Part shown: positions 1 through 64,000 of the stretch, piece by piece
Position numbering within the stretch: the stretch's first letter is position 1
Layout of the letters: the number at the start of each line of letters is the position of its first letter
DNA from: Roseivivax halodurans JCM 10272
GTDB taxonomy: Bacteria > Pseudomonadota > Alphaproteobacteria > Rhodobacterales > Rhodobacteraceae
NCBI RefSeq assembly: GCF_000521785.1
Contig: NZ_JALZ01000001.1
Coordinates: 310,001 to 374,000 of the forward strand
Reading direction: 5' to 3'
DNA: 64,000 bases
Translations under genes and position numbers: made by a program
Notes under the pieces: model-generated
The model's database searches: none
The model's input: the letters and a program-made list of their open reading frames with translations, nothing else
Told to the model about the DNA's origin: nothing

Positions 1-770
1 ACGGCGAGGCGGACGCCAACGACACCTTCCTCGAGATCAATGCCGGCGCCGGCGGCACCGAGGCCTGCGACTGGGCGCAGATGCTCCAGCGCATGTATGT
101 CCGCTGGGCCGAGTCGAAGGGCTACGACGTCGAGCTGCAATCGGAAGAGGCGGGAGGCGAGGCCGGGATCAAGTCCTGCGCCTACAAGATCTCCGGCCGA
201 AACGCCTATGGCTGGCTCAAGACGGAATCGGGCGTGCACCGCCTGGTGCGCATCTCGCCCTTCGGCAAGGGCACGCGCGAGACCTCCTTCGCGTCGGTCT
301 GGGTCTATCCGGTCGTCGACGACAACATCGAGGTCGAGGTGAACCCCGCCGACATCCGGGTCGATACGTTCCGCTCGTCGGGGGCGGGCGGTCAGCACGT
401 GAACACCACCGACTCGGCGGTGCGGATCACGCACCATCCGACCGGCATCGTGGTGACCTCGTCCGAGAAGTCGCAGCACCAGAACCGTGACATCGCGATG
501 AAGGCGCTGAAGTCGCGGCTCTACCAGATGGAGCTCGAGCGCCGGCATGCCGAGATCAACGCCCAGCACGAGCAGAAGGGCGATGCCGGATGGGGCAACC
601 AGATCCGCTCCTACGTGCTGCAGCCCTATCAGATGGTGAAGGACCTGCGTACGAGCGTGGAGACATCCGACACGTCGGGCGTGCTCGACGGCGATCTCGA
701 CCCGTTCATGGCCGCGACGCTGGCGCTGAAGGTTTCGGGCAAGGCCCGCGCCGACGCCCGCGAGGATTGA
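1..770 (+). CDS. prfB: Peptide chain release factor 2, 3' part (5' end outside window)
   Basis: Class I release factor that reads UGA/UAA stop codons and triggers peptidyl-tRNA hydrolysis on the ribosome. The reading frame enters at base 3 and is open to the window edge, so the N-terminus, including any programmed frameshift site, is not visible. The fragment carries the RF2-type SPF stop-codon recognition tripeptide (in RISPFGKG) and the GGQ catalytic motif (in [14 protein letters not shown]), followed by the conserved SEKSQHQNR segment and the usual C-terminal domain. SPF rather than PAT separates RF2 from RF1. It ends 24 bp before a convergent regulator gene. Identification is firm; only the extent is incomplete. 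Confidence 0.97.
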
Positions 771-794
771 CCGCGCACGACGCGGCGCGTCCGG

Positions 795-1583
795 TCAGCC
801 GCGCAGGTAGGCCAGATCCTCGTCGTCGAGATCCCCGGCCTCGCACCAGCCGGCGCTGCGGGCCGCGGCCATCACTTTCGCAGGGTCGTCGCCGAGAAAC
901 TCGTGAAGCTGCCGCTCCTTGCGGCGTCGTTCCCCGTTCGGAACGTCCGGCCAGCTGACGAAGCCGCGCCACATGGTCCGCCGCCCCTTCACCGGTTCCA
1001 TCACGTTATAGGCCATGCCGACGCCGTCGCGCCGCGCGGTGACCGCCATGTAACCTGCGCCCTGGGGCAGGAGCGCGCCGCGGAATTCGCGCGCCGCGGG
1101 CGACTTTTCCCGCCCCCCATCCGAAACGCTCCTCGCAGGGTCGTAGCCCCTGAGGAAGGCGTGACCGTCCTTGCGATAGACGAGGAACAGACCCCGGATA
1201 TAGCTGTCCTGGTGGACCGCGCTTGGACGCACGAAGCGGAAGAGGCCGTCCGGAAGAACGACATCGAGCTGCTCCGGTCCCTTGTGGGGCAGGTATTCCC
1301 TGACCTCGGGGTGGAGGAACGGACCGTTCGCGGCCGCGGCGACGATCTCGACCGGTTCGAGGAGGATGCGCGCGTCCACCTTGAAGTAACGGCAGATGCG
1401 GTAGAGGACGTCCGGTCGGGGAAAGCTCTCGCCGGCCCGGTAGCGGTTGAACTGGGTCCGATTGATCCCGAGCTCGCGGCAGAGCGCCGAGATGGACGGG
1501 GAGGCCCGGGACAATTGCTGCAGATTTTCCCCAAGTCGTGTCCTGAGCTCCGCAGGGCTCGGATCCCGCTCTTGTAACGCCAT
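795..1583 (-). CDS. XRE-type HTH transcriptional regulator
   Basis: 262-residue protein with an N-terminal helix-turn-helix of the XRE/Cro type at about residues 22-78 (ISALCRELGINRTQFNRYRAG, then PRPDVLYRICRYFKV). The remaining 180 residues have no motif I recognise and may be a ligand-binding or effector domain. The start is supported by GGGGAGG five bases upstream of the ATG. The gene stands alone: convergent with prfB on one side and separated by 265 bp of relatively AT-rich DNA from ilvN on the other, so it probably has its own promoter in that gap. Target and signal are unknown. Confidence 0.8.
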   Translation of the reverse strand: MALQERDPSPAELRTRLGENLQQLSRASPSISALCRELGINRTQFNRYRAGESFPRPDVLYRICRYFKVDARILLEPVEIVAAAANGPFLHPEVREYLPHKGPEQLDVVLPDGLFRFVRPSAVHQDSYIRGLFLVYRKDGHAFLRGYDPARSVSDGGREKSPAAREFRGALLPQGAGYMAVTARRDGVGMAYNVMEPVKGRRTMWRGFVSWPDVPNGERRRKERQLHEFLGDDPAKVMAAARSAGWCEAGDLDDEDLAYLRG

Positions 1584-1848
1584 GCTGCCTCCCCATTCGT
1601 TGGAGGCGTGAGCTTCGGTGCCTCGAGCGGGCTCCGTGAGCGCCCGCCCCGGTCTTGCGTCAGATTAACGGAGTCGAACGCATAGGATGCAAGGCATGTG
1701 ACATGATTTTGTTCGATTTATCGGGCGCGCGGTAACATATTACGGTCTCTTTCGCGCTCCGGAAGGATGAAGCGGCACCGGCCACCACCGTGAGGGGTGC
1801 CTCGTGATCCATTCTTCCGAATCACGAAAAATTCACGGAGCAGGCCCG
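1584..1848. other. Intergenic region, probable promoter of the XRE regulator
   Basis: 265 bp without a convincing gene. The part around 1690-1745 is markedly richer in A+T than the surroundings and lies upstream of the leftward XRE regulator, so it probably holds its promoter; I cannot assign -35/-10 boxes with confidence. The 3' end of leftward ilvN also finishes here, with no clear U-tract terminator seen. Confidence 0.4.
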
Positions 1849-2409
1849 TCAGGCGCCGCGCGACAATGCCGCAACGCCGGTGCGCGCGATCTCGACGAGC
1901 CCGAGCGGACGCATGAGATCGGCGAAGGCGTCGACCTTCTCGACCGTGCCGGTGATCTGGAAGACAAAGCTCTCGAGCGTCGAATCCACCGCCTGGGCGC
2001 GAAAGATATCCGCGAGACGCAGCGCCTCGACGCGCTTGTCTCCGGTGCCCTCGACGCGCAGCAGCGCCAGCTCGCGCTCGACGGCCTTGCCCTCGACGGT
2101 GAGGTCGTGCACGTCGTGCACCGGCACCATGCGGCCGAGCTGCGCCTTGATCTGCTCGATCACCTGGGGCGTGCCGGTGGTGACGATGGTGATGCGCGAG
2201 CGGTGACCCTCGTGATCGACCTCCGCAACCGTCAGGCTCTCGATATTGTAGCCACGGCCCGAGAAGAGCCCGATCACGCGGGCCAGCACACCGGCCTCGT
2301 TGTCGACGAGCACCGCGAGCGTATGGCTCTCCTCGTGCTCGTCGAAGCTGGGGCGGAGGTTGTAGGCCGAATGCTTGGTCGAGCCCTTCTTGATGTTCAG
2401 TGCGCTCAT
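1849..2409 (-). CDS. ilvN: Acetolactate synthase small (regulatory) subunit
   Basis: Regulatory subunit of acetohydroxyacid synthase, the first common step of valine, leucine and isoleucine synthesis. It confers feedback inhibition by branched-chain amino acids on the large subunit. The 186-residue product has an N-terminal ACT domain (about residues 13-75, with HTLAVLVDNEAGVLARVIG and RGYNIESLTVAEVD) and the usual C-terminal ALS_ss_C domain. The ATG at 2409 (MSALNIKKGS) is chosen because AGGGACAGGAC precedes it; an upstream in-frame extension lacks family similarity. It lies 106 bp downstream of ilvB on the same strand, separated by a hairpin element (2455-2515), and is surely part of the same operon. 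Confidence 0.95.
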   Translation of the reverse strand: MSALNIKKGSTKHSAYNLRPSFDEHEESHTLAVLVDNEAGVLARVIGLFSGRGYNIESLTVAEVDHEGHRSRITIVTTGTPQVIEQIKAQLGRMVPVHDVHDLTVEGKAVERELALLRVEGTGDKRVEALRLADIFRAQAVDSTLESFVFQITGTVEKVDAFADLMRPLGLVEIARTGVAALSRGA

Positions 2410-2454
2410 GTCCTGTCCCTCATCGGGCGGGCGGCGGTTGTCCGCACCGCGCAC

Positions 2455-2515
2455 CTGCCTTCTTCTTGATCCAAATATCCTCGGGGGTCCGGGGGCGGAT
2501 AGCCCCCGGCGCTCC
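2455..2515 (-). repeat. Hairpin-plus-purine-tail intergenic element, copy A
   Basis: Read on the minus strand, this gap between ilvB and ilvN holds a stem CCGGGGGC / GCCCCCGG with a 5-nt loop, then GAGGATATTTGGATCAAGAAG. The same layout (perfect GC stem, short loop, CCGGAGTATTT-like box, CAAGAAGAAG tail) occurs at 15766, 32267, 41511 and 55620 in this window with different stem bases. Here it begins right after the ilvB stop codon and is co-directional with both genes. I infer an RNA-level element (partial terminator, processing or stability determinant). Function is not shown by the sequence. Confidence 0.65.
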
Positions 2516-4270
2516 TTACACCAGAACCGCGCCGCCGGCCTTGATGGCGTCCTGCGTCGAGGCCTCGCCCAGAAGCATCTTGTTGTGCGGCTCGCCCGAC
2601 GGGATCATCGGGAAGCAGTTCTCGTGCTTCTCGACGAGGCAGTCGAAGATCACCGGTCCGTCGTAATCGAGCATCTCCTGGATGGCGTCGTCGAGGTCGG
2701 CGGGATCGTCCACCTTGATGCCCTTCGCGCCGAACGCCTCGGCCAGGAGGACGAAATCGGGCAGGGCCTCGGACCAGCTGTGCGAGTAGCGCTCGCCGTG
2801 TAGCAGCTCCTGCCATTGCCGCACCATGCCGAGCCGCTCGTTGTTCATGATGAACTGCTTGACCGGCAGGCGATACTGCACCGCAGTGCCCATCTCCTGC
2901 ATGTTCATCAGCCAAGACGCCTCGCCCGCGACGTTGATCACGAGCGCGTCGGGATGCGCGATCTGCACGCCGATCGAGGCCGGGAAGCCGTAGCCCATGG
3001 TGCCGAGGCCGCCGGAGGTCATCCAGCGATTGGGGCCCTCGAAGCCGAGATATTGCGCGGCCCACATCTGGTGCTGGCCGACCTCGGTCGCGATGTAGCG
3101 GTCGCGGCCCTTGGTGAGCGCTTCGAGCCGCGCCAGGGCGTGCTGCGGCTTGATCGTCTTCGGTGAGGGCTTGAAGGACAGACAGTCGGACTTCTTCCAG
3201 TCCTCGATCTGCGCCCACCAGCGCTGGATGCCCTCGCGGTTCACCTTGCGGCCGCGCGACTTCCAGAGCTTCAGCACGTCCTCGAGAACGTGGCCCACAT
3301 CGCCGAGGATCGGGATGTCGGCACGGACGACCTTGTTGATCGAGGAGGGGTCGATGTCGATATGCGCCTTGCGCGAGCGCGGCGAGAAGGCGTCGATCCG
3401 TCCGGTGATCCGGTCGTCGAACCGCGCGCCGACGTTGATCATGAGATCGCAGCCATGCATCGCGAGGTTCGCCTCGTAGAGCCCGTGCATGCCGAGCATG
3501 CCGAGCCAGCTCCGTCCCGAGGCGGGATAGGCGCCGAGACCCATCAGCGTCGAGGTGATCGGAAAGCCCGTCGCCTCGACAAGCTCGCGCAGAAGCTGGC
3601 TCGCCGCGGGACCCGAATTGATCACCCCGCCGCCGGTGTAGAAGACCGGACGCTCGGCGGTCTCGATCGCCTCGACCAGCTCCTCGATCATGGCCATGTC
3701 GCCCTTGACCTTCGGCTGGTAGCGCGCAGTCTTGGCCTTCGCCTTGCCCTGATATTCGGCGCTCGCGAATTGCACGTCCTTCGGGATATCGACGAGGACG
3801 GGACCCGGGCGGCCTTTCGTGGCGACGTGGAACGCCTCGTGGATGACCGCCGAGAGGGATCCGGTGTCCTTGACCAGCCAGTTATGCTTCGTGCAGGGGC
3901 GGGTGATGCCCACCGTGTCGGCCTCCTGGAAGCCGTCCGAGCCGATCATGAAGGTCGGCACCTGGCCGGTCAGGACGACGAGCGGGATCGAATCCATCAA
4001 TGCGTCGGTGATGCCGGTGACCGCGTTGGTCGCGCCGGGACCCGAGGTGACCAGCACGACGCCCGGCTTGCCGGTCGAGCGGGCATAGCCCTCGGCCGCG
4101 TGGACCGCACCCTGTTCGTGCCGCACGAGGATGTGGCGGATGTCGCTTTGCTGGAAGATCTCGTCATAGATGGGAAGTACCGCGCCGCCGGGATAGCCGA
4201 AGACCACCTCCACGCCCTGATCCTTCAGGGCCTGCACCACCATCTTCGCTCCGGTCATCGCCTTGGTCAT
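2516..4270 (-). CDS. ilvB: Acetolactate synthase large (catalytic) subunit, biosynthetic
   Basis: ThDP- and FAD-dependent acetohydroxyacid synthase catalytic subunit, condensing pyruvate to acetolactate or, with 2-oxobutyrate, to acetohydroxybutyrate. The 584-residue protein has the normal length. It shows the catalytic glutamate region ([15 protein letters not shown], Glu about 52), GPGATN, and the ThDP-binding stretch [13 protein letters not shown], where GEA replaces the more usual GDG/GDA. The C-terminus [20 protein letters not shown] is typical of anabolic enzymes. GGAG lies eight bases before the ATG. It is preceded by a leader peptide and attenuator (4310-4416), so expression probably responds to charged branched-chain tRNAs. 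ilvN follows in the same operon. Confidence 0.97.
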
Positions 4271-4309
4271 CTCATCCGCTCCGTACTCAGGCGTCCATCA
4301 CTTGCGCAT

Positions 4310-4339
4310 AAAAAAGCCCCCGGACTGGTCTCCGGAGGC
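4310..4339 (-). terminator. Rho-independent attenuator terminator of the ilvBN leader
   Basis: On the minus strand the arms GCCTCCGGA and TCCGGGGGC form a 9-bp stem (one G-U pair) with loop GACCAG, followed directly by six T residues. It lies between a 16-codon leader ORF and the ilvB start codon, where a terminator would make sense only as a conditional one. The ascending arm overlaps an alternative pairing (4337-4346 with 4373-4382), which is the expected attenuator geometry. Confidence 0.85.
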
Positions 4340-4382
4340 GCATGGGGTCAGAGAAGGGTCTCCGCTTACCGGCCCATGCGCC
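4337..4382 (-). promoter_or_regulatory. Antiterminator pairing in the ilvBN leader
   Basis: GGCGCATGGG (within the end of the leader ORF) and CCCATGCGCC form a perfect 10-bp stem. The second arm shares its last three bases with the ascending arm of the terminator at 4310-4339, so the two structures compete. A ribosome that reaches the leader stop codon would cover the first arm and favour termination. A ribosome stalled earlier at Leu/Val codons would leave it free and favour antitermination. This is inference from base pairing; no folding energy was computed. Confidence 0.75.
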
Positions 4383-4416
4383 ATTGTCCTACGAGGTCTA
4401 CGAGAAGGGTCGTCAT
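4366..4416 (-). CDS. ilvBN leader peptide (branched-chain-rich, 16 aa)
   Basis: A 16-codon ORF on the minus strand, MTTLLVDLVGQWRMGR, with three leucine and two valine codons within seven consecutive codons. AGGAAAGGA lies nine bases upstream of its ATG, a good ribosome-binding site. It ends 27 bp before the base of a terminator hairpin and 95 bp before ilvB. This is the classical arrangement for transcription attenuation by aminoacyl-tRNA supply. The absence of Ile codons suggests Leu/Val sensing. The peptide itself probably has no function beyond being translated. Confidence 0.85.
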   Translation of the reverse strand: MTTLLVDLVGQWRMGR

Positions 4417-4675
4417 CCGCGGCGGTCCTTTCCTGCGCAACCGGTACCTACGGCGCTTGTCCCCGGGCGTCAACCACGATGGGGCGAGAAAAATGGCGCG
4501 AAGGCTGTGTCATTCTTTCCGATTGTTGCTTCCGGCGGAGTGGCGAAGGACATATTCGGCAATCGTCACATCAATGCGAGGCCTGGTCGGCACGGCACAC
4601 GCAATGGTGAGCCGTCGCATGGTGACGGGCGCCACCTCGGGCGCCATGTCGGGGCCAAACGACAGGAGACCGATC

Positions 4676-5650
4676 ATGCTGACCCGCCGTGCCCTCATCG
4701 GCACCGCCGCCGCGACGCTCGCCCTGCCGGCATACGCACAATCGCGTCCCGATTTTGCGACGCGCGCCGCGGAGCTCGACCAGATCCACGCCCTGATCGT
4801 GCGCCGGGGCGGGGCGGAGACCTTTGCCGAACGGTATGGCGGGGCCGGGCTCGACGGCATCGCAAACGTCAAATCGGTGTCGAAGACGGTTCTCGCCCTG
4901 CTGACCGGGATCGGGATCGAACGCGGCGTGCTCTCGGGTGTGGATCAGGCCGTGGTGCCGCTTCTGGAGCGCGGGCCCTACGGTGATACGCGCGACGAGA
5001 TCACCGTCGGGGATCTCCTCTCGATGCGGGCCGGGCTCGCCAGCGTTTCGGGCGGCAATTACGGCTCGTGGGTGTCGAGCGGCGACTGGGTCGGATACGT
5101 GCTCGACCAGGAGCGCGTCTCACAGCCCGGCGGGCGATTCAACTACTCGACGGGCGGATGGCACCTGCTGGGCGTCGCGCTCTCGAACGCGGCGGATCGG
5201 TCGCTGCTGGAGCTCGCGCGGAGCTGGCTCGGGGAGCCGCTCGGAGTGGATTTCGCGCCTTGGGTTGCGGATCCGCAGGGCAATTACCTCGGCGGCAACG
5301 ACATGGGGGTGAGCCCGCGCGGGCTGTCTCGGATCGGGCAGATGGTGCTCGATGGCGGCCGCTGGGAGGGCGAGCAGGTCGTGCCGCAGGACTGGATCGC
5401 CCGGTCGTGGGAGCCGAACGCCCGCTCGCCCTTCTCAGGCGACCGCTACGGCTACGGCTGGTTCCTGAGCGAGGTGGCGGGCACGCCGGTGCGGTACGGG
5501 CGCGGTTATGGCGGGCAGGTGCTCGCCGTCGCGCCGGAGCGGGACGTCGTGATCGCGATCACCTCGGACCCGACGCAGCCGGCCCGCTCGGGCGGTTATT
5601 TCGGCGACCTGAAGGACCTGATGGCCGCGATCCTGCGCGAAGACGTCTGA
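4676..5650 (+). CDS. Exported serine hydrolase, class C beta-lactamase/PBP fold
   Basis: 324-residue protein of the beta-lactamase-related family (PF00144). The N-terminus MLTRRALIGTAAATLALPAYAQ is a signal peptide with an RR pair, possibly Tat-type. The SxxK nucleophile motif is S67-V-S-K70 (NVKSVSKTVLALLTG). The second motif reads FNYSTGG, with YST where YSN/YAN is common. The third motif region reads GRGYGGQ, with Tyr in place of the usual His/Lys-Thr-Gly. AGGAGA precedes the chosen ATG. Substrate could be a peptide, ester or beta-lactam; nothing here decides. It stands alone, divergent from the ilv leader and convergent with the next gene, whose stop codon adjoins its own. Confidence 0.8.
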   Translation: MLTRRALIGTAAATLALPAYAQSRPDFATRAAELDQIHALIVRRGGAETFAERYGGAGLDGIANVKSVSKTVLALLTGIGIERGVLSGVDQAVVPLLERGPYGDTRDEITVGDLLSMRAGLASVSGGNYGSWVSSGDWVGYVLDQERVSQPGGRFNYSTGGWHLLGVALSNAADRSLLELARSWLGEPLGVDFAPWVADPQGNYLGGNDMGVSPRGLSRIGQMVLDGGRWEGEQVVPQDWIARSWEPNARSPFSGDRYGYGWFLSEVAGTPVRYGRGYGGQVLAVAPERDVVIAITSDPTQPARSGGYFGDLKDLMAAILREDV

Positions 5651-7675
5651 TCAGGCCCGGCGGCGGCGCCGGGTCGTGGCCGCGCCGAAGCGCACCTCCG
5701 GGATGTCGACGACTCGCCGAAGCTCCGGAAAGGGCGCGCTCGCGTGGGGGATCGCATTGGCGGCGACGAAATGCTCCTGGAACCGCGGCTCGACCGCCGT
5801 CTCGACCTTGGTGATGGCGCGAACCAGCCGCTCGACTTCGGCGCGGGCTTCGACGTCCAGCAGCGCGATCCGCGCGCCGGTCCCGGCTGCGTTCCCCGCG
5901 CTCGTGACCTTGCCCAGCGGCGCGTCCGGGATCATGCCGAGGACCATCGCGTGCAGCGGCGAGATATGCGCGCCGAACGCGCCGGCGAGCACGATCCGGT
6001 CCACGCGGTCGACACCCATCTCGTCCATCAGGAGCCGAGCACCGGCGTAGAGCGCCGACTTGGCGAGCTGGATCGCCCTTATGTCGCCTTGGGTCACGGT
6101 CACCAGCGGCCCTCCGGCCTCGCACCCGTCATGCAGCACGTAGGAATGCGTGCGTCCGTCGGGTAGGATCCGCTTCGATCCGGTCTCCTCTGGCGAGCCG
6201 ATGAGGCCGCCCGCGTCCACCAGCCCGGCAAGGCGCATCTCCGCCACCGCCTCGATGATGCCGGAGCCGCAGATGCCGGTGATGCCCTGCGCGCCGACCT
6301 TCTCCACAAAGCCCGGCTCGTCCGACCAGAGATCGCAACCGATGACCTTGAGGCGGGGCTCCTTGGTGACCGGATCGATGCGGATCGCCTCGATCGCCCC
6401 GGCGGCGGCACGCTGGCCGGACGAGATCTGCGCACCCTCGAAGGCCGGGCCCGTGGGCGATGAGCAGGCGAGGACGCGCCTGCGGTCACCAAGTAGGATC
6501 TCGGCATTGGTGCCGACATCCACGGTAAGGGATAGCTCGTCCGAGAGGTCGGGCCGCTCAGACAGCGCCACCGCGGCGGCGTCCGCGCCCACATGGCCCG
6601 CGATGCAGGGCAGGACATAGACGCGCGCCGCGGCGGGCAGGGCGGCGAGACCGATGTCATGGGCGCTGAGCGACAGGCTGTCCGAGGTCGCGAGAGCGAA
6701 GGGCGCCTGGCCGAGCTCGACAGGATCGAGACCGAGGAAGAGGTGTTGCATCACCGGATTGCAGACAAGCGTCATCTCGAGGATCAGCCCGGGCGCGATC
6801 CCGGCCTCGGCCGCGACGTTGCCGACCAGCGTGCCCATGGCGTCGTGCACCGCGGCAGTCATCTCGGTCGCGCCGCCCTCGTTCATCATCGCGTAGGAAA
6901 CCCGGCTCATCAAGTCCTCGCCGAACCGGATCTGGGGGTTCATGATGCCGGACGAGGCCACCACCGCGCCGGTCGAGAGGTCGGTCAGATGCGCTGCGAT
7001 CGTCGTCGAGCCAAGGTCCACGGCGAGCCCGTAGATGCCGCCCTCATGCAGCCCCGGCCAGATCGCAAGCAGCCGGTGCGCGCTATCGCGATGCCCTTTG
7101 TGGAGCGCGCAAGTGACGCGCCATTCGCCAGTGCGGAGTGCCTTCTGCAGCCCCGCCAGCACCGACGGGTCGATCTCCAGCCGCTCGACACCCCATTCTG
7201 CCCGCAGCGCCTCGGCGAGCCGTTCGGCATCGCCCGTTGGAGCGTGCATGTCGGGCTCGGCGACCTCCACGTAGGCCAGCCGGGTGGCGGGGTTCATGGC
7301 GATCTCGCGCAGAGCTGCGTCCTTGCGCACGACCTGCCGGTGCACCTGGCTCTCGGGGGGCACGTCGAGCGCCACATCGCCGAGGATCTTCGCCTGGCAG
7401 CCGAGACGGCGGCCCGTCTTCAGTCCGCGCTTCTCGTCGTAGCGCGCCTCGACCGCGTTCCACTCCGACAGCGCCTCGGGCCGCGAGACGATGCCATGCT
7501 TGGAGAAGTCTCCGAAGGCCGGGGCGATCTGGCATTTCGAGCAGATGCCGCGCCCGCCGCAGACGGAATCGAGATCGACCCCGAGCCGCCGCGCCGCGTC
7601 GAGCACCGAGGTTCCAGTCGGCACGCGCCCGCGCTTGCCCGAGGGGGTGAAGACGACGAGGGGATCATCGGCCAT
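5651..7675 (-). CDS. RACo/RamA-like corrinoid-reactivation protein (2Fe-2S plus ASKHA domains, DUF4445)
   Basis: 674-residue protein. An N-terminal ferredoxin-like domain carries C39-x5-C45-x2-C48 and C93, the pattern of a 2Fe-2S cluster. It is followed by a large actin-like ATPase region with the phosphate-binding signature YGLAVDLGSTTIAAHL and VDVGTNAEILLGD. This is the DUF4445/RamA/RACo family, which reductively reactivates Co(II) corrinoid proteins with ATP. In Rhodobacteraceae such proteins have been linked to B12-dependent methionine synthase; that role is family knowledge, not shown here. No corrinoid protein or methyltransferase gene is adjacent. Its stop codon abuts the convergent hydrolase gene. 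Confidence 0.85.
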   Translation of the reverse strand: MADDPLVVFTPSGKRGRVPTGTSVLDAARRLGVDLDSVCGGRGICSKCQIAPAFGDFSKHGIVSRPEALSEWNAVEARYDEKRGLKTGRRLGCQAKILGDVALDVPPESQVHRQVVRKDAALREIAMNPATRLAYVEVAEPDMHAPTGDAERLAEALRAEWGVERLEIDPSVLAGLQKALRTGEWRVTCALHKGHRDSAHRLLAIWPGLHEGGIYGLAVDLGSTTIAAHLTDLSTGAVVASSGIMNPQIRFGEDLMSRVSYAMMNEGGATEMTAAVHDAMGTLVGNVAAEAGIAPGLILEMTLVCNPVMQHLFLGLDPVELGQAPFALATSDSLSLSAHDIGLAALPAAARVYVLPCIAGHVGADAAAVALSERPDLSDELSLTVDVGTNAEILLGDRRRVLACSSPTGPAFEGAQISSGQRAAAGAIEAIRIDPVTKEPRLKVIGCDLWSDEPGFVEKVGAQGITGICGSGIIEAVAEMRLAGLVDAGGLIGSPEETGSKRILPDGRTHSYVLHDGCEAGGPLVTVTQGDIRAIQLAKSALYAGARLLMDEMGVDRVDRIVLAGAFGAHISPLHAMVLGMIPDAPLGKVTSAGNAAGTGARIALLDVEARAEVERLVRAITKVETAVEPRFQEHFVAANAIPHASAPFPELRRVVDIPEVRFGAATTRRRRRA

Positions 7676-7779
7676 GAGGCGCTCCGTTCAAGCCCGCTCC
7701 CCATGGCATACGTATATGAATCGCAGCTTGACCGCCCGCCGCGCCGCCTCGCCGCCCGAAAACGACATGGGGGCCGAAC

Positions 7780-9642
7780 TCAGGCGGTCTGGGCCTTTTC
7801 CAGCCGTTCGAGCGCGGTCATCCAGAGAGCCTCGGCCTTGTCGAGACCCTGCATGACCTCGGCGTATTTCTTGTTCCAGGTCTCGAGCTCGCCCGCCCGC
7901 GTGTCCTCGTAGAGTTCGGGATCGGCGAGCTTCTTGGCGAGCTTGTCGCGCATGTCGTTGAGCTTCTCGACCCGGGCCTCGCATTTGCGCACGTCCGAGC
8001 GCAGCGCGAGGATCGCATCGCGCGAGAGCTTCTTCGGCTTGGCCTCGGCCTTGGCCGCTGTCTTTTCGGAGCGCGCCGGCTTGTCGGGGGTGAGCAGCAT
8101 CTGCCGGTAGGCGGCGAGATCGTCCTCGAAGGGCGCGACGGTGCCGTCCTTCACGAGCCAGAGCCGGTCCGCGACCATCTCCAGCAGGTGCATGTCGTGG
8201 GTGACGAGGATCACCGCGCCCTCATAGGCGTTGAGCGCCTCCATCAGGGCCTCGCGGCTCTGGATATCGAGGTGGTTGGTCGGCTCGTCGAGGATCAGCA
8301 TGTGCGGCGCATGGAGCGTCGCGAGCAGGAGCGACAGTCGCGCCTTCTGACCACCCGAGAGACGCCCGACCTCGGTCTCGGCCTGCGCGGCGCCGAGCCC
8401 GAAACCGGCGAGCTGAGCGCGGAGCTGCGGCGGCGCGACGCCGGGCCGGGCGCGCGAGAGATGCTGGAGCGGGGTCTCTTCGATGCGCAGCTCGTCGACC
8501 TGATGCTGCGCGAAATAGCCGACGCGCAGTTTCGAGGCCGCCGTCATGTTGCCGTCCATCAGAGGCAGGCGATCCGACAGGAGCTTGGCCAGCGTCGATT
8601 TGCCCTGACCGTTCTTGCCGAGGAGCGCGATCCGGTCGTCCTGATCGATCCGCAGGTTCAGCCGCGACAGCACCACCGTCTCGCCGTAGCCGGTCTTGCC
8701 GCCTTCGATGTTGATGATCGGCGGCGACAGCTCGCCCGGCTGCGGGAAGGTGAAGCGCCGCGCCTCGGCCTCTTCCGGCAGGGTGATCGTCTCCATCTTC
8801 TCGATCATCTTGACGCGCGATTGCGCCTGCTTGGCCTTGGACGCCTTCGCCTTGAAGCGGTCGACGAACTTCTGCAGATGCGCGCGCCGGGCCTCCTGCT
8901 TCTTGGCCTGCGATTGCAGGACCGCGCGCTGCTCGGCGCGCTGGCGGGCGAACTGGTCGTAGGAGCCGACCCAGTAGGTGAGCTGCTTCTCCGACAGGTG
9001 CAGGATGCCGCCGACCGCGCGGTTGAGAAGCCCGCGGTCGTGGGAGATCACGATGACCGTGTGCGGGTATTTCGCAAGATAGCTCTCGAGCCAGAGCGCG
9101 CCCTCGAGATCGAGGTAGTTGGTCGGCTCGTCGAGGAGCAGAAGGTCCGGCTGCGCAAAGAGCACGCCCGCGAGAGCGACCCGCATCCGCCAGCCGCCCG
9201 AGAAGGCGGAGCAGGGCATGCGCTGCTCCTCGTCGTCGAACCCGAGGCCCTTGAGGATGTTCGCCGCGCGCGCCTCCGCCGACCAGGCGTCGATGTCGGC
9301 AAGGCGGGTCTGCACCTCGGCGATGCGGGTGGCATCCGTGGCGCTCTCGGCCTCGGCCATGAGCTCCGCCCGCTCGGTATCGGCCTCGAGCACCGTGTCG
9401 ATCAGCGAGGTCTCGGACGAGGGCACCTCCTGCGCGACGCCGCCGATGCGGGCACGCGAGGGCAGGGCGATCTCGCCGCCGTCGAGCGTCAGCTCGCCCC
9501 GGATGAGGCGGAAGAGGGTGGTCTTGCCGGTGCCGTTGGCGCCGACGAGGCCCACCTTGTGGCCCGCGGGAATGGTGGCGGAGGCCCCGTCGAAAAGAGG
9601 CCGGCCTTCGACCGAATAGGAGATGTTCTCGATGCGCAGCAT
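7780..9642 (-). CDS. ABC-F family ATPase (Uup/YheS-type ribosome-associated factor)
   Basis: 620-residue soluble protein with two ATP-binding cassettes and no membrane segment. Domain 1: Walker A GANGTGKTT (from residue 34), signature FSGGWRMRVALA, Walker B LLLLDEPTNYLD. Linker rich in Lys/Arg/Gln (about 235-300). Domain 2: Walker A GKNGQGKST, signature LSGGQKARLSLLL, Walker B LILDEPTNHLD. A C-terminal basic coiled coil (about 540-615) resembles YheS/Uup. ABC-F proteins act on the ribosome, resolving stalled complexes or adjusting E-site tRNA; the exact subfamily is uncertain. It is 104 bp from the RACo-like gene and may be co-transcribed with it. Confidence 0.9.
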   Translation of the reverse strand: MLRIENISYSVEGRPLFDGASATIPAGHKVGLVGANGTGKTTLFRLIRGELTLDGGEIALPSRARIGGVAQEVPSSETSLIDTVLEADTERAELMAEAESATDATRIAEVQTRLADIDAWSAEARAANILKGLGFDDEEQRMPCSAFSGGWRMRVALAGVLFAQPDLLLLDEPTNYLDLEGALWLESYLAKYPHTVIVISHDRGLLNRAVGGILHLSEKQLTYWVGSYDQFARQRAEQRAVLQSQAKKQEARRAHLQKFVDRFKAKASKAKQAQSRVKMIEKMETITLPEEAEARRFTFPQPGELSPPIINIEGGKTGYGETVVLSRLNLRIDQDDRIALLGKNGQGKSTLAKLLSDRLPLMDGNMTAASKLRVGYFAQHQVDELRIEETPLQHLSRARPGVAPPQLRAQLAGFGLGAAQAETEVGRLSGGQKARLSLLLATLHAPHMLILDEPTNHLDIQSREALMEALNAYEGAVILVTHDMHLLEMVADRLWLVKDGTVAPFEDDLAAYRQMLLTPDKPARSEKTAAKAEAKPKKLSRDAILALRSDVRKCEARVEKLNDMRDKLAKKLADPELYEDTRAGELETWNKKYAEVMQGLDKAEALWMTALERLEKAQTA

Positions 9643-9710
9643 GCGCTGCGCTCTAGCAGAGGCGTCCGGCTTCGGAAAGCGGGTCCGGAAGGATTGTCCC
9701 CGTGCGGGAC

Positions 9711-9735
9711 CGGGAGGGGGATGCGCCCCCTCCCG
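9711..9735. terminator. GC hairpin downstream of the AGCS symporter
   Basis: CGGGAGGGGG and CCCCCTCCCG form a 10-bp perfect stem with a 5-base loop, just after the stop codon of the leftward symporter gene and before the ABC-F start. There is no T-run on either strand, so it is a weak or Rho-assisted terminator at best, or an mRNA-end stabiliser. It lacks the conserved purine tail of the five hairpin elements described elsewhere. Confidence 0.45.
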
Positions 9736-9742
9736 CAGCGCG

Positions 9743-11197
9743 TCAGGAGGGCGAGCCCGCCTTGTGCTCTTCCTCGACGTTGCGGTTCCAGATCGACTGG
9801 TCGATGCCGCGGTCGAGACCCTCGTGCTGGCGGATCCGGAAGAGCGGCTCCTCGCCGGCTTTCCGCTGCGCGAAGTAGTCCTTCGTCAGCCTGCGCACCG
9901 TGCCCGAGAGCAGCAGGAGTGCCACGAGGTTGATCGTCGCCATGGAGGCCATCGCGGCGTCGGCGAAGTTGAACACCTTGGTCACCGGCTGCACCGCGCC
10001 CCAGACGACCATCGCGAGCTGCATGCACTTGAAGATCGTCAGCGGCGTCTTGCCCGCGAGCCCGAGGAACTCGAGCACGTTCTCCGAATAGGCGTAGTTG
10101 CCGATGATCGAGGTGTAGGCGAAGAACAGGATCGCCACCGCGATGAAGAGCGGCCCCGCGGCACCGATATGCTCCGCCAGCGCGTTCTGGGTGAGCTCCA
10201 TGCCCGTCACGCCGTCGGGGCCGTAATCAACCGCGCCCGAGAGCATGATCATCAGCGCCGTCGCGGTGCAGATCAGGATCGTGTCGATGAACACGCCGAG
10301 GCCCTGGACGAGGCCCTGCGACGAGGGGTGGTGCGGCTCGGGAACGGCGACGGCCGCGATGTGAGGCGCCGAGCCCATGCCCGCCTCGTTCGAGAAGAGG
10401 CCGCGCTTGACCCCGTTCAGCACCGCCGCGGTGAACCCGCCGGTGAAGCCGCCCACCGCCTGGTCGAAGCCGAAGGCCGCCTTCACGATGGTGGCGAGCG
10501 CGCCCGGAACTTCGGTGATGTTCATCGCGATGATCACGAGCGCGACGAGCAGGTAGAGGCCGGCCATGAACGGCACGACCTTCTCGGCGACGCGGGCGAT
10601 CGAGGGAATGCCACCGAAGATCACGATGGCGACAAGGCCAGCGATGACGATGCCGGTGGCGAGCTTCGGAATGCCCATGGCGCCTTCGGCCGCATCGGCG
10701 ATGGAATTCGACTGGACGGAGACGAAGATCAGGCCGAACGAGCACAGGAAGAAGAAGCAGAAGACATAGCCCAGCCATTTCGCGTTGAGCCCGTGCCACA
10801 TGTAATAGGCCGGCCCACCGCGATAGCGGCCGTCGTGGTTGCGCACCTTGTAGAGCTGCGCCAGCGTCGATTCCGCATAGGCCGTGGCCATGCCGACGAG
10901 CGCCACCATCCACATCCAGAAGATCGCGCCGGGTCCACCGAGGTATATCGCCACCGCGACACCCGCCAGGTTGCCGGTGCCGACGCGGCTGGCGAGGCTG
11001 ATGGTCAGCGCCTGAAGGGGGCTGATCCCGTCGGACCCGGTGTGCCTCGAGGAGGAGATGACTCGGAAGAACTCACCGAAATGTCGGAACTGCAGACCGG
11101 AGAGACGGAAGGTGAGGAAGATGCCCACCGCCAGAAGGCCCCAGACGAGGACGTATCCCCACAGGACCGTGTTCAGGAAATCGACGATGACGGACAT
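9743..11197 (-). CDS. Alanine/glycine:cation symporter (AGCS family)
   Basis: 484-residue integral membrane protein of the AGCS/DagA family, importing alanine, glycine or related small amino acids with Na+ or H+. About ten hydrophobic segments are visible. The family signature appears as [19 protein letters not shown] followed by [23 protein letters not shown], and RGGPAYYM is also typical. ATG at 11197 ([11 protein letters not shown]) is chosen because GGGGGTG precedes it; an ATG four codons earlier has no ribosome-binding site. Transcribed divergently from ndk across 190 bp. Substrate specificity cannot be read from the sequence. Confidence 0.92.
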
Positions 11198-11387
11198 GCA
11201 CACCCCCATTCACGTTGTCGTTGAACATGTTGCAATCACGGATGTATTGCGGCGACGCCATGCGGCAACGCCGACGCCGGACCGGGGGGCGTCATCTCTG
11301 CGGTTTTCAATCCCCGAGGGCCATGCTACGGGAGCGCCGATCCGAGCGCCCGCCCTTGATGCGGGCCCGCAACCCGAAAGGCACATC

Positions 11388-11810
11388 ATGGCGACCGAAC
11401 GCACCCTGTCGATCATCAAACCCGACGCGACCAGCCGCAACCTGACCGGCAAGATCAACGCCAAGTTCGAGGAGGCCGGCCTGCGCATCGTGGCGCAGAA
11501 GCGCATCCAGCTGAGCAAGGAGCAGGCTGGCGAGTTCTACAAGGTGCACGCCGAGCGTCCGTTCTACGGCGAGCTGTGCGAGTTCATGGCATCCGGGCCG
11601 GTTGTCGTGCAGGTGCTCGAGGGCGAGAGCGCGATCACCAAGAACCGCGAAGTCATGGGCGCGACCAACCCCGCCGATGCGGACGAGGGCACGATCCGCG
11701 CCGAGTTCGCTGAATCCGTCGGCGAGAACTCGGTCCACGGCTCCGATGCACCCGAGACCGCAGCCGAAGAGATCGCATTCTTCTTCTCGGGTCTCGAGAT
11801 CGTCGGCTGA
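11388..11810 (+). CDS. ndk: Nucleoside diphosphate kinase
   Basis: 140-residue enzyme transferring the gamma phosphate of ATP to other NDPs and dNDPs through a phosphohistidine. The sequence is collinear with the family: [11 protein letters not shown] at the N-terminus, the catalytic histidine in [16 protein letters not shown], and the normal bacterial length. AAAGG lies upstream of the ATG. It is monocistronic: a divergent promoter region is shared with the AGCS gene and a strong hairpin terminator follows 25 bp after the stop codon. Confidence 0.98.
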
Positions 11811-11835
11811 GCGAAAAGCTGACAGCTGACATGCG

Positions 11836-11864
11836 AAACGGGAGCCCGGCGGGCTCCCGTTTTT
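11836..11864. terminator. Bidirectional Rho-independent terminator between ndk and the DUF4112 gene
   Basis: AAACGGGAGCCC and GGGCTCCCGTTT form a perfect 12-bp stem with a 3-base loop, followed by further T residues on the plus strand. Because the arms themselves start with AAA and end with TTT, it should also work for the convergent DUF4112 transcript on the minus strand. Confidence 0.92.
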
Positions 11865-11880
11865 CGTTTGTGCATCCGGT

Positions 11881-12288
11881 TCAGACGAAGGCGCCGCGTT
11901 CCGGGGCTAGGCGACCGCCGTGCTTCTTCTCGACGTGTTCCCGGATCAGCGCGGCGTTCTTGCGGTTCGACTTGTAGCCGACGTCGAACACCGTGCCGAT
12001 CACCGGGATCGAGCCGATCACGTAGTCGATGCCCGAATTGAACGCCATCCGCCCGATCGTGTGCGAGGGCACGCCCATCTTGTAGGCCGAATGAAAGATA
12101 TGCGCGGCCGGGATCAGGGCGATGGTGTCGCCGACCCCCGGCACGATGCTGAGGATACCGTCCCAGCCGAAGCGGATCTTCGTGCCGGGGATACGAAAAG
12201 CGGAATCCATCTGTGCGGCGAGCCGTTCGAGCCGTTCGACCCGGTGCAGATCCTCGATATGAAGCGGTTTTGCGTCTATTTCTGCCAT
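11881..12288 (-). CDS. DUF4112 membrane protein
   Basis: 135-residue protein matching the DUF4112 family: RIPGTKIRFGWDGILSIVPGVGDTI, then IGRMAFNSGIDYVIGSIPVIGTVFDVGYKSNRKN. Two hydrophobic stretches (about 44-62 and 82-102) suggest membrane association. No biochemical function is known to me for the family. Its ATG overlaps the stop codon of the upstream Pmp3-like gene by one base (TGATG), implying translational coupling. Confidence 0.85.
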   Translation of the reverse strand: MAEIDAKPLHIEDLHRVERLERLAAQMDSAFRIPGTKIRFGWDGILSIVPGVGDTIALIPAAHIFHSAYKMGVPSHTIGRMAFNSGIDYVIGSIPVIGTVFDVGYKSNRKNAALIREHVEKKHGGRLAPERGAFV

Positions 12289-12461
12289 CACACGGTGCGC
12301 GGGCCGGTGCGGGCAATGACCCAGATCGCGTGCACGATCCCGGGGATGTAGCCGAGGAGGGTCAGCAGGATGTTGATCCAGAAGTGCTTGCCGAGGCCGA
12401 CCTGCAGAAAGACGCCGAGCGGCGGCAGGATGACCGCGAGGATGATGCGGATGAGGTCCAT
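12288..12461 (-). CDS. YqaE/Pmp3 family small membrane protein (57 aa)
   Basis: 57-codon ORF encoding two transmembrane helices: [20 protein letters not shown], then a second helix around [18 protein letters not shown]. This is the UPF0057/Pmp3 pattern, a family tied in yeast, plants and some bacteria to membrane potential and salt or cold stress. It is the first gene of a leftward pair and its stop codon overlaps the DUF4112 start. It faces the cysS leader region, so the promoter lies between 12462 and about 12600. Confidence 0.9.
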
Positions 12462-12628
12462 GGGGGTGTCTCCGGTGCTTGGATATAGCGTTGCAGACGG
12501 AACGCAGGCTCCGCATGCCGGTTCCGGCCCCGCACGTCGCCGGGGCGTGGAAGGCGGTGGCGGAAGCCGCCGTAGGCACGCACGTTTTGACGCTGGCGTG
12601 GGCGCTCCGCCCGTGTTACCAGCACCTT

Positions 12629-12670
12629 ATGAGCATCGCAGCCATCATCATCTGCTGCATTACCTGCTGA
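12629..12670 (+). CDS. Cysteine-codon leader peptide upstream of cysS (13 aa)
   Basis: Mini-[16 protein letters not shown] ending in TGA: three of its last five codons are cysteine, including a tandem pair, and none of its residues resembles a protein domain. It ends 89 bp before the cysteinyl-tRNA synthetase start codon. There is no clear Shine-Dalgarno sequence; a TTGACG hexamer at 12587-12592 could be a -35 box placing the transcript start very close to the ATG, so it may be leaderless. I infer a ribosome-stalling sensor of cysteinyl-tRNA. The cluster of Cys codons is rare by chance and its placement before cysS is the main evidence. Confidence 0.75.
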
Positions 12671-12677
12671 CATCCGT

Positions 12678-12748
12678 CGGCGGGCCGCTCTTTTCGTTTT
12701 CTCCAGAGACCGAACTTGGTAAGCCCGCCGCGAGCGAGAGAGGCCCGC
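12678..12748 (+). promoter_or_regulatory. Mutually exclusive hairpins in the cysS leader
   Basis: CGGCGGGC at 12678-12685 can pair perfectly with GCCCGCCG at 12723-12730. The overlapping GCGGGCC at 12680-12686 can instead pair with GGCCCGC at 12742-12748, two bases before the cysS ribosome-binding site (GAGGA, 12751). The two pairings cannot coexist. No hairpin with an adjoining T-run is seen, so control of translation initiation seems more likely than transcription attenuation. No folding energies were calculated. Confidence 0.5.
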
Positions 12749-12759
12749 GCGAGGACGCC

Positions 12760-14124
12760 ATGGACATCCGTCTGACCAACACGAAGACCCGTGCGAAAGA
12801 GGTCTTCACGCCGATCGATCCCGAGAACGTGCGCATGTATGTCTGCGGCCCGACCGTCTACGACCGCGCCCATCTTGGTAACGCACGCCCGGTCGTGGTC
12901 TTCGACGTGCTCTTCCGGCTGCTGCGGCACGTCTACGGCGCGGACCACGTGACCTATGTGCGCAACTTCACCGACGTCGACGACAAGATCAACGCGCGGG
13001 CCGAGGCCACGGGGCGCGACATCGGCGAGATCACCGAGGAGACGATCGGCTGGTTCCTCGAGGACATGGGCGCGCTCGGCGCGCTCGAGCCGACCCATGC
13101 CCCGCGCGCCACGCGCTATATCGGCGAGATGGTCGCGATGATCGAAAAGCTGATCGCGGACGGGCATGCCTACGAGGCCGAGGGGCACGTCCTCTTCGCG
13201 GTCGAGAGCTTCGAGGCCTACGGCGCTTTGTCGGGCCGCTCGGTCGACGACATGATCGCGGGCGCGCGGGTCGAGGTGGCGCCCTACAAGCGCAACCCGA
13301 TGGATTTCGTGCTCTGGAAGCCCTCGGGCGAGGGGCTCCCCGGGTGGGACTCGCCTTGGGGCCGCGGGCGACCCGGCTGGCATATCGAATGCTCGGCGAT
13401 GGCGGATGCACTCTTGGGTGAGACATTCGACATCCACGGCGGCGGCAACGATCTGATGTTTCCGCACCACGAGAACGAGCTGGCGCAATCGTGCTGCGCG
13501 CATCCGGAGGGCGGTTTCGCTAAGGTCTGGCTGCACAACGAGATGCTGCAGGTCGAGGGCAAGAAGATGTCGAAATCCCTCGGCAACTTCTTCACCGTGC
13601 GCGACCTGCTGGACGAAGGCATCCCGGGCGAGGTGGTGCGGATGGTTCTCATGTCCGCGCATTATCGCAAGCCGATGGACTGGACCGCGCAGAAGCGGCG
13701 CGAGGCCGAGGCGGCGCTCCGCAAATGGTACGCGCTGGTGGCGGACGCACCGGATGGCGAAGGCCCCCATGCGGACGTGGTCGCGGCGCTGACGGACGAT
13801 CTCAACACTGCCGGCGCGATCTCGGTGCTCCACCAGCTGGCGGCCGCCGAGGACGGACCGGCGCTGCGGGCGTCGATGAAATTCCTCGGCCTCATGAGCG
13901 GCGCGGTCCCGGACTGGGCCTCGGCACCGGGCGCGGATCTGTCGCGCTGGGAGGACCGCCTCGCCTCGGCCCGCGCGCAGGCGATGGAGAGCAAGGACTT
14001 CTCCGAGGTCGACCGGCTCAAGGGCGTGCTCAAGGACGCGGGCGTCGAGGTGCGGATGTTGAAGGCCGGCGTCGAGCTCCTGCCCGGACCCGATTTCGAC
14101 GCGAGCCGGCTGGAGGAGGCGTGA
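12760..14124 (+). CDS. cysS: Cysteinyl-tRNA synthetase
   Basis: 454-residue class I aminoacyl-tRNA synthetase charging tRNA-Cys. HIGH motif as HLGN ([13 protein letters not shown]), KMSKS motif as KKMSKSLGN, zinc ligands in MYVCGPT, HIECSAM and MFPHHENE. Length is standard. GAGGA sits five bases before ATG 12760. It is preceded by a Cys-rich leader peptide and alternative hairpins, suggesting autogenous-like control by Cys-tRNA charging. The stop codon overlaps the cimA start by one base, so the two genes are translated from one mRNA. Confidence 0.98.
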
Positions 14125-15755
14125 TGGCCGAACGGCTCTATCTCTACGACACCACGCTGCGCGACGGGCAGCAGACGCAGGGCGTGCAGTTCTCGGTGGC
14201 CGAGAAGCAGAAGATCGCCGCGGCGCTCGACGATCTCGGGCTCGACTATATCGAGGGCGGCTGGCCGGGCGCGAACCCGACCGACAGCGCCTTCTTCGAG
14301 GAGGCGAAGCCGACCCGCGCCACCATGACCGCCTTCGGCATGACCAAGCGGGCAGGACGGTCGGCGGAGAACGACGACGTGCTTGCGGGCGTGTTGAACG
14401 CTCGGACGCCGGCGGTCTGCCTCGTCGGCAAGACCCACGATTTCCACGTGACAGCCGCGCTCGGCATCGGGCTCGAGGAGAATGTCGAGAACATCTCGGC
14501 TTCGGTGGCCCATTGCGTCGCGCAGGGGCGCGAGGCGCTTTTCGACGCGGAGCACTTCTTCGACGGTTATGCCGCGAACCCGGACTACGCCCTCGAATGC
14601 CTGGTCGCGGCGCGAGACGCGGGCGCGCGCTGGATCGTGCTCTGCGACACCAATGGCGGCACGCTTCCGGACCGGATCGCGCAGGTCATCCGCGAGGTGA
14701 TCGCCGCGGGCATCCCGGGCGAGCGGCTCGGCATCCACACCCACAACGACACGGAAACGGCGGTCGCGGGATCGCTCGCCGCGGTCGAGGCGGGCGCGCG
14801 GCAGATCCAGGGCACGCTCAACGGCCTCGGCGAGCGCTGCGGCAACGCCAACCTCATCTCGCTTCTGCCGACCCTACTGCTCAAGGAACCCTATGCGAGC
14901 GCCTACGAGACCGGGGTCAGCGCCGACGCGCTCTCGCGGGTCACGCAGGTGAGCCGGATGCTCGACGATGTCCTGAACCGCGTGCCGCTGAAGCAGCTCC
15001 CTTACGTGGGCGCGTCGGCCTTCGCCCACAAGGCGGGACTGCATGCGAGCGCGATCCTGAAGGACCCTTCGACCTACGAGCACGTCGAGCCGAGCCTCGT
15101 CGGCAACCAGCGGTTCATCCCGATGTCGAACCAGGCGGGGCAGTCGAATCTGCGCCGTCGCCTGATGGAGGCGGGGATCGAGGTCGCACCCGGGGATCCG
15201 GCTCTGGCGCGCATCCTCGAGCGGGTGAAGGAGCGCGAGAACGAGGGATATGCCTACGACACCGCGCAGGCCTCGTTCGAGATCCTGGCGCGAGAGGAGC
15301 TGGGCCGGGCCGCGGATTTCTTCGAGGTCAAGCGCTACCGGGTGACGGTGGAGCGGCGGAAGAACAAGTACGACAAGATGGTGACCTTGTCGGAAGCGGT
15401 GGTCGTCGTGAAGGTGGACGGCGAGAAGAAGCTCTCGGTGTCGGAATCGATGGACGAGACCGGATCGGATCGCGGTCCCGTGAACGCGCTCTCGAAGGCG
15501 CTCGCCAAGGATCTCGGACCCTACCAGGAGATCATCGAGGACATGCGCCTCGTCGACTTCAAGGTTCGGATCACCCAAGGGGGGACCGAGGCGGTCACCC
15601 GCGTCATCATCGACAGCGCGGACGGGCAGGGGCGGCGTTGGTCCACGGTGGGCGTGTCGCCGAACATCGTGGATGCGAGCTTCGAGGCGCTGCTCGACGC
15701 GGTTCGCTGGAAGCTGGCGCGCGACGTCGGCAGCGCGGCGAAAGCCGCGGAGTAG
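14124..15755 (+). CDS. cimA: (R)-citramalate synthase
   Basis: 543-residue enzyme of the isopropylmalate/homocitrate synthase family, condensing pyruvate with acetyl-CoA to citramalate for threonine-independent isoleucine synthesis. The catalytic TIM barrel begins with YDTTLRDGQQTQGVQFS and has the metal-binding HTHND motif (about residue 205) and GLGERCGNANL. The C-terminal regulatory LeuA-dimer domain (about 390-530) is present. The DTTLRDG start, overall layout and length match CimA more closely than LeuA; assignment among LeuA/CimA paralogues is by resemblance only. The ATG overlaps the cysS stop codon, coupling it to the cysteine-sensing leader operon. Confidence 0.88.
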   Translation: MAERLYLYDTTLRDGQQTQGVQFSVAEKQKIAAALDDLGLDYIEGGWPGANPTDSAFFEEAKPTRATMTAFGMTKRAGRSAENDDVLAGVLNARTPAVCLVGKTHDFHVTAALGIGLEENVENISASVAHCVAQGREALFDAEHFFDGYAANPDYALECLVAARDAGARWIVLCDTNGGTLPDRIAQVIREVIAAGIPGERLGIHTHNDTETAVAGSLAAVEAGARQIQGTLNGLGERCGNANLISLLPTLLLKEPYASAYETGVSADALSRVTQVSRMLDDVLNRVPLKQLPYVGASAFAHKAGLHASAILKDPSTYEHVEPSLVGNQRFIPMSNQAGQSNLRRRLMEAGIEVAPGDPALARILERVKERENEGYAYDTAQASFEILAREELGRAADFFEVKRYRVTVERRKNKYDKMVTLSEAVVVVKVDGEKKLSVSESMDETGSDRGPVNALSKALAKDLGPYQEIIEDMRLVDFKVRITQGGTEAVTRVIIDSADGQGRRWSTVGVSPNIVDASFEALLDAVRWKLARDVGSAAKAAE

Positions 15756-15765
15756 GTCGCCGTCG

Positions 15766-15820
15766 GCGGCGAGGGCTCTGCCCTCGCGCTCCCGGAGTAT
15801 TTTCGCCAAGAAGAAGGGGG
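15766..15820 (+). repeat. Hairpin-plus-purine-tail intergenic element, copy B
   Basis: GCGAGGGC and GCCCTCGC form an 8-bp perfect stem with loop TCT, followed by CCCGGAGTATTTTCGCCAAG and a GAAGG run. It begins about ten bases after the cimA stop codon and precedes the next co-directional gene. The stem bases differ from copies A, C, D and E while pairing is kept, and the box-plus-tail is conserved. Confidence 0.65.
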
Positions 15821-15863
15821 CGCGGGTCTTTCCTCTGGGCCGCCGGTTGCCTAGGTGCCGGTC

Positions 15864-16637
15864 ATGGATTTCGATCAGGACCTCAACGCCTGCGCGGAGC
15901 TCGTCGAACGTGGCGATCCGGACCGCTTCCGGGCCGCGATGGCGGCGCCGGTCGCGGCGCGGGTCACGCTCTTTCCGCTCTATGCCTTCAATGTCGAGAT
16001 CAGCCGCGCGCCCTGGGTGACCGAAGAGCCGCTCATCGCCGAGATGCGGCTGCAATGGTGGGCAGACGCACTTGCCGAGATCGAGGGCGGCGGCGTCGTG
16101 CGGCGGCACGAGGTGGTGACGCCGCTTGCGCATGTTCTTGATGCCGAAGGCGCGCGAGTGCTTGCTGCCGCGGTGGAGGCGCGGCGGGCGGACGCGGCCC
16201 GCGAGGATGTGGCGGACGAGGCAGCGCTCGACGGCTATCTCGCGGATACCGGGGGCGCGCTTCTCTGGGGCGCCGCGCGAGCGCTCGGGTCAAGACAGGA
16301 GGCGCGGGCTCGCGCGGTGGGTCTTCGGCTTGCCCGGGCGAACTGGTGCCTCGGCGCGGCGGAGCTGCAGCGCCGGGGCCGGCGGCCTTTCCCGCGCATG
16401 GAGGCGGCGGCGGTCGGCGCACTCGTTGCCCGCTGGCAGGACGACCGCGCGGATCTGGACGAGGCGCCCTCGAAGCCGCAGCGGCTTGCAGAGCTCTGCG
16501 CGTGGCGCGCAGGCGCGGTGCTGAAGGCGGCTGCGGGTGATCCCGCTTCGGTGATGGAGGGGCGGATCGGCGGGTCCGAGGTGGGCAAGCGGGTGAGCCT
16601 CGCGCTGCGGGCCGCCGGGATCGGCCGGGTCGCCTGA
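15864..16637 (+). CDS. Squalene/phytoene synthase family protein (NDUFAF6-like)
   Basis: 257-residue protein with the all-helical squalene/phytoene synthase fold: RFRAAMAAPVAARVTLFPLYAFNVEISR near the N-terminus and MRLQWWADAL. The acidic motifs that bind prenyl diphosphates in true synthases are degenerate (the second reads WQDDRADLDE). It therefore resembles the group related to the mitochondrial complex I assembly factor NDUFAF6 rather than a carotenoid enzyme. The ATG at 15864 is preceded by AGGTG; a GTG three codons earlier is possible. It faces a convergent MFS gene with a 4-bp gap. Confidence 0.78.
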   Translation: MDFDQDLNACAELVERGDPDRFRAAMAAPVAARVTLFPLYAFNVEISRAPWVTEEPLIAEMRLQWWADALAEIEGGGVVRRHEVVTPLAHVLDAEGARVLAAAVEARRADAAREDVADEAALDGYLADTGGALLWGAARALGSRQEARARAVGLRLARANWCLGAAELQRRGRRPFPRMEAAAVGALVARWQDDRADLDEAPSKPQRLAELCAWRAGAVLKAAAGDPASVMEGRIGGSEVGKRVSLALRAAGIGRVA

Positions 16638-16641
16638 GCGC

Positions 16642-17856
16642 TTATGCGGCCGGGCGGGCAGCAGGGCGCAGCACCAGCCAAATGAGCGCCGCGCCGGCGA
16701 GGAAGACGAACGGGGCCATCGCGAGATTGACGCTCGACCAGCCTTCCTGAGCCGTCCCGCCCGAGCAGTTCATGAGGCCGCCCGAGGCGAGCGACGCCAC
16801 CGTGACGCCGCCGAAGACGATGAGGTCGTTGAGGCCCTGCACGCGGCCGCGCTCTTCGGGGCCGTGGGCGGAGGCCAGCATGGAGGTCGCGCCGATGAAG
16901 CCGAAATTCCAGCCGAGCCCCAGCAGCACCAGCGCCCCGAAGAAGTTCGTGAGCTCGACGCCCGCGAGCCCGGTCGCCCCCGCCGCGGCGAGAAGGACAA
17001 GGCCGGCGGCGACGATCCGTTCCGCTCCGAAGCGGGCGATCAGGTGGCCGGTGAAGAAGGACGGCGCGAACATGGCGAGCACATGCGCGCTCACCACGTC
17101 GGCGGCGGTGTTCTGGGCAAAGCCGCAGCCGACCACGGCAAGCGGCGTCGAGGTCATCATGAGGTTCATGAGCGCGTAGGTGACCGTCGCGCAGATGATC
17201 GCGACCGCGATGCGCGGTGTGGCGAGCAGCTCGGCCACCGTTCGGCCGCGCGATGCGCCGGGCTCGGGCCGCGGCGGTCGCGGGATGTCGAGGAAGAGGA
17301 AGAGGACCGCACCTGCGAGGTTCAGGACGATCACAGCCGCATAGGCTCCGAGGAACGGAATCACGAAGGCGTCGGAGGTGACCTTGACCAGCTGCGGGCC
17401 GATCAGCGCCGCCGCGAGCCCGCCGGCGAGCACGTAGGAGATCGCCTTGGGACGGAAGCTCTCCTCCGCCGTGTCGGCCGCCGCGAAGCGGTAGAAGTTC
17501 TGCGCGGACATGTAGGTGCCCGTCAGGAGGCTGCCGAGAAGGAAGAGGCCGAAGGATTGCTCCCAGAGGCCCCAGGCGGAGACGGCGCCGCCGAGGGCAC
17601 CCGCACCGGCACCTACGAAGAAGCCCGCGCGCCGTCCCGCCCGCTGCATGAAGCCCGACAGGACCGGCGCCGACAGCATGGAGCCGAGCACGATCAGCGA
17701 GATCGGAAGCGTTGCGAAACACGGGTTCGGGCTGAGCGATTGGCCGGCGAGCCCGCCGAGCGTGAAGATGATCGGCATCTGCGCGCCGAGCACCGCCTGC
17801 GCGAGCACCAGCACCATCACGTTGCGCCGTGCGCGGGTCTGAACGGTCGTCGTCAT
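16642..17856 (-). CDS. Major facilitator superfamily transporter
   Basis: 404-residue protein with about twelve hydrophobic segments. Features include PIIFTLGGLAGQ in TM1, a basic loop MQRAGRRAGFF between TM2 and TM3, and GPEERGRVQGLNDLIVFGG in the second half, a pattern of bacterial MFS drug or metabolite exporters. The substrate cannot be inferred. It is divergent from cobK with 85 bp between start codons and convergent with the phytoene-synthase-like gene. Confidence 0.85.
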   Translation of the reverse strand: MTTTVQTRARRNVMVLVLAQAVLGAQMPIIFTLGGLAGQSLSPNPCFATLPISLIVLGSMLSAPVLSGFMQRAGRRAGFFVGAGAGALGGAVSAWGLWEQSFGLFLLGSLLTGTYMSAQNFYRFAAADTAEESFRPKAISYVLAGGLAAALIGPQLVKVTSDAFVIPFLGAYAAVIVLNLAGAVLFLFLDIPRPPRPEPGASRGRTVAELLATPRIAVAIICATVTYALMNLMMTSTPLAVVGCGFAQNTAADVVSAHVLAMFAPSFFTGHLIARFGAERIVAAGLVLLAAAGATGLAGVELTNFFGALVLLGLGWNFGFIGATSMLASAHGPEERGRVQGLNDLIVFGGVTVASLASGGLMNCSGGTAQEGWSSVNLAMAPFVFLAGAALIWLVLRPAARPAA

Positions 17857-17941
17857 GCCTAACTTGCTAGGCCGCGGCGGGGGCCTCCGCAAGAGGCTGG
17901 CGGCACTGGGCAAGTCACGGTCGGGGCGATATGACCGGGCC

Positions 17942-18673
17942 ATGAGGGATCTTGCAAATGCCCCGCCCGCCATCTTCGGCGGCACGGCCGAAGCGCTCGA
18001 GCTGGCGCGGCGGATCCCCGGGGCCGTCCTGCTGCTGCCGCCGGGCGAGCGGCGGCCTCCCGGCGTGCCGGGGAGCTTCGAGACGGCGGACATCTCGGCC
18101 GATTGGCTGGCCCGTACCGGCGTCTTCGGCCTGATCATCGCCCCGCATCCCTTCGGTGCGGAAAGTGCCCGCGCCGCCGCCGCGGCGGCCGATGAGCAGG
18201 GGGTGCCGCGCGTCTTCCTGCGCCGTCCGGGCTGGAGAGCGCCGCGCGGTGCCCGCTGGCACCGGGCGCGGTCGGCGGAGCAGCTTCCCCGCCTCATTCC
18301 GGCGGGGGCGAGGATCTTCGCCGCGACCGGGCGCGACGATCTCGCAGCATTGCGCAGATTGAACGCGCGGGTCTTCCTGCGCCGGATTTCGGGACCGCCG
18401 GAACCGATCCCCGGAGTGATCGCGGTTGCCGGAACGCCGCCCTTCACGGTGCGGGAAGAGATGCGCCTCTTCCGGCGCCTCGGCATCGATTGGCTCGTCC
18501 TGCGCGACGCGGGCGGGCCGGGTGCGCGCCCGAAGCTCGATGCGGCGCACCGCCTCGGCTTGCGCGTCGCGCTGATCGACCGCCCCGCCTGGCCCGACGG
18601 GCCTTGCGTCACCACAGCAGAGGAGGCCTTGCAATGGCTGAGCCGGACGATCCCGTCGGCCGCATCATCCTGA
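17942..18673 (+). CDS. cobK: Cobalt-precorrin-6A / precorrin-6A reductase
   Basis: 243-residue protein resembling CobK/CbiJ, which reduces precorrin-6A with NADPH in corrin-ring synthesis. The N-terminus has the family's dinucleotide-binding start IFGGTAEALELARRI, and the C-terminal half contains FTVREEMRLFRRLGIDWLVLRDAGG, then KLDAAHRLGLRVALIDRP, as in CobK proteins. No other cobalamin gene lies nearby, so it is isolated from any cob cluster. It overlaps the next gene by 40 bp. The window also encodes a B12-dependent ribonucleotide reductase and a corrinoid-reactivating protein, consistent with a B12 producer. Confidence 0.82.
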   Translation: MRDLANAPPAIFGGTAEALELARRIPGAVLLLPPGERRPPGVPGSFETADISADWLARTGVFGLIIAPHPFGAESARAAAAAADEQGVPRVFLRRPGWRAPRGARWHRARSAEQLPRLIPAGARIFAATGRDDLAALRRLNARVFLRRISGPPEPIPGVIAVAGTPPFTVREEMRLFRRLGIDWLVLRDAGGPGARPKLDAAHRLGLRVALIDRPAWPDGPCVTTAEEALQWLSRTIPSAASS

Positions 18674-19281
18674 GCGACGCCTGCGTCGCCGAAGGCGCGG
18701 AATGGCTCGCACGGGCCGAGCCGCGCTTTGCCGAGGCACTTGCCCGGACGGGGCCGCTGCCGCTGAGGCGCAATCCCGACGGGTTCGGCCAGCTCCTGAG
18801 CGCCATCGTCAGCCAGCAGGTCTCGGTCGCGTCGGCACGAGCGATCCGGGCCAGGCTCGAGGACGCGGGCATGACCTCGCAGGCGGCGATCGCGCATGTC
18901 GACGAGGACCATTTGCGCTCCCTCGGCCTCTCCCGTCAGAAGGCCCGCTACGCCAAGGCCCTGGCCGGGGCGGGCATCGATTTCGACGCGCTGCGCACCG
19001 CGCCGACACCGGAGGTCGTGCGGACGCTGACCGAGGTGAAGGGGATCGGTGTCTGGACGGCCGAGATCTTCGCGATGTTCAGCCTCGGGCGGGCCGACGT
19101 CTTCGCCCCCGGGGATCTCGCGCTGCAGGAGGGCGCGCGGGTGCTCTTCGACCTGCCCGAGAGACCGAAGGAGCGGGCGCTCCGCGAGATGGCCGAGGCC
19201 TGGTCGCCATGGAGATCGGTTGCGGCGCGCGCTCTCTGGGCCTACTACCACGTCGCAAAGAACAGGGAAGGCATCGCATGA
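18634..19281 (+). CDS. DNA-3-methyladenine glycosylase II family protein (AlkA-like)
   Basis: 215-residue base-excision repair glycosylase of the HhH-GPD superfamily. Visible: FGQLLSAIVSQQVSVASARAI, then the helix-hairpin-helix LTEVKGIGVWTAEIFAMFSLGR and the catalytic aspartate in DVFAPGDLALQ. It is the short form lacking the N-terminal AlkA domain. AGGAGG sits nine bases before ATG 18634, inside cobK. Its stop codon overlaps the next start by four bases (ATGA), so cobK, this gene and the esterase form one tightly coupled operon with no obvious shared pathway. Confidence 0.9.
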   Translation: MAEPDDPVGRIILSDACVAEGAEWLARAEPRFAEALARTGPLPLRRNPDGFGQLLSAIVSQQVSVASARAIRARLEDAGMTSQAAIAHVDEDHLRSLGLSRQKARYAKALAGAGIDFDALRTAPTPEVVRTLTEVKGIGVWTAEIFAMFSLGRADVFAPGDLALQEGARVLFDLPERPKERALREMAEAWSPWRSVAARALWAYYHVAKNREGIA

Positions 19282-19943
19282 CCCGCGTATTGCAAGCCGG
19301 CCGGCGGCCGCCCGTCTCCGGCGACACCCGCTCGGCCGTGGTGTTCCTCCACGGCTACGGGGCGAACGGCGCCGATCTTCTCGGTCTCGCCGACCCGCTC
19401 GGCGAGCACCTGCCCGACACGCTCTTCGTGGCGCCCGACGCACCCGAGGCCTGCGCCGTCAATCCGATGGGCCTGCAATGGTTTCCGATCCCCTGGATCG
19501 ACGGATCGAGCCAGGAAGAGGCGGAAACCGGCATGCATGCCGCGGCGAAGGACCTCGACGCCTTCCTCGACGCGCTGATGGTCGACGAGGATCTGATGCC
19601 CGAGCAGGTGGCGCTCGTCGGGTTCTCGCAAGGGACGATGATGGCGCTTCATGTCGCGCCCCGCCGCGAGGATCCGGTGGCCGGGATCGTCGCCTTTTCC
19701 GGCCGGGTGCTTCAGCCCGAACTTCTCGCCGACGAGGCGATCAGCCGCCCGCCCGTCCTGCTGGTCCATGGAGATCAGGACGACGTCGTCCCGCCGCATT
19801 CGATGCAGGAAGCCGCCGAGGCGCTGCAGACCGCAGGCTGGCAGGACGTCTACGCCCACGTGATGAAGGGTACGGGCCACGGTATCGCACCCGACGGCCT
19901 GTCGGTCGCGCTCGCGTTCCTGCGCGACAAGGCGGGGTTCTGA
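19278..19943 (+). CDS. Phospholipase/carboxylesterase family alpha/beta hydrolase
   Basis: 221-residue serine hydrolase resembling acyl-protein thioesterase/carboxylesterase (PF02230). Oxyanion-hole region FLHGYGANGADLLGL, nucleophile elbow GFSQG (LVGFSQGTMMALH), acid in HGDQDDVVP and catalytic histidine in KGTGHGIAPDG. No signal peptide, so cytoplasmic. Natural substrate unknown. Last gene of a three-gene operon after cobK and the DNA glycosylase, with ATGA start/stop overlap. Confidence 0.9.
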   Translation: MTRVLQAGRRPPVSGDTRSAVVFLHGYGANGADLLGLADPLGEHLPDTLFVAPDAPEACAVNPMGLQWFPIPWIDGSSQEEAETGMHAAAKDLDAFLDALMVDEDLMPEQVALVGFSQGTMMALHVAPRREDPVAGIVAFSGRVLQPELLADEAISRPPVLLVHGDQDDVVPPHSMQEAAEALQTAGWQDVYAHVMKGTGHGIAPDGLSVALAFLRDKAGF

Positions 19944-20220
19944 GGCGCCGCCCCCGTCGTTCCATCCTCGGCAACAGTGGGGGCCGGTAGCCCGGCCTCC
20001 GCAGCCCTCGCACCGGAAATGTGGTCGCGACGCATCGTCGCCTCGCCTTATCCAGCCTGTCATGCACATGTTGCAGTCACCCGATATCCGATCGGGCGAC
20101 ACCGCATATTGCGGGACTTGTGGGAATCGGATCGCGATATATAGTTATCGAGAGGCTGGGGCGGGTTCCCCGTCCTGGCGGGCCGGAAGACGGGCAGGCA
20201 GGGCGAGGACCGAGTCGAAG

Positions 20221-20805
20221 ATGGACGGTGACTTCAGGACACATTTCGTGCGGGAACCGGGTGCGCTCAAGCATCATCCGGCGCTCGTGCTCAATGCGGA
20301 TTACAGGCCGCTCTCGTACTACCCGCTCTCGCTCTGGCCATGGCAGGAAGCGGTGAAGGCCTCGTTCCTCGACCGGGTCGACATCATCGCCGAATACGAC
20401 GAGGTGGTGAGAAGTCCCTCGATGACGCTCAGGATACCAAGCGTCGTGGTGCTGAAAGATTACGTCAAACCCCAGAAGCGCGTGGCCTTCACGCGCTTCA
20501 ATCTTTTTCTGAGGGACGAATTCCGCTGCCAGTATTGCGGATCGACCGGCGAGCTGACCTTCGACCACGTCGTGCCGCGCGCCTCGGGTGGGATCACCAG
20601 CTGGGAGAACGTCGTCGCCGCCTGCGCGCCGTGCAACCTGCGCAAGGGCTCGAAGAGCCTGCGGCGCTCGGGCCTCTCGCTGCGCAGGCCGCCGCGACAG
20701 CCCGGGGCGGAGGAGCTGCGCAACATGGGACGGAAATTTCCACCGAACCATCTGCACCACAGCTGGCTCGATTTCCTCTACTGGGACGCCGAACTCGAGC
20801 AGTAA
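20221..20805 (+). CDS. HNH endonuclease domain protein
   Basis: 194-residue protein with a C-terminal HNH nuclease domain (about 80-150): zinc-knuckle pair CQYCG, then LTFDHVVPRASGGITSWENVVAACAPCN and RKG. The preceding region (ALVLNADYRPLSYYPLSLWPWQEAVKA) is characteristic of a widespread cellular HNH family found in alphaproteobacteria rather than of homing or phage enzymes. ATG 20221 (MDGDFRTHFV) is chosen; the reading frame is open further upstream to about 20062, but that sequence is low-complexity and unlike the family. Role unknown, possibly DNA repair. Confidence 0.85.
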   Translation: MDGDFRTHFVREPGALKHHPALVLNADYRPLSYYPLSLWPWQEAVKASFLDRVDIIAEYDEVVRSPSMTLRIPSVVVLKDYVKPQKRVAFTRFNLFLRDEFRCQYCGSTGELTFDHVVPRASGGITSWENVVAACAPCNLRKGSKSLRRSGLSLRRPPRQPGAEELRNMGRKFPPNHLHHSWLDFLYWDAELEQ

Positions 20806-21008
20806 GGCTTGGCGAGAGCCCGGGTCGATCGAAGTGATGAGATGTGGTCAGCGACCGGACAGCGGCACCGCCATGGGGGCTGACCGTCTGGAGATTGGCG
20901 GACGTGAGCATTGCGCCTCGGACGTCCCGACCGGCGCAATGGCTGTTTTCCCGCGCTGTCAGATCCCGCGATAGGCGTGCCCGGCATGCGCCGGGCCGCG
21001 ATCCTATG
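20806..21008. other. Convergent intergenic gap
   Basis: 203 bp between the ends of the HNH gene and the leftward bactofilin gene. It contains a long-range inverted repeat GGTCAGC (about 20845) / GCTGACC (about 20877) but no T-run. No gene or clear terminator is supported. Confidence 0.3.
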
Positions 21009-21557
21009 TCAGCTCGGCTGCTGCTCCGCCTTCGCGGCTGCGGCCGGCTGCTGCGGCGTGGTCGAGGTGGTCTGGCTCGAGGAGGGGGCCGGTGCACCGC
21101 TCTTGCCGCGCTGCGACAAGGGATCGTCCTGACGCTGCACGGAGCCTTCGAAATGCGCGCCGCTCTCGATCGCGATGGTCTTGTGGATGATGTCGCCCTC
21201 GACCCGCGCGGTGGCGGTGAGACGGACCTTGAGGCCACGCACCCGGCCGACGATCCGGCCGTTCACGACGACGTCGTCGGCGATGCATTCGCCCTTGATC
21301 GTGGCGCTCTCTCCGACTGTCAGCAGATGCGCGCGGATATCGCCTTCGACGGTTCCCTCGATCTGGATGTCGCCGGTCGTCTTCACGTTGCCGGTGATGT
21401 GCAGATCGTTGGACAGGACGGAGGCCGGAGGCTTCGCCTTGGGAGCCTGCGGCTTGAAGTCCGAAGACTGCCGCGGTGTGGTCGCATTGTCTTGGGCTGC
21501 CGGCGTCTGATCGTCCGTCTTGGGAGCCGGATCGTTGATTTTGCTCTTAGAAAACAT
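21009..21557 (-). CDS. Bactofilin
   Basis: 182-residue polymer-forming cytoskeletal protein. The central bactofilin domain (about residues 45-130) is a run of short beta repeats rich in Gly and Val: LHITGNVKTTGDIQIEGTVEGD, then GESATIKGECIADDVVVNGRI. It is flanked by Pro/Ala/Gln-rich disordered tails, as expected for a right-handed beta-helix that assembles into membrane-bound filaments. It overlaps the M23 peptidase gene upstream by 11 bp. Bactofilin-M23 pairs of this type are known to act together in cell-shape control in alphaproteobacteria (family knowledge). Confidence 0.93.
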   Translation of the reverse strand: MFSKSKINDPAPKTDDQTPAAQDNATTPRQSSDFKPQAPKAKPPASVLSNDLHITGNVKTTGDIQIEGTVEGDIRAHLLTVGESATIKGECIADDVVVNGRIVGRVRGLKVRLTATARVEGDIIHKTIAIESGAHFEGSVQRQDDPLSQRGKSGAPAPSSSQTTSTTPQQPAAAAKAEQQPS

Positions 21558-22854
21558 CTTTCGCAGCCTTGAGATAAGTCATGGGATTCACCGCCTTGCC
21601 GCCGACGCGAACCTCGTAGTGGAGGTGCGTGCCGGTGGATCGTCCGGTGTTTCCCATATCACTGATCTTCTGACCGCGCGAGACCTTTTGCCCAACCTCG
21701 ACATGCAGCTTCGAGTTGTGTGCGTATCGGGTCTCGATCCCGAATTCGTGCCGGATCTTCACCAGCCGCCCGTAGCCCGACATCCAGCCGGCAAAGGTGA
21801 CCACGCCATCGGCTGTCGAGTAGATCGGGGTACCGTGCGGCGCCGCGAAGTCGGTGCCTTCGTGCATCCGGCCCCAGCGGCGGCCGAAGCCCGAGGTGAA
21901 GCGGAAGGCATCCTTGAGCGGCGAGGCGAAGGGCACCTTCTGGGCCGCGATCCGGTACATGTTGAGCCGGTCCATCTGGCCGAGGATGTCGTTCGCGCGG
22001 CTCGCGTCGGGGCCGAGCTCCTCGCCGCGGGTCGAGAAGGACAGCGGCGTGAGCGGTCCGCCCTGTCCGGAATAGCCGCGGCGCACCTCGTTGATGATGC
22101 GGTCGGGATCCATGCCGGCATTCTCGAACATCTTGTCGAGCGGCTCGACGGAGACCTTCATGGCGTCCTCGAGCTGGCGGAAGATCATGTCGTTCTTCTC
22201 TTCCATCAGCCGGATCTCGGTCGCCATCTCGTCGGCGCGCAGGATCGCGTCCTCGGCGTCGGCGACGACCTTGTCGCGCTCTTCCGCCGTCTTGGCGAGG
22301 GCGGAGGCCAGGAAGTCCATCGTGCCGTCGTCTCCGGCGCCGGCAATTGCGGTGCCGCCGTCCTCGAGGCTCTGACGCAGGGCCGCATATTGTTCGCGGT
22401 AGCCCTCGCGCTGCTTCATCACGTCGCCGAGCGTCGCCTGCACGACGTCGAGGCCGGTGGCGAGCTCCTGACGCCGCGCCTCCGACTTGAGGAGCTGCGA
22501 CTGCATCGCCGAGACCTGCGCGAGCGCGGAGTTGAAGCGCTCCTGCGCGGCAAGGGCCTCGGCGGCCCGGGCGTCGCGCTCGGCGGCCACGTCGTTGAGG
22601 CGCTGGCGGTAGGTGACCTGATCGCGGATCGCCTGTTCGCGGTAGGATCCCGCACCGATCGAATCCATCAGGAGGATCGCGGTGGTGACGATCGACCAGG
22701 TGATGATGGCGGTGGAACCGGCGAGGGCGATCGCCTGCGTCTCGGGCTTCAGCCGGATGAAGCGGGTATCGCTATCTGATCTCAGGAAGAGGCGGCGTTC
22801 TGGAAGATAGCGCTCTAGGAGCGCGTGTGTCTTGATCGCTAGGCGCGTTCTCAC
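21547..22854 (-). CDS. Membrane-anchored M23 family peptidoglycan endopeptidase with DUF5930-like N-terminus
   Basis: 435-residue protein: cytoplasmic head (1-45), one transmembrane helix (about 46-66), a long periplasmic coiled coil (about 80-240) and a C-terminal M23 (LytM) domain (about 310-430). The zinc ligands are present: HEGTDFAAPHGTPIY supplies His and Asp, and GTHLHYEVRV supplies the HxH. The enzyme likely cleaves peptide cross-links or is a LytM regulator. GTG start preceded by AGGGGA. The bactofilin gene starts inside its last codons, so the two are translationally coupled; the cytoplasmic head is a candidate site for binding bactofilin. Confidence 0.9.
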   Translation of the reverse strand: MRTRLAIKTHALLERYLPERRLFLRSDSDTRFIRLKPETQAIALAGSTAIITWSIVTTAILLMDSIGAGSYREQAIRDQVTYRQRLNDVAAERDARAAEALAAQERFNSALAQVSAMQSQLLKSEARRQELATGLDVVQATLGDVMKQREGYREQYAALRQSLEDGGTAIAGAGDDGTMDFLASALAKTAEERDKVVADAEDAILRADEMATEIRLMEEKNDMIFRQLEDAMKVSVEPLDKMFENAGMDPDRIINEVRRGYSGQGGPLTPLSFSTRGEELGPDASRANDILGQMDRLNMYRIAAQKVPFASPLKDAFRFTSGFGRRWGRMHEGTDFAAPHGTPIYSTADGVVTFAGWMSGYGRLVKIRHEFGIETRYAHNSKLHVEVGQKVSRGQKISDMGNTGRSTGTHLHYEVRVGGKAVNPMTYLKAAKDVF

Positions 22855-23334
22855 CTGGTCGTCCCCTGTCCCGTCTCAACATGTGGTACTCGGTTCAACT
22901 GACACCCGGCACCTTGGTCAAAGCCATTACGCGTGCCGGAAATGCGTTGCAACGATTTGAGGGGGAACCATCCTGCACGAGCGGGAAACCGCGCCAGACC
23001 GGCAAAAATCCGCCGATAAATCAACGACTATGCTGACGCTGGGTCAGATTTGCGGCGGCGACGGAACGGTCGCGCGGGGGCCATGAGGCGCGGGGGACCG
23101 GGTCTCGCCATTGCAGGTCTCGTCCCTATGCGGGTCGGCTTCAAGGCGTGCATGGGCTACCGCCGGACGCAGGCGACGGGGTGTGGCATCGGGCCCACAT
23201 CGTCGCAACGCGCCCGGTCCGTATGCCCACGACCCAGGCATCGCCCGCTGCCGGACGTCGTGCGCGGGGATGCTGGAGCGGCCCTGATCTTTGGAACCGG
23301 GCGCCGGCGGGAGGACCCCGGCGCCCGTACTCGC
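22855..23334. other. 480-bp intergenic region
   Basis: Lies between the start of the leftward M23 gene and the 3' end of leftward bcp. The portion near 22900-23040 has A+T-rich patches and should hold the M23-bactofilin promoter. Reading frames on both strands here show no recognisable protein. A GC-rich hairpin occurs at 23298-23327. No tRNA or known RNA motif was seen. Confidence 0.4.
23298..23327. terminator. GC hairpin downstream of bcp
   Basis: CGGGCGCCGG and CCGGCGCCCG form a 10-bp stem around a 10-base loop, ending 8 bp beyond the bcp stop codon. No T-run follows on the minus strand, so termination efficiency is doubtful. Confidence 0.45.
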
Positions 23335-23796
23335 TCAGAGCGCCTGTACCGCCTCGAGGACGTCCTGGGCGTGGCCCGGAACCTTCACCTTCGGCCAGAC
23401 CCGGAGGATTTGCCCGTCGCCGCCGATCAGGAACGTCGACCGCTCGATGCCCATGAATGTCTTGCCGTACATCTTCTTCTCCTTCCAGACGCCGTAGCGC
23501 TCGCAGACATCGCCCTCCTCGTCCGAGAGCAGCCGCACGGTCAGGCTCTTCTTGGTCATGAACTTCTCGTGGCTTGCGATGCTGTCCTTCGAGATGCCGA
23601 ACACCTGTGCGCCGGCGGCTTCGAAGTCGTGCAGGAGGGCGGTGAAATCCTCGTTCTCCTTGGTGCAGCCCGAAGTGTCGTCGCGCGGATAGAAGAACAG
23701 CACGACGGGCGCCGGGCGGAGCTCTGAAAGGGTCACTGTCCCGCCGCCGGTGGCGGGCAGGGTGAAATCGGGGGCGGGATCGGTCGTGTCGAGCAT
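23335..23796 (-). CDS. bcp: Thioredoxin-dependent peroxiredoxin (BCP/PrxQ type)
   Basis: 153-residue peroxidase that reduces hydrogen peroxide and alkyl hydroperoxides. PrxQ motif FFYPRDDTSGCTKENEDF: the peroxidatic cysteine is in SGCTKE. This protein has Thr-Ser-Gly before the Cys and Lys-Glu after, so the resolving Cys five residues on is absent; another Cys occurs in EEGDVCERYGVW. AGGAGG precedes ATG 23796. Divergent from the AsmA-like gene. Confidence 0.95.
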   Translation of the reverse strand: MLDTTDPAPDFTLPATGGGTVTLSELRPAPVVLFFYPRDDTSGCTKENEDFTALLHDFEAAGAQVFGISKDSIASHEKFMTKKSLTVRLLSDEEGDVCERYGVWKEKKMYGKTFMGIERSTFLIGGDGQILRVWPKVKVPGHAQDVLEAVQAL

Positions 23797-23922
23797 GTCG
23801 GAACCTCCTGGTGTCTCATCGGCTGTGGCCCGCGCATGGCAGACGCGGGATGTTGGCCTTCCGGGCAGATGCGCGCCATATAACGCGCGAGGCAAGCATA
23901 AGTCGGGAAGGCCGGGCATCCA

Positions 23923-26900
23923 GTGACAACGGCGAAAGGGCAGAGACGACGGCGCTGGCCGATATGGCTGGCGGGCAGTCTCGTCCTCGTCGCGATGCTC
24001 GTCGCTGTCGGCATCGGTGCGATCGTCGGCCGGCCGCTCGTCGCGCCGGACTGGCTCAGCGACCGCATCGAGACGCGGATCGCCGATCTCGTTCCCGGCG
24101 CACGTATCGGTTTCGGCGACCTCAACCTGCGGATCGGGCATGACGGGCTCGTCCATGTCGGGCTCGACGACGCGTCGCTCGTGGCCGTGGACGGGACAGA
24201 GATCGCGGCGCTTGCCGAGATCGAGATCGCCGCGGCCCTGGCGCCGCTTTTCGAGGGGCGGGTCGCGTTGCGCGAGGCACGGGCCTCGGGTGGTTTCCTG
24301 AGCATCCGGCGCGGCGCGGACGGTCGCATCGGGATCGGGCTCGGGGTCTCGGGCGGAACGCCCCCGTCGGTGCCCGATGCGGTCGCGGCGGTCGACGCCG
24401 CGCTCGAGGATCCGCGACTCGCCGGGCTCGACGAGGTCACGCTCGACAATCTCAATGTGCGCTATGCCGACGCGCGGGCGAACCGGACATGGCGCGCGGA
24501 TGGCGGGCGCATCGTCGTGCGGCGGGAGGAGGGGACGCTGCGCCTGTCGGGCAGCGCCGCGCTCCTCGGTGCCGGCGACCGGGCCGCGACGCTCGAGGTC
24601 AGCGCCGAGAGCGCAATCGGCGAGACGGATCTGTCGTTCGGGATGTCGCTCGGGGACCTCTCGGCACGCGACATCGCCACCCAGAGCCCCGCGCTCGCCT
24701 GGCTCGATGTGCTGCGGGCGCCGATCTCCGGCTCGTTCCGCGGCTGGCTCGACGACGGCGGTGGCCTCGGCGGGCTCGACGCGACGCTCAGGATCGGGCC
24801 GGGCGTCCTGCAACCGACCGACGCTGCCGAACCCATCCGGTTCACCCGCGCCCAGACATACTTCTCCTACCTGCCCGAGACGGGCGTCATCGACTTCTCG
24901 GACATCTCGGTCGAGAGCGAGGCGGGTCGTGGCAGCGCCTCGGGACGTGCGCAGGTCCTGGGCGGAGACCGGGCCGAGATCGTCGGTCAGTTCATCGCCG
25001 GCGACATCGATACCAATCCCGCTGGCGCCTTCGTCGCTCCCCTGCAGATCGCCCGCGCCGAGATGGACCTTCGGCTGAAGCTCGATCCCTTCCGCCTCGA
25101 TATCGGGCGGCTGCGCATCGCGGATCCCGACAAGACGCTTCGCGCGAGCGGCCATATCGACGCAGGTCCCGAAGGCTGGTCCTTCGCCGTGGACGCCTCC
25201 GCCGAAGAGGTTGCGCCGGAGACTGTCGAGAGGCACTGGCCTCCCGCGATCGCTCCCGGGACACGCGACTGGGTGGTCAGCCGGGTGATCGAGGGACGGG
25301 CCCGCGACGTGGTCTTTTCGCTCCGACGGGCGCCGGGCGCGGGGCCGGAGCTTTTCCTCGATCTCGGTTTCGACGGGGCCAAGGTCCGCTTCTCCGACGA
25401 TCTCCCCCCGGCCGAGGGGGGCGCGGGGCGGCTCGTCATCGCAAACGACCGGATCGCCGTCAGCCTCGCCGAAGGGTATCTGACCGCGCCCGAAGGCGGC
25501 GAGATCGATCTCGCCGGGTCGGAATTCGTCATCCCCGACACCCGGCAGCAGCCGGCCACCGGCGATCTGCGGCTGGCTGCATCGGGACCCGTGACCGCGG
25601 CGCTTTCCGTCCTGAACCTGCCGCCGCTCTCGATCCTCGACAAGGCGGGGCAGCCGGTGGATCTCGCCGCAGGCACGGTCGAGGTGACCGGATCGCTGGT
25701 CCGTCCCCTCGAGGAGGGCATCGACTACGCGGATCTCGATTTCCGCTTCGAGGGGATCGCGCGGGACGTCGAGAGCAAGGTCGTGGTTCCCGGGCGCCGG
25801 CTTGCGGCCGAGGCCCTCGATCTCTCGGTCACGCCGGAGCAGGTCCGCCTCTCGGGCGCGGCGACGCTCTCGGGCGTGCCGTTCGACGGCAGCTGGACGC
25901 AGCCGATCGGGCCGGGATCGGGTGACGGCCGGGTCTCGGGCACCGCGCGGCTCAGCCCCGAGGCGGCCGACGCCTTCGGCGTGGGACTGCCCTCGGGCCT
26001 CCTGTCGGGTGGAGGTCCGGCGCAGGTCACGGTCGATCTGCCCTCCGGCGCGCCGCCCCGCTTCCGCCTCACCTCGTCGCTCGGCGGGATCGGCCTCGCG
26101 GTTCCGCAGATCGGCTGGCAGCTTCCGCGGGCCGGGCAGGGAGAGCTCGAGATCGCCGGGGTTCTGTCCGATCCCGCGCGGATCGATACGCTGCGCGTCG
26201 ACGCGGGCGGGCTCAGCGCGTCGGGTCGCGTCGCGCTCCGTGGGGATGGCGGGCTCGAGGCGGTGACGTTCGACCGGGTGCGGATCGGCGACTGGCTCGA
26301 TGCGCCGGTGACGCTCGTCGGCCGCGGCGGCGCGGCCCCTGCCGTCCAGGTCGGAGGCGGCAGTCTCGATCTGCGCGGAGCCGATTTCGGCGGCGGCGGA
26401 TCGGGATCCGGGGGCGGAGCGGACGTTCCACTCGACGTCTCGCTCGACCGGCTGACGATTTCGGAAGGCATCCAGCTTCTGGACCTGAACGGCAATTTCA
26501 GTGCCCGGAATGGCGGCCTCGCAGGGAATTTCGCCGCGCGCATGCAGGGCACCAGCGCCGAGGTGCAGGGGCAACTCCTGCCCCAGGGCGGCGGCACCGC
26601 GCTGCGCCTGTCCTCGGAGGATGCGGGAAACGTGCTCGAATCGACCGGCATCCTCAAGACGGTCGCGGGCGGGCGGATGGTGCTGAACCTCAATCCCACC
26701 GGCACGCCGGGGACCTATGATGGCGCAGTGACGGTGACCGATGCGCGGCTCCGGGATGCGCCGGCCATCGGCGCGCTGCTCGATGCGATCTCGGTCGTCG
26801 GCATCATCGACCAGCTCGAGGGGCCGGGGATCTATTTCCAAGACGTCCAGGCCCAGTTCCGGCTCGAGCCGTCCCGCGTGGTGCTGACCCGGTCGAGCGC

Positions 26901-27165
26901 GGTCGGCCCCTCGATGGGCGTGTCGCTCGACGGCTATGTCGACCTCGCCTCGGGAGTCCTCGATCTTCAGGGCGTCCTGTCGCCGGTCTACGTGCTCAAT
27001 TCCATCGGCGCGATCTTCACCCGGCGGGGCGAGGGTCTGCTCGGCTTCAATTTCAACATCGAGGGCACTGCGGACGCGCCCCGGGTTGCGGTCAATCCGC
27101 TTTCGGTGTTCACGCCGGGCATGTTCCGCGAGATCTTTCGCCGCCCGCCCCCGACAACCCGGTAG
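23923..27165 (+). CDS. AsmA-like / YhdP-type inner-membrane-anchored protein
   Basis: 1080-residue protein with a short basic cytoplasmic start, one transmembrane segment (about 13-36, WPIWLAGSLVLVAMLVAVGI) and a very long periplasmic beta-rich body of repeated short motifs ending in an AsmA-C-like domain (VGPSMGVSLDGYVDLASGVL, then LGFNFNIEGTADAPRVAVNP). This is the AsmA/YhdP/TamB superfamily, thought to bridge inner and outer membrane and carry phospholipid. Start is GTG 23923. The queA start lies 6 bp after its stop, so they form an operon. An antisense reading frame is open across the whole gene but is a GC-bias artefact. Confidence 0.83.
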   Translation: MTTAKGQRRRRWPIWLAGSLVLVAMLVAVGIGAIVGRPLVAPDWLSDRIETRIADLVPGARIGFGDLNLRIGHDGLVHVGLDDASLVAVDGTEIAALAEIEIAAALAPLFEGRVALREARASGGFLSIRRGADGRIGIGLGVSGGTPPSVPDAVAAVDAALEDPRLAGLDEVTLDNLNVRYADARANRTWRADGGRIVVRREEGTLRLSGSAALLGAGDRAATLEVSAESAIGETDLSFGMSLGDLSARDIATQSPALAWLDVLRAPISGSFRGWLDDGGGLGGLDATLRIGPGVLQPTDAAEPIRFTRAQTYFSYLPETGVIDFSDISVESEAGRGSASGRAQVLGGDRAEIVGQFIAGDIDTNPAGAFVAPLQIARAEMDLRLKLDPFRLDIGRLRIADPDKTLRASGHIDAGPEGWSFAVDASAEEVAPETVERHWPPAIAPGTRDWVVSRVIEGRARDVVFSLRRAPGAGPELFLDLGFDGAKVRFSDDLPPAEGGAGRLVIANDRIAVSLAEGYLTAPEGGEIDLAGSEFVIPDTRQQPATGDLRLAASGPVTAALSVLNLPPLSILDKAGQPVDLAAGTVEVTGSLVRPLEEGIDYADLDFRFEGIARDVESKVVVPGRRLAAEALDLSVTPEQVRLSGAATLSGVPFDGSWTQPIGPGSGDGRVSGTARLSPEAADAFGVGLPSGLLSGGGPAQVTVDLPSGAPPRFRLTSSLGGIGLAVPQIGWQLPRAGQGELEIAGVLSDPARIDTLRVDAGGLSASGRVALRGDGGLEAVTFDRVRIGDWLDAPVTLVGRGGAAPAVQVGGGSLDLRGADFGGGGSGSGGGADVPLDVSLDRLTISEGIQLLDLNGNFSARNGGLAGNFAARMQGTSAEVQGQLLPQGGGTALRLSSEDAGNVLESTGILKTVAGGRMVLNLNPTGTPGTYDGAVTVTDARLRDAPAIGALLDAISVVGIIDQLEGPGIYFQDVQAQFRLEPSRVVLTRSSAVGPSMGVSLDGYVDLASGVLDLQGVLSPVYVLNSIGAIFTRRGEGLLGFNFNIEGTADAPRVAVNPLSVFTPGMFREIFRRPPPTTR

Positions 27166-27171
27166 GACCGC

Positions 27172-28224
27172 ATGCGCCTCGACGATTTCGACTTCGACCT
27201 GCCCGAAGAGCTGATCGCGACGCGGCCCGCGCGGCCCCGCTCCTCGGCGCGCCTTCTGGTGGCCGAGGGCGATCGGATCACCGATGCCGTCGTTTCGGAT
27301 CTCGGGCAATGGCTGCGCCCGGGCGACCGGCTCGTGCTCAACGACACCCGCGTGATCCCGGCGCGCCTCTCCGGCGCGCGCACCCGCCTCTCCGCCGAGG
27401 GAGAGGTGCAGGCGCGGATCGAGGTCACGCTGCTCGAGCCCGGGGCGGACGGCACCTGGACGGCGCTGGTGAAGCCCCTCAAGAAGGTGCGCGAGGGCGA
27501 GACGATCCGCTTCTCGGACGCGCTTTCGGCCGAGCTCGTGGCCAAGGACGAGGGGCAGGGGCGGCTGCGCTTCAACCTCGCGGGCGAGGATTTCGATGCA
27601 GCGCTTGCGGAGGCGGGGGCCATGCCGCTGCCGCCCTATATCGCCGGACGCCGGCCCGCCGACGACCGCGACCGAGAGGATTACCAGACGATCTGGGCCG
27701 AGAAGCCCGGCGCCGTCGCCGCGCCGACCGCCTCGCTGCATTTCGACGACGCGCTCCTTGGCGATCTCGCGAAGCGCGGCATCGCCTTCAGCCACGTCAC
27801 GCTGCATGTCGGCGCAGGCACGTTCCTGCCGGTCAAGGTCGAGGACGTGACCACACACAGGATGCACGCCGAATGGGGCGAGGTGTCCGACGCGGCCGCG
27901 GCGGAGATCGCCGAGACCCGGGCGAAGGGCGGCCGGATCATCCCCGTCGGGACGACCGCGCTCCGGCTCCTTGAGACCGCCGCGCGCGAGACCGGCGAGG
28001 TGCGGGCCTGGCAGGGCGAGACCGACATCTTCATCTATCCCGGCTTTCGCTTCCACGCCGCGGACGCGCTCATGACCAATTTCCACCTGCCGAAATCGAC
28101 CCTGCTGATGCTTGTCTCGGCGCTGATGGGGCGCGAGCGGATGCTGGCGATCTACGCTCACGCTGTGTCCGAGCGGTACCGGTTCTTCTCCTACGGCGAC
28201 GCCTCGCTGCTCATCCCCGGATGA
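27172..28224 (+). CDS. queA: S-adenosylmethionine:tRNA ribosyltransferase-isomerase
   Basis: 350-residue enzyme of queuosine synthesis that transfers and isomerises the ribosyl group of SAM onto preQ1-tRNA. Diagnostic segments: [65 protein letters not shown] and [19 protein letters not shown]. Length matches the family. AGGA in the last codons of the upstream AsmA-like gene serves as ribosome-binding site. Commonly followed by tgt; here it is followed by an MFS transporter instead. Confidence 0.97.
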
Positions 28225-28309
28225 GCCGCGGAGGATGATGGACGGAGCCTCGCGGGCGCTATAGCGAAGGCGCCGAGACGACTCGGTTATCAGTCAAAGG
28301 CCCCCGGTC

Positions 28310-29569
28310 ATGATCAACGTGCTCGCCGGCTCCTGGCCGCTCTTCTTCGGCGTCCTCCTGCTGCTGCTCGGGAACGGCCTGCAAGGCTCGCTTATGGGGA
28401 TCCGCGGCAATGCGGCGGGCTTCTCGCCCTTCGTGATGTCGGTGATCATTTCGGCCTATTTCCTCGGCTTCATGATCGCCTCGCGAATGACGCCGACCAT
28501 GATCCGCCGGGTGGGACACGTGCGCGTCTTCGCCGCGCTCGGCTCGATGATCTCGGCCGCGCTGATCATGTTCCCGACGATCGAACATCCGGCGGTCTGG
28601 ATCGCGATGCGGGTGCTTCTCGGCTTCGCCTTCTGCGGCGTCTACGTGACCTCGGAGAGCTGGATCAACAATTCGGTCACGAACGAACGGCGGGGTCAGG
28701 CGATCTCGCTCTACATGATCACCCAGATGCTGGGCATCATCGCGGCCCAGGCGCTGCTTCTGGTGCCCGACCCGTCGGGGTATCTCTTGTTCATCATCCC
28801 CTCGGTGCTGGTCTCGATCTCCTTCGCGCCGATCCTGCTCGCGATATCGCCGACCCCGGCCTTCGAGACGACGAAGCCGATGAACCTCTGGTCGCTCTTC
28901 CACACGACGCCGCTCGGCTTCGTCGGCATGAGCCTCATGGGGGCGGTCTTCGCGCTGCAATTCGGCATGTCGGCGGTCTTTGCCTCGATCGCGGGGATGA
29001 CGCTGCAGCAGACCTCGATCTTCGTTGCGGCCTTCTACGTGGGCGCGCTGATCTGCCAATACCCACTCGGCTGGCTGTCGGACCGCATGGACCGCCGCGT
29101 GCTCATCGCCATCGTCGCCGCCGCGGGCGGGACCGCCGGCATCGGCGGGTTGCTCTTCACCGACAGCTTCACCGTGCTCGTCGTGGTGGCAGCGATCACC
29201 GGGGGCTCGGCCAATCCGCTCTATTCGCTGCTCATCGCCTATACCAACGACTTCCTCGCGCCCGAGGACATGGCGAGCGGCTCGGCCGGGCTGATGTTCG
29301 TCAACGGCATCGGCGCCATCATCGGCCCGCTTGTGACGGGCTACCTGATGCAGGCGATCGGGCCGCGCGGATACTTCATCCTGATCGCGGTGCCGATGCT
29401 CGCGCTCACGGGCTACGCGCTCTACCGGATGACGCGCCGCGCCGCTCCTTCGGTGGACGAGACGGGAAGCTACACCTACTACGCGCCGACGGGCACGGTG
29501 GTCGCGATGGAATACGCCCAGGAGGCCGCGCTCGAAGCGGCGGACGCGGATGAGGACCGGACGACGTGA
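28310..29569 (+). CDS. MFS transporter (YcaD/UMF-like)
   Basis: 419-residue polytopic protein with about twelve transmembrane segments and an acidic, Ala-rich C-terminal tail. YcaD-like features: LLLLGNGLQGSLMGIRGNAAGF, the second-loop SRMTPTMIRRVGHVRVFAALG, and SESWINNSVTNERRGQAISLYM. Family members are broadly annotated as putative transporters without defined substrates. It is 85 bp after queA on the same strand and may be co-transcribed or have its own promoter. Confidence 0.85.
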   Translation: MINVLAGSWPLFFGVLLLLLGNGLQGSLMGIRGNAAGFSPFVMSVIISAYFLGFMIASRMTPTMIRRVGHVRVFAALGSMISAALIMFPTIEHPAVWIAMRVLLGFAFCGVYVTSESWINNSVTNERRGQAISLYMITQMLGIIAAQALLLVPDPSGYLLFIIPSVLVSISFAPILLAISPTPAFETTKPMNLWSLFHTTPLGFVGMSLMGAVFALQFGMSAVFASIAGMTLQQTSIFVAAFYVGALICQYPLGWLSDRMDRRVLIAIVAAAGGTAGIGGLLFTDSFTVLVVVAAITGGSANPLYSLLIAYTNDFLAPEDMASGSAGLMFVNGIGAIIGPLVTGYLMQAIGPRGYFILIAVPMLALTGYALYRMTRRAAPSVDETGSYTYYAPTGTVVAMEYAQEAALEAADADEDRTT

Positions 29570-29606
29570 ACGGAACTCGGGTGGCGATCCTGTCGGAAAC
29601 TGACAT

Positions 29607-29627
29607 GAATTGTGACTGTCTCAATTC
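29607..29627. promoter_or_regulatory. Possible operator upstream of the DUF924 gene
   Basis: GAATTG and CAATTC arms (6 bp) separated by nine bases, inside an A+T-rich island (about 29600-29670) that contrasts with the flanks and lies 57 bp before the DUF924 start. A TTGATA hexamer follows at about 29654. A regulator cannot be named. Confidence 0.3.
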
Positions 29628-29683
29628 GCCGCGAAAGCAGTAACGTCCTAGCATTGATATTTGTGAATTAGATAGGTGCACCA

Positions 29684-30262
29684 ATGGCAGGCCCGCAAGA
29701 CATTCTGTCGTTCTGGCTCGACGAGGTCGGGCCCGAGGGGTGGTACAAGCAGGACGCGGAGATCGACGACGCGATCACCGCGCGGTTCTCGGGTCTCTGG
29801 TCCGAGGCGATGGAGGGGGGCCATGCCCTGTGGCTGACCCATGCCTCCGGCGCGCTCGCCTATATAGTCCTGCTCGACCAGTTCTCGCGCAACATGTTCC
29901 GCGGCGAGGGCCGCGCCTATTCCGCCGACGCGGTCGCGCTCGCCGCCGCCAAGCAGTCGGTGCACAAGGGATGGGATTTCAGGATCGACGAGCCGGCACG
30001 GCAGTTCTTCTACCTGCCGCTCATGCATTCCGAGAACCTTTGCAATCAGGACCGCGGCGTGCGCCTCATCAAGGAGCGGATGCCCGAGACCGGCGCGGAG
30101 AACCTTCTCCACGCCAAGGCGCACCGGGACGTCATCCGCCGCTTCGGTCGATTCCCGCATCGCAACGAGGAGCTCGGCCGGGCGACCACGGCGGAGGAGC
30201 GCCGCTTCCTCGACGAGGGCGGTTACGGGCGTGTGGTCCGGGAACTTAAGGAACCGGCCTGA
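29684..30262 (+). CDS. DUF924 family protein
   Basis: 192-residue soluble helical protein of the DUF924 family (tetratricopeptide-like fold). Characteristic segments: ILSFWLDEVGPEGWYKQD near the N-terminus, YIVLLDQFSRNMFRG, and FFYLPLMHSENLCNQD. No catalytic function is established to my knowledge. AGGTG precedes the ATG. Convergent with the HD hydrolase, stop codons only 5 bp apart. Confidence 0.88.
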   Translation: MAGPQDILSFWLDEVGPEGWYKQDAEIDDAITARFSGLWSEAMEGGHALWLTHASGALAYIVLLDQFSRNMFRGEGRAYSADAVALAAAKQSVHKGWDFRIDEPARQFFYLPLMHSENLCNQDRGVRLIKERMPETGAENLLHAKAHRDVIRRFGRFPHRNEELGRATTAEERRFLDEGGYGRVVRELKEPA

Positions 30263-30267
30263 CCGGC

Positions 30268-30846
30268 TCAGAGGCGTGAGAGGAAGGCGCGGACGCGCGG
30301 CAGCAGCCAGTCCCAGAGGGTCGGTGCGCCCCGCGCGATGGGCGGGCCGATCCGGGCCTCGAAGGTCTCGACCGTGACGCCATAATCGCGCCAGGATCCG
30401 CCATCGGAGGCGAGGTTCTGGTTCGGGGGCTGGAAGCGGTCGAGCGCCTTTGCGAAGCGCGCATCGGCGCTCTCCGCGGCCTCGAACTCCTCCCAGAGCA
30501 TGCGCAACTCGGCGGCCTGATCGTCGGGCAAGAGGCCGAAGATCCGACGCGCGGCGGCTTCCTCGTCGGCCGCGGTCGTGCTCGCGTCGTGGCTGCCGAA
30601 GATCGGTGCATCTCCGGCGTCGATCTCCACCAGATCGTGCAGCAGCAGCATCCGGATCACCCGGTCGCGGTCCACGCCCTCGGGTGCATGGTCGCCGAGC
30701 GTCAGCGCGTAGAGTGCAAGGTGCCAGGAATGCTCGGCGGAATTCTCGAACCGGGCGCCGCCTAGGACTCGCGTCGCGCGCTCGATCCCCTTCAGGCGGT
30801 CGGCCTCGGCGAGGAATGCCATCTGACGGTCGAGGCGATCGCTCAC
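30268..30846 (-). CDS. HD-domain hydrolase (YfbR-like 5'-nucleotidase family)
   Basis: 192-residue metal-dependent phosphohydrolase. The HD metal ligands are visible: H in NSAEHSWHLALYA, HD in LLLHDLVEIDAGD, and a distal Asp in AKALDRFQP. Sequence and size resemble the HD_3 / YfbR group that dephosphorylates 5'-deoxynucleotides, so nucleotide-pool clean-up is plausible but not proven. Confidence 0.85.
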   Translation of the reverse strand: MSDRLDRQMAFLAEADRLKGIERATRVLGGARFENSAEHSWHLALYALTLGDHAPEGVDRDRVIRMLLLHDLVEIDAGDAPIFGSHDASTTAADEEAAARRIFGLLPDDQAAELRMLWEEFEAAESADARFAKALDRFQPPNQNLASDGGSWRDYGVTVETFEARIGPPIARGAPTLWDWLLPRVRAFLSRL

Positions 30847-30940
30847 GACGCGCCTCGCGCCGCCCGCGGATGCGCCCGAACGGGACGCCGGCCGCCAGCG
30901 TCCCGCGGGTAAAGCGCATCAGCCCGGGACATCGCAGCGC

Positions 30941-31594
30941 TCAGCGGGTGCTCTCGGTCAGGCGGCGCTTCACGTAATCGGACACGGTGCCGATCATCGT
31001 GTCCATGTGCGGTCCCTCGAAGAAATGGCCGGAGCCCTCGATCTGCTCGTGGGTGATCGTGATGCCCTTCTGCTCCTTGAGCTTGTTCACCAGCGACGTC
31101 GTGTCGGCGGGCGGCGCGACGCGGTCGCCGGTGCCGTTGATGATCAGGCCTGAGGAGGGGCAGGGGGCGAGGAACGAAAAATCGTACATGTTCGCTGGCG
31201 GCGAAGCCGAGATGAAGCCGGTGATCTCGGGGCGGCGCATCAGGAGCTGCATCCCGATCCAGGCGCCGAACGAGAAGCCCGCGACCCAGCAATGCTTGGA
31301 ATTGGCGTTCATCGATTGCAGGTAGTCGAGCGCCGAGGCGGCGTCGCCGAGCTCGCCCACACCCTGGTCGTACTCGCCCTGGCTGCGCCCCACGCCGCGG
31401 AAATTGAACCGCAGCACGGTGAAGCCCATGTTGTAGAAGGCGTAGTGCAGGTTGTAGACGACCTTGTTGTTCATCGTCCCGCCGAATTGCGGGTGCGGAT
31501 GAAGCACGATGGCGATCGGGGCGTCGCGGTCCTTCTGCGGGTGGTAACGGCCTTCGAGGCGGCCTTCGGGGCCGGGGAAAATCACCTCGGGCAT
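30941..31594 (-). CDS. Alpha/beta hydrolase (dienelactone-hydrolase-like)
   Basis: 217-residue alpha/beta hydrolase of a highly conserved proteobacterial group. HPHPQFGGTMNNKVVYNLHYA near the N-terminus, FNFRGVGRSQGEYD, nucleophile elbow GFSFG (WVAGFSFGAWIG), and catalytic His in IEGSGHFFEG. ATG 31594 (MPEVIFPGPEGRL) is preceded by AAGGAG. It is divergent from iscR; because these hydrolases commonly sit beside the suf operon in Rhodobacteraceae, the 180-bp gap with an Irr box may control both directions. Substrate unknown. Confidence 0.85.
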   Translation of the reverse strand: MPEVIFPGPEGRLEGRYHPQKDRDAPIAIVLHPHPQFGGTMNNKVVYNLHYAFYNMGFTVLRFNFRGVGRSQGEYDQGVGELGDAASALDYLQSMNANSKHCWVAGFSFGAWIGMQLLMRRPEITGFISASPPANMYDFSFLAPCPSSGLIINGTGDRVAPPADTTSLVNKLKEQKGITITHEQIEGSGHFFEGPHMDTMIGTVSDYVKRRLTESTR

Positions 31595-31660
31595 AAGCGG
31601 GCGGCTCCTTTGCGGCCCCGGCTCTCGCGTCGTCATTAGTTGACGCAATCCGTAAGGCTC

Positions 31661-31677
31661 TTTAGAACTCTTCTAAA
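31661..31677. promoter_or_regulatory. Irr-type iron control element (ICE) at the iscR-suf promoter
   Basis: TTTAGAACTCTTCTAAA is a perfect 7-3-7 inverted repeat identical in its arms to the ICE consensus bound by the haem-responsive regulator Irr in alphaproteobacteria. A -35-like TTGACG (31640-31645) and, 17 bp on, TAGAAC (31663-31668) place the box over a probable -10 element, so bound protein would block RNA polymerase. The Irr gene itself is not in the window. Confidence 0.8.
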
Positions 31678-31780
31678 TCCCGGGCGACGTTGTCCCGGGC
31701 ACGACGTCCGAGGCAGATAGGCAATTGCCCGGACAAGGTCAATTGCCGTCCCTGCCGGACGGCCAGGTTCGGAGATGGCG

Positions 31781-32242
31781 ATGAAGCTCAGCACGAAGGG
31801 CCGGTACGCGATGGTGGCGCTCGTGGATATCGCGCTGCAGCCGCAGGGCGCGCTCGTCACTTTGGGCGAAATCGCCGAGCGGCAGGACATCTCGCTGCCC
31901 TATCTCGAACAGCTCTTCGTGAAGCTGCGCCGCGCCGGACTGGTGACCTCGGTGCGGGGGCCTGGGGGCGGCTACCGCCTCGCCAAGTCCGCGACCGAGA
32001 TCCGGGTGGTGGACGTGCTGGCCGCAGTCGACGAGACGGTGAGCGCGATGCATACGGGCGCGGGCGCCTCGGGCGGGCTCTCGGGCTCCAAGGCGCAGTC
32101 GATGACCAATCGGTTGTGGCAGGGTCTCTCGGCCCATGTCTATGTCTTCCTGCATCAGACGCGGCTTTCGGACATCGCCGGCAACGGGCTCGTGCCGTGC
32201 CCGGCCGTGCCGTCGCTCTTCGCCGTGGTGGACGAGGCATGA
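31781..32242 (+). CDS. iscR: Rrf2-family iron-sulfur regulator IscR, single-cysteine type
   Basis: 153-residue transcriptional repressor of Fe-S assembly genes. N-terminal winged helix MKLSTKGRYAMVALVDIALQ, then SLPYLEQLFVKLRRAGLV and RGPGGGYRLAK. The three cysteines that ligate the cluster in E. coli IscR are absent: that loop reads MHTGAGASGGLSGSKAQS, and the only Cys in the protein is near the C-terminus (NGLVPCPAVP). This matches the atypical IscR reported for Rhodobacter sphaeroides. ATG 31781 is preferred (GGAG six bases upstream); ATG 31775 is also possible. First gene of the suf operon. Confidence 0.9.
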   Translation: MKLSTKGRYAMVALVDIALQPQGALVTLGEIAERQDISLPYLEQLFVKLRRAGLVTSVRGPGGGYRLAKSATEIRVVDVLAAVDETVSAMHTGAGASGGLSGSKAQSMTNRLWQGLSAHVYVFLHQTRLSDIAGNGLVPCPAVPSLFAVVDEA

Positions 32243-32266
32243 GACGACGGGATCCGGATGTGGCTG

Positions 32267-32320
32267 CCGGACCGGGGCTCTGCCCCGGACCCCGGAGTAT
32301 TTCCGCCAAGAAGAAGCAGG
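32267..32320 (+). repeat. Hairpin-plus-purine-tail intergenic element, copy C
   Basis: CCGGGGC and GCCCCGG form a 7-bp stem with loop TCT, then CCCGGAGTATTTCCGCCAAG and GAAGCAGGGG. It fills the iscR-cysteine desulfurase gap. The purine-rich tail runs into the AGGGG that serves as ribosome-binding site for the downstream gene, so the element could affect both mRNA processing and translation of the desulfurase. Confidence 0.65.
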
Positions 32321-32327
32321 GGCGCGG

Positions 32328-33371
32328 ATGAGCCGGGTCTATCTCGACTGGAACGCGACCGCGCCGCTCCGGCCCGAGGCGCGCGAGGCGATGATCGCGG
32401 CGATGGATGTCGTCGGGAACCCGTCCTCTGTGCATGGCGAGGGGCGGAGCGCAAAGCGGATCGTCGAGACGGCGCGCGCGCAGGTGGCCGAGGCCTTCGG
32501 AGCGGAGGGGGCGGACGTCGTGTTCGTCTCGGGCGCGACCGAGGCGGCGGCGCTCGCCTGCGCGGGGCGGGGCCTCAAGGGTGCCGATATCGAGCACGAC
32601 GCGGTCGCGGCCTGGATCGATCCGGCGCTGCCGGTGGACGGGCAGGGGCGCGTCGACGTCGCGGATCCCGCGCACTCGGTGCTGCAGGCGGCCAACTCCG
32701 AGACCGGCGTGGTGCAGGATCTGCCCCAGGGTCTCGCCGTGACCGACGCGACGCAGGCTTTCGGCAAGTTGCCTGTCGCCTTCAACTGGATGGGCGCGGA
32801 AATGGCGCTCCTCTCGGCGCACAAGATCGGCGGGCCGAAGGGCGTGGGTGCGCTCGTGTTGAGGCGCGGCACCGACCTTGCCGCGCAGATCAGGGGCGGC
32901 GGTCAGGAGATGGGGCGTCGCTCCGGCACCGAGAACGTGATCGGCATCGCCGGTTTCGGGGCGGCCGCGGCGGCCGCGCAGCGCGATCTTGACGCGGGCG
33001 TCTGGTCTCGGGTGGAAAAACTTAGAAACGTTCTAGAATCCTCCATTGCAGACCGGGCTCCGATGACTATTTTTGTCGGGAAAGATGCGGCCCGGCTCCC
33101 CAACACCAGCGCCTTTGCGGTGCCCGGCTGGAAGGGCGAGACGCAGGTGATGCAGATGGACCTTGCGGGCTTCGCGATCAGCGCAGGCTCCGCCTGTTCC
33201 AGCGGCAAGGTCCGCGAGAGCCGGGTGTTGCGGGCGATGGGATACGACGGTGCGACGGCCTCGGGGGCGATCCGCGTGAGCCTCGGGCCCGACACGCAAG
33301 AAGACGACGTGAGCCGCTTCGTCGAGGCATGGCTCGCAGGTTACGAGAAGTTTCGCGCGAAGGCCGCCTGA
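32328..33371 (+). CDS. Cysteine desulfurase, class I (NifS/IscS-like)
   Basis: 347-residue PLP enzyme that removes sulfur from cysteine as a persulfide. Start [18 protein letters not shown] is typical of class I; the PLP lysine is in [12 protein letters not shown] and the persulfide cysteine in [11 protein letters not shown]. It differs from the class II SufS encoded at the end of the same operon, so the operon has two desulfurases. AGGGG precedes ATG 32328. A low-GC patch with rare codons (33016-33090) contains an Irr-like palindrome and promoter-like hexamers; see the separate entry. Confidence 0.93.
33021..33073 (+). promoter_or_regulatory. Possible internal Irr-like box and promoter inside the desulfurase gene
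   Basis: CTTAGAAACGTTCTAGA (33021-33037) contains a 13-bp perfect palindrome TAGAA-ACG-TTCTA, two mismatches from the ICE consensus found at the operon promoter. TTGCAG at 33046-33051 and TATTTT at 33068-33073 are 16 bp apart and could be -35/-10 boxes. The stretch uses AGA, CTA, CTT and ATT codons rarely seen in this GC-rich region, as if base choice were constrained by a second function. It lies about 360-410 bp before sufB. Speculative. Confidence 0.35.
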
Positions 33372-33430
33372 GCGGCGGGCGCGATGACAGCGGCCGCGAT
33401 GGCGGCGCGATCAGGAGAGGACGATCCGGC

Positions 33431-34975
33431 ATGACAGCTCTGGACCAGACCGAAGCGAAGGAAGGCGTCGACCAGGAAACGGTCGACAAGGTTCGCAATC
33501 TCGGCGGCAAGTACAAGTACGGCTGGGAAACCGAGATCGAGATGGATTACGCGCCGAAGGGCCTCTCGGCCGACATCGTGCGTCTGATCTCGGAGAAGAA
33601 CGAAGAGCCGCAGTGGATGACGGACTGGCGGCTGGCAGCCTACGAGCGCTGGCTGCAGAAGTCGGAGCCCGATTGGGCGATGGTCGAATACCCCCAGATC
33701 GACTTCCAGAACCAGTATTACTACGCCCGGCCGAAGAGCATGGACGTGAAGCCGAAATCGCTCGACGAGGTGGATCCGAAGCTGCTCGAGACTTACGCGA
33801 AGCTTGGCATTCCGCTGAAGGAGCAGATGATCCTCGCGGGTGTCGAGGGCGCCGACGAGGCTCCGGCAGAGGGCCGCACGGGCGGCGGCGAGGAGCGGCG
33901 CGTCGCGGTCGACGCGGTGTTCGACAGCGTCTCGGTCGGCACGACCTTCCAGAAGGAACTCGAGAAGGCGGGCGTGATCTTCTGCTCGATCTCCGAGGCG
34001 ATCAAGAACCATCCCGAGCTGGTGCAGAAGTACCTCGGCTCGGTCGTGCCGGTGTCGGACAACTACTACGCCACTCTCAACTCGGCGGTCTTCTCGGACG
34101 GGTCCTTCGTCTACATTCCGCCGGGCGTGCGCTGCCCGATGGAGCTCTCGACCTATTTCCGCATCAATGCCGAGAATACCGGCCAGTTCGAGCGGACGCT
34201 GATCATCGCGGACAAGGGCTCTTACGTCTCCTACCTCGAGGGCTGCACCGCGCCGCAGCGTGACACCGCGCAGCTGCACGCGGCCGTGGTCGAGATCATC
34301 GCCGAGGAAGATGCCGAGGTGAAGTATTCGACCGTCCAGAACTGGTTCCCCGGCGACGAGGACGGCAAGGGCGGCATCTACAACTTCGTCACCAAGCGTG
34401 CCGATTGCCGTGGCGACCGGTCGAAGGTGATGTGGACCCAGGTCGAGACCGGCTCCGCCGTCACCTGGAAGTATCCGTCCTGCATCCTGCGCGGCAACGA
34501 GAGCCAGGGCGAGTTCTACTCGATCGCGATCACCAACAACCACCAGCAGGCCGATACCGGCACCAAGATGATCCATCTCGGGAAGAACACCCGCAGCCGG
34601 ATCGTGTCGAAGGGCATCTCGGCGGGGCAGGCGCAGAACACCTATCGCGGTCTCGTCTCGATGCACCCCAAGGCCAAGAACTCGCGCAACTACACCCAGT
34701 GCGACAGCCTGCTGATCGGCGACAAGTGCGGGGCGCACACGGTCCCCTATATCGAGGTCAAGAACAACTCGAGCCGGGTCGAGCACGAGGCGACGACATC
34801 CAAGGTCGATGACGACCAGATGTTCTATTGCCGTCAGCGCGGGCTCGACGAGGAAGAGGCGGTGGCGCTGATCGTGAACGGCTTCGCCAAGGAAGTGCTG
34901 CAGGCGCTGCCCATGGAATTCGCGATGGAGGCCCAGCAGCTCGTGGCGATCTCGCTCGAAGGCTCGGTTGGCTGA
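33431..34975 (+). CDS. sufB: Fe-S cluster scaffold subunit SufB
   Basis: 514-residue core subunit of the SufBCD scaffold on which 2Fe-2S/4Fe-4S clusters are built. Hallmarks: [42 protein letters not shown], the C-terminal beta-helix with [20 protein letters not shown] (the conserved Cys) and [19 protein letters not shown] (the Glu-His pair used in cluster assembly). Start [12 protein letters not shown] at 33431, shortly after AGGAGAGGA. Part of the iscR-suf operon. Confidence 0.98.
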
Positions 34976-35043
34976 CCGGGGGCTGCCCCGCCCGGAGCGG
35001 CGGGGCGCTTTCAACTCGATATCATCAGCAGAGGCTTGGCGCG

Positions 35044-35358
35044 ATGATCGTGACCACGACGCAGAATGTGGAAGGCCACCGCATCACCGATTACCGCGGC
35101 ATCGTCGTGGGTGAGGCGATCATGGGCGCGAACGTCGTGCGCGACTTCTTCGCCCAGGTGACCGACATCGTCGGCGGGCGCTCCGGCGCCTACGAGGCCA
35201 AGTTGCAGGACGCCCGCGAGATCGCCTTCCGAGAGCTCGAGGCCCGGGCCGAACGGCTCGGCGCGAATGCCGTGGTGGGCGTCGATCTCGATTACGAGGT
35301 CGTCAGCGACTCGATGCTGATGGTCTCCGTCTCGGGCACCGCGGTGGTGCTCGACTGA
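35044..35358 (+). CDS. YbjQ/DUF74 family protein
   Basis: 104-residue protein of the UPF0145/YbjQ family: [32 protein letters not shown], then [26 protein letters not shown]. The family forms small pentameric alpha/beta rings annotated as heavy-metal-binding, with no proven role. Its position between sufB and sufC is recurrent in related bacteria and suggests a link to Fe-S assembly or metal handling, which is inference from context only. Confidence 0.88.
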
Positions 35359-35430
35359 CCATTTCCGCCCCTCGCGACGGGGCGACCGACAGACATGCGG
35401 CCGAGGCCGCGACAGGACCAAGAGGAAGAC

Positions 35431-36182
<752 letters not shown>

Positions 36183-36183
<1 letters not shown>

Positions 36184-37484
36184 TGGCGATGCTCAAACCC
36201 AAGACGCCCGAGCCGCGGGCGCTGGATCTCGCCGAGACGCGCATTTCCGCGATGACGCTGCCCGAGGGCGGCTGGGCCGAGCCCGCCCGCCGCGAGGCTC
36301 TGGAGCGCGTCCGCAAGACCGGGCTGCCGATCTCGCGGGACGAATACTGGAAATACACCAAGCCCGACACGCTGACCGCCGTCGAGGCGCCTGCCGCATC
36401 GGTCTTCGACGGCAAGGAACCCCCGGTCTTCGACCAGTTCGACCGGCTCAAGATCGTGTTCGTGGACGGCGTGTTCGACGCCGAGCAGTCGGATGATCTG
36501 TCCCTCGAAGGGATCGAGATCGAGCGGTTGGCCGAGTCCCAGGCCGACATCCACTGGGCCAAGGAGGTCTACGGCAGGCTCGAGGCGCGCGGCCAGTCGC
36601 TGGTGCAGCGCCCGCTCGCGGCGCTCAACACCGCGTTCGCGACAGACGGCGTTCTGATCCGCGTGACCGGAAAGCCGTCCAAGCCGGTCAGCCTCTTCTA
36701 CGTCCACGAGGTGGAAACCTCGGACGCGATGTTGCACCACGTCGTGAAGGTCGAGGAAGGTGCGGAGGTGACGGTTCTCGAAGCCGGTCCCGCCGCCGCG
36801 CGCTTCAACCAGTGCATGGAGGTCGAGGTCGCCGACCGGGCCACCTTCCGCCACATCCGGGCGCAGGGCAGGGACCACGAGCGTCGCGCCGCGACCCATC
36901 TCTTCGGACGTCTCGGCGAGGAATCGACCTTCAAGTCGTTCACCCTCACCGCCAACGGCGTGCTGACGCGCAACGAGGCGGTTCTGGAGCTGACCGGTGA
37001 CAACGCCGTGGCGCATGTCGCGGGCGCCTGCATGGGCGACGGCGATTTCCACCACGACGACACCGTCTTCGTGACCCATGACGCGGTGAACTGCGAGAGC
37101 CGCCAGGTCTTCAAGAAGGTCCTCCGCAACGGGGCCGTGGGCGTCTTCCAGGGCAAGATCCTCGTCGAGCCCGGCGCGCAGAAGACCGACGGCTACCAGA
37201 TCTCGCAATCGCTGCTGCTCGACGGCGACAGCGTCTTCGAGGCGAAACCCGAACTCGAGATATACGCCGACGATGTCGCCTGCTCGCACGGCTCCACCTC
37301 CGGCGCGATCGACGACGAGGCGCTCTTCTATCTGCGCTCGCGCGGGATCCCCGAGGCCGAGGCGCAGAACTACCTCACGCTCGCCTTCCTCGCCGAAGCG
37401 GTGCAGGAGATCGACGACGCGGACCTTCAGGAGGCCATCGTCGAGCGCATCTCGCAGTGGCTCTTCCGCCGCATGGCGACGTGA
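36183..37484 (+). CDS. sufD: SufD subunit of the SufBCD scaffold
   Basis: 433-residue paralogue of SufB that completes the SufBC2D complex and contributes a conserved His for cluster/iron handling, here in DDVACSHGSTSGAIDDEALFYL. The N-terminal region contains the usual RDEYWKYTKPDTL. Starts one base inside the sufC stop codon. Normal length for the family. Confidence 0.97.
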
Positions 37485-37491
37485 GGACGTC

Positions 37492-37974
37492 TTGCCGGTC
37501 ACGAGTGACATTGTCGCCACCTACCGGGGGCCGGGTGCCGTCATGCGGCGCCTGCTCTCGGGCGGCCCGCGAGAGGATCGCGCGCTTGCCGTCCTCATGG
37601 GCGCCTGCGCGCTGATCTTCATCTCGCAATGGCCGGCGCTCTCTCGCCGCGCGCATCTCGAAGGTCAGGAGCTCGATCCGCTGCTCGGCGGTGCGCTCTT
37701 CGCGTGGCTCTTTGTCGCGCCCTTGCTTCTTTACGGCCTTGCCGCGCTGAGCCACCTCGCGGCGAAGCTCGCGGGCGGCAAGGGAACATGGTTCGGCGCC
37801 CGCTTGGCGCTCTTCTGGAGCGTCCTTGCCTCCACGCCCCTCATCCTGTTGAACGGGCTCGTCGCGGGGTTCCAGGGACCCGGTCCGGCGCTGAGCCTCG
37901 TCGGGGCCCTCTGGTTCGCCGTGTTCCTGTGGTTCTGGATCCGCAGCCTGATGGTCGCCGAGGAGGGCGCATGA
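37492..37974 (+). CDS. Small YIP1-like membrane protein of the suf operon (first of two)
   Basis: 160-residue hydrophobic protein with about four transmembrane segments (LMGACALIFISQWPAL, GGALFAWLFVAPLLLYGLAAL, LFWSVLASTPLILLNGLV, SLVGALWFAVFLWFWI). The best start is TTG 37492 (PVTSDIVATYRGPGAVMRRLL), five bases after GAGG and 7 bp after the sufD stop; an internal ATG at 37542 would cut off the conserved N-terminus. It overlaps the next gene by four bases. Related proteins occur at this position in other Rhodobacteraceae suf operons. Function unknown. Confidence 0.8.
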   Translation: MPVTSDIVATYRGPGAVMRRLLSGGPREDRALAVLMGACALIFISQWPALSRRAHLEGQELDPLLGGALFAWLFVAPLLLYGLAALSHLAAKLAGGKGTWFGARLALFWSVLASTPLILLNGLVAGFQGPGPALSLVGALWFAVFLWFWIRSLMVAEEGA

Positions 37975-38558
37975 CACTCAACGGGTTTCTCTCGCTTGCC
38001 TGGCAAAGCGTGACCGCCCCGCGCGACGTGGCGCGGCTCCTGCTGTCGCTTCGGCTCGGGACCGAGGTCGTGCTGACGGCGTTCGCCCTCGTCGTCGTGC
38101 TGCAGACGATCTTCGTCGCGCTTTCGGCGCAGATCATGCCGCCCGATCCTGCCGTGGCCTCCATCCTGTCGCAGCCGATCGTGTTTCTCGCGATCCTCTC
38201 CACCGTGCTGTGCGTGATGATCCTTGCGCTGACCTTTGCCGGGCGCGGCCTCGGCGGCGTCGCGCAGGTGCGCGACGTGGGCGTGCTGATCGTCTGGGTG
38301 CAGGGGCTCGACGTACTCGTGCAGGCGGTGCTTGTCGTGACCGCGCCGCTTCTTCCGGGGCTGGCCGCGATGATCTCGCTGCTGGCCACCGGTGTCGGCC
38401 TCTGGATCCTTATCAACTTCCTCGCCGAAGCTCAGGGCTTCGAGGGCGTGGGCAAGGCCGCGCTGTCGGTGCTGCTTGCGGTGACCGGGCTCGCGCTCGG
38501 CGCCTCGCTGTTCCTGTCGCTCACCGGTGCCACCACGGGGATCGTTCCCAATGTATGA
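37971..38558 (+). CDS. YIP1 family membrane protein of the suf operon (second of two)
   Basis: 195-residue protein with about five transmembrane segments, consistent with the Yip1 domain: MTLNGFLSLAWQSVTAPRDVARLLL, then AGRGLGGVAQVRDVGVLIVWVQGLDVL. Start ATGA overlaps the preceding stop codon and its own end overlaps the sufS start by eight bases, so it is embedded in the operon. Membrane trafficking roles known for eukaryotic Yip1 do not transfer. Possibly a membrane anchor or transporter tied to Fe-S supply; unproven. Confidence 0.8.
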   Translation: MTLNGFLSLAWQSVTAPRDVARLLLSLRLGTEVVLTAFALVVVLQTIFVALSAQIMPPDPAVASILSQPIVFLAILSTVLCVMILALTFAGRGLGGVAQVRDVGVLIVWVQGLDVLVQAVLVVTAPLLPGLAAMISLLATGVGLWILINFLAEAQGFEGVGKAALSVLLAVTGLALGASLFLSLTGATTGIVPNV

Positions 38559-39771
38559 CGTCACAGCCATCCGCCGCGACTTCCCGATCCTGTCGCGCGA
38601 GATCAACGGCAAGCCGCTGGTCTATCTCGACAACGGGGCATCGGCGCAGAAGCCGCAGGTTGTCATCGACGCGGTCACGCGCGCCTATTCCGAGGAATAC
38701 GCGAACGTTCACCGCGGCCTGCATTATCTGTCGAACCTCGCGACGGAAAAGTACGAGGGCGTGCGCGGTACAGTCGCGAACTTCCTCGGCGCGCCCTCCG
38801 AAGAGGAGATCGTGCTCAATTCCGGCACCACCGAGGGCATCAACCTCGTCGCCTATGGCTGGGCGATGCCGCGGATGGAGGCTGACGACGAGATCGTCCT
38901 GTCGGTCATGGAGCACCACGCCAACATCGTGCCGTGGCATTTCCTGCGGGAGCGTCAGGGCGTGGCCCTGCGCTGGGTCGATACCGAGCTCGACGGCTCG
39001 CTCGACACCCAGAAGGTCATCGACGCCATCGGCCCGAAGACCAAGCTTGTCGCGATCACCCATCTTTCCAACGTCTTGGGAACCGTCGTTGACGTGAAGG
39101 CGATCTGCGAGGCGGCGCACGAAAAGGGCGTGCCGGTGCTCGTCGACGGCAGCCAGGCTGCGGTGCACATGCCGGTCGACGTGGCCGATATCGGCTGCGA
39201 TTTCTACGCGGTTACCGGCCACAAGCTCTACGGGCCGAGCGGGTCCGGCGCGATCTACATCAGGCGCGAGCGGATGGAGGAGATGCGCCCCTTCATCGGT
39301 GGCGGCGACATGATCAAGGAAGTCCACAAGGACGAGATCACCTGGAACGACCCGCCGATGAAGTTCGAGGCCGGCACGCCCGGCATCGTCCAGACCATCG
39401 GCCTCGGGGTCGCGCTGGATTACATGACCGACCTCGGGATGGAGAACATCGCCGCTCACGAAGCTGGTCTCGCGGACTATGCGCGCCAGCGTCTCGACGG
39501 GCTCAATTGGCTGCAGGTTCAGGGCAACGCGCCCGGCAAGGCCGCGATCTTCTCGTTCACGCTCGAGGGCGCGGCCCATGCCCATGACATCTCGACGATC
39601 CTCGACAAGAAGGGCGTCGCCGTCCGCGCAGGCCATCACTGCGCCGGCCCCTTGATGGATCATCTTGGAATTTCAGCGACATGCAGGGCGTCTTTCGGGC
39701 TCTACAATACCGAAGGCGAGGTCGATGCCTTGGTCGAGGCCCTGGAGCTGGCGCAAGAGCTCTTCGCCTGA
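38551..39771 (+). CDS. sufS: Cysteine desulfurase SufS (class II)
   Basis: 406-residue PLP enzyme delivering persulfide sulfur to the Suf scaffold. PLP-lysine region AVTGHKLYGPSGSGA, persulfide cysteine in AVRAGHHCAGPLMDH, and class II features such as YLDNGASAQKP and EYANVHRGLHYLS. ATG 38551 (MYDVTAIRRDFPILSR) lies inside the end of the YIP1-like gene. Unlike many suf operons there is no SufE, SufU, SufA or DUF59 (SufT) gene directly after it. The next gene is a SAM methyltransferase 75 bp on. Confidence 0.97.
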   Translation: MYDVTAIRRDFPILSREINGKPLVYLDNGASAQKPQVVIDAVTRAYSEEYANVHRGLHYLSNLATEKYEGVRGTVANFLGAPSEEEIVLNSGTTEGINLVAYGWAMPRMEADDEIVLSVMEHHANIVPWHFLRERQGVALRWVDTELDGSLDTQKVIDAIGPKTKLVAITHLSNVLGTVVDVKAICEAAHEKGVPVLVDGSQAAVHMPVDVADIGCDFYAVTGHKLYGPSGSGAIYIRRERMEEMRPFIGGGDMIKEVHKDEITWNDPPMKFEAGTPGIVQTIGLGVALDYMTDLGMENIAAHEAGLADYARQRLDGLNWLQVQGNAPGKAAIFSFTLEGAAHAHDISTILDKKGVAVRAGHHCAGPLMDHLGISATCRASFGLYNTEGEVDALVEALELAQELFA

Positions 39772-39846
39772 CGATCCCCCTCATGTTCCCATTCCGGAAA
39801 GTGGATGCTAGCTTCGCTGCACCTGCAAACATTCCGGAGAGACCAC

Positions 39847-40860
39847 ATGGGCCCGATCACCGAGGCGGATCAGATATCGGACATCGCGTTCGGCTTCATG
39901 GGATCGAAGACCCTCTTTGTGGCTCTGGATCATCAGATCTTCACGCATCTGTCGAAAGGTGCCGGGGATGCCGATGAAATCGCTGTAAAAACCGGTCTGC
40001 ACCGGGACCGTGCCGAAACGCTCCTGACCGGCCTCGCCGGTCTCGGGCTGCTGACCGTCGAGGAGGGCCGCTTTGCCAATGCGCCCGGGGCGGAGGCGTT
40101 CCTGGTCCACGGCGCCAAATACGATTTCGGCGACTATCTCCGGCTTCAGGTGGGCCAGCAGATGTACGCCCTGATCCACCAGCTCGGGGCCGCGATCGCC
40201 GGCCGGATGCCCGCAAACGCCACGGCGTCCTACGAGGACTGGTTCGAGGACGCCGAGGAGGCGCGGCTCTATTCCGAAAGCCAGCATGCGGGCTCGCTCG
40301 GTCCCGCGCGGCAGGTCACGCGCAAGGTCGATCTTTCCGACGCGAAGACGCTCCTCGACGTCGGCGGCGGCACCGGGGCCTTCGCCATCACGCTCTGCGA
40401 CGCTTTCCCCGAGCTCACCGCGACGGTCGTGGACTTCCCGAACGTCGCAAAGCTCGGTCGCGGCTATGTCGAGGAGGCCGGTCTCTCGGACCGCATCTCC
40501 TATGTCGACGGCAATGCGCTCAGGACCGACTGGCCGGGCGGGCAGGATATCGTGATGATGTCCTATCTGCTCTCCGGCGTGCCGGGCGCAGAGCACGAGA
40601 CCCTGATCCGCCGCGCCTACGAGACGCTCGCGCCGGGGGGGCGACTTCTCGTGCATGACTTTGTGGTCGAGGCTGACCGATCCGGCCCCAAGCTGGCGGC
40701 GCTCTGGCAGCTGCAGCACACCGCGTTCACGCCCGAGGCGCGGTCGGTCGATGTCGCGGGGCTCGAACACCTGCTCGGGGCGAACGGTTTCGCCGAGGTC
40801 GAGACGATCGAGATGATCCCCCAGATGACCAAGCTCTGCGTCGGACGCCGGTCGGCCTGA
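39847..40860 (+). CDS. SAM-dependent methyltransferase, DsyB-type candidate (methylthiohydroxybutyrate S-methyltransferase)
   Basis: 337-residue methyltransferase of the O-methyltransferase_2 family: N-terminal winged-helix dimerisation domain (SDIAFGFMGSKTLFVALDHQIF, residues 9-100), SAM-binding motif LLDVGGGTGAFAITL, VVDFPNVAKLG, and a C-terminal LAPGGRLLVHDFVVEA. Where O-methyltransferases have a catalytic His-Asp-Trp after the SAM core, this protein reads SYLLSGVPGAE, so the general-base histidine is missing. A thioether sulfur needs no base, which fits an S-methyltransferase such as DsyB, the DMSP-synthesis enzyme of marine alphaproteobacteria. Length and the suf-operon neighbourhood also fit my recollection of dsyB loci. 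An unrelated small-molecule methyltransferase remains possible. GGAGAG precedes ATG 39847. Confidence 0.6.
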   Translation: MGPITEADQISDIAFGFMGSKTLFVALDHQIFTHLSKGAGDADEIAVKTGLHRDRAETLLTGLAGLGLLTVEEGRFANAPGAEAFLVHGAKYDFGDYLRLQVGQQMYALIHQLGAAIAGRMPANATASYEDWFEDAEEARLYSESQHAGSLGPARQVTRKVDLSDAKTLLDVGGGTGAFAITLCDAFPELTATVVDFPNVAKLGRGYVEEAGLSDRISYVDGNALRTDWPGGQDIVMMSYLLSGVPGAEHETLIRRAYETLAPGGRLLVHDFVVEADRSGPKLAALWQLQHTAFTPEARSVDVAGLEHLLGANGFAEVETIEMIPQMTKLCVGRRSA

Positions 40861-40867
40861 CGTAATG

Positions 40868-40902
40868 CGCGGCGCCCCCCGGGGGACAGTGGGGGCGCCG
40901 CG
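40868..40902 (+). terminator. Hairpin ending the suf-methyltransferase transcript
   Basis: CGCGGCGCCCCC and GGGGGCGCCGCG form a 12-bp perfect stem with an 11-base loop, starting seven bases after the methyltransferase stop codon. No T-run follows. Its position argues that the methyltransferase is the last gene of the suf transcription unit. Confidence 0.6.
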
Positions 40903-41278
40903 TCCGCGCAGTGATCCTCACCGGCCGACAGGGAAGCGGCCGCAGGGGACGTGAGGATCCGCGCAGATCTCTCAGGGTCGACGGCGCCCGGACAGCGCCG
41001 CTTGCAGGCCACTTCGCGGGGAGCACAGCCGAACAAGGACCGGTCCCGGTTGTCGGCGCGGCCATGTCCACAAGAGCGGAAGCGCCGCAAGGCCTGCGTC
41101 ATGAAAAGCTAAGTTGTTCAATAAGCTCGCTGTGAATGGGCAAGGGTTGTGCGAAGTCCAGGTCACGCTACCAAAGGGTGTGTGTGATGTCCCGACCGAT
41201 TTTGTGTCCGCTGCCCGCATCATCCCGGGTTTCCGGCTTGCGTATCGCCGCATGGCCCGGTAGGAGGCATCTTGCGAC
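40903..41278. other. Intergenic region before tRNA-Arg
   Basis: About 375 bp with only short, uncharacteristic frames on both strands. The final 150 bp are lower in GC and presumably hold the tRNA-Arg promoter; no box can be assigned with confidence. Confidence 0.4.
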
Positions 41279-41355
41279 GCACCCATAGCTCAGCTGGATA
41301 GAGCGCTGCCCTCCGAAGGCAGAGGCCTCAGGTTCGAATCCTGATGGGTGCGCCA
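41279..41355 (+). tRNA. tRNA-Arg (anticodon CCG)
   Basis: 77-nt cloverleaf with encoded CCA: acceptor arms GCACCCA / TGGGTGC plus G73, D arm GCTC/GAGC, anticodon stem CTGCC/GGCAG with loop CTCCGAA (anticodon CCG at 41313-41315), T arm TCAGG-TTCGAAT-CCTGA. Reads the arginine codon CGG. Transcribed on the plus strand as a single gene. Confidence 0.98.
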
Positions 41356-41510
41356 CTTGATCCCAAGAAAAAAGTGACGGAATGGCCGTTCTCGGCCCAG
41401 TCGCTACGGGTTTGCACCGCTCGCGCGAATGATCGGATGTCGGGCCATGTGCAGAGCATGGACATCGGACGTACCCTCTGTCGGCCTCCGGCTTGCGTCG
41501 CGCGACAGGA

Positions 41511-41556
41511 TCCCGGGGCGCACGATGTGCGCCCCCGGAGTTATTTGCGTCAGATA
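41511..41556 (+). repeat. Hairpin-plus-purine-tail intergenic element, degenerate copy E
   Basis: GGGGCGCAC and GTGCGCCCC form a 9-bp stem with loop GAT, followed by CCGGAGTTATTTGCGTCAGA. The TATTT box is conserved but the AAGAAG tail has decayed. It lies between tRNA-Arg and the 3' end of the leftward sugar-binding protein gene. Confidence 0.5.
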
Positions 41557-41581
41557 CCGTTCCGAGTGGTCCGCGAGCCGC

Positions 41582-42532
41582 TCAGAAGGGGCTGTCGGGA
41601 TAGTAGTACTGCTCGGCGTTCTCTTCGGTGATGAGCACGGAGCCGATCGTGAACGTCCCCGAGACCGGCGCATTGGACACGAGGCCCACCGCAGTCATCT
41701 CGATGGCCGTCGCGATCATGGCCGGCGGGTAGGTCACGTCGGCGGGGATCATCTCGTCGCCCTCCATGACGCGCTGCACCATCTCCTTCATGCCGGCGCC
41801 GCCGAGCACGAACTGGATGTCGTCGCGTCCCGCCGCTTCGATCGCGGCCAGAACGCCCACGGCCATGTCGTCGTCCGAGGCCCAGACAGCGTCGATCTGG
41901 TCATGCTTCTGCAGGAAGTCCTGCATCACGTTGAAGCTGTCATCCCGATTCCAGTTGCCGTGCTCCATGTCGAGAATGTTGATGCCGGAGCCCTCGATCG
42001 CGGACTGGAAGCCTTCCACGCGCTCGTTGTCGATGGTGGTCGGAATGCCGCGCAGCACGACGATGTCGCCGCCGTCCGGCATCTGCTCGACCATGTATTC
42101 GCCCGAGACGCGCCCGAAGCCGGGGTTGTCGCCGGCCACGTAGAGATCCTCGACTCCCTCGACCGACAGGCCGCGATCGACGACCGTGACCCAGGTGCCG
42201 CTCTCGGCGACGGACTGGATCGGCGGCGTCAGCGGATCGGATTCGAATGGCAGCACCACCAGCGCGTCGATGCCGCGGGTCGCGACCATGTCCTCGATGT
42301 CGTTGACCTGAGCGCCCGCGTCGGACGCGGCCGTCAGCACGAAATCGAGCTGCGGATAGGCCTCTTCGAGGCGTTCCACGGTCTGCTGCGCGTGGAAGTT
42401 CATGCCCCCGGCCCAGCCATGGGTCGCGGCGGGGATCGACACGCCGATCACCATCGTATCGTCCTGCGCCCAGGCTGCGCCGGACATCGCCAGCATGGTG
42501 CAGCCCATCAGTGCGGTCTTCATGTAACTCAT
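41582..42532 (-). CDS. Sugar ABC transporter periplasmic substrate-binding protein (RbsB-like)
   Basis: 316-residue periplasmic binding protein of the Peripla_BP_4 family, with a signal peptide (MKTALMGCTMLAMSGAAWAQ) cleaved near residue 23. Conserved features: VIGVSIPAATHGWAGGMNFHA, GIDALVVLPFESDPLTPPI, VWASDDDMAVGVLAAIEAAGR. GGGAGG lies nine bases before ATG 42532. Final gene of a five-gene operon under a LacI-type repressor. The ligand is probably a pentose, hexose or polyol, but it cannot be named from sequence. Confidence 0.92.
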   Translation of the reverse strand: MSYMKTALMGCTMLAMSGAAWAQDDTMVIGVSIPAATHGWAGGMNFHAQQTVERLEEAYPQLDFVLTAASDAGAQVNDIEDMVATRGIDALVVLPFESDPLTPPIQSVAESGTWVTVVDRGLSVEGVEDLYVAGDNPGFGRVSGEYMVEQMPDGGDIVVLRGIPTTIDNERVEGFQSAIEGSGINILDMEHGNWNRDDSFNVMQDFLQKHDQIDAVWASDDDMAVGVLAAIEAAGRDDIQFVLGGAGMKEMVQRVMEGDEMIPADVTYPPAMIATAIEMTAVGLVSNAPVSGTFTIGSVLITEENAEQYYYPDSPF

Positions 42533-42566
42533 CTTTTTTTCCTCCCTTTTTCGGTCGGCTGGGCGG

Positions 42567-43565
42567 TCAGCCCTTGGCCTTGGCTTCCCGCTGCAGAATG
42601 ACGGCGAGAATGATGATGACCCCCTGGATGGCGCCGTTGAGATAGGGCGACACGAGGTCGGTCAGATTCAGGATGTTGTCGATCAGGCTCAGGATCAGGA
42701 CACCGATCACCGTGCCCCAGACCCGTCCGAACCCGCCCTTGAGGACCGTGCCGCCGATGATGACCGCGGCGATCGCCTCGAGTTCCCAGAGAAGGCCGGT
42801 GGAGGCGGAGGCCGAGCCGAGGCGCGGCACGTACATGATCGTTGCGACGCCAACGAGGACGCCGAGCATCGCGTAGGTCAAGAGCCGCGTGCGGTTCACG
42901 TTGACGTTGGAATAATGGGCCACGTGCTCGCTCGAGCCGATGGCGGCGCAATGGCGGCCGAACCGGGCGCGGCTCATCAGGATCTCGCCGCCGATCACGA
43001 CCAGGGCGAAGACGATGATGGGCCAGGAGATGCCGAGGATGCCGTCGAAATAGACCGGTCTGTAGAAGGTGCGGAGCCCGAAATCGAGCGACAGCGTGCC
43101 GCCATCGGCGAGCCACGTGACGAGGCTGCGGTAGATGCCCATGGAGCCGAGCGTGACGATGAACGCCTCGATCCCGAGCGTCGTGATGAGAAACCCGTTG
43201 AGGAGCCCCGCGGCCAGCCCCGCGAGAAGCGCAACGAGCATCCCCAGGAGGATGATCGGCACCCCGACCCCGAGCGTGGGCAGGGCCGCGTTCATCACGA
43301 GGATCATGAGACCCGCGATGAAGGCCGCCATGGAGCCGACCGAGAGATCGAGCCCGCCGGCGGTGATCACGAAGGTCATGCCGACCGCGATGATGCCGAT
43401 GAAGGCCGAGCGCGCCAGCACGTTGGTGATGTTGGCGGCGCCGAGGAAGTTGGAATTGAGCGACGCGCCGATCGCCACGAGCACGATGAGGGCCAGTATG
43501 GGGCCGAGCACGCTCATCGAGGGCAGGGCGCGGCGGGGGCGCGTGTTGGTGGTCTCGGTCGTCAT
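42567..43565 (-). CDS. Sugar ABC transporter permease (RbsC-like)
   Basis: 332-residue inner-membrane permease with eight to ten helices. Family motifs: GMTFVITAGGLDLSVGSMAA near the N-terminal third, GIEAFIVTLGSMGIYRSLV, and the ATPase-coupling region AAVIIGGTVLKGGFGRVWGT. Its ATG overlaps the ATPase gene stop codon by one base (TGATGA). Works with the adjacent ATPase and binding protein. Confidence 0.95.
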   Translation of the reverse strand: MTTETTNTRPRRALPSMSVLGPILALIVLVAIGASLNSNFLGAANITNVLARSAFIGIIAVGMTFVITAGGLDLSVGSMAAFIAGLMILVMNAALPTLGVGVPIILLGMLVALLAGLAAGLLNGFLITTLGIEAFIVTLGSMGIYRSLVTWLADGGTLSLDFGLRTFYRPVYFDGILGISWPIIVFALVVIGGEILMSRARFGRHCAAIGSSEHVAHYSNVNVNRTRLLTYAMLGVLVGVATIMYVPRLGSASASTGLLWELEAIAAVIIGGTVLKGGFGRVWGTVIGVLILSLIDNILNLTDLVSPYLNGAIQGVIIILAVILQREAKAKG

Positions 43566-45076
43566 CAGGCCACTCTTTCGGTCTCTGCGGCGCCGAGGCC
43601 CATGGCCAGGCGCACGATGGCATCTTCGGTGATCTCCTGGCCCGTCAGCGTTCCGGCGACCCGACCCGTCCGCATGACGAGGACCCGATCGGCGAGGCCG
43701 ATCACCTCCTGCATCTCCGAGGAGATGACGATCACGGCGTGTCCCGAGGCTGCGAAGTCGCGCAGGAAGGCGTAGATCTGCTGCTTGGTGCCGATGTCGA
43801 TGCCACGCGTCGGTTCGTCGGCGACGAGGATCCGCGGCTCGGACATCATCACCTTGGCGAGCAACAGCTTCTGCTGGTTGCCCCCCGAGAGGTTGCCGAC
43901 GCGCATGTCGCGCCGCCCGGATCGGATGTCGAACTCCGAGATCGCGCGATCGAGTGCCCGCTCCTCGGCGGTGCGGTCGATGAGGACGCCGCCGAACTTC
44001 TCCAGCGATTGCAGCGTCAGGTTCTCCCACATCGGCTTGTCGAGGAGAAGCCCGCGCAGCTTGCGGTCTTCGGTCAGGTAGCAGAGGCCGTGATCGAGCG
44101 CGTCGGACGGCCGCCTGATCGTCACCGCGTCGCCGCCGATCTCGATCCGCTCGGCACTTGCGGTGCGGAGGCCGCAGAGCCCCTCCATCGCTTCCGTGCG
44201 GCCCGAACCGATCAGTCCCGCGATCCCGAGGATCTCGCCGTGCCGGAGCTCGAATGACACCGCTTCGGCCTGACCCGGGACGTCGAGACCCTGAACCCGC
44301 AGCATCACCTCTCCGGACATTCCGGCCTTCGCGGGGTAGAGGTCAGACACGTCCCGCCCGACCATCGCGGTCGCCATTCCGTCTTCGTCGATCCCGCCTG
44401 CGCGGCCGTCATGCACCACCGCGCCGTCGCGCAGCACCGTCACGTGGTCGGCGATCTCGGCCACCTCGCCGAGCTTGTGCGAGGTGAAGAGGATTGCGGT
44501 GCCCTCGGCCTTGAGCGCGCGGACACGCTCGAAGAGCGTCCGTGTCTCGGAGGCGGTCAGGACGGCAGTCGGCTCGTCCATGACGAGCACGCGCGCGTCG
44601 CGGCTGAGCGCCTTGGCGATCTCGACCATCTGCTTGTCGGAATTCGAGAGCTTCGCGACGGGCGTGTCGGGATGGACGTGGCAGTTCACCCGGTCGAGAT
44701 ATTCGCGGGTCAGCCGCCGCATCCGCGCCTTGTCGAGAAGCCAGCCCCGATGCAGCTCGCGGCCGAGAAAAATGTTTTGCTCGACAGTGAGTTGCTCGGC
44801 GAGGTTGAACTCCTGATGGATCATCACGATCCCGGCTTCCTCGCCCTCGTGAAGGGAGCCGAAGGTCACTTCCTCGCCGTCCAGAAGGATACGGCCCGAG
44901 GTCGCGGGCTGGTAGCCCGCGAGGATCTTCATGGTCGTGGACTTGCCCGCGCCGTTCTCTCCGATGAGCGCCAGCACCTCGCCCGCGCGCAGATCGAGCG
45001 TCACGCCGTGAAGGACCTCGACCGGGCCGAAGCTCTTGCTGACGTCCCGAAGGCTCAGCACGGGCGTTCCGGTCAT
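43565..45076 (-). CDS. Sugar ABC transporter ATPase (RbsA-like, two nucleotide-binding domains)
   Basis: 503-residue duplicated ATPase. First domain has Walker A GENGAGKST (about 38-46), signature region LSNSDKQMVEIAKAL and Walker B VLVMDEPTAVL. The second has a degenerate Walker A (GLIGSGRTE) but intact LSGGNQQKLLLAK and ILVADEPTRGID, the usual asymmetry of RbsA/XylG/MglA proteins. Start overlaps the dehydrogenase stop codon by four bases. Confidence 0.95.
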   Translation of the reverse strand: MTGTPVLSLRDVSKSFGPVEVLHGVTLDLRAGEVLALIGENGAGKSTTMKILAGYQPATSGRILLDGEEVTFGSLHEGEEAGIVMIHQEFNLAEQLTVEQNIFLGRELHRGWLLDKARMRRLTREYLDRVNCHVHPDTPVAKLSNSDKQMVEIAKALSRDARVLVMDEPTAVLTASETRTLFERVRALKAEGTAILFTSHKLGEVAEIADHVTVLRDGAVVHDGRAGGIDEDGMATAMVGRDVSDLYPAKAGMSGEVMLRVQGLDVPGQAEAVSFELRHGEILGIAGLIGSGRTEAMEGLCGLRTASAERIEIGGDAVTIRRPSDALDHGLCYLTEDRKLRGLLLDKPMWENLTLQSLEKFGGVLIDRTAEERALDRAISEFDIRSGRRDMRVGNLSGGNQQKLLLAKVMMSEPRILVADEPTRGIDIGTKQQIYAFLRDFAASGHAVIVISSEMQEVIGLADRVLVMRTGRVAGTLTGQEITEDAIVRLAMGLGAAETERVA

Positions 45077-46215
45077 AGCGTCACCCAGGCCGCATCGTCC
45101 CTGGCCGAGGTGACGCAGGCCCGGATGAAGGCCATGCCCTCGAGCCCCGCGGCGAGGCCCGGAAGCTTGCCCATGACCGCCTCGCGGTCTTCTCCCGACT
45201 GCACCGCGCGGATGGCCTCGGCCGCCTCGGAATAGAGCGTCGCGAAGGCTTCGAGATAGCCCTCGGGATGCCCCGGTGGGATGCGGCTGACGGCGGTCGA
45301 GGCGTCGGTCGCCCCGGCACCGTTCCTTGTGATCCGCTGCGTCGGCTCACCGTGACGGGTGTACCAGAGGACGTTCGGATCCTCCTGCGCCCATTCGAGC
45401 CCGCCCTTGTCGCCGAAGAGCCGCAGCCGCAGCCCGTTCTCGTATCCCGGCGCCACCTGGCTGCACCAGAGCATGCCCCGCGCGCCGCTGTCGTAGCGCA
45501 GCATCACGTGGGCATTGTCGTCGAGCGCCCGGCCCGCGCCGAAGCTCTGCAGGTCGGCGGCAAGGCGCGTCGGCGTCTCTCCGGTGACGAAGGCGGCGAG
45601 GTTGAAGGCGTGGGTGCCGATATCGCCGATGGATCCGCCGGCGCCCGAGCGTTCGGGGTCGGTCCGCCATTCGGCCTGCTTCACGCCCGAATTCTCCACG
45701 GCGTCGGTCATCCAGTCCTGCGGGTATTCGACCTGAACGACGCGCAACTGCCCGAGGCCCCCTTCGGCGACCATCGCCTGCGCCTGCCTGACCATCGGAT
45801 AGCCGGTGTAGTTGTGGGTCAGGACGAAGAGCGCCTTGCTGTCCCTGACGGCGGTCGCCATCGCTTCGGCATCGTCGAAGGTGGCCGTCAGGGGCTTGTC
45901 GCAGATCACGTGGATGCCGCGCTCGAGAAACGGCTTCGCCGCGGCGAAGTGGACATGGTTGGGGGTGACGATGCTGACCGCCTCGATCCCGTCCTCCCGG
46001 GCTGCCTCGGCCTCCGCCATCTCCTCGAAAGAGCCGTAGGACCGGTCCGGATCCAGCCCCAGCGCCTCGCCGCTCTTCTTCGCCTTCTCGGGCGTGGAGC
46101 TGAGGGCGCCCGCCACGAGATCGAAATGCCCGTCGATGCGGCTCGCGATCCGGTGCACACCGCCGATGAAAGCGTCGGCGCCGCCGCCGACCATGCCGAG
46201 TCCGATCCGTGCCAT
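45073..46215 (-). CDS. Gfo/Idh/MocA family NAD(P)-dependent oxidoreductase
   Basis: 380-residue sugar or inositol dehydrogenase-like enzyme. N-terminal Rossmann fold (GLGMVGGGADAFIGGVHR), catalytic EKP-type motif as CDKPLTATFDDA, and GGSIGDIGTHAFNLAAFV in the C-terminal domain. Its stop and start codons overlap both neighbours, so it belongs to the transporter operon and most likely oxidises the imported sugar. Cofactor preference cannot be told. Confidence 0.92.
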   Translation of the reverse strand: MARIGLGMVGGGADAFIGGVHRIASRIDGHFDLVAGALSSTPEKAKKSGEALGLDPDRSYGSFEEMAEAEAAREDGIEAVSIVTPNHVHFAAAKPFLERGIHVICDKPLTATFDDAEAMATAVRDSKALFVLTHNYTGYPMVRQAQAMVAEGGLGQLRVVQVEYPQDWMTDAVENSGVKQAEWRTDPERSGAGGSIGDIGTHAFNLAAFVTGETPTRLAADLQSFGAGRALDDNAHVMLRYDSGARGMLWCSQVAPGYENGLRLRLFGDKGGLEWAQEDPNVLWYTRHGEPTQRITRNGAGATDASTAVSRIPPGHPEGYLEAFATLYSEAAEAIRAVQSGEDREAVMGKLPGLAAGLEGMAFIRACVTSARDDAAWVTL

Positions 46216-47270
46216 CAGTCCAGTCCCAGAAGCTTGCGGTTGGTCGCGTCGTCGATGTCTCCGCCGGCGAAGTCGTCGAAGGCGTGCGGGGTGACGCGGA
46301 TGATGTGGTTGCGAACGAAGGCCGCGCCTTCGCGGGCGCCGTCCTCAGGGTGCTTGAGGGCGCATTCCCACTCGACGACCGCCCAGCCGTCGAAATCGAT
46401 CGCCGCCATCTTCGCGAAGATGGCCCCGAAATCCACCTGTCCGTCACCCGGAGAACGGAAGCGGCCCGCGCGGTCGATCCAGGGTTGGTAGCCGCCATAG
46501 ACGCCCTGCCGACCGGTCGGATTGAACTCCGCATCCTTGACGTGGAACATCTTGATGCGCTCGGCATAAATGTCGATGTTGTCAAGGTAATCAAGGCATT
46601 GCAGCACGTAGTGGGACGGATCGTACAGCATGTTGCAGCGTGCGTGCCCGCCGAGGCGCTCGAGGAACATCTCGAACGTGACGCCGTCGTGGAGGTCCTC
46701 CATCGGGTGGATCTCGTAGCAGACATCGACGCCGCATTCGTCCGCGTGATCGAGGATCGGCCGCCAGCGCGCCGCAAGCTCGTCGAAGGCCGTGTCGACC
46801 AGACCCTGCGGCCGCTGCGGGAAAGGATAGACAAACGGCCAGGCGAGCCCGCCCGAGAAGGTGACATGCTGGCCGATGCCGAGATTCTTCGACGCGGTCA
46901 GCGCCTTCTTGACCTGCTCGACGGCCCAGGCCTGGCGCTCCTTGGGTTTACCCTGAACCTCCGGTGCGGCGAAGCCGTCGACCCAGGCATCATAGGCGGG
47001 GTGCACCGCGACCAGCTGGCCGAGGATGTGCGTCGACAGGTCGGAAACCTCGACGCCGTTCTCGCGCGCCGTTCCGACCCATTCGTCGCAATAGTCCTTC
47101 GACGTCGCCAGCTTGTCGAGATCGACGAGGCGCGCATCCCAGACCGGGACCTGCACGCCCTCGTATCCGCATGTCGCCGCCCATCGGGTGATGCCGTCCC
47201 AAGAATTGAACGGCGCTTCGTCCCCGGCGAACTGCGCCAGGAACAGGCCGGGGCCCTTAATCGTCTTCAT
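46215..47270 (-). CDS. Sugar phosphate isomerase/epimerase family protein (xylose-isomerase-like TIM barrel)
   Basis: 351-residue TIM barrel of PF01261 with metal-binding segments CYEIHPMEDLHDG, LYDPSHYVLQCLDYL, IKMFHVKDAEF and VVEWECAL. ATG 47270 (MKTIKGPGLFLAQFAGDEAP) is preceded by GGGAGG. First gene of the five-gene catabolic/uptake operon. With the adjacent Gfo/Idh/MocA enzyme it forms the common isomerase-dehydrogenase pair found in polyol and keto-sugar pathways. Confidence 0.92.
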   Translation of the reverse strand: MKTIKGPGLFLAQFAGDEAPFNSWDGITRWAATCGYEGVQVPVWDARLVDLDKLATSKDYCDEWVGTARENGVEVSDLSTHILGQLVAVHPAYDAWVDGFAAPEVQGKPKERQAWAVEQVKKALTASKNLGIGQHVTFSGGLAWPFVYPFPQRPQGLVDTAFDELAARWRPILDHADECGVDVCYEIHPMEDLHDGVTFEMFLERLGGHARCNMLYDPSHYVLQCLDYLDNIDIYAERIKMFHVKDAEFNPTGRQGVYGGYQPWIDRAGRFRSPGDGQVDFGAIFAKMAAIDFDGWAVVEWECALKHPEDGAREGAAFVRNHIIRVTPHAFDDFAGGDIDDATNRKLLGLD

Positions 47271-47327
47271 GTGTCCTCCCTTGACCGGACCGCGCACCGT
47301 TCCTCCTCGGCGCATCGACCCAGCGTA

Positions 47328-47343
47328 ATGTAATCGATTACAT
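47328..47343. promoter_or_regulatory. LacI-family operator between the sugar operon and its regulator
   Basis: ATGTAATCGATTACAT is a perfect 16-bp palindrome with the central CG typical of LacI-family operators. It lies 57 bp before the isomerase gene start and 60 bp before the divergent LacI-type gene start, so it can serve both promoters. The obvious ligand is the adjacent regulator. Confidence 0.88.
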
Positions 47344-47403
47344 CAAAGCTATACCTTGTGCGCAAGCCCTGTGTCAGCATTGAGCGTGGATAAGGAAGGG
47401 GTC

Positions 47404-48399
47404 ATGGAAACAAGGGTCCGCATCGCCGATGTCGCTGCCGCAGCCGGGGTCTCCACGGCGACGGTGAGTCGCACACTGTCGTCTCCCGATGTGGTGGGCG
47501 CCGAGACGCGTGCCCGGGTGATGGCTGCCATCGACGCGACCGGCTACCAGATCAACGCCGCGGCGCGGGACCTTCGCCGGCGCAGGGCGCGGACGATCCT
47601 CGTGCTCGCGCCGAACCTCGCCAATACCTTCTTCAGCAGGATCGTCGCCGCCATCCAGAACGTGGCCGGAGAGGCGGGGCTTGCGGTGCAGATTTCCGAC
47701 AGCCGGACCAGCAAGGAGGTTCTCGCGCGGCTGGGTCGGGAAGGGCGCGCCGACGGTATCCTGCTGCTCGACGGCTCGCTTCCGCCCGACATCGTCCGCG
47801 GCTGGCGGCTGCCGGTGATCCAGCTTTGCGAATGGAACGAGGAATATGGGCTGCCGAGCCTGCGCATCGACAACGCGGCCGCGGCGCGGATGGCCGTGGA
47901 CCACCTCGTGGAGCTCGGGCATCGAACGCTGCTGCACATCTCCGGTCCGGCGGGAAACATTCTCGGACGGGTCCGGAAGGCGGGCTTCCTCGAGGCGGCC
48001 GCCGAGACAGGCGTCGACGCGCAGGTGGTGAACGGGGATTTCACGATGGGGTCGGGCGTAGCGGCCGCGCGCGCCTGGGCTGCGATGACAGACCGGCCGA
48101 CGGCCATCTTCACGGCTTCAGACGAATGCGCCTTCGGGTTCGTATCCGAATGCAACGCGATGGGTATTCGCGTGCCATCAGACGTGTCGGTCATCGGCTT
48201 CGACGACGTCGACTTTGCCGGTCACTACATCCCGGCGCTGACGACGATCCACCAGCCTCGCGCGCGCCTCGGTCGCATGGCAGCCGAGCGCTTGATCGAC
48301 GCGTTGCAGTCAGGAGAGCCGCTAGGACGGGACGACATCTTCATCGACCCGCATCTCGTCATTCGCGGCAGCACAGGCCCGCATTCTACACGCAGATAG
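47404..48399 (+). CDS. LacI-family transcriptional regulator of the sugar operon
   Basis: 331-residue repressor with an N-terminal LacI helix-turn-helix and hinge (VRIADVAAAAGVSTATVSRTL, residues 5-60) and a periplasmic-binding-like effector domain (ILVLAPNLANTFFSRIVAAI; GHRTLLHISGP; PSDVSVIGFDDVDFAGHYIPALTTIHQP). ATG 47404 is preceded by GGAAGGGG. Divergent from the operon it presumably controls, with an operator between. The inducer is likely the transported sugar or a metabolite. Confidence 0.93.
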   Translation: METRVRIADVAAAAGVSTATVSRTLSSPDVVGAETRARVMAAIDATGYQINAAARDLRRRRARTILVLAPNLANTFFSRIVAAIQNVAGEAGLAVQISDSRTSKEVLARLGREGRADGILLLDGSLPPDIVRGWRLPVIQLCEWNEEYGLPSLRIDNAAAARMAVDHLVELGHRTLLHISGPAGNILGRVRKAGFLEAAAETGVDAQVVNGDFTMGSGVAAARAWAAMTDRPTAIFTASDECAFGFVSECNAMGIRVPSDVSVIGFDDVDFAGHYIPALTTIHQPRARLGRMAAERLIDALQSGEPLGRDDIFIDPHLVIRGSTGPHSTRR

Positions 48400-48438
48400 G
48401 CGGGCCGGTCGTCTTGGTCGGTCCGGCGGGGCGGGACC

Positions 48439-48534
48439 TCAGCGGATCACGGATACCGGACGATAGAACATCTTGGCGAAGCTCGGGCCGTAGATGGCGA
48501 CGATCGTTTCGTAGACGGCAAGGGTGACAGGCAT
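48439..48534 (-). CDS. Candidate small protein (31 aa) beside a 25-bp palindrome
   Basis: 31-codon ORF beginning MPVTLAVYETIVAIYGPSFA and ending KMFYRPVSVIR, with AAGGAC nine bases before its ATG. The transcript would start near a TTGACG (-35-like, at 48587-48592 on the minus strand) and pass a perfect 25-bp palindrome. I recognise no homologue. The ORF is too short to be sure from sequence alone; its ribosome-binding site, promoter-like hexamer and adjoining palindrome are the support. It is convergent with the LacI gene. Confidence 0.4.
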   Translation of the reverse strand: MPVTLAVYETIVAIYGPSFAKMFYRPVSVIR

Positions 48535-48558
48535 GGTCTCGTCCTTCTGAGGGCGGAG

Positions 48559-48583
48559 ATACCACCACATGATGTGGTGGTAT
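48559..48583. promoter_or_regulatory. 25-bp perfect palindrome, probable operator
   Basis: Arms ATACCACCACAT and ATGTGGTGGTAT (12 bp each) flank a single G: a perfect inverted repeat. It lies 24 bp upstream of the leftward 31-codon ORF and about 217 bp upstream of the rightward Gmad2-LysM gene. The one-base centre rules out a hairpin loop without fraying, so a DNA-binding dimer site is more likely than a terminator. The binding protein is unknown. Confidence 0.7.
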
Positions 48584-48799
48584 GTAGCGTCAACTCTACG
48601 ATGCAAAATCCGGTTCCCGCATGCGACCTTGGTCGGTGGCAGGGCCCGGGTCGATTTTCGGACTGACGTCAAGGCGCTGCACCTCGTGTGCACAACCTCA
48701 GCGAGACCTTCGATGACGGTCCGGGACGAATTCGTGGTATCCTCACCCTTGCGGGCCACGACATTTCGGCCCGTTCGATTCTCCCGAAAGGACTTTTCC
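48584..48799. other. Promoter region of the Gmad2-LysM gene
   Basis: 216 bp between the 25-bp palindrome and the Gmad2-LysM start. The frame in line with that gene is open here, but the residues show no domain and the start at 48800 has a far better ribosome-binding site. No other feature is seen. Confidence 0.35.
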
Positions 48800-49288
48800 A
48801 TGTTCCCCACGCTCGACATCCAGCAGCCGCGGCCCTTCGATCTGGTCGGCTCGACCATCCTCATCGCCGGCAACGCGGCCGGCTTCGAGGGCACGCTCAG
48901 CATCACAGTCTCCGAAGGCCATGACGAGGTCACCGGCATCGCCAGCGTCGGCTCGCTGGGCCTGCGCCAGTTCCAGGCCTCGATCTACATCCCCGACGCC
49001 ACTGCCTTTCAGCTCACCCGCATCTTCGTGACGATCGCCGACGACACGGGCAACGAGAACGGCCCGTCGGTCGTGATCCCGGTCCTCTTCGGGCCGCGCA
49101 TCCTGGCGGGATATTCCGGCTGGCAACCCTACACCGTGAGGGCAGGCGACACCCTGACCGGCATTGCGCAAAGCCAATACGGCAATGCCGACTTTCAGCC
49201 CATTGCGGACGCCAACCAGAACACGCTTGCGAACCCTGACCTGATCTTTCCCGGCCAGATACTCCGCATACCCCGCAACGATATCTGA
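48800..49288 (+). CDS. Gmad2 immunoglobulin-like domain plus LysM protein
   Basis: 162-residue protein with an N-terminal beta-sandwich resembling the Gmad2 domain (about 5-110: FDLVGSTILIAGNAAGFEGTLSITV) and a C-terminal LysM domain (about 115-160: YTVRAGDTLTGIAQSQYG, then IADANQNTLANPDLIFPGQILRIP). LysM binds peptidoglycan or chitin-like glycans. AAAGGA precedes ATG 48800. No signal peptide is visible, unusual for a peptidoglycan-binding protein, so it may be exported by a non-Sec route or act inside. It faces the cyclodeaminase gene 5 bp away. Confidence 0.75.
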   Translation: MFPTLDIQQPRPFDLVGSTILIAGNAAGFEGTLSITVSEGHDEVTGIASVGSLGLRQFQASIYIPDATAFQLTRIFVTIADDTGNENGPSVVIPVLFGPRILAGYSGWQPYTVRAGDTLTGIAQSQYGNADFQPIADANQNTLANPDLIFPGQILRIPRNDI

Positions 49289-49293
49289 CCGGA

Positions 49294-50223
49294 TCAGCCT
49301 GCGCTGCGGGCGATCCAGTCGGCGATCATCAGGTCGAGATGCGCGCCGCCGCCGTTCTTGTAGACGGTGATCTCGTCGTCGCCGCGTCGCCCTTGCGACG
49401 TGCCGGGGACGAGGTCGTAGAGATCGCCCCGCACGTCGGCTTCCGAGATCACGCCCGCCTCGAGCGGGATCTTGAGCTCGCCGATGTGGCCGAGCGTCGT
49501 GTCGCGACTGTCGACGAACAGCGTTCCTTTCGCGATGAGCGCATCGTCCGCTTCGCGCATGTCCGACTTGAATGCGCCGATGAGGTCGACATGGGTTCCG
49601 GGCGCGATCCAGTCTCCGCGCAGCACGGGCTCGCGCGCCATGGTCGCGGCGGCGACGATGTCGGCGCGGCCCGCAGCCTCCGCGAGCTCGCCCGCGACCG
49701 AAAGCTCGACGCCCGGCACCGACAGATCGTCGACGAGCGCCTTTGCCTGCTCGTCGCGCCGCGCCCAGATCTCGACATGCTCAAGCTCCGGAAAGATCGC
49801 CGTATAGGCCGATACGAGGCTCCGCGCGACCACGCCCGCTCCGACGATGAGGAGCCGTCTGCTGTCGGGCCGCGCAAGCAGCGACGCTCCCAGCACGGAA
49901 TCCGCGGCGGTCTTGAATTCGGTGACGAGGCGGCTTTCGATCACGGCGCGGAGCTCGCCGGTCTCGGGTCCCATGAGCATCATGGCGCCCTGCACGGTGG
50001 GCAATCCGCGGACGGCGTTTCCGCCCATCACCGTCACCGACTTCACCCCGCAGCCGAGCCCCTCGATCCGCGCCGCCCGGGTCAGGAGCGTCGCGTCGGC
50101 GGGCCCGAGAAAAAGGTCGCCGATCTCCGCACGGGGGAGGTGATGCCCGGAGCGCAGCGCTTCCACCGCGCCCGGCCAGTCGAGCTTCGGGGCGAGGGCG
50201 TCGTAAGTCAGAAGATCGGTCAT
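49294..50223 (-). CDS. Ornithine cyclodeaminase / mu-crystallin family protein
   Basis: 309-residue NAD(P)-binding enzyme. The family fold shows GLGCGVKSVTVMGGNAVRGLPTVQGAMML, then the Rossmann motif LLIVGAGVVARSLVSAY and DIVAAATMAREPVLRGDWI. Members include ornithine cyclodeaminase, alanine dehydrogenase and ketimine reductases, and specificity cannot be assigned here. GGAGG precedes the ATG. Monocistronic, divergent from the lipoprotein gene. Confidence 0.85.
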   Translation of the reverse strand: MTDLLTYDALAPKLDWPGAVEALRSGHHLPRAEIGDLFLGPADATLLTRAARIEGLGCGVKSVTVMGGNAVRGLPTVQGAMMLMGPETGELRAVIESRLVTEFKTAADSVLGASLLARPDSRRLLIVGAGVVARSLVSAYTAIFPELEHVEIWARRDEQAKALVDDLSVPGVELSVAGELAEAAGRADIVAAATMAREPVLRGDWIAPGTHVDLIGAFKSDMREADDALIAKGTLFVDSRDTTLGHIGELKIPLEAGVISEADVRGDLYDLVPGTSQGRRGDDEITVYKNGGGAHLDLMIADWIARSAG

Positions 50224-50351
50224 GGAGCCTCCGGGTCACACAGGGCCGAGTGCTAGCGCATCGGGCGCCCACGGGAAACGCCCGTGGTCTCGACAGCGGC
50301 CGGGCCCCGCGCTAGCACGCTCGGAAAGACAAAAAAATACGGGCAGGCCCA

Positions 50352-50942
50352 ATGCGAACATTCCGATCCCTCGGCGCGCTTCTCCTGGCGCTGGTGACCC
50401 TCTCCGCATGCGGGCCGAGCTACGAGAACGGGCCGCCGAGCCCGGAGCCGGGCGAGATCCGGGCGCTGGAACAGGCGATCCTAGATCTCGGTGGCGGCAT
50501 TGCCGAGCAAGAGGCTGCGGCGACCGCCCGGATCGCCTTCACCTATCCGCTGGACCTCGCCGAGAGGTACATGATCACCGACCCGCCGCTCATCCACAAC
50601 ATGAAGGTGAATGCCGGCCGCAAGCCCCGGGGGCTCTGCTATCAATGGGCGGACGATCTCGAGGCGCGCCTCGAACGGGAGGGCTTCACCTCGCTCGAAC
50701 TGCACCGCGCCATCGCCAATCACGACAAGCCGCTGCGCATCGAGCACAGCACCGTCATCGTGAGCCGTCGCGGCGCGCCGATGGAGGAGGGCATCGTGCT
50801 CGATCCCTGGCGCTGGGGCGGCAGGCTTTATTGGGTCCGGGTGCCCGAGGATCCCAAATACGACTGGTGGCCGCGCGGCGAGGTCTTTGCCTGGAAGCGC
50901 GGGCAGGAGGGCGAAATGCGGGGCGAGATCCCGGCCTATTGA
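50352..50942 (+). CDS. Predicted lipoprotein of unknown function
   Basis: 196-residue protein with a lipoprotein signal peptide ending in the lipobox LSAC (MRTFRSLGALLLALVTLSAC), so the mature protein starts at Cys20. The rest contains PRGLCYQWADDLEARLERE, EHSTVIVSRRGAPMEEGIVLDPWRWGG and a Trp-rich C-terminus (YDWWPRGEVFAWKR). Cys, His and Asp in CYQW, EHST and LDPW are spaced as in a papain-like or transglutaminase-like fold, but this is speculative. It converges with trpE. Confidence 0.7.
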   Translation: MRTFRSLGALLLALVTLSACGPSYENGPPSPEPGEIRALEQAILDLGGGIAEQEAAATARIAFTYPLDLAERYMITDPPLIHNMKVNAGRKPRGLCYQWADDLEARLEREGFTSLELHRAIANHDKPLRIEHSTVIVSRRGAPMEEGIVLDPWRWGGRLYWVRVPEDPKYDWWPRGEVFAWKRGQEGEMRGEIPAY

Positions 50943-50954
50943 GGCCGGCGACGC

Positions 50955-52469
50955 TCAGCTGTTGCCCGACCCCGTGAACCGGGCCGCATCGGCGGCGGCT
51001 CGGCGGATCGCGTTCGATTTGTGCACCGTCTCCTGGTACTCCGCCTCGGGATCGCTGTCGTAGACGACGCCGCCACCCGCCTGGATGTAGAGCTTTTCGT
51101 CCTTCACGATGGCGGTACGGAGCGCGATGCACATGTCCATGTCGCCGCCGGCGCTGAAATAGCCAACGCCGCCGCCATAGACGCCGCGCTTCTCGGGCTC
51201 GAGCTCGTCGATGATCTCCATCGCGCGGACCTTGGGCGCGCCCGACACGGTCCCCGCAGGGAGACCCGCGAGCAGGGCCGACAGCGCGTCCTGATCCTCG
51301 GCCAGCTCGCCCACCACGTTCGAGACGATATGCATGACGTGGCTGTAGCGCTCGATGACGAAGCGTTCGGTCGGGCGCACCGTGCCGATCTTCGCGACGC
51401 GGCCGGTGTCGTTGCGTCCGAGATCGAGCAGCATCAGGTGTTCGGCGAGCTCCTTCTGGTCGGACAGCAGGTCCGCCTCGTTCGCCGCGTCCTCCTCCGG
51501 CGTCGCCCCGCGGGGCCTCGTGCCAGCGATGGGACGGATCGTCACCTCGCGGCCGAAGACCCGCACGAGGATCTCGGGGGAGGCGCCGATCACCTGGAAG
51601 CCGCCGAAGTTGAAATAGAACATGAAAGGCGAGGGATTGGTGCGGCGCAAGCTGCGGTAGAGCGCGAAGGGCGGCAGCGGGAAATCCTGCGTCCAGCGCT
51701 GCGACGGCACCACCTGGAAGATGTCACCCGCGCGGATGTAGTCCTTCGCCGTCTCGACCGCGGCGCGATAGGCCTCGGGGGTGAAGTTCGAGACCGGCGC
51801 GCCGACCTCGCGCGCCTCGCCAAGCGAGCGGCTCGCCTGCGGCACGCTGCGTTCGAGATCGCGCACCGCGTCCATGACCCGTTCGGCCGCCTGCGCATAG
51901 GCCGCCCGCGCCGATTGCCCGTTGCCGGCCCATGCGGGCGCGACCACGGTCACTTCGCCCTTCACCCCGTCGAGCACCGCGATCACCGAGGGGCGCAGCA
52001 TCAGCGCATCGGGCAGGCCGAGCGGGTCGGGGTTCACATCCGGCAGGCGTTCCACCAGCCGGATCATGTCGTAGCCGAGATAACCGAAGAGCCCCGCGGC
52101 CGATTGCGGCAGATCGTCCGGCAGATCGATCCGGCTTTCCTCGATCACCCGGCGCAGCGCGGTGAGCGGATCGTCCGCCTGATCCTCCCAGGCGCCCGGA
52201 TCGAAGCGCGCGGCACGGTTCACGCGGCTTGTCTCGCCCCGGCATTCCCAGACGAGATCGGGCTTCATGCCGATGATCGAGTAGCGCCCGCGCACCTCGC
52301 CGCCGGTCACGGATTCGAGCAGGAACGCGTCCTGCGCGTTGCCCGCGAGCTTGAGCATCAGCGACACCGGCGTGTCGAGATCGGCGGCGAGGCGGGCATA
52401 GACCACCTGGCTTCGCCCCTCGGCATGGACCTTCGCGAAGCTGTCGAAATCCGGGGTCAGCGTCGCCAT
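50955..52469 (-). CDS. trpE: Anthranilate synthase component I
   Basis: 504-residue chorismate-utilising enzyme making anthranilate for tryptophan synthesis, with TrpG supplying ammonia. Motifs: feedback-inhibition LLES (FLLESVTGGEVRGRYS), PIAGTRPRGATPEEDAANEADLL, LDLGRNDTGRV, and PAGTVSGAPKVRAMEIIDELEP. ATG 52469 (MATLTPDF) is chosen; a GTG two codons earlier is possible, and neither has a good ribosome-binding site. The PpiD-like gene ends three bases into the GTG option, so translation is probably coupled. No trpG/D/C follows; downstream is a convergent lipoprotein gene. Confidence 0.96.
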   Translation of the reverse strand: MATLTPDFDSFAKVHAEGRSQVVYARLAADLDTPVSLMLKLAGNAQDAFLLESVTGGEVRGRYSIIGMKPDLVWECRGETSRVNRAARFDPGAWEDQADDPLTALRRVIEESRIDLPDDLPQSAAGLFGYLGYDMIRLVERLPDVNPDPLGLPDALMLRPSVIAVLDGVKGEVTVVAPAWAGNGQSARAAYAQAAERVMDAVRDLERSVPQASRSLGEAREVGAPVSNFTPEAYRAAVETAKDYIRAGDIFQVVPSQRWTQDFPLPPFALYRSLRRTNPSPFMFYFNFGGFQVIGASPEILVRVFGREVTIRPIAGTRPRGATPEEDAANEADLLSDQKELAEHLMLLDLGRNDTGRVAKIGTVRPTERFVIERYSHVMHIVSNVVGELAEDQDALSALLAGLPAGTVSGAPKVRAMEIIDELEPEKRGVYGGGVGYFSAGGDMDMCIALRTAIVKDEKLYIQAGGGVVYDSDPEAEYQETVHKSNAIRRAAADAARFTGSGNS

Positions 52470-52471
52470 CG

Positions 52472-54319
52472 TCACTGCATCTGGCTGTGCACGGCGTTGA
52501 GCGCCTGCTGGTTGATCTCGACGCCTGCACGGCGCTGGATGTCCTCGACATAGGCCGAGGTCAGCGCGTTGGCGATGTCGCCCGCCGCGCGGCTGCGCAG
52601 CTGCTCGGCAATCTGCGCTGCCTGGTCGCTTTCGAGATCAGCGGGCACGATTTCATCGAGCCGCACGATCGCGACCCGCCCCTGACCCGGCAGGACGACC
52701 ACGCCGCCCTCGTCGAGTGTGAAGATCTCCTCGACCGAGCCCTCTGGAAGGCCGTCGAGCGGCGTCGTCCGGGAGACCGCGTCGAGCGTGCGCGGCTCGA
52801 GCCCGGCACCCTCGAAGGTCGCGCCCTCGCGCAGGCGCTCCGCAATGCGCGTCGCGTTGCCTTCAAGCGCTTCGGTGATCCGGGCGCGCTCCCAGCCGGT
52901 CAGGACCTGATCGCGGACCTCCTCGAAGGGGCGGGGCGCCTCCGGCAGCACTTCGTCGACCCGGGCGGCGAAGAGGCCGCCATCGCCGGTCTCGACGATG
53001 GCGGGATAATCCCCGGGCTGCATGCTCCGGACGGCCTCGCCGAAAGCGGGGTAGGATGTGATGCCGTCGCCGGATTCGCCCGCGTAATCGACCTCGCCGA
53101 GCTCCATGTCGGTCTCGCGCGCCAGATCCTCGAGGGTCGCCCCGCCGACGAGGCGGTCGTCGTAATCGCCGGCCTGACGCTGGATCACCTGCCGCGCCTC
53201 GTCGAGAACGAGGCTGTCGCGGAGCGCGGGCTGGGCCTCCTCGAAGGGGGTCTCCTGCGCGGCGAGCTGGGCGTTCACCCGGAAGAGCGCGGGGCCGAGC
53301 GGCGACGGCGCAGGGCCCGCGACCTCGCCCGTCGAGATGTCGAACACCGCATCCGCCGCGTCGCCGAGATCCTCGCGCGTCACGACGCCGAGATCGACGT
53401 CCGACAGGTCGAGACCGCGCGCCTCCACGAGGTCGTCGAAGCTGGCCTCGCCGCTCTCGATCCGGGCCGCGGCGTCCTGGGCCGCCTCCTCGGAGGAGAA
53501 GACGAGGCGCTCGACGATGCGACGTGCGGGCATGTTGAACTCGGAATTGCGCTCCTCGTAGGCCTCGCGCAGCCGCTCCTCGCTGATCTCGACGGTGTCG
53601 ACGAGCATGTCCGGCGTCACCCAGGCATAGGTGATGCGCTTGGTCTCGGGCCGGGTGTAACGCTCGATATTCTCGTCGTAATAGGCCTGGAGGTCCTCGT
53701 CGGAGGGCTCCGGGATGCCCGATTGCAGGTCGGAATTGTCGAGAATGGCGAAGGTGAAGTCGCGCGTCTCGGCCGCATATTGCACGATCGTGTCGACATA
53801 GGCCTCGGGCATCCGGTTGCCGGACGCGATCGCGCCCTGCAGGAGCGAGCGGGCGATGTCGTCGCGCAGCTGCATCTCGAACTCCCGCTCCGACAGGCCG
53901 GCATTGTCGAGCGCAAAGGCATAGGCCTCGCGGTCGAACTGCCCGTCGGGACCCTGGAAGGCGCCGATGCCCTGAAGCTCCTGCGCCAGGACCTCGTCGC
54001 CGACCGAGAGGCCGATCTGGTCCGCCTCCCAGTCGAGCGCGGCCTCGGTGACGAGCTGGCCCAGGATCTGCCGGTCGAGGCCCGAGGATTGCAGCTGGGC
54101 CACCGTCATCGGCTCGCCTGTCTGCTGCGTCATCCGCTGCATCTGGTTCTGGAGCGCCCGGGAATAGGCGTCGATCCCGATCTCCTCGTCGCCCACGGTC
54201 CCGACGGAGCGGGCGTTGCCCGAGAGGTTCGTCGCCCCGAAGCCGATGAGACCGATGAAGAGAAGACCCATCAGGGCCCAGACGAAGGCCTTCGAGAGGC
54301 CTTTGGCCTTCAGTGCCAT
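52472..54319 (-). CDS. PpiD-like periplasmic foldase (SurA-N and parvulin-type domains)
   Basis: 615-residue inner-membrane-anchored peptidyl-prolyl isomerase/chaperone. N-terminal transmembrane helix (about 12-32, FVWALMGLLFIGLIGFGA), a SurA-N-like chaperone region (about 35-190) and a central parvulin-like segment (about 230-370, EFNMPARRIVERLVFSSEEAAQDAA), then a second helical region. As in PpiD, the isomerase part is poorly conserved and may be inactive. The PpiD-trpE arrangement recurs in Rhodobacteraceae. Confidence 0.88.
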   Translation of the reverse strand: MALKAKGLSKAFVWALMGLLFIGLIGFGATNLSGNARSVGTVGDEEIGIDAYSRALQNQMQRMTQQTGEPMTVAQLQSSGLDRQILGQLVTEAALDWEADQIGLSVGDEVLAQELQGIGAFQGPDGQFDREAYAFALDNAGLSEREFEMQLRDDIARSLLQGAIASGNRMPEAYVDTIVQYAAETRDFTFAILDNSDLQSGIPEPSDEDLQAYYDENIERYTRPETKRITYAWVTPDMLVDTVEISEERLREAYEERNSEFNMPARRIVERLVFSSEEAAQDAAARIESGEASFDDLVEARGLDLSDVDLGVVTREDLGDAADAVFDISTGEVAGPAPSPLGPALFRVNAQLAAQETPFEEAQPALRDSLVLDEARQVIQRQAGDYDDRLVGGATLEDLARETDMELGEVDYAGESGDGITSYPAFGEAVRSMQPGDYPAIVETGDGGLFAARVDEVLPEAPRPFEEVRDQVLTGWERARITEALEGNATRIAERLREGATFEGAGLEPRTLDAVSRTTPLDGLPEGSVEEIFTLDEGGVVVLPGQGRVAIVRLDEIVPADLESDQAAQIAEQLRSRAAGDIANALTSAYVEDIQRRAGVEINQQALNAVHSQMQ

Positions 54320-54394
54320 ATGCGGGTGTCCTTCCTGCCGGAATGTCGTCGCGCGTGGCCGCTGCCCGCGGGGGCAGAGCCGGTCCGCGGCTGT

Positions 54395-55588
54395 CTATGC
54401 GCTGGTCTGCCCGCTCGCAAGGGGCCGGTCCACCGCGGCAAGGCGGCGGAAGAGCTCCGCGATCTGCTCCTCGTCCACATTGGCGAAGGCGAGGCGGATC
54501 TGGCGGGCGCCGGAGGCGTCGCCCTCGGGCATGAATATCGTGCCCGGAAGGCAGAGGACGCTCTGCTCGGCGACGAGATCGCGGGCGAGCGCATCGGACC
54601 GCGTCTCGAACGGATGCTCGAGATAGGCGAAATAGGCGCCGAGCCCCATGAGCCGCCAGCCGCGCGCCTCGAGCACGGGCATGTTCGCCTCGATAGCGGC
54701 GCGCCGGCGCAGAATCTCGTCGCGTTCCCCGGCGACCCACTGGTCGAGATGGCGCAAACCCCAGAGCGCGGCCCGCTGACCGATCTGCGGGGCGCAGATG
54801 GCGACCGTGTCGAGGAACTTCTCGACTTCCGCGAGAAGTCCCGGATCGGCGACGATCGCCCCGACGCGGTGACCGGTGAGGCGGTAGGCCTTCGAGAACG
54901 AGTAGAGCTGCACGAGCGTCGGGTCCGGCCCCTCGGCGCGCAGATCGTGTGGCGCGCCAGAGCGGCTGTCGAAGTCGCGGTAGGTCTCGTCGACGATGAG
55001 CCGAAGCCCGTGCTCCGCCGCGAGATCGCGGAAGGCGCTCAGGGTCGCCGCGGGATATTCCACCCCGCCGGGATTGTTCGGGCTGACGAGGGCGATGGCC
55101 TTAGTGCGCTCGGTGACGAGGGCGCGGGCCGCCTCGGCGTCCGGGATCAGGTCGGCGCCGGTGGCGAGCGCAACGGCGCGGACGCCCTCCATGTCGAGCC
55201 ACATCTTGTGGTTGAAGTACCACGGAACCGGCAGGATGACCTCGTCACCCTCGCCGCAGAGCGCAGCGATGACTGCCGCGAAGGCCTGGTTGCAGCCTGC
55301 GGTGATGGCGATCTCGTCTGCACTGACCGCGCCGCCGTAATGGCGTGCCCACGCCACTGCGAGCTCCTCGCGCAGGTCGGAATTACCCAGCACGGGCCCG
55401 TAGAGATGCGTCGCGGGATCGTTCAGCGCCTCGGCCATCGCCGCGCGCAAGGGCTCCGGCGGTGGATCGACCGGCGCGGCCTGGCTCACGTTGAGGAGCG
55501 GCCGGCCAGCGGGAAAGGTCACCCCCTCGAGCCAGCGGCGCGCCTCCATCACCGGCGGGGCGAAGGTCGTCTCGGTGCGGCTGGTCAT
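54395..55588 (-). CDS. Class I/II PLP-dependent aminotransferase
   Basis: 397-residue aminotransferase. PLP-lysine region LYSFSKAYRLTGHRVGAI, substrate/PLP contacts GCNQAFAAVI and SPNNPGGVEYPA, and DETYRDFD. Closest in feel to aspartate/aromatic or methionine-type aminotransferases of the AspC-like group, but the substrate is not assigned. ATG 55588 (MTSRTETTFAPPVMEA) is selected; a GTG at 55600 is also possible. It lies between the PpiD gene and gpt on the same strand. Confidence 0.85.
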   Translation of the reverse strand: MTSRTETTFAPPVMEARRWLEGVTFPAGRPLLNVSQAAPVDPPPEPLRAAMAEALNDPATHLYGPVLGNSDLREELAVAWARHYGGAVSADEIAITAGCNQAFAAVIAALCGEGDEVILPVPWYFNHKMWLDMEGVRAVALATGADLIPDAEAARALVTERTKAIALVSPNNPGGVEYPAATLSAFRDLAAEHGLRLIVDETYRDFDSRSGAPHDLRAEGPDPTLVQLYSFSKAYRLTGHRVGAIVADPGLLAEVEKFLDTVAICAPQIGQRAALWGLRHLDQWVAGERDEILRRRAAIEANMPVLEARGWRLMGLGAYFAYLEHPFETRSDALARDLVAEQSVLCLPGTIFMPEGDASGARQIRLAFANVDEEQIAELFRRLAAVDRPLASGQTSA

Positions 55589-55619
55589 GGCGGGCGTCAC
55601 GCTCTTTTCTGGGGGTGGG

Positions 55620-55668
55620 ACCGGGGCGCTGCCCCGGTCCCCGGGATATTTCCGTCAAGAAGAAGGGC
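55620..55668 (+). repeat. Hairpin-plus-purine-tail intergenic element, copy D (antisense to flanking genes)
   Basis: ACCGGGGC and GCCCCGGT form an 8-bp stem with loop GCT, followed by CCCCGGGATATTTCCGTCAA and GAAGAAGGG. It reads on the plus strand although both flanking genes (gpt and the aminotransferase) are on the minus strand. It therefore cannot be a conventional terminator for gpt, unlike copies A-C, which are co-directional. Confidence 0.6.
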
Positions 55669-55677
55669 CGGGGCGGA

Positions 55678-56181
55678 TCAGTCGTCGGCGCCGTGATAGG
55701 GTTTGACGTATTGCAGCGCCATGTCCCAGGGGAAGAAAATCCAGGTGTCCTGGCTCACCTCGGTCACGAAGGTGTCGACCTGCGGCTTGCCTTGCGGCTT
55801 GGCGTAGACGGTCGCGACATGGGCCTTGGGCATGGCAGCGCGCACCACCTCGAGCGTCTTGCCGGTGTCGACGAGGTCGTCGACGATCAGAACGCCGGTG
55901 CCGTCGCCGACGACGTCCATGTCGGGGGACTTGATGATCTGAGGCTCGGCCTGGGTCTGGTGGTTGTAGGACTTGACCGAGATCGTGTCGACGGTGCGGA
56001 TGTCGAGCTCGCGGCTGACGATCATCGCCGGGGCCATGCCGCCGCGGGTGATCGCGACGACCGCGCGCCAGCCGCCTTCGCCGGCCCCCTGATCCTGCAG
56101 GCGCCAGGCCAGCGCCCGTGCGTCGCGATGGAGCTGGTCCCAGCTCACGTGAAAGCCTTTCTCGTGCGGCAGTCGGTCCAT
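55678..56181 (-). CDS. gpt: Xanthine(-guanine) phosphoribosyltransferase
   Basis: 167-residue purine-salvage enzyme converting xanthine/guanine and PRPP to XMP/GMP. PRPP-binding motif [18 protein letters not shown], plus [23 protein letters not shown] and the C-terminal [14 protein letters not shown] 56181 follows AGGTG; a GTG at 56190 overlaps the upstream LysE stop. Probably in an operon with the lysE-like gene. Confidence 0.94.
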
Positions 56182-56186
56182 ATGGG

Positions 56187-56792
56187 TCACCTGTCGATCA
56201 GAAGTTTGAGCCCCAGCGCCGCCAGCACCGCCGCTGCGACCCGGTCGAGAACCGGCTTCAGGGCGAGATATCCCGAACGGGCCGGGGGAGTGGCGAGAGC
56301 GAGAGCGAAAAGGGAGCAGAGCGTCCATTCGACCGCGAGGTGATTGGCGACGATGAGGGCCTTCTCGTGCGGGGCAAGGCCCGCCGGAAAGATCACCAGC
56401 AGCACCGAGGCGGCGAAGAGGACGGATTTCGGATTGGCGAGATTGACGAGCAGCCCGGTGCGGAAGGCCTGGCCGCCCGCCGACCTTCCGCTCTCGGACA
56501 GCGGCGTCCGCGCATCGCGCCAGAGCGCCGCCGCGAGCCAGAGCAGGTAGAGCGCGCCTGCGACCTTGAGCGTGAGATAGGCCCAGGGGACCAGCGCGAA
56601 GATCGCTTCGAGGCCCAGCAGGGCGGCCGCGGTCCAGGCCGCCGCCATGGTCCCGAGGCCGAGACCCGTCGCGATCCCGGCGCGCGGCCCCTGCACCAGC
56701 GAGGTGCGCAGCGCGAGGAGGAGCGCAGGGCCGGGGCTCGCCATCGCGGCGAGAAGCGTCAGGTTGAAGGCGAGGAGATGCGGCCAGTCCAT
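56187..56792 (-). CDS. LysE family amino-acid exporter
   Basis: 201-residue protein with six predicted transmembrane helices. LysE/RhtB signature [29 protein letters not shown] at the N-terminus and [19 protein letters not shown] mid-protein. These exporters pump amino acids or homoserine lactones; the substrate is unknown. Stop codon overlaps the 5' flank of gpt. Confidence 0.9.
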
Positions 56793-56805
56793 GCCGGGCG
56801 GCCGC

Positions 56806-57612
56806 TCAGGCCTTCTCGATGTCGGGGGCGTCGGGGGCCTTCATGCCGACGATATGGTAGCCCGCGTCGACATGGTGCGTCTCGCCCGTGACCCCGGAGC
56901 CGAGGTCCGACAGAAGGTAGAGCGCCGACTTGCCGACATCCTCGATGGTCACGTTGCGCCGCATCGGCGAATTGAGCTCGTTCCACTTCATGATGTAGCG
57001 GAAATCGCCGATGCCCGAGGCCGCGAGGGTCCGGATCGGACCGGCCGAGAGTGCGTTCACCCGGATGCCGTCGCGGCCGAGATCCTCGGCCATGTAGCGC
57101 ACGGAGGCTTCCAGAGCCGCCTTGGCGACGCCCATCACGTTGTAATGCGGCATGACCCGCTCGGCGCCGTAATAGGTCAGCGTCAGGGCCGAGCCGCCAT
57201 CATTCATCATTTCGGCCGCGCGCTTGGTCACCGCGGTGAAGGAATAGACGGAGATGTCCATGGTCGACAGGAAGTTGTCGCGCGAGGTGTCGACGTAGCG
57301 GCCGCGCAGCTCGGTCTTGTCCGAATAGCCGATGGCGTGGACGATGAAGTCGAGACTGTCCCACTGCTCGCGCAGGCCCTCGAAGAGCGCATCGATGGAA
57401 TCCCAGTCGCCCACGTCGCAGGGCAGCACGATCGTCGAGCCGAGGCTTTCCGCCAATGGCGCGACGCGCTTCTTCAGCGGCTCGCCCTGGTAGGAGAAGG
57501 CCAGTTCCGCGCCCGCATCGGCGCAGGCCTTGGCGATGCCCCAGGCGATGGACTTGTCGTTCGCAAGGCCCATGATGAGACCCCGCTTGCCTGCCATCAG
57601 ATTGTTTGACAT
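56806..57612 (-). CDS. fabI: Enoyl-[acyl-carrier-protein] reductase (NADH)
   Basis: 268-residue short-chain reductase completing each cycle of fatty-acid elongation, and the target of triclosan-type inhibitors. Cofactor-binding GLANDKSIAWGIAKA, the Tyr-x6-Tyr-x6-Lys catalytic arrangement in YYGAERVMPHYNVMGVAKAAL, and NALSAGPIRTLAASGI. GGAGG precedes ATG 57612. Leftward, divergent from pdxH with 117 bp between start codons, and 13 bp before the LysE-like gene. Confidence 0.97.
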   Translation of the reverse strand: MSNNLMAGKRGLIMGLANDKSIAWGIAKACADAGAELAFSYQGEPLKKRVAPLAESLGSTIVLPCDVGDWDSIDALFEGLREQWDSLDFIVHAIGYSDKTELRGRYVDTSRDNFLSTMDISVYSFTAVTKRAAEMMNDGGSALTLTYYGAERVMPHYNVMGVAKAALEASVRYMAEDLGRDGIRVNALSAGPIRTLAASGIGDFRYIMKWNELNSPMRRNVTIEDVGKSALYLLSDLGSGVTGETHHVDAGYHIVGMKAPDAPDIEKA

Positions 57613-57729
57613 CCACGCCCTCCAGCCGACATTGCACCACGCCGTCCTTTAGGGGATGGACGGGGGACCATCAAGGGCTGCCGCCCGACAGCGGACCTGC
57701 AACCATCTTGACTTAACGGGAGGCCGCGC

Positions 57730-58335
57730 ATGGCCGAGAGAACTGGCATTTTCGCCGGGGAAGACCCCTTCGAGATCGCGCGCGCCTGGCTCGCGGAAGC
57801 CGAGGATCGCGAGGTCAACGACCCCAACGCCATCGCCCTGTCGACGGTGGACGAGACCGGCATGCCGAACGCCCGCATGGTGCTGCTGAAGGAGATCGAG
57901 GTTGCGGCCTTCGTCTTCTACACGAATTACGGCAGCGCCAAGGGGCGCGAGATCGCCGGCGCCGGCAAGGCGGCTTTCGTCTGGCACTCGAAATCTTTGC
58001 GGCGGCAGATCCGCGTCCGCGGCACGACCGAACGGGAGGACGGGCCGCAGGCGGACGACTATTACGCCTCCCGCTCGCTCAAGTCGCGCCTCGGCGCATG
58101 GGCGTCCAAACAGTCGGAGCCGCTCGAGAGCCGGGCCGCGCTGATGGCGGAAGTCGCCCGGGTCACCGCCCGCTTCGGGTCGAATCCCCCGCGGCCGGAC
58201 TTCTGGGGCGGGATCAGACTCGTGCCTCAGGAAGTAGAGTTCTGGGCCGACGGCGCATTTCGGTTGCACGACCGCTTTGCATGGCGTCGGCGTGATCCCG
58301 CCGAACCCTGGACCGTACAGCGCCTAAACCCGTGA
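57730..58335 (+). CDS. pdxH: Pyridoxamine 5'-phosphate oxidase
   Basis: 201-residue FMN enzyme that oxidises PNP and PMP to pyridoxal phosphate. FMN/PLP contacts include [33 protein letters not shown] and the C-terminal [24 protein letters not shown], all as in PdxH. GGGAGG precedes the ATG. The window encodes several PLP enzymes (two desulfurases, an aminotransferase), but there is no regulatory link visible. Confidence 0.97.
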
Positions 58336-58449
58336 GGAGGCGCATTTGACGGATTTTTGCGGCAGCAGGCAGACTTGCGCGTATGTTTTGAATGTGACCT
58401 GCTCGCGGCCATGTTATGATGCGGATCATTCGTTAACGGCAGGTGCTGC

Positions 58450-58989
58450 GTGATACAGGAAGATCGCCCGCTCGACGGAGAACGGGTTCAGGGTCGGGTG
58501 AAGTGGTTTGATCCCAACAAGGGTTTCGGATTCGTCATCGCCGATACTGGCGGGCCGGACATTTTGCTGCATGCCAACGTGCTTCGCAATTTCGGCCAGA
58601 GTTCCGTGGCCGACGGCGCGCGCATCGAGATCGGCGTCCAGGAAACCCCGCGCGGCGTCCAGGCGGTTCAGGTCTTCAGCATCGCACCGCCGGTCGAGGC
58701 ATCGACCGCTCCGCTTGCGGATTTCGAGACTATGGACCCCGAACTCCTCGCCAATGCGGAGCTCGAGCCGGCGCGGGTGAAATGGTTCGACAAGGCCAAG
58801 GGCTTCGGTTTCGCCAATGTCTTCGGGCGGACCGAGGACATCTTCATTCACATCGAAGTGCTCCGCCGCTCGGGTCTCGCGGAGTTGCAGCCGGGCGAAG
58901 CGCTCGCTATCCGTTCGGTCGAAGGGCGGCGCGGCCGCATGGCGACCGAGGTGATGGCATGGGAAGCGGCAATCTCAGACGAGTCGTAA
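58450..58989 (+). CDS. Protein with two cold-shock domains
   Basis: 179-residue protein with two CSDs joined by an acidic linker: domain 1 (about 10-77) with VKWFDPNKGFGFVIAD and DILLHANVL; domain 2 (about 108-173) with VKWFDKAKGFGFANVF and DIFIHIEVLRRSG. Both keep the RNP1 (KGFGF) motif; RNP2 is modified (LLHAN, FIHIE). Such tandem CSD proteins are common in alphaproteobacteria and probably bind single-stranded nucleic acid. Start is GTG 58450 with GGCAGGTG upstream. It overlaps the DUF192 gene by 31 bp. Confidence 0.9.
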   Translation: MIQEDRPLDGERVQGRVKWFDPNKGFGFVIADTGGPDILLHANVLRNFGQSSVADGARIEIGVQETPRGVQAVQVFSIAPPVEASTAPLADFETMDPELLANAELEPARVKWFDKAKGFGFANVFGRTEDIFIHIEVLRRSGLAELQPGEALAIRSVEGRRGRMATEVMAWEAAISDES

Positions 58990-59441
58990 CGGGGGTGGCG
59001 CTCGCGGGGCTGCTGCCGGCAGCCGCGCAGGCGGCATGTTCCGAGGATCGCGTGGGTCTGCGCGGCGAGTTCGGCGAGGTCAGCTTCCGCGTCGATGTGG
59101 CCGACACTGCCGACGAACGCGCGCAGGGGCTCATGAACGTGCCCGAGATGCCGCGATTTTCTGGAATGCTCTTCGTCTACGAGCGGCCCCAGCCGGTGGC
59201 TTTCTGGATGAAGAACACGCTCATCCCGCTCGACATGATCTTCGCGGACGAGGCGGGCGTCGTGCAGCGCGTCCATGCCGAGGCGGTGCCGGGGGACCTG
59301 ACCGGCATACCGGGGGGCGACGGCATCCAGTACGTTCTCGAGGTCAACGGCGGGCTCGCCGCCGACCTCGGGATCGCGCCCGGCACCGAGATGCGGCATC
59401 CGTCGATCGATGACGCTGCGTGGCCCTGCGACGCGGGCTGA
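58959..59441 (+). CDS. Exported DUF192 family protein
   Basis: 160-residue protein with a signal peptide (VVTGVALAGLLPAAAQAA) and the DUF192 core VDVADTADERAQGLMNVPEMP, then MLFVYERPQPVAFWMKNTLIPLDMIF. The FWMKNT motif is diagnostic. Function unknown. Its start lies inside the cold-shock gene, so it is translationally linked to it. tRNA-Pro follows 48 bp after the stop. Confidence 0.9.
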   Translation: MGSGNLRRVVTGVALAGLLPAAAQAACSEDRVGLRGEFGEVSFRVDVADTADERAQGLMNVPEMPRFSGMLFVYERPQPVAFWMKNTLIPLDMIFADEAGVVQRVHAEAVPGDLTGIPGGDGIQYVLEVNGGLAADLGIAPGTEMRHPSIDDAAWPCDAG

Positions 59442-59488
59442 GATCGGGCCTTTTCAAAGCTGCACTGCGGCGCTAGAGGAGAGCCGTT

Positions 59489-59566
<78 letters not shown>

Positions 59567-59819
59567 CTTCTAAAGAGCATCGGTGAGGGCGCGGGACCGT
59601 AGGGTCCGAAGCCAAGTGCATGACCAAATGTTGTGCATCGACCCTTGATCCATTCCGGGCTTGATCGTGGCGCGCGTGTCACGGCGCAGAAATGTGCACG
59701 CTCTGATGGCTCTGTGGAAAACCTGTGTGGAAGAGCGTTTTTCCCCGGATTCGCAGAGGGTGCTTGCCCGGAGCGCTCTGTGCACATCTTCCATTAGTGG
59801 TGCTGATGCTTCGGGTTTG

Positions 59820-59833
59820 CACTACATTTGGTG
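59820..59833. promoter_or_regulatory. Weak NrdR box upstream of nrdJ
   Basis: CACTACATTTGGTG resembles the NrdR-box consensus (CACwATATATwGTG-like) with three or four mismatches. Its start is 74 bp from the start of the stronger box at 59894, close to an integral seven turns of B-DNA, as needed for cooperative NrdR binding on one face. Confidence 0.5.
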
Positions 59834-59893
59834 AAAAAGCCTTTGACTTCAGCCCCCGAGTCGCGCCAGATTGTATGGGCCGGCCTTGAAGCC

Positions 59894-59907
59894 CACAATA
59901 TATAGTG
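59894..59907. promoter_or_regulatory. NrdR box upstream of nrdJ
   Basis: CACAATATATAGTG, extended outward by CCC/GGG into a near-perfect palindrome, matches the NrdR recognition site. NrdR is the ATP/dATP-sensing repressor of ribonucleotide reductase genes. It overlaps a TATA-rich stretch that could be the -10 element of the nrdJ promoter. Confidence 0.85.
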
Positions 59908-60046
59908 GGCTCGGCAGGGGAGGCATACACAGCGTCATCCAAGCTCGGATCAGCACCGCCACACCGGCGTGGCGGGGCAGGGACGTTCGTGTCGCCGACC
60001 GACCGGGGCGGGGCAGTGCAGAGCGATGAGACAAACGGGGCTCCAG

Positions 60047-63000
60047 ATGAAGATCGAACGTCATTACACGCGTGCCGGCGAAGACGCCTATGCCGGCATC
60101 GAATTCGTCTCCACCACGTCGGAGATTCGCAATCCCGACGGGCGGGCGGTCTTCAAGCTCGACAATGTCGAGGTCCCGGCCGGATGGAGCCAGGTCGCCG
60201 CGGACGTCATCGCGCAAAAGTACTTCCGCAAGGCCGGCGTTCCGACCGAGGTGAAGCGCGTGAAGGAAGCCGACGTTCCGGAGTTCCTGTGGCGTTCGGT
60301 TCCCGCCACTGCCGAGACCGAGAAGGGCGGCGAGACCTCGTCGAAGCAGGTCTTCGACCGGCTCGCCGGCGCCTGGGCCTATTGGGGCTGGAAGGGCGGC
60401 TACTTCACCACCGAAGAAGACGCGCGCGCCTATTACGACGAGATGCGCCACATGCTGGCGAGCCAGACCGCCGCGCCGAACTCGCCCCAGTGGTTCAACA
60501 CTGGCCTGCACTGGGCCTACGGCATCGATGGCCCGGGGCAGGGCCATTACTATGTCGATTACAAGACGGGCAAACTGACCAAGTCGAAGTCGGCTTACGA
60601 GCATCCGCAGCCTCATGCGTGCTTTATCCAGTCCGTCTCCGATGACCTCGTGCAGGAAGGTGGCATCATGGACCTCTGGGTCCGCGAAGCGCGCCTTTTC
60701 AAATACGGATCCGGTACCGGCACGAATTTCTCCTCCCTTCGTGCCGAAGGGGAAGCCCTGTCGGGCGGGGGCCGCAGCTCCGGCCTGATGGGCTTCCTCA
60801 AGATCGGCGACCGGGCGGCCGGCGCGATCAAGTCTGGCGGCACCACGCGCCGCGCGGCCAAGATGGTCATCTGCGACGCCGATCATCCGGACATCGAGGA
60901 ATTCGTGAACTGGAAGGTGCGCGAGGAGCAGAAGGTCGCGAGCATTGTGGCCGGCTCCAAGATGCACGAGCGGATGCTGAACGGCATCTTCGCGGCGATC
61001 CGCGCATGGGACGGCGCCGAGGCGGACGCCTACGAGCCGACGAAGAATGCCCAGCTCAAGACCGCCCTGCGTGAGGCGAAGAAGGTCCAGATCCCCGAGA
61101 CCTACGTCAAGCGCGTGCTGGATTATGCCAAGCAGGGCTATGCCTCGATCGAATTCCCGACCTACGACACCGACTGGGACAGCGAGGCCTACGCCTCGGT
61201 CTCGGGCCAGAACTCGAACAACTCGATCCGCGTGACCGACGCCTTCCTCAAGGCGGTCAAGGACGATGCCGACTGGGAGCTGCTGCGGCGCACCGACGGG
61301 ACGGTCGCCAAGACCATCCGGGCGCGTGATCTCTGGGAGCAGGTCGGCCATGCCGCCTGGGCCTGCGCCGATCCCGGCATCCAGTTCCACGACACCGTGA
61401 ACGCCTGGCACACCTGCCCCGAGGACGGCGAGATCCGCGGCTCGAACCCGTGCTCGGAATACATGTTCCTCGACGACACGGCCTGCAACCTTGCGTCGAT
61501 GAACCTGCTGACCTTCCTCAAGGACGGTGCGTTCGACGCGGAAACCTACGTGCACGCCACGCGCCTCTGGACCCTCACGCTCGAGATCAGCGTGACCATG
61601 GCGCAGTTCCCCTCGAAGGAAATCGCGCAGCTCTCCTACGACTTCCGCACGCTCGGCCTCGGCTATGCCAACGTCGGCGGCCTCCTGATGAATCTCGGCC
61701 TCAGCTACGACAGCCAGGAGGGCCGTGCGCTCTGCGGCGCGCTGACCGCGATCATGACCGGCGTGGCCTATTCCACCTCGGCCGAAATCGCCGGCGAGCT
61801 CGGTGCCTTCTCGGGCTACGAGCGCAACCGCGAGCACATGCTGCGGGTGATCCGCAACCACCGCCGCGCCGCCTACGGCGAGACGGACGGCTACGAGGGG
61901 CTGGCGGTCAAGCCGGTCGCGCTCGATCACGCGGGCTGCCCCGACGCGAAGCTCGTCGCGCTCGCCAAGTCGTCCTGGGACGAGGCACTGAAGCTCGGCG
62001 AGAAGAACGGCTACCGCAACGCCCAGACCTCGGTGATCGCGCCCACGGGGACGATCGGCCTCGTCATGGATTGCGACACGACCGGCATCGAGCCCGACTT
62101 CGCGCTTGTGAAGTTCAAGAAGCTCGCGGGCGGCGGCTACTTCAAGATCATCAACCAGTCCGTCCCGGCGGCGCTCGAGAAGCTCGGCTATAAGTCCAGC
62201 CAGATCGAGGAGATCGTCTCCTACGCGGTCGGCCATGCAAGCCTCGGCAACGCGCCCGGCATCAATCACACCGCGCTCATCGGCCACGGCTTCGGCCCGG
62301 CGCAGATCGAGAAGGTCGAGGCCGCGCTCGCCTCCGCCTTCGACATCCGCTTCGTCTTCAACCAGTGGACGCTGGGCGAGGAGTTCTGCACCGGCGTGCT
62401 CGGCATACCGGCGGAGAAGCTGACCGATCCGGCCTTCGACCTGCTGCGCCATCTCGGTTTCTCCAAGGCCGATATCGAGGCGGCGAACGACCATGTCTGC
62501 GGCACCATGACCCTCGAGGGGGCGCCGCACCTGCAGGAGAAGCACTACGAGGTCTTCGACTGCGCCAACCCCTGCGGCAAGCGCGGCAAGCGGTTCCTGT
62601 CGGTCGAGAGCCACATCCACATGATGGCGGCGGCGCAGAGCTTCATCTCGGGTGCGATCTCCAAGACGATCAACATGCCGAGTGATGCCACGATCGAGGA
62701 TTGCCAGAAGGCTTACGAGCTCAGCTGGTCGCTCGGCACCAAGGCGAACGCCCTCTACCGCGACGGCTCGAAGCTGAGTCAGCCGCTGGCGTCCGCGCTG
62801 GTCGAGGACGACGACGAGGCCGCCGAGGTGCTCGAGACCGGCTCGACCCACGAGAAGGCGACCGTGCTGGCCGAGAAGGTGATCGAGAAGATCGTCATCA
62901 AGGAGGTCGAGAAGGCCACCGCGCGCACCAAGATGCCGGAGCGCCGCAAGGGCTACACCCAGAAGGCCATCGTCGGCGGGCACAAGGTCTATCTCCGCAC

Positions 63001-63718
63001 CGGCGAGTACCAGGACGGCGCTCTCGGCGAGATCTTCATCGACATGCACAAGGAAGGCGCGGGCTTCCGGGCGATGATGAACAACTTCGCCATCGCGGTG
63101 TCGGTCGGCCTTCAATACGGCGTGCCGCTCGAGGAATTCGTCGACGCCTTCACCTTCACCAAGTTCGAGCCTGCGGGCATGGTGCAGGGCAACGACAGCA
63201 TCAAGAACGCGACCTCGATCCTCGACTACATCTTCCGCGAGCTGGCGGTGTCCTATCTCGACCGGACCGACCTCGCCCATGTCAAACCCGAGGGCGCGAC
63301 CTTCGACGACATCGGCCGCGGCGAGGAGGATGATCCGTCCAACCTCACGGAGGTTTCCGAGAGCTCGGCATCGAAGTCACTCGAGGTGCTGAAGCAGATC
63401 AGCTCCACCGGCTATCTGCGCAAGCGCGTGCCGCAGGACCTCGTGGTGCTGCAGGGCGGCTACGGCGCGACCGGCTTCGCCGGTCCGAACGATCCCTCGT
63501 CGGCCTTCTCGGCGGTCGTCGGCGACGGCGAGACGAATGTCGCGGTCGCGCAGCGGGGCAGTGCCAAGCCCGCGCCGAAGCCGGTCGACCCGGCACTCAA
63601 GGCGCGCATGCAGGGCTTCGAGGGTGATCCCTGCGGCGAGTGCGGCAACTACACGCTGGTGCGCAACGGCACCTGCATGAAGTGCAACACCTGCGGCGGC
63701 ACCTCGGGCTGCAGCTGA
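60047..63718 (+). CDS. nrdJ: Vitamin B12-dependent (class II) ribonucleoside-diphosphate reductase
   Basis: 1223-residue adenosylcobalamin-dependent reductase making deoxyribonucleotides, independent of oxygen. Visible: [20 protein letters not shown], the substrate-loop [14 protein letters not shown], active-site [23 protein letters not shown] and [23 protein letters not shown]. The C-terminus has a zinc-ribbon-like cluster, CGECGNY then [13 protein letters not shown], holding the redox cysteines. ATG 60047 ([17 protein letters not shown]) is chosen for family alignment; its ribosome-binding site is weak. Long antisense frames inside it are artefacts. Predicted to be NrdR-regulated. Confidence 0.97.
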
Positions 63719-63868
63719 CGGAACCGGCTTGTGCCGCCGGTCCGGGCAGGGGTCCCCAACGGGTCTCATCTGCGCCGGATCGGCGGCAACGGCATGTCCG
63801 GTGCCCGCGCTCCGATACGCATGTCCAGGGTTCAGAAAAATGCGGGCCGAGCCACGATGGCCGGCCAC

Positions 63869-64000
63869 TCACTCGGCCGGCGCGTCGATCTCCAGCGTGA
63901 TCGCTGCATACCAGTCGGCGATCTTGCGAATCTCCTCGTCCGAAAGACCGGCGGCGACCTCGGACATGATCGCGTGCGTGCGCTGACCGCGCTTGAACGC
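63869..64000 (-). CDS. C-type cytochrome, C-terminal fragment (continues beyond window)
   Basis: 43 codons before the stop, reading FKRGQRTHAIMSEVAAGLSD then EEIRKIADWYAAITLEIDAP, enter from the right edge on the minus strand. The Met before Ser-Glu-Val in the pattern IMSEVAAGLSDEEI matches the distal Met haem ligand and C-terminal helix of class I cytochromes c (c4/c553 type). The CxxCH haem site would lie outside the window. It is convergent with nrdJ. Confidence 0.7.
   Translation of the reverse strand, partial: AFKRGQRTHAIMSEVAAGLSDEEIRKIADWYAAITLEIDAPAE

Follow-up and report, generated by a model that had tools for sequence, protein, structure and literature searches.

A conserved cysteine- and isoleucine-codon leader upstream of cysS and cimA in Rhodobacteraceae, a candidate ribosome-mediated attenuator

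Introduction

The coupled genes cysS and cimA of Roseivivax halodurans JCM 10272 are preceded by a conserved leader that we regard, with moderate confidence and from sequence comparison and computed folds, as a ribosome-mediated attenuator controlling the operon and sensing charged tRNA-Cys, probably together with charged tRNA-Ile. In the window (the whole stretch of 64,000 nucleotides analysed, whose numbering is used throughout and on whose + strand all features described below lie), promoter-like boxes are followed by a mini-ORF, an 89-bp stretch, cysS and cimA. Comparison among relatives supports the mini-ORF, its codons, the promoter position and two helices, here termed T and A; it supports a third, helix B, less firmly. 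A Cys-tRNA-sensing switch for cysS and cimA had been suggested in a first-pass annotation of this DNA. Its Cys-codon leader, mutually exclusive hairpins and their conservation are borne out below; what it lacked were the helix formed by the end of the mini-ORF and the Ile codons.

Results

Locus organization and the mini-ORF

The gene cysS (12760..14124) encodes cysteine--tRNA ligase (TIGR00435, 422 bits against a cut-off of 340) and cimA (14124..15755) encodes citramalate synthase, which serves Ile synthesis (TIGR00977, 594 bits against a cut-off of 450); the stop codon of the former and the ATG of the latter overlap as TGATG. Upstream, a mini-ORF of 13 codons and a stop (12629..12670) ends 89 bp before the cysS ATG at 12760, its coordinates, translation and spacing being correct as first annotated. 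The intervening bases have strong pairing potential and include the cysS ribosome-binding site, GCGAGG (12749..12754). The encoded peptide ends CCITC, the tandem Cys residues being codons 9 and 10 of 13. ORFs of 9-20 codons open at 238 ATG starts of the window, both strands counted; three of them have at least three Cys codons after Met, the mini-ORF being one of these.

To characterize the leader among relatives we located cysS in all 41 genomes of a set made up of the window's own genome with near and class relatives and, across the family, in 383 of 394 genomes, and found its start in 192 of 198 fetched loci. Mini-ORFs called by Cys and Ile content numbered 133 once L023, L067, L095 and L100 had been removed by eye as false; 121 are of a Rhodobacteraceae type (119 unique) and 12, of a Hyphomicrobiales type, were set apart. 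Composition in the 119 leaders is biased, the ORFs having been chosen partly by their Cys and Ile content, and a composition-blind choice anchored on a nucleotide motif gave the same picture. The motif was present in 118 of 136 family loci, 18 having no anchor; in 101 of the 118 an ATG ORF of 8-17 codons ends 5-13 nt before it, while 17 have none. The motif-anchored ORF never occurs in two frames, and it is identical to the composition-called ORF in all 100 loci with both calls.

The 1303 codons after Met in the 101 motif-anchored leaders comprise 395 for Ile, 283 for Cys, 28 for Leu and 9 for Val; Ile and Cys account for 30% and 22% of leader codons, versus 4.0% and 0.9% in 71 cysS genes. Across the leader sequences compared, the Ile codons are conserved as strongly as the Cys codons. 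Counted from the stop in the 119 leaders, Ile occupies codon -3 in 111, Cys -4 in 83 and Cys -5 in 85, and the whole peptide has 13-14 residues in 104. The composition-called ORFs (1499 codons) hold 468 codons for Ile, 70 for Asn, 33 for Lys, 4 for Phe and 2 for Tyr; their Ile codons are more often AUU (266) than AUC (198), whereas cysS genes prefer AUC (984 versus 270 AUU). An excess of third-position change was absent over the last nine codons (0.45, 0.40 and 0.30 changes per site at codon positions 1-3), a count that neither proves nor excludes coding because Ile and Cys codons swap places. Three leaders are unusual (L213 of genome G142, L212 of G257 and L210 of G298): Cys is retained in MMTCCPSTPCCCRR and MNAPRTPDCCCIIR, where Ile is absent or reduced, and MATGRIQMSGIPC has one Cys and two Ile and preserves the downstream motif.

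Distribution of the leader

A covariance model built from 95 leaders matched 321 of the 394 family genomes under stricter filters, with which weak matches are lost (73 genomes had no match); each matched in one place, except for one genome with two, and the window's own genome contains exactly one match. Twelve genomes with a weak, absent or fragmented cysS match, or with two leader matches (G061), were rechecked, and 10 of them had 11 matches. For these 11 matches, leader copies before other genes were considered and rejected: nine precede cysS. The match L214 ends with its contig, and L215, the second match in G061 (E 0.008), is probably chance, having neither cysS nor a mini-ORF. Alignment of the relatives, a check that the first-pass annotation had suggested, shows the mini-ORF, its Cys codons and two pairings conserved while other bases drift. 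A search of Rfam 15 gave no family match for the leader at the gathering score, two tRNAs being all that it matched in the window, and three weak, unrelated matches at 12500-12900.

Similar mini-ORFs, for example MKTVICIICRKIIR, occur in records named Rhizobium, Ensifer, Mesorhizobium, Bradyrhizobium, Phyllobacterium, Devosia, Stappia and Roseibium, which lie outside Rhodobacterales and whose order we take to be Hyphomicrobiales; in most, a TTGAC-like box precedes the mini-ORF and a T-rich tract follows it, and analogous pairings were discerned in them by eye. In a genome of the same genus as the window (G004, contig C38, 4341-5639), cysS occurs in an additional copy that is more distant (55% identity).

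Linkage to cimA was found in all 81 leader loci scored: on the same strand within the flank in 77, and just past the flank in the other four (Ensifer, R. leguminosarum and two Mesorhizobium), where cimA shares contig and strand with cysS and stands 3.0-3.2 kb beyond it. Scoring covered those loci of L001-L138 with enough flank, three further leader loci being too short. Where no leader was called (48 loci, other classes among them), cimA is linked in 17, and in a class sample several loci with cimA nearby carry no such ORF; the leader thus accompanies cimA linkage, yet linkage also exists without the leader.

Three alternative helices

Four regions of the leader are predicted to pair in three ways. 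In helix T (12663..12684) the last codons and stop of the mini-ORF (region 1) pair with GCGGG (region 2), 12663-12671 joining 12676-12684 in nine contiguous pairs with a loop of 4 (-14.2 kcal/mol). In helix A (12679..12729) GGCGGGC of region 2 pairs with GCCCGCC of region 3, 12679-12685 joining 12723-12729 (-21.5 kcal/mol). Helix B (12724..12754) joins region 3 to the cysS ribosome-binding site (region 4), which it covers, through 12724-12735 and 12743-12754 (-13.8 kcal/mol). The T-rich tract CTCTTTTCGTTTTC (12688..12701) that follows helix T is a possible terminator tail or pause site: helix T with its tail CCGCTCTTTT is the sole terminator-like match of a local scan (shuffles gave 0.1), and in 107 leaders the tract has a T fraction of 0.55, versus 0.12 downstream, with the longest T run at most 3 in 74.

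Helix tests used 107 of the 119 leaders, the other 12 having no clear region 2 or 3. When each sequence was paired with its own partner and with those of other species, own pairing was favoured for both T (p 1.1e-14) and A (p 2.7e-10) over all 107, and again among 58 leaders less than 62% identical (T, p 1.9e-8; A, p 2.8e-5; core of A, p 9.2e-4), these p-values ignoring shared ancestry beyond the 62% identity thinning. In the model alignment (95 of the 107, unusual lengths being left out) 87.6% of the cells of helix A are paired and 19 are double-change cells, values that, like the covariation score, were reached in 0 of 500 shuffles; its pairs changed on both sides (3) were matched by 41 of 500 shuffles and its further pair types (8) by 101 of 500. 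The outer pair of A is G-C in 49 and C-G in 24 of 107 leaders.

Helix B is the least secure of the three. Its own-versus-cross test gave p 0.18, ranging from 0.0092 to 0.42 over six settings, five of which were not significant. We retain it because a shuffled-spacer control, designed after the folds had been viewed, supports it: region 3 and the binding site are joined in the minimum-energy folds of 74 of 105 leaders, compared with 29-44 in ten runs with shuffled spacers, and the openness of the binding site is 0.397 in real leaders versus 0.455 with shuffled spacers (p 1.3e-6).

It had been proposed at first pass that one segment, at about 12678-12686, pairs with either of two downstream segments. 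Both pairings, with 12723-12729 (helix A) or with 12742-12748, are indeed possible; however, it is the former that shows compensatory changes, across 95 relatives. We therefore rejected 12742-12748, the conservation of which was judged by eye, as the conserved partner. The end of the mini-ORF, in helix T, is a third, upstream partner absent from that annotation. By eye, four leaders (L016, L049, L051 and L167) have an extra hairpin-like repeat between the mini-ORF stop and region 2. Two same-genus leaders (L005 and L008) keep the mini-ORF and lack the TGnTA block described below; their region 3, judged by eye, has diverged.

Switching in computed folds

Masking region 1 in 107 whole leaders lowered helix T from 0.50 to 0.01 and raised helix A from 0.17 to 0.69, so that on average the helices would switch; openness of the binding site went from 0.36 to 0.51, up in 69 leaders and down in 10. 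As openness rises in shuffled controls too (up in 50-60 of 107, versus 70 for real leaders), we take the mask scan as evidence for T and A, and less for B. In the window's own masked fold helix A does not form (near zero), site openness moves from 0.18 to 0.21 and the start codon from 0.47 to 0.90. Helix A is near zero there because 12742-12748 competes by 1.6 kcal/mol: with the mini-ORF masked, the fold using that segment has -36.8 kcal/mol versus -35.2 with A forced. Folded from region 3 onward, the window gives a site openness of 0.26, and 0.72 with region 3 occupied.

With a moving mask edge, numbered from the ORF end, helix T stays at 0.35-0.49 for edges up to -9 and falls to 0.12 at -6 and 0.015 at -3, while helix A holds at 0.68-0.70 from -3 to +6 and declines to 0.43 at +9 and 0.10 at +12; the effective edges run from -6 to +6. 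The leading edge of a ribosome lies 12-14 nt beyond the first A-site base, which would place the A site of an effective stalled ribosome on codons -5 to -2, where the conserved Cys-Cys-Ile lies. The Ile codons at -9 to -7 fall outside this stall window; they are too far upstream for a stall to cover region 1, so that in the static model the OFF form would be favoured.

Promoter-like sequences

When the 119 leaders are anchored on the mini-ORF ATG, position -35 is T in 98, -34 is G or T in 112 and -33 is G in 79; nearer the ATG, -14 is G in 70, -12 is T or A in 111 and -11 is A in 78, while the base directly before the ATG (-1) is C in 94 and T in 21. These boxes stand at the distance expected of a housekeeping promoter if the A of the ATG is +1; the mini-ORF thus looks leaderless, transcription probably starting on its ATG. 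In the window this putative promoter, P1, has a -35-like TGGCG (12594..12598) 20 nt before TGnTA, and a -10-like TGTTAC (12614..12619) whose TA ends 11 bases before the ATG. Of the 64 relatives having a P1 TGnTA, 37 carry TTG at this 20-nt distance; at that spacing TGG replaces TTG in the window, TTGGC being common among relatives, and a TTGACG at 12587-12592 sits 7 bases farther upstream, outside the P1 spacing. A generic promoter scan made no call at the leader region of the window, and no Shine-Dalgarno sequence was seen by eye before its mini-ORF.

A further promoter-like block, P2 (12697..12721), lies in the loop of helix A, with TT at 12697-12698 and TGGTA at 12717-12721; it resembles a second promoter with a GC-rich discriminator. 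TTYY stands exactly 20 nt before TGnTA, the spacing of P1, in 89 of the 92 leaders with TGnTA (87 of 87 in a separate count), the next best distance being 19 nt, in 48 leaders. The interval between them is variable in sequence and fixed in length, and it lies at a variable distance (8 to 21) from region 2; the TGnTA block is absent from 27 of the 119 leaders. Judging by its arrangement, P2 may be a second promoter, although G never occurs at its -33 (87 leaders).

Discussion

The mechanism we favor is as follows. Transcription would start at the A of the mini-ORF ATG, and the mini-ORF would be read as a leaderless message whose sensor is formed by the tandem Cys codons at -5 and -4 and the Ile codon at -3 from the stop. 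When these are read fast the ribosome would leave, region 1 would pair with GCGGG of region 2, and GCCCGC of region 3 would pair with the binding site (region 4), giving low expression; a ribosome stalled on the sensor codons would cover region 1, so that region 2 pairs with region 3, region 4 is left free, and cysS and cimA are translated. Helix T and its T-rich tail may additionally pause or terminate transcription. We infer leaderless transcription, stalling, the direction of the response and a response to Ile. The most elaborate version, in which a single leaderless peptide integrates the charging of tRNA-Cys and tRNA-Ile and, through a 1:2/2:3/3:4 switch over the binding site, governs translation of an operon that pairs the ligase for tRNA-Cys with an entry enzyme of Ile synthesis, while messages from P2, which lies in the loop of the ON helix, escape the switch, we consider unlikely as a whole.

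Several explanations compete with this mechanism. Classical transcription attenuation is how the authors of PMC8632094 read the uORFC-8-2 candidate, in the part of their text at hand. Applied here, with helix T as an intrinsic terminator that a stall on the Cys codons prevents and with A and B secondary, it is a possibility of real weight though short of probable; the single terminator-like match, the conserved T-rich tail and the covariation of helix T all agree with it. The T runs of that tail are short in most leaders, however, and helix A is conserved and covaries although it could not prevent such termination, since it forms only after the tail has been transcribed. A separate question is whether cysteine alone is sensed, the Ile codons serving an A/T-rich, unstructured leaderless start or slow decoding of AUU. 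The preference of the leaders for AUU and the misfit of the Ile codons at -9 to -7 with the stall window speak for this; the rarity of other A/T-rich codons (Asn, Lys, Phe and Tyr) beside 468 of 1499 for Ile, and the linkage of cimA in every scored leader locus, speak against it, and we hold the cysteine-only account to be possible if rather doubtful. That a chance ORF happens to stand beside chance hairpins in a GC-rich intergenic region can hardly be credited: short ORFs as rich in Cys codons do arise elsewhere in the window (three of 238, the mini-ORF included), but chance would not account for matches in 321 of 394 family genomes, for the same ORF being recovered by motif anchoring in 100 of 100 loci, or for the covariation.

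If the attenuator does read both amino acids, this would suggest a reason for the lasting association of cysS and cimA in these bacteria, and the leader would be a two-input attenuator that is compact, open to testing and leaderless at its start. Should the cysteine part alone hold, it would be an ordinary tRNA-ligase attenuator, already proposed in 2021. In either case a published motif is made testable as to which helix acts, the level of control and the role of isoleucine.

Among known systems, the mycobacteria offer one parallel: the part of PMC4633059 at hand describes leaderless Cys-rich uORFs upstream of Cys-related genes and proposes attenuation, and shares with the present leader the leaderless start, the Cys cluster near the stop and a Cys-related gene downstream. 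Cys leaders of mycobacteria also figure in PMC1262725, which in the portion at hand does not mention cysS and reports no conserved terminator hairpins, in contrast to the conserved helices found here. The mycobacterial uORFs differ further in their phylum and, as far as those accounts go, in the genes they precede (cysA2 and others).

In enteric bacteria, the attenuators of the thr and ilv operons each control a single operon through leader codons that report on two or more amino acids, and those operons make the amino acids sensed. The present leader differs in placing a tRNA ligase under one control with a gene that serves a different amino acid.

The closest relative is uORFC-8-2, described in a 2021 study that is reportedly by Brewer et al. 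As given in the part of PMC8632094 at hand, it is a candidate with 145 examples, found solely upstream of cysS in Rhodobacterales, with two stems, a U run and an AUG-started uORF that has Cys codons in tandem, for which ribosome-mediated transcription attenuation is proposed. The window element likewise lies upstream of cysS in a member of Rhodobacterales, has an AUG-started uORF with two tandem Cys codons, and shows a stem that leads into a U run on its 3' side. It differs in that its Cys codons are 9 and 10, where that text, which may count from another start, usually has them at positions 14 and 15, and in that similar leaders were found here in Hyphomicrobiales records as well. Since the window element matches that text as far as it goes, we file it with uORFC-8-2, and the novelty implied for a cysS leader at first pass falls away, the same element having been published in 2021; dual sensing, the leaderless start and the binding-site switch stand as our proposals. 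Among the matches listed in our literature searches, only PMC8632094 describes a cysS leader in this class, and the words isoleucine, cimA and leaderless do not occur in its main text. To the published description, in the part at hand, the present analysis adds the Ile codons and cimA, a probable leaderless start, a putative three-helix switch, and similar leaders in other named records.
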